Shown piece by piece: positions 1 to 32,471 of a stretch of DNA of 32,471 nucleotides (position 1 is the stretch's first letter; each line of letters begins with the position of its first letter). The stretch is from Paludibacteraceae bacterium (GTDB lineage Bacteria; Bacteroidota; Bacteroidia; Bacteroidales; Paludibacteraceae), in contig JAFYSK010000032.1 in assembly GCA_017559385.1 (NCBI GenBank), forward strand, positions 1-32,471, written 5' to 3'. The notes under the pieces were generated by a model that was given only the letters and a program-made list of their open reading frames with translations, searched no databases and was not told the origin of the DNA. A program made the translations under genes and the position numbers.

Positions 1-247
1 TCTATGTACTCCGTAATCTATTGCCACCGCTAGCACTCGCTTCGCTCATCCGCTTAATCTTATGGAATGTGGCGGTACACCTTACAGAGACCAATCAGAG
101 TCGTTGCAGTTAAGATTCAGCGGTCACATTTTGGATGTTCCCAAAATGTGGAGCGGTGGTAATTTATTTCGGAGAACCTTATAGCCTTGCTTGCAAGTGA
201 ACCTTGTAAACAAGATTTATAAGATTTCTCGCCGTAGGCGTAGGAAC
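1..247 (+). repeat. Structured intergenic repeat, copy A (cut by window start)
   Basis: First of six copies of one repeat family. The core runs from CCACCGCT (about 24) to GGAGCGGTGG (about 149-158). Inside are the paired segments CGCTTAATCTTA and TAAGATTCAGCG and the hairpin CACATTTTGG-ATGTTC-CCAAAATGTG. The outer right arm has TAAGATTT-type sequence, ATAAGATTTC and a short GCC-GTA-GGC hairpin. Bases 1-140 are the exact reverse complement of 32332-32471. The rest of 248-430 holds CTCACC/CTCTCACC short tandem repeats and no gene. Confidence 0.85.
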
Positions 248-374
248 TTCTTTCTCCTTGCCTCTCACCGCTCACCTCTCACCTCTCACCTAGCCGCTTT
301 GCGGCTACAAAGGTACGCAAAAAAACCGACATACGCAAATTTGCTTTGTATATTCATAGTTTTTTGCCTTTTTG

Positions 375-406
375 CTTGTTACTTTCAAAAAAATGTTATA
401 ACTTTG
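375..406 (+). promoter_or_regulatory. Bacteroidota-type promoter for the 20-residue-repeat protein
   Basis: CTTG at 375-378, a 20-nt gap, then TAACTTTG at 399-406. This fits the -33/-7 pattern of Bacteroidota housekeeping promoters, about 25 nt before the ATG at 431. Confidence 0.65.
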
Positions 407-430
407 CACTTTGTATTTGTACATACTACC

Positions 431-892
431 ATGAAAAAGTTCAGTTTCTTACTTTTCCTCTTCTTGCTGGCCAGTAGCATGGCGCATGCTGTTACATATG
501 TTTATAAAGGTCGCAGTACTTATTCTAGTGATATACTGTTTACCTGGGACGGCAAGTACCTCTATGCGGGTCGCAGTACCTATTCCAGCGACGTTATTCT
601 GACTTTCGATGGCAAATATATCTATGCGGGTCGCAGCACTTATTCCAGTGATATCTTAGGCACTTGGGATGGCCAATATTTCTACGACGACCGCAGTACA
701 TACTCCAGCGATATCTTGTGCACATGGGATGGCAAGTATGTTTATAAGGGGCGTAGTACTTATTCCAGCGATGTACTTTATACCTACGATCGCCAGTATG
801 TTTATTCGGGCCGAAGCACCTATTCCAGCGATATTATTCTCACGGTGGAAGGCAGTTTGCCCATAGCTGTACTGATAGTCATAGTTTTGTAG
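431..892 (+). CDS. Secreted protein with six 20-residue GRSTYSSD repeats
   Basis: A 153-residue protein. I chose the ATG at 431 because it gives a clear signal peptide (MKKFSFLLFLFLLASSMAHA, cleavage after A20); the open frame extends upstream to 191 but only through repeat DNA. After the signal come six near-identical 20-residue units with the core GRSTYSSDIL-TWDGKYxY, starting near residues 27, 47, 67, 87, 107 and 127. The tail is a short hydrophobic stretch (LPIAVLIVIVL). The repeat resembles the aromatic, Asp/Gly-rich units of the 4-fold beta-flower type domains found in Bacteroidota; that link is from memory and moderately sure. Likely periplasmic or surface-exposed; function unknown. 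It has its own promoter at 375-406, and I see no hairpin terminator after it. Confidence 0.8.
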   Translation: MKKFSFLLFLFLLASSMAHAVTYVYKGRSTYSSDILFTWDGKYLYAGRSTYSSDVILTFDGKYIYAGRSTYSSDILGTWDGQYFYDDRSTYSSDILCTWDGKYVYKGRSTYSSDVLYTYDRQYVYSGRSTYSSDIILTVEGSLPIAVLIVIVL

Positions 893-931
893 CAAAAAGT
901 AATAGTTTTTTTTGAAAAATATTATATTTTG

Positions 932-963
932 TTTGGTGGATTGGATTAAAAGTATTATCTTTG
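932..963 (+). promoter_or_regulatory. Promoter for the small lipoprotein pair
   Basis: TTTG at 932-935, a 20-nt gap, TATCTTTG at 956-963: a full match to the Bacteroidota promoter consensus, about 55 nt before the ATG at 1019. Confidence 0.8.
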
Positions 964-1018
964 TCGCCGAAAGGCTAAAATGGATAGCATATTTATATTA
1001 ACTTTTAAATTTACTATT

Positions 1019-1279
1019 ATGAAAAAATCTTTTATCGTATTAGCAGTTATCGCTCTGTTTGGTTTGATGACCTCTTGTGCTCCTTCAACCGATAAGTTGA
1101 TTGATCAATATGAGGCAGCTCTGAAGGCAGCTGATTTGGAAGAGGCTAGAGAAGTAGCGGCAGAGTTGGAAAAAGTGAAAGATACTTTTACAGAGGAACA
1201 AGAGGAGCGCGTTACTGAGTTGGCTTTTGGACATGCCTTGTTAGAAATGGCTGGTGACTTGAAAGATAAAGGCTTGTAA
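1019..1279 (+). CDS. Small lipoprotein, first of a paralogous pair
   Basis: An 86-residue protein from the ATG at 1019. The frame is open from 980, but only this start puts the signal peptide at the N-terminus, ending in the lipobox-like LMTSC with the lipidated Cys at residue 20. The mature part is charged and helical (DKLIDQYEAALKAADLEEAR, then EEQEERVTELAF) and looks like a short helical hairpin. It aligns with the next gene: both have C-x-PS-x-x-x-L-x-x-Q-[YF]-E-x-A straight after the Cys. The spacing to the next ORF is 51 bp, so the two are probably one transcript from the promoter at 932-963 to the terminator at 1719-1749. No named family recognised; presumably held in the envelope. Confidence 0.8.
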   Translation: MKKSFIVLAVIALFGLMTSCAPSTDKLIDQYEAALKAADLEEAREVAAELEKVKDTFTEEQEERVTELAFGHALLEMAGDLKDKGL

Positions 1280-1330
1280 TAGTCTTTCCGGTTGAATGGA
1301 TTTTATATAAACTATTAATTTTCTACGATT

Positions 1331-1702
1331 ATGAAAGTAAAAACATTTATTCTCATAGCTCTTGTAGCTATGTTTACAGCTTGTACTCCTAGTCTTGAGT
1401 CATTGGTTACTCAGTTTGAGAACGCAGCTGAGGATGGTGATGTAGCTAAAGCTGAAAAGATCATCGATAAGATTGACAAGCACTATACAGAGAGCGACTT
1501 GACCATAGACCAAGCTGAGCGTCTTGCTGCTGCTAGTTTCCAATTGCTTCTCAATGCTGGTACCGAGCTCTTTGAGGGTGCTTCTGAGGAGGCTCTAGAT
1601 GCCATGGACGATGCTATGGACGAGGCTGCTGATGCATTAGACGACGCTATGGACGATGCCGCTGATGCATTGGACGAGGCTTTTGATGACCTAGGCTTGT
1701 AA
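1331..1702 (+). CDS. Small lipoprotein with acidic 11-residue repeats, second of the pair
   Basis: A 123-residue protein with signal peptide MKVKTFILIALVAMFTAC; the predicted lipidated Cys is residue 18. Residues 19-80 resemble the upstream paralogue (a charged helical region). The last 35 residues or so form an acidic Ala/Asp/Met array with an 11-residue period (DDAMDEAADAL, DDAMDDAADAL, DEAFDDLGL), which would make a strongly negative amphipathic helix or coiled coil. An 11-residue period suits a right-handed coiled coil or a lipid-surface helix. Function unknown. Cotranscription with the 1019 gene is inferred from the 51-bp gap and the single promoter and terminator. Confidence 0.8.
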   Translation: MKVKTFILIALVAMFTACTPSLESLVTQFENAAEDGDVAKAEKIIDKIDKHYTESDLTIDQAERLAAASFQLLLNAGTELFEGASEEALDAMDDAMDEAADALDDAMDDAADALDEAFDDLGL

Positions 1703-1718
1703 TATCGCTTCGCTATAC

Positions 1719-1749
1719 AAAAAAGCTGCTCCAACGGGCAGCTTTTTTT
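1719..1749 (+). terminator. Intrinsic terminator after the lipoprotein pair
   Basis: GCTGC at 1725-1729 pairs with GCAGC at 1738-1742. The stem is extended by A6 on the left and followed by T7 at 1743-1749. Confidence 0.85.
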
Positions 1750-1756
1750 ATCCCTA

Positions 1757-1866
1757 CCTCTCGCCTTTCACCTCATCGCCTCATCGCCTCCTCGCCTCAT
1801 CGCCTCATCGCCTATAACCCATACCCTATACCCGATACCCGCCCATCGCCCATAGCCCATCGCCTC
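1757..1866. repeat. Tandem CGCCTCAT-type octamer array with CCCATA-type tail
   Basis: At least five imperfect copies of an 8-bp unit (CGCCTCAT/CGCCTCCT), followed by CCCATA/CCCGATA-type short repeats. Related arrays lie at 3907-3985 and, inverted, at 31993-32115. No coding potential. It leads into the GGCCCACTGATCTCACGGAT flank of repeat copy B. Confidence 0.75.
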
Positions 1867-1914
1867 AACATGGCCCACTGATCTCACGGATTTTCACGGA
1901 TGTATTGGATTTGA

Positions 1915-2267
1915 TCTCCTAGCCCTATCGGGCAGAAAAAATCGTTGTTCGAGGCTCTGCCGAGATAAGACATCTTATCAATCTTATTTACAAGGTTCAC
2001 TTGCAAGCAAGATTATAAGGTTCTCCGAAACTGATTACCACCGCTCCTCATATCGCCTTGAGCGATACTCGTGCGCTGAATCTTATGAATGCAGCGGTAC
2101 ACATATCAAAAGATAAATCAGAGTCGGTGCAGTTAAGATTCAGCGGTCACGTTTTGGATGTTCCCAAAACGGGGAGCGGTGGCAATTTATCACGGAGTGC
2201 AATGTAGTGGGTGGGTAAAAGCGCAATAAGATTTATAAGATTTCGTGAGCGCAGCGAGCAGGAGCTA
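1915..2267 (+). repeat. Structured intergenic repeat, copy B
   Basis: Full copy between two convergent genes. The core runs from CCACCGCTCC to GGAGCGGTGG and holds the left hairpin TATCGC-CTTGA-GCGATA, the inner arms CGCTGAATCTTA and TAAGATTCAGCG, and the right hairpin CGTTTTGG-ATGTTC-CCAAAACG. In copy A the right hairpin is CACATTTTGG/CCAAAATGTG, so both sides of the stem changed together. Outer arms carry a GCCC-TATC-GGGC mini-hairpin on the left and an AAGATTTATAAGATTTC arm on the right. Confidence 0.85.
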
Positions 2268-2474
2268 ACACCTTTCGCCTCCTCGCCCATAGCCCTTCGC
2301 CTTTCGGCGTGTTAAAGAAGTTTTAATGGTTTCAAGGGTTTTAAAGGTTTTAAGGGTTAAATCCCGAGTCGCGAGCTACTGTCATCCGTGAGAATCCGTG
2401 AGATCCGTGGGAGGTAATAGCCGGCTTTGCCGCCTCTAAACCCTTAACATTCGCTCAGCCCCCCCCCCTACATC
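2268..2474. other. Non-coding stretch with TTTTAAGGG repeats and a C10 tract
   Basis: Contains GGTTTTAAAGGTTTTAAGGG-type heptamer repeats (about 2328-2358), an inverted copy of the ATCCGTGAGAATCCGTGAGATCC motif found beside other repeats, a GGCTTTGCC mini-hairpin (about 2423) and a run of ten C at 2459-2468. I see no gene. Confidence 0.6.
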
Positions 2475-2507
2475 AAAAAAAAGACTGCCCCGTCGGAGCA
2501 GTCTTTT
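2475..2507 (-). terminator. Intrinsic terminator of the minus-strand secreted protein
   Basis: GACTGC at 2483-2488 pairs with GCAGTC at 2498-2503. Read on the minus strand it ends in T8 (A-run 2475-2482). It also has T4 on the plus side, so it may work both ways. Confidence 0.85.
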
Positions 2508-2530
2508 CTATTATCTTTCAGTCAATAGTA

Positions 2531-3715
2531 TTATTTAACCACTGAACCAGTTGCGCTGTATTTAACGCCGTTCTTGATGATTACTAGTTGGCCGTTCTCA
2601 AGTTGTTTCTCTACATTGCCAGCAGCGGTAGTCACATCCTCAACAGCAGTTGTAGCTACGTTGTAAGTGATATGAATAGGTACATTGTATGAGTTAACAG
2701 CGTCGATTACCATAGTGAGTTTGCCATCTACTTTACCTACCTCAATTTGACCAGAAACCATGTAGTATAGTTTGTCGAGATACATTGTACCAGCTTCCTC
2801 AACCAATGTGCTGTAGAAGCATGGCCATACGCCTTGACCTGCTACATAACCTTGTGAAGCATATGCAGTACCGTAAGCAGGAGTTGCAGACAATGGATAT
2901 ACGCCAGCTGGAACACCTACCTCAGGATCAGTAGTGTTAGCAAAGAACAACAATGATATTTGATCACTCATATCAGCTGCAACAACATCTACATAGATTT
3001 GGCCGCTAGCTGCGTAATCCAAGTCAACTACCAAAATATCCTCGGTAGTATAAGCACGGTTTACGCTACCTGTTTGCTCGTCGTATTGAAGACCAGTATT
3101 TGCGCCTCCGGCAGGATCATAAACCACTTTACCAGCTACGCCGTTAGAGTTAACTGCGTCGATAGTCAATTTCATTTTGCCATCTACGTACTCAATAACC
3201 ACATTACCGCTTACCATAAAGAACATAGGGGTAGTGACGTATACGCCATCATCTTTAACTACCAATGGGAAGTATGCGCAAGGTGTCACACCATATTGTG
3301 CGCTGTAACCTTGAGAAGCATAAGCTGTACCGTAAGCAGGAGTGCTAGAGATAGGATAAGTACCAGCAGGTATGTTGCCATTCTCGTCAAGTGCTTGTAC
3401 AAAGAGTAAGAGTGATGTTGAGCTGCTGTAGTCAGCTGCAATCACGTCGATATATACTTGACCTTGGCTGATGTAGTCGGTGGTTACCTCAAGTGCGTCA
3501 CCAGCGTTGTAAGTAACGTTGATAGCCTCGGTAGCATCGTATTGAAGACCAGTAGTAGCTGCAGGAGCTTTCTTCAAACCAGGAGCGAGCTCAAAAGTCA
3601 AATTGGCTGATTTTGGACTAAGTTGATAAGCATTGCGTGGAGTGCCCACTGTTGGGTTGGCTACTGCGCCAAGTACCATACATAATGACAAAGCAAGTGT
3701 GTAAAGTTTTTTCAT
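2531..3715 (-). CDS. Secreted protein with two tandem beta domains and shared C-terminal tail
   Basis: A 394-residue protein with an N-terminal signal peptide (MKKLYTLALSLCMVLGAVA, residues 1-19). Two homologous domains of about 145 residues follow (roughly 57-200 and 207-350). Each begins GLQYD, carries a [QI]VYIDV-type strand, a PAG[TV]YP[IL]S turn, the signature TPAYGTAYASQGY, and ends with DGK-[ML]-[KT]-x-x-IDAVNS. The C-terminus (about 366-394, ENGQLVIIKNGVKYSATG) matches the tails of the two giant secreted proteins in this window and is probably an export or anchoring signal, possibly for type IX secretion (inference). Promoter at 3799-3830, terminator at 2475-2507; monocistronic. No enzyme motif recognised. 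Confidence 0.85.
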   Translation of the reverse strand: MKKLYTLALSLCMVLGAVANPTVGTPRNAYQLSPKSANLTFELAPGLKKAPAATTGLQYDATEAINVTYNAGDALEVTTDYISQGQVYIDVIAADYSSSTSLLLFVQALDENGNIPAGTYPISSTPAYGTAYASQGYSAQYGVTPCAYFPLVVKDDGVYVTTPMFFMVSGNVVIEYVDGKMKLTIDAVNSNGVAGKVVYDPAGGANTGLQYDEQTGSVNRAYTTEDILVVDLDYAASGQIYVDVVAADMSDQISLLFFANTTDPEVGVPAGVYPLSATPAYGTAYASQGYVAGQGVWPCFYSTLVEEAGTMYLDKLYYMVSGQIEVGKVDGKLTMVIDAVNSYNVPIHITYNVATTAVEDVTTAAGNVEKQLENGQLVIIKNGVKYSATGSVVK

Positions 3716-3798
3716 AATACCTTAAATTTTAATTGATTATACCTTAAATTTGTTAGATACAGACTCATTTGTTAGCTTTCTGCTATCAAATTTTGCTG

Positions 3799-3830
3799 CA
3801 AAGATACTGCTTTTTTTTGATATGACCAAA
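3799..3830 (-). promoter_or_regulatory. Promoter for the minus-strand secreted protein
   Basis: On the minus strand TTTG (3827-3830), a 20-nt gap, TATCTTTG (3799-3806): a full consensus match. The leader to the ATG at 3715 is about 75-80 nt. Confidence 0.8.
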
Positions 3831-3906
3831 TATTTTTGACAAAATGTTACAAATATTTTCATTTTTCTAGCATTTTATCACCTACACCTTATTATATATA
3901 GAGAGC

Positions 3907-3985
3907 CTTCGCCTCCTCGCCTCTCGCCTCCTCGCCTCCTCGCCTCATCGCCTCATCGCCTATAACCTATAACCCATAGCCTCAA
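3907..3985. repeat. Tandem CGCCTCCT/CGCCTCAT octamer array
   Basis: About eight imperfect 8-bp units followed by TATAACC/CCATAGCC repeats. Same family as 1757-1866, and likewise followed by GGCCCACTGATCTCACTGAT and a copy of the structured repeat. Confidence 0.75.
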
Positions 3986-4031
3986 CATGGCCCACTGATC
4001 TCACTGATTCTCACGGATGTTTTGGATTTTA

Positions 4032-4350
4032 TCTCCTAGCCCTTGCGGGCAGAAATCTTATTAATCTCATTGCTCACTTCGTTCGCTCAATGTTCTCCGA
4101 AATATATTGCCACCGCTCCTCATATCGCCTTGAGCGATACTCGTGCGCTGAATCTTATGAATGCAGCGGTACACATTTCAGAGACCAATCAGAGTCTAAT
4201 CAGAGTCGTTGTAGTTAAGATTCAGCGGTCGCGTTTTGGATGTTCCCAAAATGTGGAGCGGTGGCAATTTATCACGGAGTGCAATGTAGTGGGTGGATAA
4301 AAGCGCAATAGGATTTATAAGATTTCTCGACCGAAGGGAGTAGGAGCTAG
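4032..4350 (+). repeat. Structured intergenic repeat, copy C (best-defined copy)
   Basis: Paired arms seen here: outer CCACCGCTCC (4110-4119) with GGAGCGGTGG (4255-4264); left hairpin TATCGC (4123-4128) with GCGATA (4134-4139); inner CGCTGAATCTTA (4146-4157) with TAAGATTCAGCG (4216-4227); right hairpin GCGTTTTGG-ATGTTC-CCAAAATG (4231-4253, one G-T pair). The inner loop holds two AATCAGAGTC units; copies A, B and F have one. Left mini-hairpin GCCC-TTGC-GGGC. The region lies between divergent genes and has no coding potential. Confidence 0.85.
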
Positions 4351-4411
4351 CACCTTTAGAACTCTTAACTCTCAACTCTTAATAACAAATAACAAAAAAA
4401 ATCACCATTTA

Positions 4412-4443
4412 CTTGCATATATGCAATAATTGTTGTAATTTTG
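4412..4443 (+). promoter_or_regulatory. Promoter of an orphan transcription unit
   Basis: CTTG at 4412-4415, a 20-nt gap, TAATTTTG at 4436-4443. Transcription would start only a few bases before the ATG at 4457. Confidence 0.6.
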
Positions 4444-4456
4444 TAACCGAAATCAA

Positions 4457-4579
4457 ATGAAAACGGTTAAGACACTCCACTTTGATTTTCATCTTTTGGC
4501 GTATCTATTTCTGTATCATTTGGTTATATGTATAATCAGTCGTTTGTGTGACGGCTCTTTTGTGCGTATTGGTATTTGA
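4457..4579 (+). CDS. Possible 40-residue hydrophobic small protein
   Basis: A short ORF (40 residues) lying immediately behind a good promoter (4412-4443). The protein begins MKTVKTLHFDF and has a hydrophobic middle (LLAYLFLYHLVICIISRL, about residues 13-30) that could span the membrane. Codon quality cannot be judged at this length. It may instead be the remnant 5' end of a lost gene, or the promoter may drive a non-coding RNA. A weak GGGG-TTCACT-CCCC hairpin with a T-rich tail at 4731-4751 could end the transcript. No family recognised. Confidence 0.3.
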   Translation: MKTVKTLHFDFHLLAYLFLYHLVICIISRLCDGSFVRIGI

Positions 4580-4870
4580 TTTATTGAATCCTTAGGTGTT
4601 GGTTAAGGTTTAGTGTTCTACCATCTGTTTTGCTTTTGCGTTTCCCATCGCAAAAAAACACTCTTAGAACGGTTAAACCAGCGTCGCGTATAAGGCTCCC
4701 CGCCTTTACACCCTTTATGGGGTGGCTCTTGGGGTTCACTCCCCTTCTTTTACGGGTGAAGAGCCTTTGGCTCGATTGAATGTCCTGAATGGACATTCAT
4801 AGAACAAATAGGCTGGGGGTAGGCTAATTTCCCTTTAGGTTGGGTCGGCTCTGCCGCCATATTGCCCCTT
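4580..4870. other. Gene-poor stretch with no convincing ORF
   Basis: Contains only the possible weak terminator at 4731-4751 and a GGCTGGGGGTAGGCTAAT phrase near 4811 that recurs near 8655-8698. A 71-codon minus ORF crosses it but has no promoter, signal or recognisable family. Confidence 0.5.
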
Positions 4871-4874
4871 ACAT

Positions 4875-5098
4875 GCCCCCTATCTCCATCGGAACCTGAT
4901 AGGGACTTCATCGGAACCTCATCGGAACCTGATCGGAACCTTACCGAAGGACAACCGAGAGATGACCGAGAGAAGACCGAGAGATCTCCGAAGGAAAAGC
5001 GAAGCGTAATCGTGCCCTTGTGGCTAAGAAAAGCGAAGCGTAATCGTGCCCTTGTGGCTAAGAAGAGCGAAGTATTATCGTGCCCTTGCGGCTAAGAC
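4875..5098. repeat. Two adjoining tandem arrays: ATCGGAACCT units and three 34-bp units
   Basis: From about 4878 to 4943 an ATCGGAACCT-type unit recurs about five times, then CCGAGAGA-type units. From about 4996 to 5097 a 34-bp unit (AAGCGAAGCGTAATCGTGCC followed by CTTGTGGCTAAGA) occurs three times; the third has mutations. The same phrase occurs inverted at 21448-21560. A small open frame here is only repeat sequence. From 5099 to 5230 there are GGATAGTTAA and TTTACACT short repeats and no gene. Confidence 0.75.
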
Positions 5099-5231
5099 TA
5101 CCGTTACCATTCCGATAGGTTACCGAGGGGATACATAGTAGATTGTTAAGGGATAGTTAATGGATAGTTAAGGCTCTTTGCCTTTACACTTTACACTCTA
5201 CACCAAAAAGTCGTTCATAAAGTGTAAAATG

Positions 5232-5263
5232 TTTGTATATTTCATTTATTTTTAGTATCTTTG
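5232..5263 (+). promoter_or_regulatory. Promoter of the zeta-type toxin-antitoxin pair
   Basis: TTTG at 5232-5235, a 20-nt gap, TATCTTTG at 5256-5263. A leader of about 85 nt runs to the ATG at 5354. Confidence 0.8.
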
Positions 5264-5353
5264 CAGCACTTTTCGAATTCTCCAGAACAAGGAGGCAAAT
5301 AACAAAGAGTTATACAGAAGCAAATTTTTATTTCATATCAATATTTGTAGATT

Positions 5354-5578
5354 ATGAGTACTGCGGAAAGAAAAGAACATCAAGCGATTGAACAGATGAC
5401 TAAAAGAGTGTCATCTACTGCGTATTTGTCAGCAAGGCGGGCTAATATCCCTGTTACTTTTGCTCGTGGGGGCGTCATTTACCGCGTGACTAATGGAGAG
5501 AGAGTAGCGATAGGTGAAGTCTCTCCAGCAGTAAAAGTAACTCAGAAGGTTGTTTTATTGAAGAAGTCTAATGAGTAA
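5354..5578 (+). CDS. Small putative antitoxin of the zeta-type kinase
   Basis: A 74-residue basic protein. The N-terminal third is helical and charged (STAERKEHQAIEQMTKRV); the rest is probably beta-rich (IPVTFARGGVIYRVTNGERV). It is the first gene after the 5232-5263 promoter and overlaps the next gene by 8 bp (its TAA is at 5576-5578, the next ATG at 5571), the usual arrangement for an antitoxin with its toxin. It does not look like the classical epsilon antitoxin. The antitoxin role is inferred from size and position only. Confidence 0.7.
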   Translation: MSTAERKEHQAIEQMTKRVSSTAYLSARRANIPVTFARGGVIYRVTNGERVAIGEVSPAVKVTQKVVLLKKSNE

Positions 5579-6302
5579 ACGCTTGCGTATTTTGGCGGGA
5601 CCTAATGGGTCAGGAAAATCTTCTGTATACGAAGCTCTTGTGCAGGACAAGGGCTTTCGATGGGGTGTGTTCGTGAATGCGGATGAGATAGAAAAGAAAT
5701 TACGAGAGGAGCAATATCTAAATATACGGTCTTACGGTGTAGAAGATTTTGATTGGGGAAAATTTCAGGCAGATTATCAGTCTTTTGTGGACTTGAAAGG
5801 GGGAAAGTGTGGTGTAGATAAATTGCGATATATTGATAAGAAGTTATTTGTACTAGATGCTCATTTAGTAGATTCGTATTTGGCGTCTTATGTAGCGACC
5901 TACATTAGAAATGGTTTGTTGCTGCTGAATAAAAAAGATTTCACATTTACAATAGAAACGGTAATGTCGCATGAGAGCAAGTTGGATTTTATGCGCGCGG
6001 CGCGAGATCACGGTTTTCGCATTTATCTTTATTATATATCAACATCCTCTCCAGAGATTAATGTTGGTCGTGTGGCTACACGTGTGAAAAAGGGAGGACA
6101 TAATGTACCCGAAGAAAAGACAAGGTCACGCTACGAAAGGTCGTTAAGTAATCTACATGAGGCAATTTTGTTATCTGATAGAGCATATATATTTGATAAT
6201 AGTGAAAGTTCGCATAAATGGATAGCGGAGTATGATGGGGTTACAGGAGAGTTGACTTATAAGGAAGATGAAATTCCCCAATGGGTAGAACAATATGTAT
6301 AG
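5571..6302 (+). CDS. Zeta-toxin-family P-loop kinase
   Basis: A 243-residue cytoplasmic protein. It has a Walker A motif GPNGSGKSS at residues 10-18, NADEI at 36-40 (the zeta-family segment next to the substrate site), IETVMS near 128-133, and the arginine-rich GGHNVPEEKTRSRYERSL segment near 175-192 that is typical of zeta/AAA_33 kinases. Zeta toxins phosphorylate UDP-N-acetylglucosamine precursors and block cell-wall synthesis; some relatives have other substrates, so the substrate here is unproven. The length is normal and the motifs are intact, suggesting an active enzyme. It is translationally coupled to the 74-residue partner upstream. GC content and leader resemble its surroundings; the neighbours (Bro-N, DUF3800) suggest an accessory block. 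Confidence 0.85.
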   Translation: MSKRLRILAGPNGSGKSSVYEALVQDKGFRWGVFVNADEIEKKLREEQYLNIRSYGVEDFDWGKFQADYQSFVDLKGGKCGVDKLRYIDKKLFVLDAHLVDSYLASYVATYIRNGLLLLNKKDFTFTIETVMSHESKLDFMRAARDHGFRIYLYYISTSSPEINVGRVATRVKKGGHNVPEEKTRSRYERSLSNLHEAILLSDRAYIFDNSESSHKWIAEYDGVTGELTYKEDEIPQWVEQYV

Positions 6303-6377
6303 GCATATGTTCGGTCTTTTTTATAAGGCTCCTTGCCTTTACACTTTACACTCTACACCCTACGCTAGAATAAATAC

Positions 6378-7229
6378 ATGTCTGAGAACAACCAAATACA
6401 ATTATTCCAAGGCCAGCAAGTTCGCTACCTTTGGGACGAGGAGAAGCAGCAATACTTCTTCTCTGTGGTGGACGTTATCCAAGTACTGACGGATAACGCT
6501 ACGCCACGTCGTTATTGGAGTGACCTCAAGCGCAAACTAAAAGCAGAAGGAAGTGAAGTGTACGAAAAAATCGTACAGTTGAAACTCCCTGCTCCAGATG
6601 GCAAAATGCGCCTCACCGACGTGGCTACCACGGAGCAACTCTTCCGCTTGATCCAATCTGTCCCAAGTAAGAAAGCCGAGCCTTTCAAATTGTGGTTAGC
6701 CGAGGTTGGACGCCAACGCCTTGAGCAGTTGCAAGACCCAGAGCAAAGCATTGAACAAGCTATTCGCGATTATCGTCGCTTGGGTTATTCCGAGGCATGG
6801 ATTAACCAGCGTATTAAGACTATTGAGATTCGCAAGGGATTGACAGATGAGTGGAAGCGTGGTGGAATGAAGGAGGATAGTGATTACGCGATACTGACAG
6901 ATATTATTTCCAAAGCATGGAGTGGAATGACTACCCGCGAGTACAAGCAGCATAAAGGCTTACGCAAAGAGAACTTGCGCGACAATATGACCAATGTGGA
7001 GTTGATGCTCAATGGTTTGGCAGAAGCGGCAGCTACTGAGCTTAGCCAACGTGAGAACCCTAAGGGGTTTACAGAGAATGCGCAGGTGGCTCAACGTGGA
7101 GGTAATGTGGCGCATGTGGCGAGAGAACAATTGGAGCATGAGTTAGGCGGTACCGTTATTTCTGCCAAACGTGCAATTAACTTCACTTCCCCACCAGACG
7201 AACTGCCACTTAACGAGGTAGAGGATTGA
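6378..7229 (+). CDS. Bro-N domain protein with DinD-like C-terminus
   Basis: A 283-residue protein. Residues about 8-115 are a Bro-N (antirepressor-like) domain: it starts IQLFQGQQVRYLWDEE, continues FFSVVDVIQVLTDNATPRRYW and SEVYEKIVQLKL, and ends QSVPSKKAEPFKLWLAEVG. The middle is helical, and the end (ENAQVAQRGGNVAHVAREQL, then VISAKRAINF, about 235-270) resembles the C-terminus of DNA-damage-inducible DinD proteins. Bro-N domains bind DNA in phage antirepressors and related proteins; here a DNA-related role is inferred. No promoter is obvious in the 75 bp after the zeta gene, which holds TTTACACT repeats, so readthrough is possible. Confidence 0.85.
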   Translation: MSENNQIQLFQGQQVRYLWDEEKQQYFFSVVDVIQVLTDNATPRRYWSDLKRKLKAEGSEVYEKIVQLKLPAPDGKMRLTDVATTEQLFRLIQSVPSKKAEPFKLWLAEVGRQRLEQLQDPEQSIEQAIRDYRRLGYSEAWINQRIKTIEIRKGLTDEWKRGGMKEDSDYAILTDIISKAWSGMTTREYKQHKGLRKENLRDNMTNVELMLNGLAEAAATELSQRENPKGFTENAQVAQRGGNVAHVAREQLEHELGGTVISAKRAINFTSPPDELPLNEVED

Positions 7230-7237
7230 TAGTGAAA

Positions 7238-7345
7238 GTTTGAAACATTGAAACTTTGAAACAGCCTTTAGGCCTGAAACTTTGAAACTGCCTTCAGTCC
7301 TGAAACATTGAAACTTTGAAACCAGCGACTTGTCGCCTGAAACTT
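7238..7345. repeat. GAAACTTTGAAAC array with interspersed mini-hairpins
   Basis: Short units GAAACATTGAAACTTTGAAAC and GAAACTTTGAAAC alternate with 12-15 nt inserts that are small palindromes: GCC-TTTAG-GC near 7264, ACTG-CCTT-CAGT at 7288-7299, and GCGAC-TT-GTCGC at 7325-7336. It looks CRISPR-like at a glance but the inserts are self-complementary and far too short. Confidence 0.7.
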
Positions 7346-7389
7346 CGACCACAAATATAAAACCATAGAAACAAAAACAAGGGATCAAA

Positions 7390-7434
7390 AGTGAGTTGTC
7401 CGCAAATATGGGACAACTGAAATTAAGAAAATAA
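7390..7434 (+). pseudogene. Short relic resembling the Bro-N SExxxxxxQLKL segment
   Basis: In frame this reads SELSANMGQLKLRK then stop, matching SEVYEKIVQLKL of the Bro-N gene at 6549-6584. It is also a hairpin: AGTTGTCC (7394-7401) with GGACAACT (7411-7418). A similar piece lies at 8569-8604. Either a decayed Bro-N fragment or a chance palindrome; the repeated match favours a fragment. Confidence 0.35.
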
Positions 7435-7440
7435 ATTAAA

Positions 7441-8208
7441 ATGCAGAAATACTATTTGTACATAGATGAGTGTGGAGATCACAATTTGGCGAACTTTGAC
7501 GAGCAGTTCCCAATCTTCACCCTTTGTGGTGTAATAGTACGCGAAGACAAACGCATTTGGTTAGAAGAGCAGATACAAACTCTAAAACAAGATTTCTGGG
7601 GCAATCAATATACTATTTTACATTCACGTGATATACGCAAATGTCAACGAGGTTTTGAGATTTTGTTTGATTTGGATGTTAAAAAGAATTTTTACGAGCG
7701 TATCAATAATATATTAGGAACCGAAGGCATTTATGTTATAGTCGCTTGCGCTATTCTAAAGGAACCTTACATCCGTAACTACGGAAGGATGAACGACGTG
7801 TACGCACAATCATTGTCATTTGTTTTAGAACGTACAGTATTTTATCTAGATAGTCTAAACCATAAGGATGACATTGAATTGCATACCGTTGTTGAAATGA
7901 GAGGAAAGAAGGAAGATGAAAAACTGCGTTCGTTTTATATGCAACTTTTGGATAAAGGAACATATTGGGTATCAACAGAACGATTAAAGCAATATGCCAA
8001 GTCTTTCACGCTACTGCCTAAAAAGGCAAATGTGGTAGGGTTGCAAGTGGCAGATTTGGTGGCATACCCAATTACTCGACATATATTAGATCCTAACGAG
8101 CCCAATTTGGCTTATGATACGATAAAGAATAACATTTACAGCGAAAACACAAAACAAATTGGAATAAAACTGATTCCTCATCAAGAAAAAAAGGACTGCC
8201 AGAACTGA
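7441..8208 (+). CDS. DUF3800 family protein
   Basis: A 255-residue cytoplasmic protein. The N-terminal YIDECGDH (residues 7-14) is the DUF3800 signature (usually YxDESG), followed by FTLCGVIV, HSRDI at 61-65, VVEMRGKKEDEKL in the middle, and LQVADLVAYPITRH near 201-214. DUF3800 is an RNase H-like fold family with conserved acidic residues, thought to be nuclease-related, and is common in phage, plasmid and defence-associated loci; the activity is not established. Its last bases overlap the hairpin at 8186-8217, so its 3' end lies antisense to the candidate minus-strand small RNA. No promoter of the usual type is visible just upstream. Confidence 0.85.
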   Translation: MQKYYLYIDECGDHNLANFDEQFPIFTLCGVIVREDKRIWLEEQIQTLKQDFWGNQYTILHSRDIRKCQRGFEILFDLDVKKNFYERINNILGTEGIYVIVACAILKEPYIRNYGRMNDVYAQSLSFVLERTVFYLDSLNHKDDIELHTVVEMRGKKEDEKLRSFYMQLLDKGTYWVSTERLKQYAKSFTLLPKKANVVGLQVADLVAYPITRHILDPNEPNLAYDTIKNNIYSENTKQIGIKLIPHQEKKDCQN

Positions 8209-8217
8209 CAATCCTTT
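8186..8217 (-). terminator. Minus-strand intrinsic terminator overlapping the DUF3800 stop
   Basis: AAAGGACTGCCAG (8190-8202) and CTGACAATCCTTT (8205-8217) can pair over 13 positions, counting two G-U pairs in the minus-strand RNA; the innermost pair must open for the loop. Minus-strand RNA ends in U7 (A-run 8186-8192). On the plus strand there are only three T, so it is a poorer terminator there. Confidence 0.65.
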
Positions 8218-8257
8218 CAACCGGGGACACCCCAGTCCATATTCCAAATTGGAATGT
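8186..8257 (-). ncRNA. Candidate minus-strand small RNA
   Basis: A minus-strand promoter at 8264-8295 and a strong minus-strand terminator at 8186-8217 bracket about 70 nt with no ORF. Reading the minus strand, the RNA would contain a palindrome ATTCCAATTTGGAAT (8231-8245), a hairpin ACTGGGG-TGT-CCCCGGT (about 8219-8235), and the terminator stem. It overlaps the 3' end of the DUF3800 gene, whose stop is at 8206-8208, in antisense. The exact 5' end is inferred from the -7 box. No known RNA family recognised. Confidence 0.5.
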
Positions 8258-8263
8258 TCGCTG

Positions 8264-8295
8264 CAAAGGTACTACAAAAAATGCAAATATGCAAG
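8264..8295 (-). promoter_or_regulatory. Minus-strand promoter of the candidate small RNA
   Basis: Minus strand: CTTG (8292-8295), 20-nt gap, TACCTTTG (8264-8271). The same elements and spacing occur in the promoter at 30745-30776. Confidence 0.65.
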
Positions 8296-8342
8296 TTTTT
8301 AGAGAAAAAAATGTATTTTTGGATATAAAAAGTGCATATTTG

Positions 8343-8568
8343 CAGCATTTAGCGTGAAGAAGTGCCTTGAATGGCACTTCGAGCGCAGCGCCCGAAGAGT
8401 CCCCACTCTGAGGATTAAGCGCAAGCATAGAATGGCGTGACCCGCCGCGGTCGCGCAGCCGTATGGCTTAAGGATGGTGCTATTCAATGTAGGCACGACC
8501 GCCAATTTGTATTTGCGCCTGAAGCATCAACCAAATGGTTACAAATTGTAACGGTTTTAAATATAGAT
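8343..8568. other. String of short hairpins, no convincing gene
   Basis: Adjacent small palindromes: GAAGTGCC-TTGAAT-GGCACTTC (about 8357-8378), GCGC-A-GCGC (about 8382), AGAGT-CCCC-ACTCT (about 8396-8409), AGCC-GTAT-GGCT (about 8457-8468). A 69-codon frame crosses the region but has no known family, promoter or signal. Confidence 0.5.
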
Positions 8569-8604
8569 AATGAAGTGTACGCAAATATCGTACAACTGAA
8601 CATT
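8569..8604 (+). pseudogene. Second short relic of the Bro-N segment
   Basis: Reads NEVYANIVQLNI, close to SEVYEKIVQLKL of the Bro-N gene, with the palindrome GTACG-CAAATAT-CGTAC (8577-8593) matching GTACG-AAAAAAT-CGTAC in that gene. The rest of the surrounding frame does not match Bro-N. From here to 8789 there is only low-complexity sequence (CTACACC and GGGTAGGCT repeats, a GCCC-AAA-GGGC hairpin near 8728). Confidence 0.35.
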
Positions 8605-8789
8605 GAAAAATCGCCGCCATTGCGCAAAAAACTCCCCTCCCTTTAGGGCAGGGGCTGGGGGTAGGCTTGTTTAGGGTAAGGATTTAGGATAGGCTAATTT
8701 GTTTTCACGCCTCTACACCCTACACAGCCCAAAGGGCGCTACACTATACACCAAAAATTGACAAACAATTTATTAAATCATACATTTTT

Positions 8790-11700
8790 ATGAAAACTTT
8801 TACAAATTTAATTAAACGTGCTTCTCTTAGCACATTTAATAAGAAGAGATACTATCTCTTCATTATTATGCTCCTCACGCTAGGAATAGGATCAGCGTGG
8901 GCAGAGACGGCAAGCAAAGAATGGGATTTAACCTCCTCATCCTCAGAGTGGACGAATTGTGATTGTGTTACTTATTTCTCTCAACCCTATGGTATCAAGA
9001 AAAAGGGTGCGTATATCATTAATAAAAATATTCCAGATTTCATTAATTACTCTTCAACTGCAAGCAGTATTGAAATTGGTGTGAAAAGTTTATGTAATGG
9101 TGATACTCCAAGCCAACTAACAATTTCATTGGTAGATGCGTCTGGTAATGTTGTAGGTTCAGGTCAAACAATCACTCCAGACAATGCTTCTGCCGGTGGC
9201 GGCGAAACTCCAGGAACTGGTGGTGGCAGTGCTAATGTAACATATGACTTTACAAAAATTGATGGTTTTAGTTCTTGGCCTACTTCTTATGCTAATGGTA
9301 TGGGTGATGTAGTTTATACCGAAGCAACTGTAAAATTTACTGGTGCTATAAAGCAGGCCCAAACTATCACAGATTGCCCTGTAACAAAAGGTGGACAAGT
9401 ACAATTAGTTCTAAATGAAGCGTATGCAGATAGAGATATCACAAATATTACTTTTGTGTGTAGACAGTGGGGAACAAAAGCTCAAACAATAACACTTCAT
9501 TATTCAACAGACAAAGGTGTAAATTATACAACGACAGAAATAACTTCTACTGATTTTACAATTTCATCAGCAGAACTACCAGAAGGAACAAATGCTGTGA
9601 AAATTACTTTCTTTAGTTCAAGTAATCAAGTAGGTATAGAATCGGTTACTTTTTCACTTTCTTCAGGTGAAGGTTCATCTAGTGGCGAAACTCCAACCCC
9701 TTCTGTTTCTGTAGCTCCAGCATCTTATACTTTTGCAACTACCAATGTAGGAGAAACTGCGACACAAGAGTTTACCATTACAGCAAAATCAGTTGTGTTG
9801 TCAACACTTTCTGCAAGTATTGACAACACAACTGATTTTGCTGTTAGTGCTATTACTGGTGATAAAGTTACAGTCACCTACCAACCTAAATCAGCAGGAG
9901 ATCATACTGCAACTATGACAGTTAAGGCAGGTGAAGAGGCTTCTACTACTGTTGCTCTTACAGGTAAAGCAGTTGCTGCATTAGAGGGTACTTGGATTCT
10001 CGTAACTGATGCATCATCTCTCAATGTTGGTGATAAAATTATCATTGCAGCTAAAGAATCTGACGTTGCTCTAAGTACTACACAAGCAGGCAACAATAGA
10101 CCAGAAGTAGCAATAACAAAAAATGATAATACTATTACTGCGACTTCTGAAACACAAGTTTTGACATTGCAAGCTGGTAATAAGGAAAACACACTCGCTT
10201 TATACACTGGCGATGGTTATTTGTATGCTGCATCTTCTAGTAATAACTATTTGAGAACAGAAACCACTCTTTCTGACAACTCTTCTTGGACTATTTCTAT
10301 TGCGGATGGTACTGCCACATTGACTGCTCAAGGAACATATACAAGAAATACAATGTTCTACAACCAATCAAGCAAAATTTTCGCTTGTTATGCTAGCAAT
10401 ACTACTACCCAAAAGGCTATCGCTATCTACAAGAATACTAACGGTAAACAATTGGCAGGACTTGCATACGCAACAACCCAATACCTCACTAAGTTAGGCG
10501 ATGCATTTACTACACCAACACTTACTAACCCTAATTCTTTGACCGTTACTTACAGCAGTAGTGATAACAATGTTGCTACAGTTGATAATACAGGTACTGT
10601 TGCTATCAAAGCTGCAGGTGTTGTTACCATCACAGCATCTTTTGCAGGAAACTCATCTTTCCTAGAAGGTTCTGCTAAATATACTCTTTGCGTAACTGAG
10701 CATGCTGGAACAGAGGCTGATCCATACTCTGTGGCTGACGCAAGACGAGTAATTGATGTAATGGAAACAGCAGAAGGTGTTTATGCAACTGGTATTGTAA
10801 GCGAGATCGTAACTGCTTACAATGCAACATATGGCAATATCACCTATAATATTTCTATTGATGGTTCAACAGCTGCTGATCAGTTACAAGCATATCGCGG
10901 CAAAGGAGAAAATGGTGAAAACTTCTCTTCTGCTGATGATATTAAAGTAGGTGATGAAGTTGTTATTAAGGGTAATTTGAAACTACACAACGGTACACTA
11001 TACGAATTTGATGCTGACAACCAATTGGTAAGTCTCAAACGCGAGAAACAACAAGCAGGTCTTGCATACGAAGAAAAAGAACACACTGCTAATGTAGGTG
11101 AAGACTTTACAGAACCAACACTTACTAACCCTAATAGTTTGACCGTTACCTATAGCAGTAGCAATGCCGCTTTGGCTACCGTTGATGCGACAACAGGTGA
11201 GGTTTCTATCCTTGCAGCAGGTAAAGTGACTATCACAGCTTCTTCTGCAGCTGATGCAACCTACGCTGCAGGTTCTGCTTCTTATAACATTACTATCACC
11301 GATCCAAGTCTTGCTGTTGCAACTCTGCCATTCACATACAATAGTGGCAAGGCTGCTATCGAAACAACTGCGGGTATCACACACTCAGGTCTCGGTTCTG
11401 ACTATACCGCTGCTGGTGTACCACCACTCAAGTTCGATACAGAGGGTGACAATGTTATCGTTCACTACGATCAACAAGCGGGCGAGTTCTCATTTGTTTT
11501 GAAACAAAATGGTCAAACCGCTGGTACCTTCACTGTATATGAGTCTGCAAATGGCGAGGATTATACTCCGGTTTGGACCGGTGGTGATTTAGGAAATGCT
11601 AAATCTGAGACTATTACTCCTATTTTGGCGGCAGCTTCTCGTTATGTGAAGTTTGAATATACAACCAAGCCTTCTGGTACTAACTACGGTTTGGGTAGCA

Positions 11701-14102
11701 TCTCTATCCAAAAACCTGATTTCCGCCAAGAGGCTAGTCTTACTTGGAGTGTAGGGTCTGTGACATTGAATCAGGGTGACAATGCTAATGTCCCAACATT
11801 GTCTAATCCAAATGGATTGACTCTAACTTCTTGCACTACTACCAATGATGCAGTGGCAACCGTATCACCAGAAGGTGTTATTACTCTTGTAGGTGCTATT
11901 GGTACAACAACTATCACGGCTACATTTGAAGGTAACGAGGATTACAAACCTGCTGAGGTTTCTTGTACAATCACTGTCGTTAAAGAACAAATCCCTACTG
12001 GAACCTTCGCTCTCTATACTGGAGAAATCGTAGAAGGTGATTATGTTATTGTTTATGACAACTTCGCAATGAACACAACATCATCTGCAGCTCTACGTCT
12101 CCAATATCAAGAGGTAACACCTGCTGAAAATAAGCTTGTGAACCCAGCAAGTCAAATTGTATGGCATGTTGCAGCTAACGGCGAGTACTGGACACTTTAT
12201 AATGATTACGATGAAGTATATGCTGTAAGTACAGGCGTTAAGAATCAAGCAACTACAGCAAAAGAAGTAACAGATAAAGCTAAATGGTCTATTTCAGGAA
12301 CAGAGACATACGACATGGCAAACCTTGACAGAGAGAATGGTAGCGATCCTGATAATAAATACTTAAGAAAGAATAGTGATGTGGGTTTTGCTTGCTATAA
12401 AGATGCTACTGGCGGTCAATTAACTCTATATAGAAAGCAAACTCCACACATAGTTACAGTTGCTGCTTGTACAAATGGTTCAGTAAGTGCTTCTGGAGTG
12501 GTTGATACAAAGGCTCTATCAGGCGATATTATCACCCTAAGCAATACTCCTGAGTTTGATTATCAATTTGTGGGATACAATGTTTATAAAACAGGAGATG
12601 AGACTACTGTAATTACAGTAACAAATGGCACATTCACAATGCCTGCATTTGATGTAACAATTTCTGCCACCTTTGAGGCAATCCAGGAAACAACCATAAC
12701 TCTCTCTGGTAAATTCTCTACTGGCGAATATGAATACGCTGAGTTTGCTACTGGTAACTTGCAACACAATCCTAAATCTGGCGATTGGCGCTTTGCTAAA
12801 CAACAATACCAATACGTAGGTAAAGACAATATCTATGTTGGTAAAGAGGATTACAAAGGTTGGATTGACTTGTTTGGTTGGAGTGCTGATGGTAACTTTG
12901 GTGTTAACCCTTCTAACGATAATGCAAACTACCAAGGTGAGTTTGTTGACTGGGGTACATTGTTTCCTGAAGAAGGCTGGTCAACCCTTTCTAAAAACCA
13001 ATGGAATTACCTTCTCAACGAACGTACAAATGCTGCTTCTTTGAAGCAAATCGCTATGGTAGGTGAAACTTTAGGTATCATGCTCTTCCCTGACGAGTGG
13101 ACTCTTCCTGCTGGTTGTGCACCAACCAAACAAACTCATCACGATGAAGAAGATGGCGAAGACCATTCCTGTGATTTTGTTAGTTACAATTACACCCTAG
13201 CTCAATGGACTGAACTCGAAAAAGCAGGTGCTATCTTCTTGCCTGCTGCAGGTCGCCGTACTGGTGGTTGGGGTAATACTACAGTCTCACCTCATATAGT
13301 TGGAACAGCGGGTGATAAGATGGATGCTGATGGTCACTACAAACACTATGCTGATTACTATGCATACTATTGGACAAGCACCAAAACAGACGGCAAAGTC
13401 AATTACCTTATCAACTGCACACTTGTTGACAAAGTTAAAGATACATACACAGTACATGCAGGTCACGTAAATTGGGCAGAGGAGGCTCGCTATGGTCAAA
13501 GCGTTCGTCTTGCTAAGGTAACTAGCACAGCATACACCCGCATAGTAACCAATGGCAACTACGGTACAATCTGCTTGCCATATGCTTCAAGCAACTATAC
13601 AGGTATGGAGCTCTATGAGGTATCATGGTTGAAAGCAGAAACTGGTCTATATTTGGATCAATTGGCAGCTGGCGCTCAACTCGTGGCTGGTAAACCATAT
13701 ATCTTCCGAGCAACTGCTTCTGAAATCACCGTAACATACACAGGCGATGCAAAAGCTGCTCCTGTAGCAGGAGCAAATGGCTTGACAGGTACATTTACCG
13801 ATATTGCAACTGGTGACGCTGCTTTGGTTGGTAATTATATCATTGCTCAAAACCAAATTTGGGTTGCAGGTGCAAATAACTCATTGCCAGCAAATCGTGC
13901 ATACATCAATGCTACATTAGTTCCTACTACCGAGCAACCTAAGCTCGCAGGTCGTCGTCGCGTATGCATGGGCGAGAACGCTGCTACTGGTCTTGACAAT
14001 ATCACCAATGGTGAGAATACCACTATCAAGGTGATTGAGAACGGTCAACTCATCATTATCCGCAACGGCGAGAAGTTCAACGCACAAGGCGTTCGCTTCT
14101 AG
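8790..14102 (+). CDS. 1770-residue secreted multidomain surface protein
   Basis: The N-terminal signal is extended, ending LLTLGIGSAWA (about residue 38). Domains by position: two beta-sandwich-like segments (40-140 and 148-297) joined by a Gly/Thr linker; an Ig-like ASPM/HYDIN-type domain (about 304-395, VAPASYTF onward); a beta-rich domain (398-550) whose relative recurs at 1068-1217; three Big_2-type Ig domains (about 557-637, 756-841, 979-1066, with NPNSLTVTYSSS); an OB-fold-like domain (638-752, VGDEVVIKGNL); a discoidin-like segment (847-977); a bacterial repeat domain (1220-1299); a FISUMP-like domain (1301-1580, WIDLFGWSADGNFG, FLPAAGRRTGGWGN, YYWTSTK); and a C-terminal module ending ENGQLIIIRNGEKFNAQG, the tail shared with two other proteins here. 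No catalytic motif is apparent; it is probably an adhesin or glycan-binding protein. No consensus promoter is visible upstream. A 43-codon peptide gene follows. Confidence 0.9.
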   Translation: MKTFTNLIKRASLSTFNKKRYYLFIIMLLTLGIGSAWAETASKEWDLTSSSSEWTNCDCVTYFSQPYGIKKKGAYIINKNIPDFINYSSTASSIEIGVKSLCNGDTPSQLTISLVDASGNVVGSGQTITPDNASAGGGETPGTGGGSANVTYDFTKIDGFSSWPTSYANGMGDVVYTEATVKFTGAIKQAQTITDCPVTKGGQVQLVLNEAYADRDITNITFVCRQWGTKAQTITLHYSTDKGVNYTTTEITSTDFTISSAELPEGTNAVKITFFSSSNQVGIESVTFSLSSGEGSSSGETPTPSVSVAPASYTFATTNVGETATQEFTITAKSVVLSTLSASIDNTTDFAVSAITGDKVTVTYQPKSAGDHTATMTVKAGEEASTTVALTGKAVAALEGTWILVTDASSLNVGDKIIIAAKESDVALSTTQAGNNRPEVAITKNDNTITATSETQVLTLQAGNKENTLALYTGDGYLYAASSSNNYLRTETTLSDNSSWTISIADGTATLTAQGTYTRNTMFYNQSSKIFACYASNTTTQKAIAIYKNTNGKQLAGLAYATTQYLTKLGDAFTTPTLTNPNSLTVTYSSSDNNVATVDNTGTVAIKAAGVVTITASFAGNSSFLEGSAKYTLCVTEHAGTEADPYSVADARRVIDVMETAEGVYATGIVSEIVTAYNATYGNITYNISIDGSTAADQLQAYRGKGENGENFSSADDIKVGDEVVIKGNLKLHNGTLYEFDADNQLVSLKREKQQAGLAYEEKEHTANVGEDFTEPTLTNPNSLTVTYSSSNAALATVDATTGEVSILAAGKVTITASSAADATYAAGSASYNITITDPSLAVATLPFTYNSGKAAIETTAGITHSGLGSDYTAAGVPPLKFDTEGDNVIVHYDQQAGEFSFVLKQNGQTAGTFTVYESANGEDYTPVWTGGDLGNAKSETITPILAAASRYVKFEYTTKPSGTNYGLGSISIQKPDFRQEASLTWSVGSVTLNQGDNANVPTLSNPNGLTLTSCTTTNDAVATVSPEGVITLVGAIGTTTITATFEGNEDYKPAEVSCTITVVKEQIPTGTFALYTGEIVEGDYVIVYDNFAMNTTSSAALRLQYQEVTPAENKLVNPASQIVWHVAANGEYWTLYNDYDEVYAVSTGVKNQATTAKEVTDKAKWSISGTETYDMANLDRENGSDPDNKYLRKNSDVGFACYKDATGGQLTLYRKQTPHIVTVAACTNGSVSASGVVDTKALSGDIITLSNTPEFDYQFVGYNVYKTGDETTVITVTNGTFTMPAFDVTISATFEAIQETTITLSGKFSTGEYEYAEFATGNLQHNPKSGDWRFAKQQYQYVGKDNIYVGKEDYKGWIDLFGWSADGNFGVNPSNDNANYQGEFVDWGTLFPEEGWSTLSKNQWNYLLNERTNAASLKQIAMVGETLGIMLFPDEWTLPAGCAPTKQTHHDEEDGEDHSCDFVSYNYTLAQWTELEKAGAIFLPAAGRRTGGWGNTTVSPHIVGTAGDKMDADGHYKHYADYYAYYWTSTKTDGKVNYLINCTLVDKVKDTYTVHAGHVNWAEEARYGQSVRLAKVTSTAYTRIVTNGNYGTICLPYASSNYTGMELYEVSWLKAETGLYLDQLAAGAQLVAGKPYIFRATASEITVTYTGDAKAAPVAGANGLTGTFTDIATGDAALVGNYIIAQNQIWVAGANNSLPANRAYINATLVPTTEQPKLAGRRRVCMGENAATGLDNITNGENTTIKVIENGQLIIIRNGEKFNAQGVRF

Positions 14103-14228
14103 AAGCTAGTTGAAAGCGTTTTAGGAGTTTTAGTCGCAGCGTAGCTGCTGTTCTAAAGGTGAGCTGCGCTCGACTAAATCACCCTTAAAACTTTTAAAAC
14201 CTTTAAAACTATTAAAACTCTTTTTGAA
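14103..14228. repeat. TTTTAG/TTAAAAC short repeats with variable mini-hairpins
   Basis: GTTTTAGGAGTTTTAGTCGC, then the palindrome GCAGC-GTA-GCTGC, then TTAAAACTTTTAAAACC-type repeats. The same flanks occur at 19400-19450 around a different palindrome (GCACC-TGT-GGTGC). Confidence 0.6.
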
Positions 14229-14232
14229 TATT

Positions 14233-14364
14233 ATGAAAAAAGTATATATCGCGCCTCAAACAGAGGCAATTGAGCTTCTCGGAGCAAACACTATCATGAC
14301 AGGTAGTACCATCATAGGATGGGGTAGTGGTGGAGGAGGATTTTATGACGGTCCTGGAGAATAA
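14233..14364 (+). CDS. 43-residue Gly-rich peptide following a giant surface protein (copy 1)
   Basis: A short ORF, MKKVYIAPQTEAIELLGANT continuing IMTGS and ending in a Gly-rich tail GWGSGGGGFYDGPGE. It is homologous, at the same length (43 residues), to the peptide at 27392-27523: the shared pattern is M-K-K-x-Y-x-x-P-x-T-E-A-I-x-L-L-G-x-N-x-I-M, then a Gly-rich end. Both lie directly after a giant secreted protein (here 130 bp after its stop) and before a terminator (14415-14445). The leader-like conserved N-terminus and variable Gly-rich C-terminus recall precursor peptides, but no processing gene is nearby. No function known to me. Confidence 0.7.
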   Translation: MKKVYIAPQTEAIELLGANTIMTGSTIIGWGSGGGGFYDGPGE

Positions 14365-14377
14365 TCCAAGGTAATTC

Positions 14378-14442
14378 CCTCCCCTTTGCGGAGTGATCCG
14401 CTGCAATAACAAACAATCGTGCCCACTCGCGTAGGCACGATT
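14378..14442 (+). repeat. Left direct repeat flanking the DUF3990 module
   Basis: Shares TTGCGGAGTGATCCGCTG and AATCGTGCCCACTCGCGTAG-GCACGATT with 15451-15514. Only the short stretch between these two blocks differs. It contains a GCGGA-GTGA-TCCGC hairpin and the terminator stem. Confidence 0.85.
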
Positions 14443-14445
14443 TTT
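14415..14445 (+). terminator. Intrinsic terminator after the giant protein and peptide
   Basis: AATCGTGCC (14415-14423) pairs with GGCACGATT (14434-14442), followed by a T5 run (14441-14445). Confidence 0.85.
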
Positions 14446-14465
14446 GTTTGTAATTTGATAAAAAA

Positions 14466-14497
14466 TTTGGATATATCAGAAAAATAATGTAATTTTG
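14466..14497 (+). promoter_or_regulatory. Promoter of the DUF3791/DUF3990 operon
   Basis: TTTG at 14466-14469, a 20-nt gap, TAATTTTG at 14490-14497, about 30 nt before the ATG at 14527. Confidence 0.8.
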
Positions 14498-14526
14498 CAG
14501 CGAGAATAAAATTATCTTTCTATTGT

Positions 14527-14751
14527 ATGAGCGAATTGAATAAACATAAAATTAATTTTTTAGTTGCGCTAATCAACGAATTTGCGCAACGTTTTGGGCT
14601 ATCAAATGTTGATTCTTATCGCTACATTAATCAATATGGTGGTGTACAAATGTTTCTAGAACATTATGATATTTTGCACACCCTTTCTTTTCGCGATATG
14701 GTGGATGGATTAGCAGCTTACTGCAAAAGACAAGGAGGTTACTTAGGATGA
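14527..14751 (+). CDS. DUF3791 family small protein (putative antitoxin)
   Basis: A 74-residue, probably all-helical protein. It has the DUF3791 pattern: helix INFLVALINEFAQRFGLS, then SYRYINQYGGVQMFLEHYDI, then LHTLSFRDMVDGLAAYCKR. It is the first gene of a three-gene operon and overlaps the next by ATGA at 14748-14751, so translation is coupled. DUF3791 proteins are commonly found beside DUF3990 genes; an antitoxin or chaperone-like role is inferred. Confidence 0.8.
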   Translation: MSELNKHKINFLVALINEFAQRFGLSNVDSYRYINQYGGVQMFLEHYDILHTLSFRDMVDGLAAYCKRQGGYLG

Positions 14752-15221
14752 TTCTGTATCACGGTTCAAACATAATTATTGATGTCATTGATTTGACTAA
14801 GTCCAAACGCTATAAAGATTTTGGACAGGCTTTCTATCTATCTTCTGAAAAAGAACAAGCATATAAAATGGCTATCGCTAAAGTTGTGCAATTTGGCGGA
14901 GAGGAATCTGTAACTTCTTTCGAACTTGACGAATCGTGCCTATCTTCTTCAGAATTAAATGTCTTATGCTTTACTGAATATTCACGTGAATGGGCAGAGT
15001 TTGTATTCAATAATCGGGATGAAAATCAAGATTTTTTACATTCATATGATATTGTATATGGACCGATTGCTGATGATTATATTGGTTTGCAGATTCGTGA
15101 TTTCAAACGTCAGAATATTACATTTGAACAGTTTTTGTCAAATATTCGATATCACAAAGGTGTAACTTTCCAATATGCTTTTTGCACGCAAAAGGCAGTT
15201 GATAAATTAGTGAAATTATGA
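14748..15221 (+). CDS. DUF3990 family, ADP-ribosyltransferase-like putative toxin
   Basis: A 157-residue protein. The N-terminus has LYHGS (residues 3-7), whose His is the first residue of an H-Y-x type ADP-ribosyltransferase site, then KRYKDFGQAFYLSS (about 20-33) with the Tyr/Ser of the second motif. The later segment SYDIVYGPIADD (about 100-111) resembles the conserved DUF3990 core. DUF3990 is placed in the ADP-ribosyltransferase clan, so transfer of ADP-ribose from NAD to an unknown target is the likely activity. It sits between two small proteins with ATGA overlaps on both sides (14748 and 15218), suggesting a strictly co-translated toxin module. The whole unit is flanked by direct repeats. 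Confidence 0.8.
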   Translation: MILYHGSNIIIDVIDLTKSKRYKDFGQAFYLSSEKEQAYKMAIAKVVQFGGEESVTSFELDESCLSSSELNVLCFTEYSREWAEFVFNNRDENQDFLHSYDIVYGPIADDYIGLQIRDFKRQNITFEQFLSNIRYHKGVTFQYAFCTQKAVDKLVKL

Positions 15222-15448
15222 CACTTACTGAAGGACAATTTCAATATATGGTAGAAGCAATGACTGCGGATTTAATTCGTTTGGTTGTTGAGAAAGAAAA
15301 CTTGAGTATGCCAGATGCATTTGATAAAGTGTATAATTCATCTACATACCATAATCTTCTTAATCCACTGTCTCAGTTGTACTACCAAAGTCCAGGATAT
15401 GTTTATTCTTTCCTGCAAGCAGAATTAAAAACTGGCAAGATGGAATAA
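15218..15448 (+). CDS. Small partner protein of the DUF3990 module
   Basis: A 76-residue, probably helical protein (MTLTEGQFQYMVEAMTADLI, then SMPDAFDKVYNSSTYHNLL and LYYQSPGYVYSFLQAEL). The ATG overlaps the toxin stop (ATGA at 15218-15221). I recognise this type as the usual third gene of Bacteroidales DUF3791-DUF3990 operons but know no established function. It may be the antitoxin or a second one, since it is the gene immediately coupled to the end of the ADP-ribosyltransferase-like protein. Confidence 0.75.
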   Translation: MTLTEGQFQYMVEAMTADLIRLVVEKENLSMPDAFDKVYNSSTYHNLLNPLSQLYYQSPGYVYSFLQAELKTGKME

Positions 15449-15450
15449 TC

Positions 15451-15516
15451 CTCCCCCTTGCGGAGTGATCCGCTGTATCAACAGACAATCGTGCCCACTC
15501 GCGTAGGCACGATTGT
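15451..15516 (+). repeat. Right direct repeat flanking the DUF3990 module; also its terminator
   Basis: Near-identical to 14378-14442. The stem ACAATCGTGCC (15485-15495) with GGCACGATTGT (15506-15516) is 11 bp and probably ends the operon, though the T-run is poor here (GTTCGTTT). A preceding hairpin, GCGGA-GTGA-TCCGC, is shared. Just after it, at about 15524-15542, an ATTCCTTTGG unit is tandemly duplicated. Confidence 0.85.
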
Positions 15517-15578
15517 TCGTTTATTCCTTTGGTATTCCTTTGGAAAAGGTTGAGAAATGCAAACATCTTGTCGAAATA

Positions 15579-15610
15579 TTTGCACATGTCAAAAAAAAGT
15601 TGTACCTTAG
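15579..15610 (+). promoter_or_regulatory. Promoter of the FPD-repeat protein
   Basis: TTTG at 15579-15582, a 20-nt gap, TACCTTAG at 15603-15610 (one mismatch in the last TTTG), about 22 nt before the ATG at 15633. Confidence 0.6.
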
Positions 15611-15632
15611 CGGTCGGAAAGGAGAAATTACT

Positions 15633-15980
15633 ATGCGTTGGATCTTTACTATCGTTTTGGCACTCCTGTCCATCGGAGTATGGGCAGAGGATGACTGCGT
15701 CATTATCAAGGACGGCAAGGCTATTCCGCTATATGGCAAAGTCAAGATAGTGGAGCACTTCCCCGACCTCAAAGTACAGATAGTAGAACACTTCCCTGAC
15801 CTGGAGATAGTCATCGTTCAACATGCACCCGACGACTGCGGCGAGGTGCAGCTGGTGGAGAGCTTCCCAGATGTCAAAGTGCAGATCGTGGAGCATTTCC
15901 CTGATATCAAAGTCCGCATCGTCCGAGCTTTTCCAGGTATGACCACGGAGTTTAAACGCAGAAAAGCTGCGGGACAGTAG
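15633..15980 (+). CDS. Small secreted protein with IVEHFPD repeats
   Basis: A 115-residue protein. I chose the ATG at 15633 because it gives a signal peptide (MRWIFTIVLALLSIGVWA, residues 1-18) and follows the promoter; the frame is open from 15513. The mature protein is almost wholly built of 11-residue beta-strand-turn units of the type K-V-[QK]-I-V-E-H-F-P-D-[LIV]: three consecutive units at about 36-65, a short APDDCGE insert, then three more at about 71-102, ending in AFPG and a basic tail. A Cys pair (residues about 22 and 68) may form a disulphide. The regular repeat suggests a small beta-solenoid or propeller. The family is widespread as I recall, but I know no name or role for it. 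Confidence 0.75.
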   Translation: MRWIFTIVLALLSIGVWAEDDCVIIKDGKAIPLYGKVKIVEHFPDLKVQIVEHFPDLEIVIVQHAPDDCGEVQLVESFPDVKVQIVEHFPDIKVRIVRAFPGMTTEFKRRKAAGQ

Positions 15981-16010
15981 GTTTTGTAGGTTCAGAGGGC
16001 CCACTGATCT

Positions 16011-16050
16011 CACGGATTATCACGGATTATCACGGATTATCACGGATTAT
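16011..16050. repeat. Four tandem copies of a 10-bp unit CACGGATTAT
   Basis: Perfect CACGGATTAT x4, with a degenerate fifth copy. Elsewhere the same flank (1881, 4000, 17690) has only one or two units, so the number varies between sites. Confidence 0.9.
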
Positions 16051-16065
16051 CAAGGATGACAGTAG

Positions 16066-16380
16066 CTCCTACTCGCAGCAAGCTGCTCGAGAAATCTTAT
16101 AAATCTTACTAGTCGCTACGCTCCTCAAAGCACTCCGTGATATATTACCACCGCTCCACATTTTGGGAACATCCAAAACGTGACCGCTGAATCTTAACTA
16201 CAACGACTCTGATTAGACTCTGATTGGTCTCTGAAATGTGTACCGCTGCATTCCATAAGATTCAGCGCACGAGTATCGCTCAGCGATATGAGGAGCGGTG
16301 GCAATATGTTTCGGAGAACATTAAGCGAACGAAGTGAGCAATGAGATTAATAAGATTTCTGCCCGCAAGGGCTAGGAGAT
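16066..16380 (-). repeat. Structured intergenic repeat, copy D (inverted)
   Basis: Same family as A-C but in the opposite orientation: CCACCGCTCC, ACATTTTGG-GAACAT-CCAAAACGT hairpin, CGCTGAATCTTA, two AATCAGAGTC units (as GACTCTGATT), TAAGATTCAGCG, TATCGC-TCA-GCGATA, GGAGCGGTGG. Outer mini-hairpins are GCAGC-AA-GCTGC on the left and GCCC-GCAA-GGGC on the right, different from those of B and C although their flanks are the same. Confidence 0.85.
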
Positions 16381-16383
16381 AAA

Positions 16384-16450
16384 ACTTTTAAAACCCTTAA
16401 AACTCTTAAAACAGCACCACAGGTGCGATAAAACAAGCGGCTTTGCCGCA
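16384..16450. repeat. TTAAAAC heptamer array with two mini-hairpins
   Basis: AAAACTTTTAAAACCCTTAA-type units, then GCACC-ACA-GGTGC and GCGGC-TTT-GCCGC palindromes. An almost identical block lies at 18046-18118, each directly before a secreted-protein gene. No consensus promoter is visible for the next gene. Confidence 0.7.
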
Positions 16451-16466
16451 CAAACCCCAGTCTAAT

Positions 16467-17618
16467 ATGAAACGAATAGCTATCCTTATTCTTGCGGCAC
16501 TTAGCCTTATGAGCTTCACCGCTAAGCAAGAACGTAACATCAATCGCGCTATCGAAGGCGTCATTGATCAGTTTGATATCGTAGGCCTATCTGCAGCCAT
16601 CGTCAAAGACGGCCAGATAGTCTATAACCACTCGTTTGGCTACAAGGACCTGGAGACCAAGACCCCGCTAGCCAACGACCATATGATGCGCATCGCATCT
16701 ATCTCTAAGTCTTTTACCGCCACATCGCTGATGCAGTTGGTAGAACGAGGCGTCATCTCGCTTGACGACGATGTGAGCGACCTCATCGGCTTTACTATAC
16801 GCAATCCTCATCATCCTGAGGTGCCAATCACGCTGCGCATGATCCTATCGCATACCGCTAGTATCCGCGACAAAGCAGATTACTTCACCCTGGATCATAT
16901 CAATCCTGCTGTCAATGGCGACTGCGCCGACTCCTACTTTGAGTACGCACCTGGCACAGGCTACAACTATTCTAATCTAGGTCTTAACCTGGCAGGTACT
17001 ATCCTAGAGAAAGTGTCAGGCGTGCGCTTTGATCAATATGTCAAGGACAGCGTGATTACTCGTCTTGGTCTAACCGGCGGACACAATGTAGATTGCCTCG
17101 ACCAAACTAAACTAGCGTCGCTCTATACCCGCCGCAATGGTCAGTATGTCAAGTCGGACGCCTATGGCAGCGTAGCACATCGTTTGCCTGACTATATCAT
17201 GGGTTACTCGGCGCCAATGTTCTCGCCAACCGGTGGTGTCAAGATCTCGGCTCACGACCTTGCGCAATACATGATCATGCATATGAACTATGGCCAACTC
17301 AATGGCGTGCGTATCATATCCGAAGAGAGTGCACGACAGATGCAGACACCCGTTTGGATTGCTCAGAAGAAGGGCGAGGACCAATATGGCTTGTGTCTGG
17401 AGGAGTTCCTGAATATGGTGGACGACCCACGCTATCTGCAACCAGGTCACTATCTTGTTGGTCATACGGGTAATGCCTATGGTTTACGTAGCGTGATGAT
17501 CTGGAGTCCGCAAGACCGTTGGGGTATCGTGGCAATGGTCAGCGGCTATACCTGGCAGAAAGACGAGGATGTGCTGCATGCACTGGTTAATGCTATCTAC
17601 GGCGTAGCGGGATTCTAG
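16467..17618 (+). CDS. Serine beta-lactamase-fold hydrolase (class C/esterase type), secreted
   Basis: A 383-residue protein from the ATG at 16467; the frame is open from 16443, but this start gives the signal peptide MKRIAILILAALSLMSFTA. It has the beta-lactamase/transpeptidase-like fold (PF00144): SISK at 78-81 carries the nucleophilic Ser78 and Lys81, YSN at 168-170 (Tyr168), and HTG at 333-335 replaces the KTG of penicillin-binding proteins. Such proteins are DD-peptidases, esterases or beta-lactamases; the motifs are intact, so it is probably active in the periplasm, but the substrate cannot be read from the sequence. It lies between repeat copies D and E with no clear terminator. Sequence quality shows no frameshift. 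Confidence 0.9.
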   Translation: MKRIAILILAALSLMSFTAKQERNINRAIEGVIDQFDIVGLSAAIVKDGQIVYNHSFGYKDLETKTPLANDHMMRIASISKSFTATSLMQLVERGVISLDDDVSDLIGFTIRNPHHPEVPITLRMILSHTASIRDKADYFTLDHINPAVNGDCADSYFEYAPGTGYNYSNLGLNLAGTILEKVSGVRFDQYVKDSVITRLGLTGGHNVDCLDQTKLASLYTRRNGQYVKSDAYGSVAHRLPDYIMGYSAPMFSPTGGVKISAHDLAQYMIMHMNYGQLNGVRIISEESARQMQTPVWIAQKKGEDQYGLCLEEFLNMVDDPRYLQPGHYLVGHTGNAYGLRSVMIWSPQDRWGIVAMVSGYTWQKDEDVLHALVNAIYGVAGF

Positions 17619-17635
17619 CGCAGCGGAGGGGCGGG

Positions 17636-17670
17636 TCAGGAGTTCAGGAGTTCAGGAGTTCAGAGGTTCA
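17636..17670. repeat. Tandem GTTCAGGAG 9-bp array
   Basis: About four units of CAGGAGTTC, the last altered to CAGAGGTTC, leading into GGGCCCACGGATGGCACGGA, the usual left flank of the structured repeat. Confidence 0.8.
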
Positions 17671-17717
17671 GAGGGCCCACGGATGGCACGGATTTTCACG
17701 GATTAGAATGGATTTAA

Positions 17718-18043
17718 TCTCCTACTCGCAGCAAGCTGCTCGAGAAATCTTATAAATCCTATTTCGCATAAATCCACCCAAACCAGCGTGCTCCGCAATC
17801 AATAGCCACCGCTCCCCGTTTTGGGAACATCCAAAACGTGACCGCTGAATCTTAACTACAACGACTCTGATTAGACTCTGATTGGTCTCTGAAATGTGTA
17901 CCGCCACATTTATAAGATTCAATGACTGAGCACGGAACGCGCGGAAGGAATGGTGGTAATCCATTGCGGAGCACATAGAAAAGAGGGATTAGGCGTGGGA
18001 GATGAGATTTATTAGATTTCTGCGAGCTTGCGAGCTAGGAGAT
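17718..18043 (-). repeat. Structured intergenic repeat, copy E (inverted, one hairpin replaced)
   Basis: The core has GCTCCCCGTTTTGG-GAACAT-CCAAAACG, CGCTGAATCTTA and two GACTCTGATT units as in D. The distal hairpin is replaced by an unrelated segment (TCAATGACTGAGCACGGAAC onward) and the outer arm reads CCATT rather than CCGCT, so the family is modular. Outer mini-hairpins are GCAGC-AA-GCTGC on the left and GCGAGC-TTGCGAGCT on the right. Confidence 0.8.
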
Positions 18044-18045
18044 AA

Positions 18046-18118
18046 AACCCTTAAAACTTTTAAAACTCTTAAAACAGCACCACAGGTGCGATAAAACAAG
18101 CGGCGAAGCCGCATAAAA
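18046..18118. repeat. TTAAAAC heptamer array with two mini-hairpins (second copy)
   Basis: Nearly the same as 16384-16450: heptamer units, GCACC-ACA-GGTGC, then GCGGC-GAA-GCCGC. Against GCGGC-TTT-GCCGC of the other copy only the loop differs. It lies immediately before the ATG at 18121. Confidence 0.75.
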
Positions 18119-18120
18119 CA

Positions 18121-19155
18121 ATGAAACTATACACTACTATCACAGCATTGCTGTTGGCTTGCAGCGCTTGGGCGGCCGATATGTATTACGACGGCTTGTA
18201 TTTTAATATCATCAGCGAAAACGAACTCATTTTGGTCCACCATGGAGATGTGGTTGAGGAATACGATTACCTGGAATATTATCTGACGGTAGAAAATAAC
18301 TATACCAATCTCAATCCTCGGATTGTTATACCCGATAGACTAAACTATAATGGTGTGACCTATACGGTTACTACCATTGATTATAGTGCTTTTATGGGCT
18401 GCAAGCATCTGACGCATATCACTATGCCTGAGACTATTACTAGAATCGAAGGTGCAGCTTTTGAAGGCTGCTCGTCGCTGGTGTCTATCAATCTGCCAGA
18501 GGGACTAAGCTATCTGGGTTATCGTGCGTTCTTTGGCTGCGTGTCGCTTAGCAATCTTACGCTGCCTTCCACTATAGAGGATATTAATTATGGTGCTTTG
18601 GATAGTACTGCTTGGCTAGCCAATCAACCCAATGGAGTGGTGTATATCAACGATATCCTGTATGGCTATAATGGTAAGCTGCCTAATAGCGCTTTTATTA
18701 GGGTGAAGGACGGCACTCGTAAGATTGCTGATGAAGCATTTGCCTACTGCACGCAGCTATACTATATCGCTATTCCTGGTAGTGTGAAAACAATCGGAAG
18801 GTCGGCTTTTTATGGTTGTACATCCTTGGCTAGAGTAGATTTTTCACCTGGTCTAGAAGATCTATTTGGCGATGCTTTTGCAGGCTGCAAGTCGTTGACT
18901 CATTTGGTTTTGCCTGACGGACTGAAGTGGATAGAATGTGTGCATTTGGATGGTTGTGATGCCTTGCAGAGTGTGACTATACCTGCTAGTGTGGAGGAAG
19001 TGTCTTCGGGCGGCAATGAATGCTATACGAGTGTGAGTCCATCTGTGACGATTCGTTATGCTGGAACCAAAGCCCAATGGGATGATATAGCAGGATATCT
19101 ATTTGAAGATGAAGCATCTACGCCTACGGTCATCTGCTCTGACGGCAAGTACTAA
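18121..19155 (+). CDS. BspA-like leucine-rich repeat protein (344 residues)
   Basis: Signal peptide MKLYTTITALLLACSAWA (residues 1-18). LRR_5-type repeats of about 23 residues run from about residue 80 to 310, with the usual pattern I-x-x-x-A-F-x-G-C-x-S-L-x-x-[IV]-x-[LI]-P. A non-LRR insert (about 165-200, VVYINDILYGYNGK) interrupts them, as is common in this family and as also seen in the 1020-residue LRR protein here. The C-terminus (YAGTKAQWDDIAG, ending VICSDGKY) has the same AGT-x-x-QW and CSDG signature as that protein. BspA-like proteins act in adhesion and host or matrix binding. No consensus promoter is visible upstream. The strong terminator follows at 19209-19248. Confidence 0.9.
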   Translation: MKLYTTITALLLACSAWAADMYYDGLYFNIISENELILVHHGDVVEEYDYLEYYLTVENNYTNLNPRIVIPDRLNYNGVTYTVTTIDYSAFMGCKHLTHITMPETITRIEGAAFEGCSSLVSINLPEGLSYLGYRAFFGCVSLSNLTLPSTIEDINYGALDSTAWLANQPNGVVYINDILYGYNGKLPNSAFIRVKDGTRKIADEAFAYCTQLYYIAIPGSVKTIGRSAFYGCTSLARVDFSPGLEDLFGDAFAGCKSLTHLVLPDGLKWIECVHLDGCDALQSVTIPASVEEVSSGGNECYTSVSPSVTIRYAGTKAQWDDIAGYLFEDEASTPTVICSDGKY

Positions 19156-19208
19156 TGTTAGAACCAATGAACACATTTTTTTATGTAATAGTGCAATTAT
19201 GTAATTAT

Positions 19209-19248
19209 AAAACAAAAGAGCCACCTTTCGGGTGGCTCTTTTGTTTTT
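19209..19248 (+). terminator. Strong intrinsic terminator after the LRR gene
   Basis: AAAACAAAAGAGCCACC (19209-19225) pairs with GGTGGCTCTTTTGTTTT (from 19231), a 17-bp stem ending in T5; probably bidirectional. Confidence 0.95.
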
Positions 19249-19249
19249 A

Positions 19250-19580
19250 AGTGAGATATGTATTAAAACAGGTTTCGTAGGATAAGTTTCTCAAATATTA
19301 TCTCCCTAACCCTAGCGCAAAGGTAGCGCAAGGGTAGCTAAAAGCCCCCTCATCGCCTCTCGGCGGTTTGAAGGGGTTTATGCGGTGCGCCGCGTTTTAG
19401 GAGTTTTAAGGGTTTTAGTCGCACCTGTGGTGCTGTTTTAAAAGTTTTAAAAGTTTTAGAGGTTGAGTAGGATGGAGTAGGATGGAGGAGAGTTGTTAAA
19501 GGTTTTAAAGGTATGAAACAGCAGCTTTACTGCAAGTAAAATAGTAACAGAGGGCGTTTTTTTTCAGATATATAAAAATA
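19250..19580. repeat. Gene-free stretch with GTTTTAA repeats and variable mini-hairpins
   Basis: Contains GCGCAAGGGTAGC repeats (about 19315-19335), GCGG-TGCG-CCGC (about 19381), GTTTTAAGGGTTTTAG repeats, GCACC-TGT-GGTGC (about 19422-19434), a GAGTAGGATG tandem (19466-19485) and a GCAG-CTTTA-CTGC hairpin (about 19522). No gene seen. Confidence 0.6.
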
Positions 19581-19582
19581 TA

Positions 19583-19614
19583 TTTGTAAAATTTAAAAAA
19601 TATGTGTATCTTTG
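19583..19614 (+). promoter_or_regulatory. Promoter of the DUF4836-like lipoprotein
   Basis: TTTG at 19583-19586, a 20-nt gap, TATCTTTG at 19607-19614, about 55 nt before the ATG at 19677. Confidence 0.8.
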
Positions 19615-19676
19615 CAGCGTAGATTGGAATATTCTGAAATTAAAGTATAATATTAACCATTTTTAAAACACGCCAG

Positions 19677-21128
19677 ATGATGAAAAAGTTTTATCTTAAG
19701 AGTTTGCTAGTGTGTGTGCTAGCATTATTGCTTTCTTCATGTGCAGAAGAGTACACTAAAGTTATTCCTGCGGATGCCATCGCCGTAGCAGAATTAGACG
19801 TGAAGTCTATACTGAAAAAATCGAATCTAGGTTCGCACGAAGACAAATTGAAAGATATATTAAATGTTCTGAAAAAAGAAGATAAACAGTTACGCAATTT
19901 AATCAATGTTATTGAGAGTGGTCAGTCTGGAGTAGATTGGCTTAAACCTGCGTATATGTTTTTGGATGGTGAGCATCCATATTTGGTATTAGCAGTTGAT
20001 AATAAAAAAGATCTAGAAAGTAGTATTTTGTCTCTCTCTACCAAATATGACAGGTTTCAAGTTCTCTATGATGGAGAAATATCTTGGATAGAACTTGATG
20101 GAGAGCTAATAGGTGCTTTAACGAAGAGTACATTGATTATCGGTGATGAAGATTCTAGATCTATCTATCGTAACATGTTGGAGCATAATAGAGATCCATT
20201 CTTTGGCTCAGAAGCTGGTAAACTGTTTGAAAAGCATGCAGGTGATGCTACAGTATTAGTAAACATGCAGGCAGTTCCTTTAGATATCAAACGCGAACTA
20301 TGCAGAGAATTAGAGTATGAGTTGGGTGATATCGATGGATTAGATGATATGTATGATCAACTCTTTGAGTTGCAAGCAGTGGCTAATTTGAAGTTTGAGA
20401 AAGGAAAGGCATCTGTCAATCTCTATACAGAAAATATGAGTGATGACCTAACTAATGTATGTGGTAAAATAGATACTGATGAGTTGGAGCAAGTACCAGC
20501 TAATGATCTTATCGGTTTGATGGCTCTCTCACTGAATGGTTCAAGAACTTACGAATACATGGAGGATATATTGAATGCTGTTAGACGCGAATTGGATTAT
20601 GAAGATCGAGAGTTGCTACGTATGCTGGTTGATGTGTTGAAGAATACTAATGGAACCGGTGTTGCCTCTATATCAGGTGAGATAGATGTAGATGAACCTG
20701 AGGTGTTGTGTCTATTGCCAGTATCCAAGCGTAAGGTAACTGATGTGCTAGACTACTTGGGTGAAGATCTACCATATATGTATAGGCTGGTAGGTGATAC
20801 TGAACATGCAGCCATTACCAATATCTCTGGTTATTCATATGGTAATGTATCTAATGGTTTTGAAAATGCATCTAAAGCTAAGTCATGCTGCGCATATTGT
20901 TATTTGAATTTGAGACCTGTAGCAGATTGGATAGTACGCGAGTCTAGCAGAGAATATCGAGGCGATGTTTCAGTAGCGTTAAGTAGTTTGGATTATGCTG
21001 ATTTTAAATTGGATGAAACCTTTGGTATGAGTTTGAATCTATACTTAACCGATGATTCAGATAATGTGCTTGCTGTAGTAGTGGATAAGGCAGTGAATTT
21101 TGTTTATGACCATTTGTCTGACTTTTAA
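19677..21128 (+). CDS. Lipoprotein of the DUF4836 type
   Basis: A 483-residue protein with signal peptide and lipobox LLLSSC (lipidated Cys 22). Two adjacent ATGs (19677 and 19680) are possible starts; the choice changes one residue. The mature N-terminus YTKVIPADAIAVAELDVKSI is typical of DUF4836 lipoproteins of Bacteroidales (IPADA-x-x-V-x-x-[IL]-D). The body is acidic alpha/beta sequence, with GVASISGEIDVDEPEVLCLL and MSLNLYLTDDSDNVL near the end. Probably on the periplasmic or outer face of the envelope; function unknown. Monocistronic, with its own promoter (19583-19614) and terminator (21145-21190). The family call is from memory of the N-terminal motif and length, so moderate. Confidence 0.75.
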   Translation: MMKKFYLKSLLVCVLALLLSSCAEEYTKVIPADAIAVAELDVKSILKKSNLGSHEDKLKDILNVLKKEDKQLRNLINVIESGQSGVDWLKPAYMFLDGEHPYLVLAVDNKKDLESSILSLSTKYDRFQVLYDGEISWIELDGELIGALTKSTLIIGDEDSRSIYRNMLEHNRDPFFGSEAGKLFEKHAGDATVLVNMQAVPLDIKRELCRELEYELGDIDGLDDMYDQLFELQAVANLKFEKGKASVNLYTENMSDDLTNVCGKIDTDELEQVPANDLIGLMALSLNGSRTYEYMEDILNAVRRELDYEDRELLRMLVDVLKNTNGTGVASISGEIDVDEPEVLCLLPVSKRKVTDVLDYLGEDLPYMYRLVGDTEHAAITNISGYSYGNVSNGFENASKAKSCCAYCYLNLRPVADWIVRESSREYRGDVSVALSSLDYADFKLDETFGMSLNLYLTDDSDNVLAVVVDKAVNFVYDHLSDF

Positions 21129-21144
21129 TCAAACTCACTAATAC

Positions 21145-21190
21145 AAAAAATCACCCCGCAGGTCGTTGGACTTGTGGGGTGATTTTTTTT
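21145..21190 (+). terminator. Strong intrinsic terminator after the DUF4836-like gene
   Basis: AAAAAATCACCCCGCA (21145-21160) pairs with the TGTGGGGTGA segment near 21173-21182, followed by T8. Confidence 0.95.
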
Positions 21191-21302
21191 TGGGTGTAGA
21201 GTGTATTTCTTTCTACAAGAAGTGGGAGCGTAGCGATAGTATGGGCTGCATAGCGCGTTGTTCAGCAAGCAATAAAACGACTCAAACTGGACTGTTTTGA
21301 TA

Positions 21303-21385
21303 TAGAGTCATGAACCTCTTAGTATCATTCCTCCCTTACTAGGGGGAATGTATACATACTAAGAAGGGTTCTTAACACGACTCTA
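21303..21385. other. 83-nt long imperfect hairpin
   Basis: Nested complementary segments: TAGAGTC (21303-21309) with GACTCTA (21379-21385); GAACC (21312-21316) with GGTTC (21367-21371); CTTAGTAT (21318-21325) with ATACTAAG (21356-21363); CATTCC (21326-21331) with GGAATG (21345-21350), closing near TTACTA. No ORF, promoter or T-tail was found with it. It could be a structured RNA element or a relic of a mobile palindrome. Confidence 0.6.
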
Positions 21386-21447
21386 ATCAAAGCCCCCACC
21401 ATAACCGTTTAAAGAGTTTTTAAGGGTTGAGGAGTGTTGAGGATAAC

Positions 21448-21560
21448 GCTTCGCTCTTCTTAGCCACAAGGGCACGATAACGCTTCGCTCTTCCTTCGGA
21501 GTTCCTTCGGAGTTCTTTCGGCATAAAGGGCTCGATAACGCTTTGCTCTCCCTTTGGCAG
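21448..21560. repeat. Inverted relative of the 4996-5097 repeat, with TTCCTTCGGAG units
   Basis: GATAACGCTTCGCTCTTCTT, AGCCACAAGGGCACGATAAC, then GCTTCGCTC again and tandem TTCCTTCGGAG units. It is the reverse complement of the 34-bp unit at 4996-5097. Nearby, at 21592-21620, AATCGCACCAA is tandemly duplicated. The stretch 21192-21751 has no gene; an isolated TATCTTTG at 21672-21679 lacks a -33 box. Confidence 0.7.
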
Positions 21561-21751
21561 AAATATAGTATTATTATTGTGTTGACTTATGGAATCGCAC
21601 CAAATCGCACCAAATCGCGACAGAAACTAACAGAAAGTGCCCAATCCGCTCAATGGGGGTGTTGGATGTATTATCTTTGCACTCGAATTCGGTAAGCGAG
21701 AAGTTTTTTTGATAAAAATAATCTACTTTTTATAAAAAAACTCACCACGTT

Positions 21752-21783
21752 CTTGCGTATTCGGAAAAAAAATACTAAATTTG
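21752..21783 (+). promoter_or_regulatory. Promoter of the poly-G leader and giant protein
   Basis: CTTG at 21752-21755, a 20-nt gap, TAAATTTG at 21776-21783. No other consensus promoter lies between here and the ATG at 21990. Confidence 0.65.
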
Positions 21784-21805
21784 CACCCGAAAATAAATGT
21801 ATACC

Positions 21806-21919
21806 ATGAAAGTCAACATAAATCTCCGTTCAGGTGTTATTTCTTTGATTTCAGCCCTTCAAAATGGGGGGGGGGGTATTTGTCGTAATTTTACAGAAAG
21901 TCCGTTCTACAGAATGTAA
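21806..21919 (+). CDS. 37-residue leader ORF containing an 11-G tract
   Basis: Starts MKVNINLRSGVISLISALQN, then a Gly run encoded by G11 (21866-21876), then ICRNFTESPFYRM and TAA at 21917-21919, nine nt before a terminator hairpin. It begins about 20 nt after the promoter. Changing the G count changes where translation stops: with 12 G it ends at the TAA at 21886-21888 of the present numbering; with 10 or 13 G it runs to the TGA at 21942-21944, inside the hairpin loop. It could be a regulatory leader peptide; alternatively a chance ORF. No family recognised. Confidence 0.45.
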   Translation: MKVNINLRSGVISLISALQNGGGGICRNFTESPFYRM

Positions 21920-21927
21920 TACATATT

Positions 21928-21958
21928 GCAGAGCCTATTTGTGATAGGTTCTGCTTTT
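21928..21958 (+). terminator. Terminator/attenuator between leader ORF and giant gene
   Basis: GCAGAGCCTAT (21928-21938) pairs with ATAGGTTCTGC (21944-21954) around TTGTG, with one G-U pair, followed by T4 (21955-21958). It lies 31 nt before the next ATG, inside what seems to be a single transcript, so it may act as an attenuator. Confidence 0.75.
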
Positions 21959-21989
21959 GCATTGATATAAATATATTAATTAAAATACC

Positions 21990-24900
21990 ATGAAAAAATT
22001 TACACTATTTCTTTTTGCAATGTTCTGCAGCGCTTTATCGTTCGCCGCGCTGAACCCGTATGCGTATGGGTTAAAGTCTAAATTATCTGACGATGAGAAA
22101 ACTGTAACTATTACTTACAAATTGAATGCCCCAGCTACAGCTGTCAATGTGGTTATTATGGATGGCGAAACGGTTTTGGCAACTCAACCTAGTACAGGAA
22201 TAACCCAGGGTGAGCATAGTGTAGATATTTCTACAGATGGCTTTCCAAAAGGCAAAACGCTAAAATGGAAAGTAGAGGTGAAAGGTACTTCGGTGGCTGC
22301 ACCAACTGAGCATTCTAAAAATCATAGTTTCTATCATCCTTCTTCGATTGATATTGATAACAACCCCGAGAATGAAACATTTGGCTTGTTGTTGGTAAAC
22401 GATGCTATGCAAAAAGTTAAAAATGCCACGACGCATGCAGATGGTTCGACATATGTAGCTTCAGGTTTTGGAGCAGGTATTTTTGCTTTTAATCCAGCAT
22501 TTGAACTCATACCAAATGGAGATGACCCAGGATATAATGGCGGCATAACATTTACAACCACTCGTGCTGATGGCACTGGTACTGCATACGCTCCTCGCCG
22601 TATCCGTATCTCAGACGATGGTCGTATCTTTGTTACTTCCTTGAATACAGATGGTAACTATTTGTGGGAAGTTAACCCAAAGAATATGAACGAGTGGACT
22701 CCTGTGTTCCAAGGAACAAGTCTTAATGCAAATAAAGAAGTTCTTGATGCAAGTGGTAATTTTATCGTTGGCCCTAACTGTGGTTTCGATGTTATAGGCA
22801 GCAAGGATGGCTTAAGATTAATGATGTATTCAGTAAATTTGGCGGGTATAAAATCAGCCACGATGAGTGGTTTTAAGTGTGCTGAATATAACCTTGGAGA
22901 AAATACTACTTGGAATAAAACTCCAAGTAAAATTTGGATTAATGGCATCTACGCTGTCAGTTACACTGGTACCCAAATCGTGTATGATAAAGATGGCGGT
23001 ATTTGGATGGCATCAAACCGTGGCACGACTAAAGATAGTCAACCTGGACTGGTTCATTATAATGCGGAGGGTGTTGAAGATTATAAAGCATTATTAAATA
23101 ATGCAAATAATGCAGCTATACGTTTTGATAAGGATTTCTCTAGGTTAATTATTGCTGGTGTAAAGGAGGGTACAGCAACTTCTAAAAAAGCAACAGTTTA
23201 CACTATATCAAAAGATGCTAGTGGTAAACCTATTTTAACTCAGGACGTAGTTATTGACATGAAAACAGTTGGAACGCAACTGAATGATTTTGCGTTTGAC
23301 TATGCTGGAAACCTATATGCATGTGGTAACTCTAGTGAGAAACTTGTTGCATGGGCAATGCCTTATAGCGGAACTATTTCTACTCCTTGCCCATCTAAAC
23401 ATACATTTAGTTTGACTGCTCCTGCACAACTAAATCCATTTGCGTATAATTTGTGGTCAGAATTATCTGCTGATGAGAAGAATTTGACTATTAAGTATTC
23501 ACTCAATGCCAAAGCAACTTCTGTTGAATGGGTATTGATGAATGGCAATAATGTGGTGAAGACTGTAGATCTTGCATCATTGGGTCTTGAGAAAGGTGAT
23601 TATACAGAGACTATTTCTACAACCGATTTTCCACAATGTAAAAAACTCACATGGAAGATTGAGGTAAAAGGTGTGGCAGTGAGTGAGCCAACGGAGTATC
23701 CTGTTAGTTACGATTTTTATCACCCATCTTCCGTGGATATTGATAATAACCCAGAGAATGCAACTTTCGGTTTGATTCTCTGTAATGAAGCAATGCAGTC
23801 CGTAAAAGGCAAAAAACAAACCGATACAGGAGAAGATTATTTAAGTTCATCGTTGGGTGCAGGTATTTATGCTTTTAACCCTGCTTTTGAAAATACAGGT
23901 AAGTACAACGGCGGTATTGAGTTTACTACAACCCGTGCCGACGGCACAGGAACTGCATATGCACCACGTCGCATCCGTATATCTAATGATGGACGTATCT
24001 TTGTTACTTCATTGAATACAGATGGCAACTATTTATGGGAAGTTAATCCAATGAACCTAAATGAGTGGACTCCTGTATTCAAAGGCACTTTGAATAGCAA
24101 TAAAGAGTTAGTTGATGCAGGTGGTAATTTTGTTGCTGCTCCTAATGTCGGGTTTGATGTTCGTGGAGAAGGAGCAAACCTTAAGTTATTGATGCTGTCT
24201 TCTAATCTTAGAGGATTTCCTTCTACATATGCTGTTGCTGCATTTAAATGTCATGAATACAATTTAGGAACTGCCACAACATGGAATAGTGCTCCATCAA
24301 ATAAGATTCTAAGTGGAAAATATATGATTAATTACACTGGCGACCAAGTTGCATACGATGCTGAAGGAGGGGTTTGGTTCTGCCAACATCAAGGTACCGC
24401 TAAAGAGGATTATCCATCATTGGTACACATTAATAAAAACGGGGTTGAAGATTACAAAGAAGTGGTAAACAACCGCATGGCTGGAGGATTCCGATTCAAC
24501 AACGACTTTACAAAAGTAGTAATTGCTGGTATTGCAGATGGAACAAAGAATAGTAAAAAAGCAACTATTTATGCAGTCTCTAAAGATGCTTCAGGTAATC
24601 CTGTTTTGACTCAAGAAGCCGTTATTGATATGGCCACTCTTGGTAACAACCTTAATGACTTTGCATGGGATTATGCAGGTAACTTGTATGGTGTAAGTAA
24701 CTCAAATGAGAAACTTGCAGTATGGGCAATGCCTCACTCAAGCGAGGATGCAGTTGCTACTCCAGCAGCATCTAAGTATGCGTTCAGTATTGGTAAGTAC
24801 AGCATGATAGTAAATACCAATGACGAGAATAAAGGTACAGTAACTGGTACTGGTGAGTATAAAGTGGGCGAAACAGCAACTCTGACAGCAACTGCAAAAG

Positions 24901-27380
24901 AGGGTTATAAACTCCTCTATTGGAGCGACCGCTCTACAGAGAACCCACGTACCATCACAATGAATAAGAATGAGGCTCTCTCTGCATACTTCGTGAAGGA
25001 GTATGACGAAGAGCAAACTTTCACCATTACAAAAGTATGGGAGAACACCAATGTGCCAGAAACAAACACCAATGGTTATCAGGCCGTAGGATGGGATGAA
25101 AAAGTATATTTGCAAGCCTCAGCTGATAGTAAAATTAAGGTGTATTCTAATAGTGAAGATGCTCCTACAGAATATGCAACCTCTGGTGCTGGATATCAAA
25201 TAGCAGTAGATGAAGCAGGTAATATGATTGTATTTAATGCTACATTCTATGTAGCAAACCCTAACGCAATTCTTATATATAAGAAAGGTAGCACTGAGGC
25301 TACTCCTGTAAGTTTTACACTACTACAACCAGGTCGTTGCGACTTCTTCTCTGCTTCAGGTAATATCTATAGCGAAGAAGGTGGATATGTATATTTCTAT
25401 TGTAATACAACAAAAGTAGTTAATCGTCTAAAAATTAAAAATGGTGCTGCTACTGCTGCAGATGTAACTACAGATGTTGTAGGTGGAAGTCTCGTTGACG
25501 GATGTACCCAAAACCATGTTGTAGTTGATATCTTTGGTAACCTGTTAGCTCAATCTCGCTTAAATGGTGTGAGAGCCGTTAATGTTCATACCGATGAGGC
25601 AAAATCATTCTTCCTGCCTGAACATAAGACCAATACACTCGGTGGTTGCTCATTTGAATTAGGAGGTAAAGAATTTTGGGCATATAATGTTGGTACTAAA
25701 GCTTATACTAGCGAATGGAAGTTATACAACATAACTGACAAAACATTCTTGTCTGAAACTACACTCTACGCAAAAAACACAACAGAAACCAATAAAAACC
25801 AAGCCGCTAACTGGCTCAATGTACAAGTAGTTGATGAGAACACTGCGTACATCTACCAATATTGTCCTACAGTAGCTGTTGCACTCTGGAAAGTTTCTCG
25901 CGATATTAAATACAATGTATCTGCAACTGCAGAGAATGGTACTGTAACAGGTGCTGGTAAGTATAAAGAAGGAACAACTGCAACATTGACAGCAACCCCT
26001 AATGCTCGTTATGACTTTGTTAATTGGACAAAGGGTGGTATAGAGGTTTCTACTGATGCTACATACTCATTCGAGGTAACAGAGGATGTTGAACTTGTAG
26101 CAAACTTCTCAAAGAAACCAGATATCGCTTACGAACTCAATGGTGGTCAATGGAATAAGTATGGTTGGACTAGCAAGAAGGATATGTATGATGCATTCGT
26201 TGTAGATTGGAAAGAATACTCTAATAGTGTTCAGTATTTCTGTCCGTATGAAACCCAACTAGGTATTGGAAACTCTAATCAAGGTCTTCCTACTGCTATT
26301 CTAGGAACACAAGATATTTTAGGATTTATGGCACAAGAGAAGTGGGCGTGGTTGGGAGAATTCCTAGATGCTCTTGCTACAGCTCAAGGCAAAGAGACGA
26401 TGCCAACAGCAGCTACAACACAAATGCGTTTTGCATTAGGTAACTTCTTCGGCGAGGATAATAACAATGCAACGTCTTGGGTTGGTGCAGTAGATTGCTC
26501 TGCAGGTCAAGCTGATCCAGATGCATTCCAACCTACCTGGGGACATTTATTATCTAATCCTACACAACCTACAACTACTATGGAACTGGGTAACCCATAT
26601 AGAGAGGGACATGACTTCGGCGGATGGTATGAAACAGCTGACTTTACTGGTGCTGCAGTTACAACCATTGATGAGAATACCGTTGGTACATTCTACGCAA
26701 AATGGAATCTAGTAATAGATGAAGATGCTGACAACAACTCTACTGTTCTTGCTCCTTACGAAGGTGAGAGTGTAACAGTGACTGTTAAGCGTAACTTTGA
26801 ACCTAATAAGTGCTATACACTTACATTGCCATTTGATATGAATGCTTCACAAATAGAAGATGTATTCGGCAACGCAACCGTATACGAGTTCTACAATCTA
26901 GTAGAGCATAATGCAGAGGAACTTTACCTTGAGTTTATTCCTACATCTTCTATCCAAGCTGGTGAGCCATGTCTCCTTGTAACTCCTGCTGGTAGCTTTG
27001 ATGCTAACGACGGATTTACTGTAGAGGATGTTATTATTTCCACCACTTCGCAACCTGTACAAGTAGGATCAGTAACAATGATGCCTGTGTTGGATAATGG
27101 TTATTTGATGGACGATCCAAGCGAGTACTATGTATGGAATGGTGGTTTGTATTGCGCAGGAACATACAGTATGACTTCTAAGGGGCTGCGAGCATACTTT
27201 GTATCATCTTCACCATTGCCAGTACGTGCACGTGTGGTATTACAAGATAATGAAGCTACATCTATTCCACTTGTTGGAGTGGAAACTGGCACTCAAGTTC
27301 GCAAGATCATGAAGGATGGACAAATCATCATCATCCGCGGTGAAGAGCAATACAATATTCAAGGACAACGAATGGAATAA
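21990..27380 (+). CDS. 1796-residue secreted propeller-like surface protein
   Basis: Signal peptide MKKFTLFLFAMFCSALSFA (1-19). Two tandem homologous halves of about 455 residues (about 21-480 and 481-935), each starting LNP-[YF]-AY and holding the shared FYHPSS[IV]DIDNNPEN, TTRADGTGTAYAPRRIRIS and IFVTSLNTDGNYLWEVNP; the second parts look like beta-propeller blades (GG[IV]W, DYAGNLY). Next come a bacterial repeat domain (about 932-1010, GYKLLYWSD), a third propeller-like region (about 1011-1305), a second bacterial repeat (about 1308-1375), an unassigned segment (1380-1530), an InlB/Listeria-Bacteroides repeat (about 1530-1570, GHDFGGWYETADFTG), and a C-terminal module ending DGQIIIIRGEEQYNIQG, the tail shared with the 394- and 1770-residue proteins. 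No catalytic motif seen; adhesin or binding protein likely. Expression may pass through the leader and attenuator upstream. A Gly-rich peptide gene follows after 11 bp. Confidence 0.9.
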   Translation: MKKFTLFLFAMFCSALSFAALNPYAYGLKSKLSDDEKTVTITYKLNAPATAVNVVIMDGETVLATQPSTGITQGEHSVDISTDGFPKGKTLKWKVEVKGTSVAAPTEHSKNHSFYHPSSIDIDNNPENETFGLLLVNDAMQKVKNATTHADGSTYVASGFGAGIFAFNPAFELIPNGDDPGYNGGITFTTTRADGTGTAYAPRRIRISDDGRIFVTSLNTDGNYLWEVNPKNMNEWTPVFQGTSLNANKEVLDASGNFIVGPNCGFDVIGSKDGLRLMMYSVNLAGIKSATMSGFKCAEYNLGENTTWNKTPSKIWINGIYAVSYTGTQIVYDKDGGIWMASNRGTTKDSQPGLVHYNAEGVEDYKALLNNANNAAIRFDKDFSRLIIAGVKEGTATSKKATVYTISKDASGKPILTQDVVIDMKTVGTQLNDFAFDYAGNLYACGNSSEKLVAWAMPYSGTISTPCPSKHTFSLTAPAQLNPFAYNLWSELSADEKNLTIKYSLNAKATSVEWVLMNGNNVVKTVDLASLGLEKGDYTETISTTDFPQCKKLTWKIEVKGVAVSEPTEYPVSYDFYHPSSVDIDNNPENATFGLILCNEAMQSVKGKKQTDTGEDYLSSSLGAGIYAFNPAFENTGKYNGGIEFTTTRADGTGTAYAPRRIRISNDGRIFVTSLNTDGNYLWEVNPMNLNEWTPVFKGTLNSNKELVDAGGNFVAAPNVGFDVRGEGANLKLLMLSSNLRGFPSTYAVAAFKCHEYNLGTATTWNSAPSNKILSGKYMINYTGDQVAYDAEGGVWFCQHQGTAKEDYPSLVHINKNGVEDYKEVVNNRMAGGFRFNNDFTKVVIAGIADGTKNSKKATIYAVSKDASGNPVLTQEAVIDMATLGNNLNDFAWDYAGNLYGVSNSNEKLAVWAMPHSSEDAVATPAASKYAFSIGKYSMIVNTNDENKGTVTGTGEYKVGETATLTATAKEGYKLLYWSDRSTENPRTITMNKNEALSAYFVKEYDEEQTFTITKVWENTNVPETNTNGYQAVGWDEKVYLQASADSKIKVYSNSEDAPTEYATSGAGYQIAVDEAGNMIVFNATFYVANPNAILIYKKGSTEATPVSFTLLQPGRCDFFSASGNIYSEEGGYVYFYCNTTKVVNRLKIKNGAATAADVTTDVVGGSLVDGCTQNHVVVDIFGNLLAQSRLNGVRAVNVHTDEAKSFFLPEHKTNTLGGCSFELGGKEFWAYNVGTKAYTSEWKLYNITDKTFLSETTLYAKNTTETNKNQAANWLNVQVVDENTAYIYQYCPTVAVALWKVSRDIKYNVSATAENGTVTGAGKYKEGTTATLTATPNARYDFVNWTKGGIEVSTDATYSFEVTEDVELVANFSKKPDIAYELNGGQWNKYGWTSKKDMYDAFVVDWKEYSNSVQYFCPYETQLGIGNSNQGLPTAILGTQDILGFMAQEKWAWLGEFLDALATAQGKETMPTAATTQMRFALGNFFGEDNNNATSWVGAVDCSAGQADPDAFQPTWGHLLSNPTQPTTTMELGNPYREGHDFGGWYETADFTGAAVTTIDENTVGTFYAKWNLVIDEDADNNSTVLAPYEGESVTVTVKRNFEPNKCYTLTLPFDMNASQIEDVFGNATVYEFYNLVEHNAEELYLEFIPTSSIQAGEPCLLVTPAGSFDANDGFTVEDVIISTTSQPVQVGSVTMMPVLDNGYLMDDPSEYYVWNGGLYCAGTYSMTSKGLRAYFVSSSPLPVRARVVLQDNEATSIPLVGVETGTQVRKIMKDGQIIIIRGEEQYNIQGQRME

Positions 27381-27391
27381 TATTTTTAAGT

Positions 27392-27523
27392 ATGAAAAAG
27401 ATTTATAAAAAACCTACAACAGAAGCTATCCAACTGCTTGGACAAAATGCCATCATGGCTGTAAGCGGTGGATTTATATTAGGACCTGGGGGTGGTAGTA
27501 CTCCTCCTGGTGGAAACGACTAA
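27392..27523 (+). CDS. 43-residue Gly-rich peptide following a giant surface protein (copy 2)
   Basis: MKKIYKKPTTEAIQLLGQNA continuing IMAVS and ending in a Gly/Pro-rich tail (GPGGGSTPPGGND). It has the same length and N-terminal pattern as the peptide at 14233-14364, and lies only 11 bp after the giant gene's stop, so it is surely co-transcribed. The terminator follows at 27547-27582. The constant 20-residue N-terminal part and the variable Gly-rich C-terminal part suggest two functional parts; no maturation enzyme or transporter is near. Function unknown. Confidence 0.75.
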   Translation: MKKIYKKPTTEAIQLLGQNAIMAVSGGFILGPGGGSTPPGGND

Positions 27524-27546
27524 ACATTACCTTTAACACATTTATC

Positions 27547-27582
27547 AAAAAAGCCGACTAGATCATACTAGCCGGCTTCTTT
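27547..27582. terminator. Bidirectional terminator between convergent operons
   Basis: AAGCCG (27551-27556) pairs with CGGCTT (27573-27578), with an inner CTAG/CTAG pair. On the minus strand it ends in T6, making it good for the LRR gene; on the plus strand it ends TTCTTT. Confidence 0.85.
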
Positions 27583-27653
27583 GTACATTAAATGGTTATT
27601 AATTGTCTTAAAATATAAACCTCTCAACTTTCAACTCTCAACTTTCGCCTCTC

Positions 27654-30600
27654 CTAATAATACCTATTGATATTACCATCGCTGCAGACAACCAACTCGC
27701 AAGACGAGGTAGGCCAACCGAAGTTCATCTTACGCAACTGCTCCACCGTACCGCCATAATAGATGGTCTTCAGCTGGCTACACTGGTAGAACGCATTCCA
27801 GCTGATATAAGTGACACTGCTAGGTATAGTAACAGACTTCAAAGCTGAGCAGTAGTTGAATGTATCGCCGTAGAGACTCTTGACACCGCTAGGGATAGCT
27901 ATTGAAGTCAAAGATTGGCAATACTCAAAGGCTCCGTTATCAATCGACTTAACGCTGCTAGGTATAGTAGCCGACTTGAGCGCTGTACAGTTGTAGAAAG
28001 CCTGATAACCGATACTCTTTACACTGCTAGGTATCGTTACGGTGCTGAGCGCTGTACAGTTGTAGAACGCCTGAGAAGCGATGTTCTTCACGCTGCTAGG
28101 TATCGTAATAGACTTGAGGGCAGTACAGTTGTAGAAGGCCTGATACTCGATCTCCTTGACGCAACTAGGTAACACCACCGACTTGATTCCGCTACCCGTC
28201 AGCACATTATTGCCAAAGTTCTTGACGCTGCTAGGGATAGTGATAGAGGCCATTGATCTACAAGAATAGAAGGCTCCGTTGCCGATGCTAGTGACCGATT
28301 TAGGTATGGTGATAGCCGCTAGGGATGTGCACTCGTAGAAAGCTGCTTCACCGATGGTCTTCAGCGTAGCAGGTAGGGCGATGCTGGTCAGCGCACTGCA
28401 ATGGCTAAAGGCATAGTCGCCGATCTCTGTTAGTCCGCTAGTTAGGGTGACCTTCTTGAGGGCATGGCATTGGTTAAACGCATTTGTGCCAATGCGCGTT
28501 ACACTAGCAGGCAGGGTAACAGCACTTAGATTGGCGCATTCCTTAAACGCCTCTTCGGCTACCTCAGTAACACCTGCAGGCAGGGAGACAGTATGCAAGC
28601 CACTGCGCATAAACGCGCTCTGGCCGATGCTAGTAAGCGACGCAGGCAGCGTGATTGAATCCAGGCCCTGGCATTCGGCAAAAGCCAGCGGCGCAATGCA
28701 GGTCGTACCCTCGCGCACAGCGATATGGGTATTGTTGGCCATCTTGCCGATATACTTGTAAAGCACCGTACCGATATATAGCTCGCCCGGATCATGGTTG
28801 ACATACCATGGCGTCTGATCTACGATATCCAAGCCCACCTGGTTGACCGTTGGCGGAATATGTATCTGGCCCAGCGCTACGCACGCAGCAAAAGCGCCAC
28901 GACCGATAGTGGTCAGGCTGTCGCCGAGGCTGATGTTTTGCAACTTGCTACATCCATAAAAAGCGCCCTCGCCAATGGTCTTCACACTGCTAGGCAGCAC
29001 CATGGTTTGCAAGGTTGCGTTCTCCATATACGCCATCTCAGGGATGCTGGTGATAGGGGCACTCATCTTTATCACGCCGACGCCGTTGGTATAGGTGTGG
29101 CTGACGAGCGTGGAGTCGGTGGTAGGCAGATCGATGATTTGGTCGTTGGTTGTGGTGTAGTATAGTTCGTTGGTAGGATGCAGCACCTCAATACCCTCTG
29201 GTAGCTGATAGCGGCATTGGCCAGGTAATCCGCACAAGAGCTGCGCGCTGATCTGCTCGACCTCCTGGCCAAAAATGATCCTGGTGAGCTGATGGCGCAC
29301 CTGATGGAATAGCTGTGGACCAGTATGCTTCTTGACATTCCAGCAGATAGTATTCAGTTTGGTACATCCCTCTAGGATATTATTGCCCAGGCTCTGCAGC
29401 TGAGCAGGGTAGGTGAAGGAGACTAGGGACTTGCATCCGCGGAAGGCCGCATCGTCGATCTTGCTCACATTGTCGGACATCTTCAGCGTAGTCAGTGCCG
29501 TCATGCTCTGGCACATATAGCCAGGTATATGCTGGATATTCTCGCCGAAAGTAAAGGACTTGATCGTGGTCTTGCTGCTGGCAAATGGACACTGGTTGCC
29601 CTGGTAGTTGTTGGCATCCCATACCACTGTCTCCAGCTTATTGCATCCGTCAAAAGCCATTGTTTTGATTTCCGTAACCGATGCAGGAATATAGATGGTA
29701 GTAATAGGACATTTCTCGAACGCGTGGCTGCCGATGGTCTGAAGCCCCATTAGCAATGTGATGTTCTTGAGCGACTGGCAATGGCTGAACGCATAGTCGC
29801 CAATCGTCTTGACACTGCTAGGGATATTAACGGTCTTCAGGTGGCTACATTGGTTGAACAGTTCCTCGGGTATGAGGGTGATGCTCTCTGGCAGTTTGGC
29901 CTCGGTGAGCGCCTTGCAGTAGGATAGTGCTCCTGCGCCGATGGTTTGCACGGAATTAGGTATCGTTATGCTCTTGAGCCCCGCACAATAGTATAAAGCC
30001 TTCTCGCCGATGCTCTTCAAGCTGTTAGGCAGCGTGATCTGAGTAAGCTGGTACATACCATGAAAGACATGCGCAGGTAGATGCTTGACTTGGTTGCCTA
30101 TCTTTATTTGGTTGATCTGGGAGGCAACTGCTGCGAATGGCGAACCGCCTTTGAAGTCTGGGTACTGCACAGCAGCCCATTCGATGCTCCTGAGGGCCTT
30201 GCATCCATTCAATATCGATACGCCCAGGCTGGTCAATGATTCGGGTATGGTGATATGTTTTAGTTGCACACAGTTGCAGAACGCGCGGTCGCCAATGACC
30301 TTTAGTTGCGAAGGCAAGTCGATCTGGCTGACACTCACGCAGCTGTCAAAGGCCTCTACACCAATGCTATCTAGGCTACTAGGCAAAATGATAGTGGTCA
30401 GTACAGGACATTTTTGGAAGGCATGGTCGTCGATCTTAGTCAATCCCTCGGGCAGAGTGACGGACGTAAGAATCTGACATTGGCTAAATGCTCGTTTGCC
30501 AATGGCCGTGACTTGGTAGGTCTTGTTGCGGTAGGTCACCGATTCGGGAATGATGACCGTGCTCAGCTTCTTGTAGTTGTCGATAGACTCGTCTTGCTGC

Positions 30601-30716
30601 GCCACCTCTACCGTTGTTGGGCTAGTGATGGTGTAGCATATTTTTTGAAATCGAAAATCGTGCGCCCAAAGGCTGCAGCAGCATGCCAGGGCAAGTAGTA
30701 GTGAAATGCGTTTCAT
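27654..30716 (-). CDS. BspA-like leucine-rich repeat protein (1020 residues)
   Basis: Signal peptide MKRISLLLALACCCSLWA (1-18). A short N-terminal region (about 20-70) leads into long LRR_5 arrays of 23-residue units (I-x-x-x-A-F-x-x-C-x-x-L-x-x-[IV]-x-[IL]-P-x-S[VL]). A non-LRR stretch interrupts them near 500-560, and an insert like that of the 344-residue LRR protein (ELYIGTVLYKYIGK) lies near 640. The last five or six units (about 860-980) are almost identical at DNA level, e.g. VTIPSSVKSIGYQAFYNCTA, implying recent tandem duplication. The C-terminus has the YYGGT-x-EQL and VVCSDG signature. Adhesion or host-binding role inferred. Own promoter at 30745-30776; terminator at 27547-27582. 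Confidence 0.92.
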   Translation of the reverse strand: MKRISLLLALACCCSLWAHDFRFQKICYTITSPTTVEVAQQDESIDNYKKLSTVIIPESVTYRNKTYQVTAIGKRAFSQCQILTSVTLPEGLTKIDDHAFQKCPVLTTIILPSSLDSIGVEAFDSCVSVSQIDLPSQLKVIGDRAFCNCVQLKHITIPESLTSLGVSILNGCKALRSIEWAAVQYPDFKGGSPFAAVASQINQIKIGNQVKHLPAHVFHGMYQLTQITLPNSLKSIGEKALYYCAGLKSITIPNSVQTIGAGALSYCKALTEAKLPESITLIPEELFNQCSHLKTVNIPSSVKTIGDYAFSHCQSLKNITLLMGLQTIGSHAFEKCPITTIYIPASVTEIKTMAFDGCNKLETVVWDANNYQGNQCPFASSKTTIKSFTFGENIQHIPGYMCQSMTALTTLKMSDNVSKIDDAAFRGCKSLVSFTYPAQLQSLGNNILEGCTKLNTICWNVKKHTGPQLFHQVRHQLTRIIFGQEVEQISAQLLCGLPGQCRYQLPEGIEVLHPTNELYYTTTNDQIIDLPTTDSTLVSHTYTNGVGVIKMSAPITSIPEMAYMENATLQTMVLPSSVKTIGEGAFYGCSKLQNISLGDSLTTIGRGAFAACVALGQIHIPPTVNQVGLDIVDQTPWYVNHDPGELYIGTVLYKYIGKMANNTHIAVREGTTCIAPLAFAECQGLDSITLPASLTSIGQSAFMRSGLHTVSLPAGVTEVAEEAFKECANLSAVTLPASVTRIGTNAFNQCHALKKVTLTSGLTEIGDYAFSHCSALTSIALPATLKTIGEAAFYECTSLAAITIPKSVTSIGNGAFYSCRSMASITIPSSVKNFGNNVLTGSGIKSVVLPSCVKEIEYQAFYNCTALKSITIPSSVKNIASQAFYNCTALSTVTIPSSVKSIGYQAFYNCTALKSATIPSSVKSIDNGAFEYCQSLTSIAIPSGVKSLYGDTFNYCSALKSVTIPSSVTYISWNAFYQCSQLKTIYYGGTVEQLRKMNFGWPTSSCELVVCSDGNINRYY

Positions 30717-30744
30717 AGTGTGTATGATGTTATATTTCGGGACG

Positions 30745-30776
30745 CAAAGGTAGCAAATTTTTTTTAATTATACAAG
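30745..30776 (-). promoter_or_regulatory. Promoter of the 1020-residue LRR gene
   Basis: Minus strand: CTTG (30773-30776), 20-nt gap, TACCTTTG (30745-30752), about 30 nt before the ATG at 30716. Divergent from the promoter at 30802-30833. Confidence 0.7.
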
Positions 30777-30801
30777 TTATACGCCATTTTAAGTGCTAAA
30801 A

Positions 30802-30833
30802 TTTGGAAATATCACAAAATTATAGTATCTTTG
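30802..30833 (+). promoter_or_regulatory. Promoter of the dipeptide epimerase gene
   Basis: TTTG at 30802-30805, a 20-nt gap, TATCTTTG at 30826-30833: full consensus, about 57 nt before the ATG at 30891. Confidence 0.8.
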
Positions 30834-30890
30834 CACATCGAACTATTCCTGTCGGCTTTTGCGGCCAGCATACATACCAAAAAAACATAT

Positions 30891-31991
30891 ATGAAACGAG
30901 TACTGTTCTTAGTTGTCGTCCTATCGACATTGCTGTTGCAGTCATGCAAAGAGACTGCTCAACTCAGTTATGAACCTTTCACGGGTGAGTTGCGCCATGC
31001 TTTTGGTATCTCCACCAATACGCGCACCACGACGCCCATCGTGCTGACCCGTATCACACTGGGCGAGCAGACAGGCTACGGCGAGGCAGCCCTGCCACCC
31101 TATCTCAAAGAGACACAGGAGTCGGTTTGCGCTTTTCTGCAACTGGCCGAACCTGTCATCAATAGTTGCACCGAGCCACTAAACGTGGATAGCATTATGC
31201 AGATAGTCAATGAGTTGGCGCCCGGTAATCATGCCGCTAAGGCTAGTATTGATATCGCTTTGCACGACCTCTATGGCAAGCTGCAAGGACAGCCACTATG
31301 GCAGATCTGGGATATAGATCCTCAGGCTACGCCATGCACCAGTTATACCATTGGCTACGACGATAATGATTCGATCGTGCTGCTCAAGGTGCGCGAGGCG
31401 GACTGGGCCAAGATCCTCAAAGTGAAACTGGGTCGTGAGGAGCAAGAGGACAAACGTATGATTACGCTCATCCGTAGCCTTACGGACAAACCTATCTATG
31501 TAGATGCCAACCAAGGCTGGCCCACCCAGGAGCATGCGCTGAAGATGTGCCAATGGCTGGCGGAACGGGGTGTTGTGCTAGTGGAGCAACCTATGCCTAA
31601 ACATATGAACGAGGAACATCGTTGGCTATGCGAGCAAGTGGACCTGCCTATCCTAGCAGACGAGGCATGCCAGACCCTGGACGATGTAGCGGCTCTGCAA
31701 CCCTATTACGATGGAATCAATATCAAACTGATGAAGTGTGGCGGTTTGGCCCAGGCACGTAAGATGATCACCCTGGCGCGTGAGCTGGGTATGCAAGTCA
31801 TGATTGGCTGTATGACGGAGACCAGTGCAGGTATCTCCGCTGCAGCGACGCTGAGTGCGTTGGTCGATTATGCCGACTTGGACGGCCATGTGCTGATTGC
31901 TAACGACCCATACGAAGGTATCCAACTGGTGGATGGCAAGTTGACACTGGTCAATAAACCAGGTACGGGGGTTACGCTGAGGGAGTTGTAG
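30891..31991 (+). CDS. Enolase-superfamily dipeptide epimerase, predicted lipoprotein
   Basis: A 366-residue protein from the ATG at 30891 (the frame is open from 30831, but this start gives a signal peptide with lipobox LLLQSC, Cys 19). It is a member of the muconate-lactonizing/mandelate racemase branch close to L-Ala-D/L-Glu epimerases. The catalytic K-x-K is K177-V-K179; metal ligands are D205 (in VDANQGW), E232 (in VEQP) and D257 (in LADEAC); the second catalytic Lys is K279 (in NIKLMKCGG). The C-terminal YADLDGHVLIANDPYEG matches the family. Such enzymes epimerise dipeptides from peptidoglycan stem peptides; lipid anchoring would place it outside the cytoplasm. All key residues are present. 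No clear hairpin terminator follows. Confidence 0.88.
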   Translation: MKRVLFLVVVLSTLLLQSCKETAQLSYEPFTGELRHAFGISTNTRTTTPIVLTRITLGEQTGYGEAALPPYLKETQESVCAFLQLAEPVINSCTEPLNVDSIMQIVNELAPGNHAAKASIDIALHDLYGKLQGQPLWQIWDIDPQATPCTSYTIGYDDNDSIVLLKVREADWAKILKVKLGREEQEDKRMITLIRSLTDKPIYVDANQGWPTQEHALKMCQWLAERGVVLVEQPMPKHMNEEHRWLCEQVDLPILADEACQTLDDVAALQPYYDGINIKLMKCGGLAQARKMITLARELGMQVMIGCMTETSAGISAAATLSALVDYADLDGHVLIANDPYEGIQLVDGKLTLVNKPGTGVTLREL

Positions 31992-31992
31992 G

Positions 31993-32115
31993 AGGTTATC
32001 GGTTATCGGGAATCGGATATCGGGTATTGGATATCGGGAATCTGTTATCGGGTATAGGACGCCCTGAAGGGCTATAGGCGATGGGCTATAGGTTATAGGC
32101 GATGAGGCGAGAGGC
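31993..32115. repeat. TATCGGG-type and GGCGATGAGG-type tandem arrays
   Basis: About six imperfect GG-[TA]-TATCGGGAAT units (to about 32052), a GCCCT-GA-AGGGC palindrome (about 32060-32071), then inverted GGCGAT-type units related to the arrays at 1757-1866 and 3907-3985. Confidence 0.75.
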
Positions 32116-32128
32116 AAGGAGAAAGAAG

Positions 32129-32471
32129 TTCCTACGCCTACGGCGAGAAATCTTATAAATCTTATTTACAAGGTTCACTTGCAAGCAAGGCTATAAGGTT
32201 CTCTGAAATAAATTACCACCGCTCCTTCGTCGAAACGGGCTTGCAACAAAGAACTCGCTCTGCTCGTTGAGGTTGCCGCCGTTTCTCCTCTCCCCACTCG
32301 CTCACGAAGCTCGTGGGGGCCCCGATTAAAGGAACATCCAAAATGTGACCGCTGAATCTTAACTGCAACGACTCTGATTGGTCTCTGTAAGGTGTACCGC
32401 CACATTCCATAAGATTAAGCGGATGAGCGAAGCGAGTGCTAGCGGTGGCAATAGATTACGGAGTACATAGA
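32129..32471 (-). repeat. Structured intergenic repeat, copy F (inverted, expanded, cut by window end)
   Basis: Bases 32332-32471 are the exact reverse complement of 1-140, and 32129-32223 is the near-exact reverse complement of the right arm of copy A. Between them, where copy A has the short CCAAAATGTG arm, copy F carries about 110 extra bases (32224-32330) with hairpins of their own: GAAACGG (about 32233) with CCGTTTC (about 32279), inner GCAAC/GTTGC, and CACGA-GCT-TCGTG. Confidence 0.85.

Follow-up and report, generated by a model that had tools for sequence, protein, structure and literature searches.

A G-tract leader ORF and terminator-like hairpin as a probable phase-variable attenuator upstream of surface-protein and lipoprotein genes in a Paludibacteraceae genus

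Phase variation of a leader peptide coupled to transcription attenuation has been described for the pil1 locus of Streptococcus gallolyticus, where it involves GCAGA repeats (Danne et al. 2014; PMC3894217). In the available text of that report, a leader stop codon 39 bp, or in another passage 49 bp, short of the terminator goes with low expression and one 4 bp before or within the terminator with high expression, and isolates of the low kind carry a leader stop 28 nt or more before the terminator (PMC3894217). In mutants described there, removal of the leader start lowered transcription and removal of the terminator raised it (PMC3894217). A sequence-only reading of the locus studied here had held such a combination to be undescribed, which was wrong in view of the leader phase variation and attenuation already shown by Danne et al. 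2014 (PMC3894217). In the literature searched, mostly without subscription journals, slippage together with attenuation was described only in that report, and no paper combined Paludibacteraceae with phase variation.

The locus lies in a stretch of 32,471 nucleotides (the window) from a Paludibacteraceae draft genome of 2.0 Mb, 70 contigs and 85% completeness. Both direct reading and recomputation gave the order already proposed from the sequence, with a Bacteroidota-type promoter, a 37-codon leader ORF containing a G11 tract, a terminator-like hairpin and the ATG of a 1796-codon gene following each other in one line (Table 1). The promoter elements and their spacing match what we take to be the Bacteroidota promoter consensus. 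The leader ORF would comprise 40 codons if started at the in-frame ATG at 21797. Runs of eight or more G residues were above chance in the window (seven overlapping matches, from two tracts, against 0.19 expected), and Rfam gave no match at gathering score in the window and hence no known Rfam leader family. All three leader frames end before the ATG of the gene, which begins 113 nt after the tract; classical poly-G phase variation, with the tract in the controlled gene's own frame, was rejected on this basis. Between hairpin and gene there is no second TAnnTTTG, and a sigma70-type scan found one 9/12 match there (21962-21991), the total of 4 for 21000-23000 being no more than chance (mean 5.7), in agreement with the earlier statement that no second promoter is present. 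The 1796-codon protein has InlB-B/List_Bact repeats and a signal-peptide-like start. C-terminal endings of type NGQLIIIRNGEKFNAQG, presumably similar to T9SS sorting tails, were recognized by eye in the window at 27280-27377, in the ORF at 2531-3715 (minus strand) and in the ORF at 8790-14102; NCBIfam gave no match on the end of the window protein.

Table 1. Positions in the window of the leader features and of the gene proposed to be controlled
Feature	Position	Strand	Basis and proposed state
Promoter of the leader transcript, Bacteroidota-type	21752..21783	+	TTG, 23 nt, TAAATTTG (21776-21783)
Leader ORF, 37 codons in the G11 state	21806..21919	+	ATG 21806, TAA 21917-21919
Conserved leader stretch directly before the G tract	21842..21865	+	Alignment A4
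G11 tract, proposed slippage site	21866..21876	+	Read in sequence; G8 to G11 in 13/13 leaders
Stop codon, G12 (G9, G15) frame	21886..21888	+	39 nt before hairpin; proposed OFF
Stop codon, G11 (G8, G14) frame	21917..21919	+	8 nt before hairpin; proposed partial or ON
Stop codon, G10 (G13) frame	21942..21944	+	Inside hairpin; proposed ON
Intrinsic-terminator-like hairpin with TTTT	21928..21958	+	Stem fold; same-distance hairpin in 13/13 leaders
1796-codon gene, probably exported repeat protein (InlB-B/List_Bact repeats), proposed controlled gene	21990..27380	+	ORF and domain matches

The stem of the window hairpin (21928-21954) is a perfect 12 bp with a 3-nt loop, and the hairpin (21920-21960) folds at -17.5 kcal/mol (z -5.14), a stability equalled by none of 200 shuffles; the T-run that follows is short (TTTT), which counts against an attenuation model. 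Relative to the hairpin, the three frames stop at -39, -8 and +17, the last of these spanning the final loop base and the first bases of the 3' arm. The frame-specific stops of the sequence-only reading were thus recovered, its distances of 40 and 9 nt denoting the same sites counted one base differently. We infer from this anatomy a switch in which transcription would begin shortly after the promoter and the short G-tract leader ORF would be translated, with slipped-strand changes of tract length within a strain shifting the frame downstream of the tract. In an early frame, such as that ending 39 nt short of the hairpin in the window, the hairpin would form and transcription would end (OFF). 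Translation in the other frames would end at the hairpin base or inside it, the hairpin would be incomplete and, if transcription and translation are coupled, RNA polymerase would continue into the surface-protein gene, giving partial or full expression (ON). If a ribosome footprint of 9-12 nt past the stop codon is assumed, the hairpin is predicted to stay intact in early frames and to be removed by read-through, and its remaining stability for leader stops at -3 to -5 is -0.3 to -5.6 kcal/mol. At the G11 stop of the window the same footprint would cover 1-4 nt of the stem only, leaving -13.3 kcal/mol with 9 nt and -5.9 kcal/mol with 12 nt, which makes it doubtful that a G11 ribosome covers the base of the stem as had been suggested. 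Because this residual hairpin is of intermediate stability, the window is read as G12 OFF, G11 partial and G10/G13 ON, and its own G11 frame may be only partly ON.

Of 178 genomes examined from this Paludibacteraceae genus, seven carry the leader, in at least 13 copies together. A search with the 37-aa leader peptide gave matches at E <= 1 in 38 of 200 genomes and was set aside, one of the 16 matches inspected being useful; this match, on the antisense strand of genome G118, led to a real relative. The pattern AATGGGGGN{0,10}TATTTGTC was likewise set aside; it occurred in 6 of 300 family genomes, twice as the leader (window and G118) and four times in what resembles coding sequence by eye. The first relative, in G118, stands before a homologous gene and the next was found in G203; of the inspected regions upstream of surface-protein family members, only those in G118 and G203 carried the leader, and for several others the match fell within a long ORF whose start was out of view. 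A covariance model built from three copies returned 13 clear copies from the 178 genus genomes (E <= 2.6e-4), together with five weaker rows that have no G tract. A second profile built from all 13 copies recovered the same 13 at E <= 9.2e-22 and, after a score gap (next row 0.0021), 39 weak rows at E 0.002-0.1, four of which were inspected. Two of these four, L140 and L142, have a G tract, the layout of L142 being similar, so that a few distant relatives may be uncounted; as the genus searches also used strict filters with about 20 scored candidates per genome, 13 is a lower bound. In L142 (G175:C9:2379-2500, minus strand; E 0.004) a promoter motif, an ATG, a G10 tract and a terminator-like hairpin were observed, and the ORF in another frame seems to run on into a membrane protein, so this locus is either a distant relative or a case of classical poly-G frame switching.

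In an order-wide profile search of 393 genomes the tract was present only in the window's own copy, which was accompanied at E <= 0.001 by matches in two further genomes with no G tract nearby (3/393 in all). A DNA pattern run over species genomes gave 12 stretches, nine identical to known loci and three due to chance, and a search of viral contigs and plasmids found no leader. Named relatives sharing the leader are Paludibacteraceae or Bacteroidales MAGs, and the source, given for eight of the nine matching stretches, was buffalo or cattle hindgut.

The layout of the leader is conserved across all 13 copies. Each has an in-frame ATG 16-20 codons ahead of a G8-G11 tract, and, counting start codons 30 nt or more ahead of the tract, the leader frame has an open ATG in 13/13 copies and each other frame in 0/13. 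From the tract to the first stem base there are 49-54 nt in every copy, the stem being followed by T's, while the sequences of this gap have diverged (67 of 78 pairs no more than 62% alike in an ungapped comparison). The 90 nt before the leader ATG contain TAnnTTTG in 10 of the 13 leaders (shuffle mean 0.81; 0/1000 shuffles reach 10), and in nine it is preceded by TTG at exactly 23 nt; the promoter motif is absent from the other three. A second TAnnTTTG between hairpin and gene was found in none of the 12 leaders examined, the gene of G138b being too distant. The proteins encoded after the 13 leaders appear to be exported and are of at least five kinds, including window-like surface proteins, a List_Bact-repeat protein, a CBM26 protein with InlB repeats, TRL-like lipoproteins (PF13146, E 1.7e-24 for the one of four tested) and a small protein with hydrophobic stretches, and a signal-peptide-like N-terminus was seen by eye in all 13 downstream proteins.

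The hairpins fall into two sequence types, A and B. Among type B (8 copies, 7 distinct), 5 of 11 pairs have changed on both sides, a number reached by 38/500 shuffles, the covariation score is reached by 10/500 shuffles, and 87% of cells are paired compared with 23-61% in slid versions. Type A showed a change on both sides in 1 of 12 pairs, not beyond shuffles (126/500), and one hairpin, that of G326c, is weak (-5.7 kcal/mol).

Stop codon positions were then considered across the three frames of each leader. The 39 stops comprise 19 at -19 or earlier, 8 at -8 to +1 and 12 at +17 or later, with none at -18 to -9. Every leader has one or two early frames, with stops 19-49 nt short of the hairpin, and no leader lacks a frame that ends at the hairpin base or beyond; the earliest stop per leader is at -26 to -49, and at -29 or earlier in 11/13 (G138b -27, G118b -26). 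A frame stopping at -17 or earlier together with one at -8 or later was present in 13/13 (shuffle mean 9.75; 51/2000 equal), and the zone from -16 to -9 was empty (shuffle mean 3.1; none in 57/2000). Stops at the hairpin base (-8 to +3) numbered eight against a shuffle mean of 2.98 (13/2000 reach this), and the frame as assembled reaches -8 or later in 10/13 leaders (mean 4.45; 0/2000), being early in G262, G326b and G203c. Frames running beyond the hairpin were ordinary in number (12; mean 10.5; 661/2000 shuffles). When two near-duplicates were dropped the corresponding figures were 95/2000 for both kinds of frame, 121/2000 for the empty zone, 59/2000 for base stops and, for the late assembled frame (9/11), 1/2000; since the shuffles ignore common descent, all of these frame statistics serve as guides. 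The attenuation proposal, which we regard as supported in part, passes a comparative test that it could have failed, with 12 further copies retaining the leader ORF, the G tract, early as well as late frames and a hairpin at near-fixed distance; the covered G11 state is doubtful. We consider frame-dependent, phase-variable transcription attenuation to be the best explanation of these observations and a probable one.

The sequence AAAATCTTTGATTT..GCC.TTCAAAAT before the tract (21842-21865; columns 7-34 of A4) varies equally at all three codon positions. Over the last 10 pre-tract codons of 11 leaders pN/pS was 0.86, with 0.57 and 1.19 in the shifted frames, and selection to keep the peptide was rejected because this value is not below both control frames; the leader peptide itself is probably irrelevant, what matters being where translation ends. 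The same value tells against the view that the short ORF encodes a phase-variable small protein, of which the hairpin would merely be the terminator and which in type B would contain a hydrophobic LLWLLAMVAAFFY-like segment. Such a segment is indeed encoded over the hairpin by the read-through frames of several type B copies, but type A copies, that of the window included, lack it and none of the three G118b frames reads it, making this view unlikely.

Tract lengths were compared between species and loci with one assembly per species. The loci of TRL-like lipoproteins have G8, G9, G10 and G10 and those of window-type genes G11 and G8, whilst the closest pairs have equal tracts (G203a and G138a both G8; G262 and G326b both G10); with G8 in nine of the 13 tracts, common descent may account for much of the agreement. 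Runs of G8-G11 may also be slippery for polymerase, and if slippage in transcription or frameshifting by the ribosome took place on the tract, every cell would contain several frames at once and show a steady basal readthrough in place of a heritable switch. This is compatible with DNA slippage, but the differences in DNA tract length between related loci argue against it as the whole account, and we regard it as quite improbable.

A third reading takes the G tract in the leader RNA as the target of a small RNA or protein, its length tuning binding and not frame, as for RepG and tlpB. The tract does lie in a presumably transcribed leader, the variation in the pre-tract stretch is indifferent to codon position, and RepG offers a precedent in Helicobacter as far as the consulted sources describe it. 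Binding would, however, leave unexplained both the in-frame ATG in all 13 leaders and a hairpin at fixed distance with early or base stops, and we find this reading very hard to sustain. That a small ORF, a G run and a terminator upstream of the gene came together by chance, which the window on its own would allow, is scarcely credible given 13 copies of the same layout before different genes.

Poly-G tracts were also observed at other sites. A G11 tract at G000:C39:53469-53479 (L008) and a G10 tract at G000:C29:21565-21574 (L006) are each followed by TAAAAT, with the -33 element of a Bacteroidota-type promoter close downstream; their gene products look exported by eye, and promoter phase variation is possible at both. 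A G10/C10 tract at G000:C8:21707-21716 (L004) is in a region that appears coding-like by eye. In the window, a G10 tract at 2459-2468 (minus strand) directly follows the terminator of the 394-aa ORF at 2531-3715 and has no obvious function.

Returning to frame-dependent attenuation, we lean towards the broader view that the leader is a portable, dispersed attenuator cassette, spread before unrelated surface-protein and lipoprotein genes in a ruminant-gut genus and working, whatever protein is controlled, as a random switch whose three states (OFF, partial, ON) follow G-tract length modulo 3; in the literature searched it would be the first leader-frame attenuation driven by a homopolymer and the first in Bacteroidota. 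The sequence rule, tract length modulo 3 plus the distance from stop to hairpin, could allow states of surface proteins to be read from metagenomic reads. With its tract outside the controlled gene, such a design may escape notice.

Amino-acid operon attenuators such as trp and his likewise let translation of a leader ORF decide whether a terminator forms. There, stalling senses a metabolite, whereas here the state would follow from a change in DNA length. With regard to an alternative antiterminator hairpin, as those attenuators have, minimum-energy structures were computed for three leaders, and these retain the terminator. In poly-G contingency genes of Campylobacter and others a variable G tract also shifts the frame, but within the expressed gene according to the accessible text (PMC11955535) and not in a separate leader ORF as here. 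The RepG-regulated tlpB of Helicobacter pylori shares a variable G repeat in the mRNA leader, which the sources at hand describe as a binding site for the sRNA, unlike the frame switch proposed here. To our knowledge no leader ORF or terminator is known at the tlpB leader. The closest likeness, on the available text, is to pil1 and pil3, where a promoter, a leader ORF with a simple sequence repeat, a terminator and a surface-structure gene follow each other and the frame sets the end of translation either some 39-49 nt before the terminator (low) or at or inside it (high). The window leader also has its repeat in a leader ORF downstream of a promoter, a terminator-like hairpin with a T-run, and early and late frames, and by analogy may work like pil1; the likeness is one of working and we make no claim of descent. 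As far as that text goes, pil1 and pil3 are two pilus loci in one Gram-positive strain whereas here a cassette stands before several gene families, their repeat is the pentanucleotide GCAGA whereas here it is a G homopolymer with the GCAGA unit absent, and the pil1 mechanism was demonstrated with mutants whereas attenuation here is deduced from sequence. The same logic and similar distances in a cassette family of another phylum suggest that this design arises repeatedly. Frame-dependent leader attenuation is thus already known, and what is new here is the homopolymer, the phylum (Bacteroidota) and the dispersed cassette.
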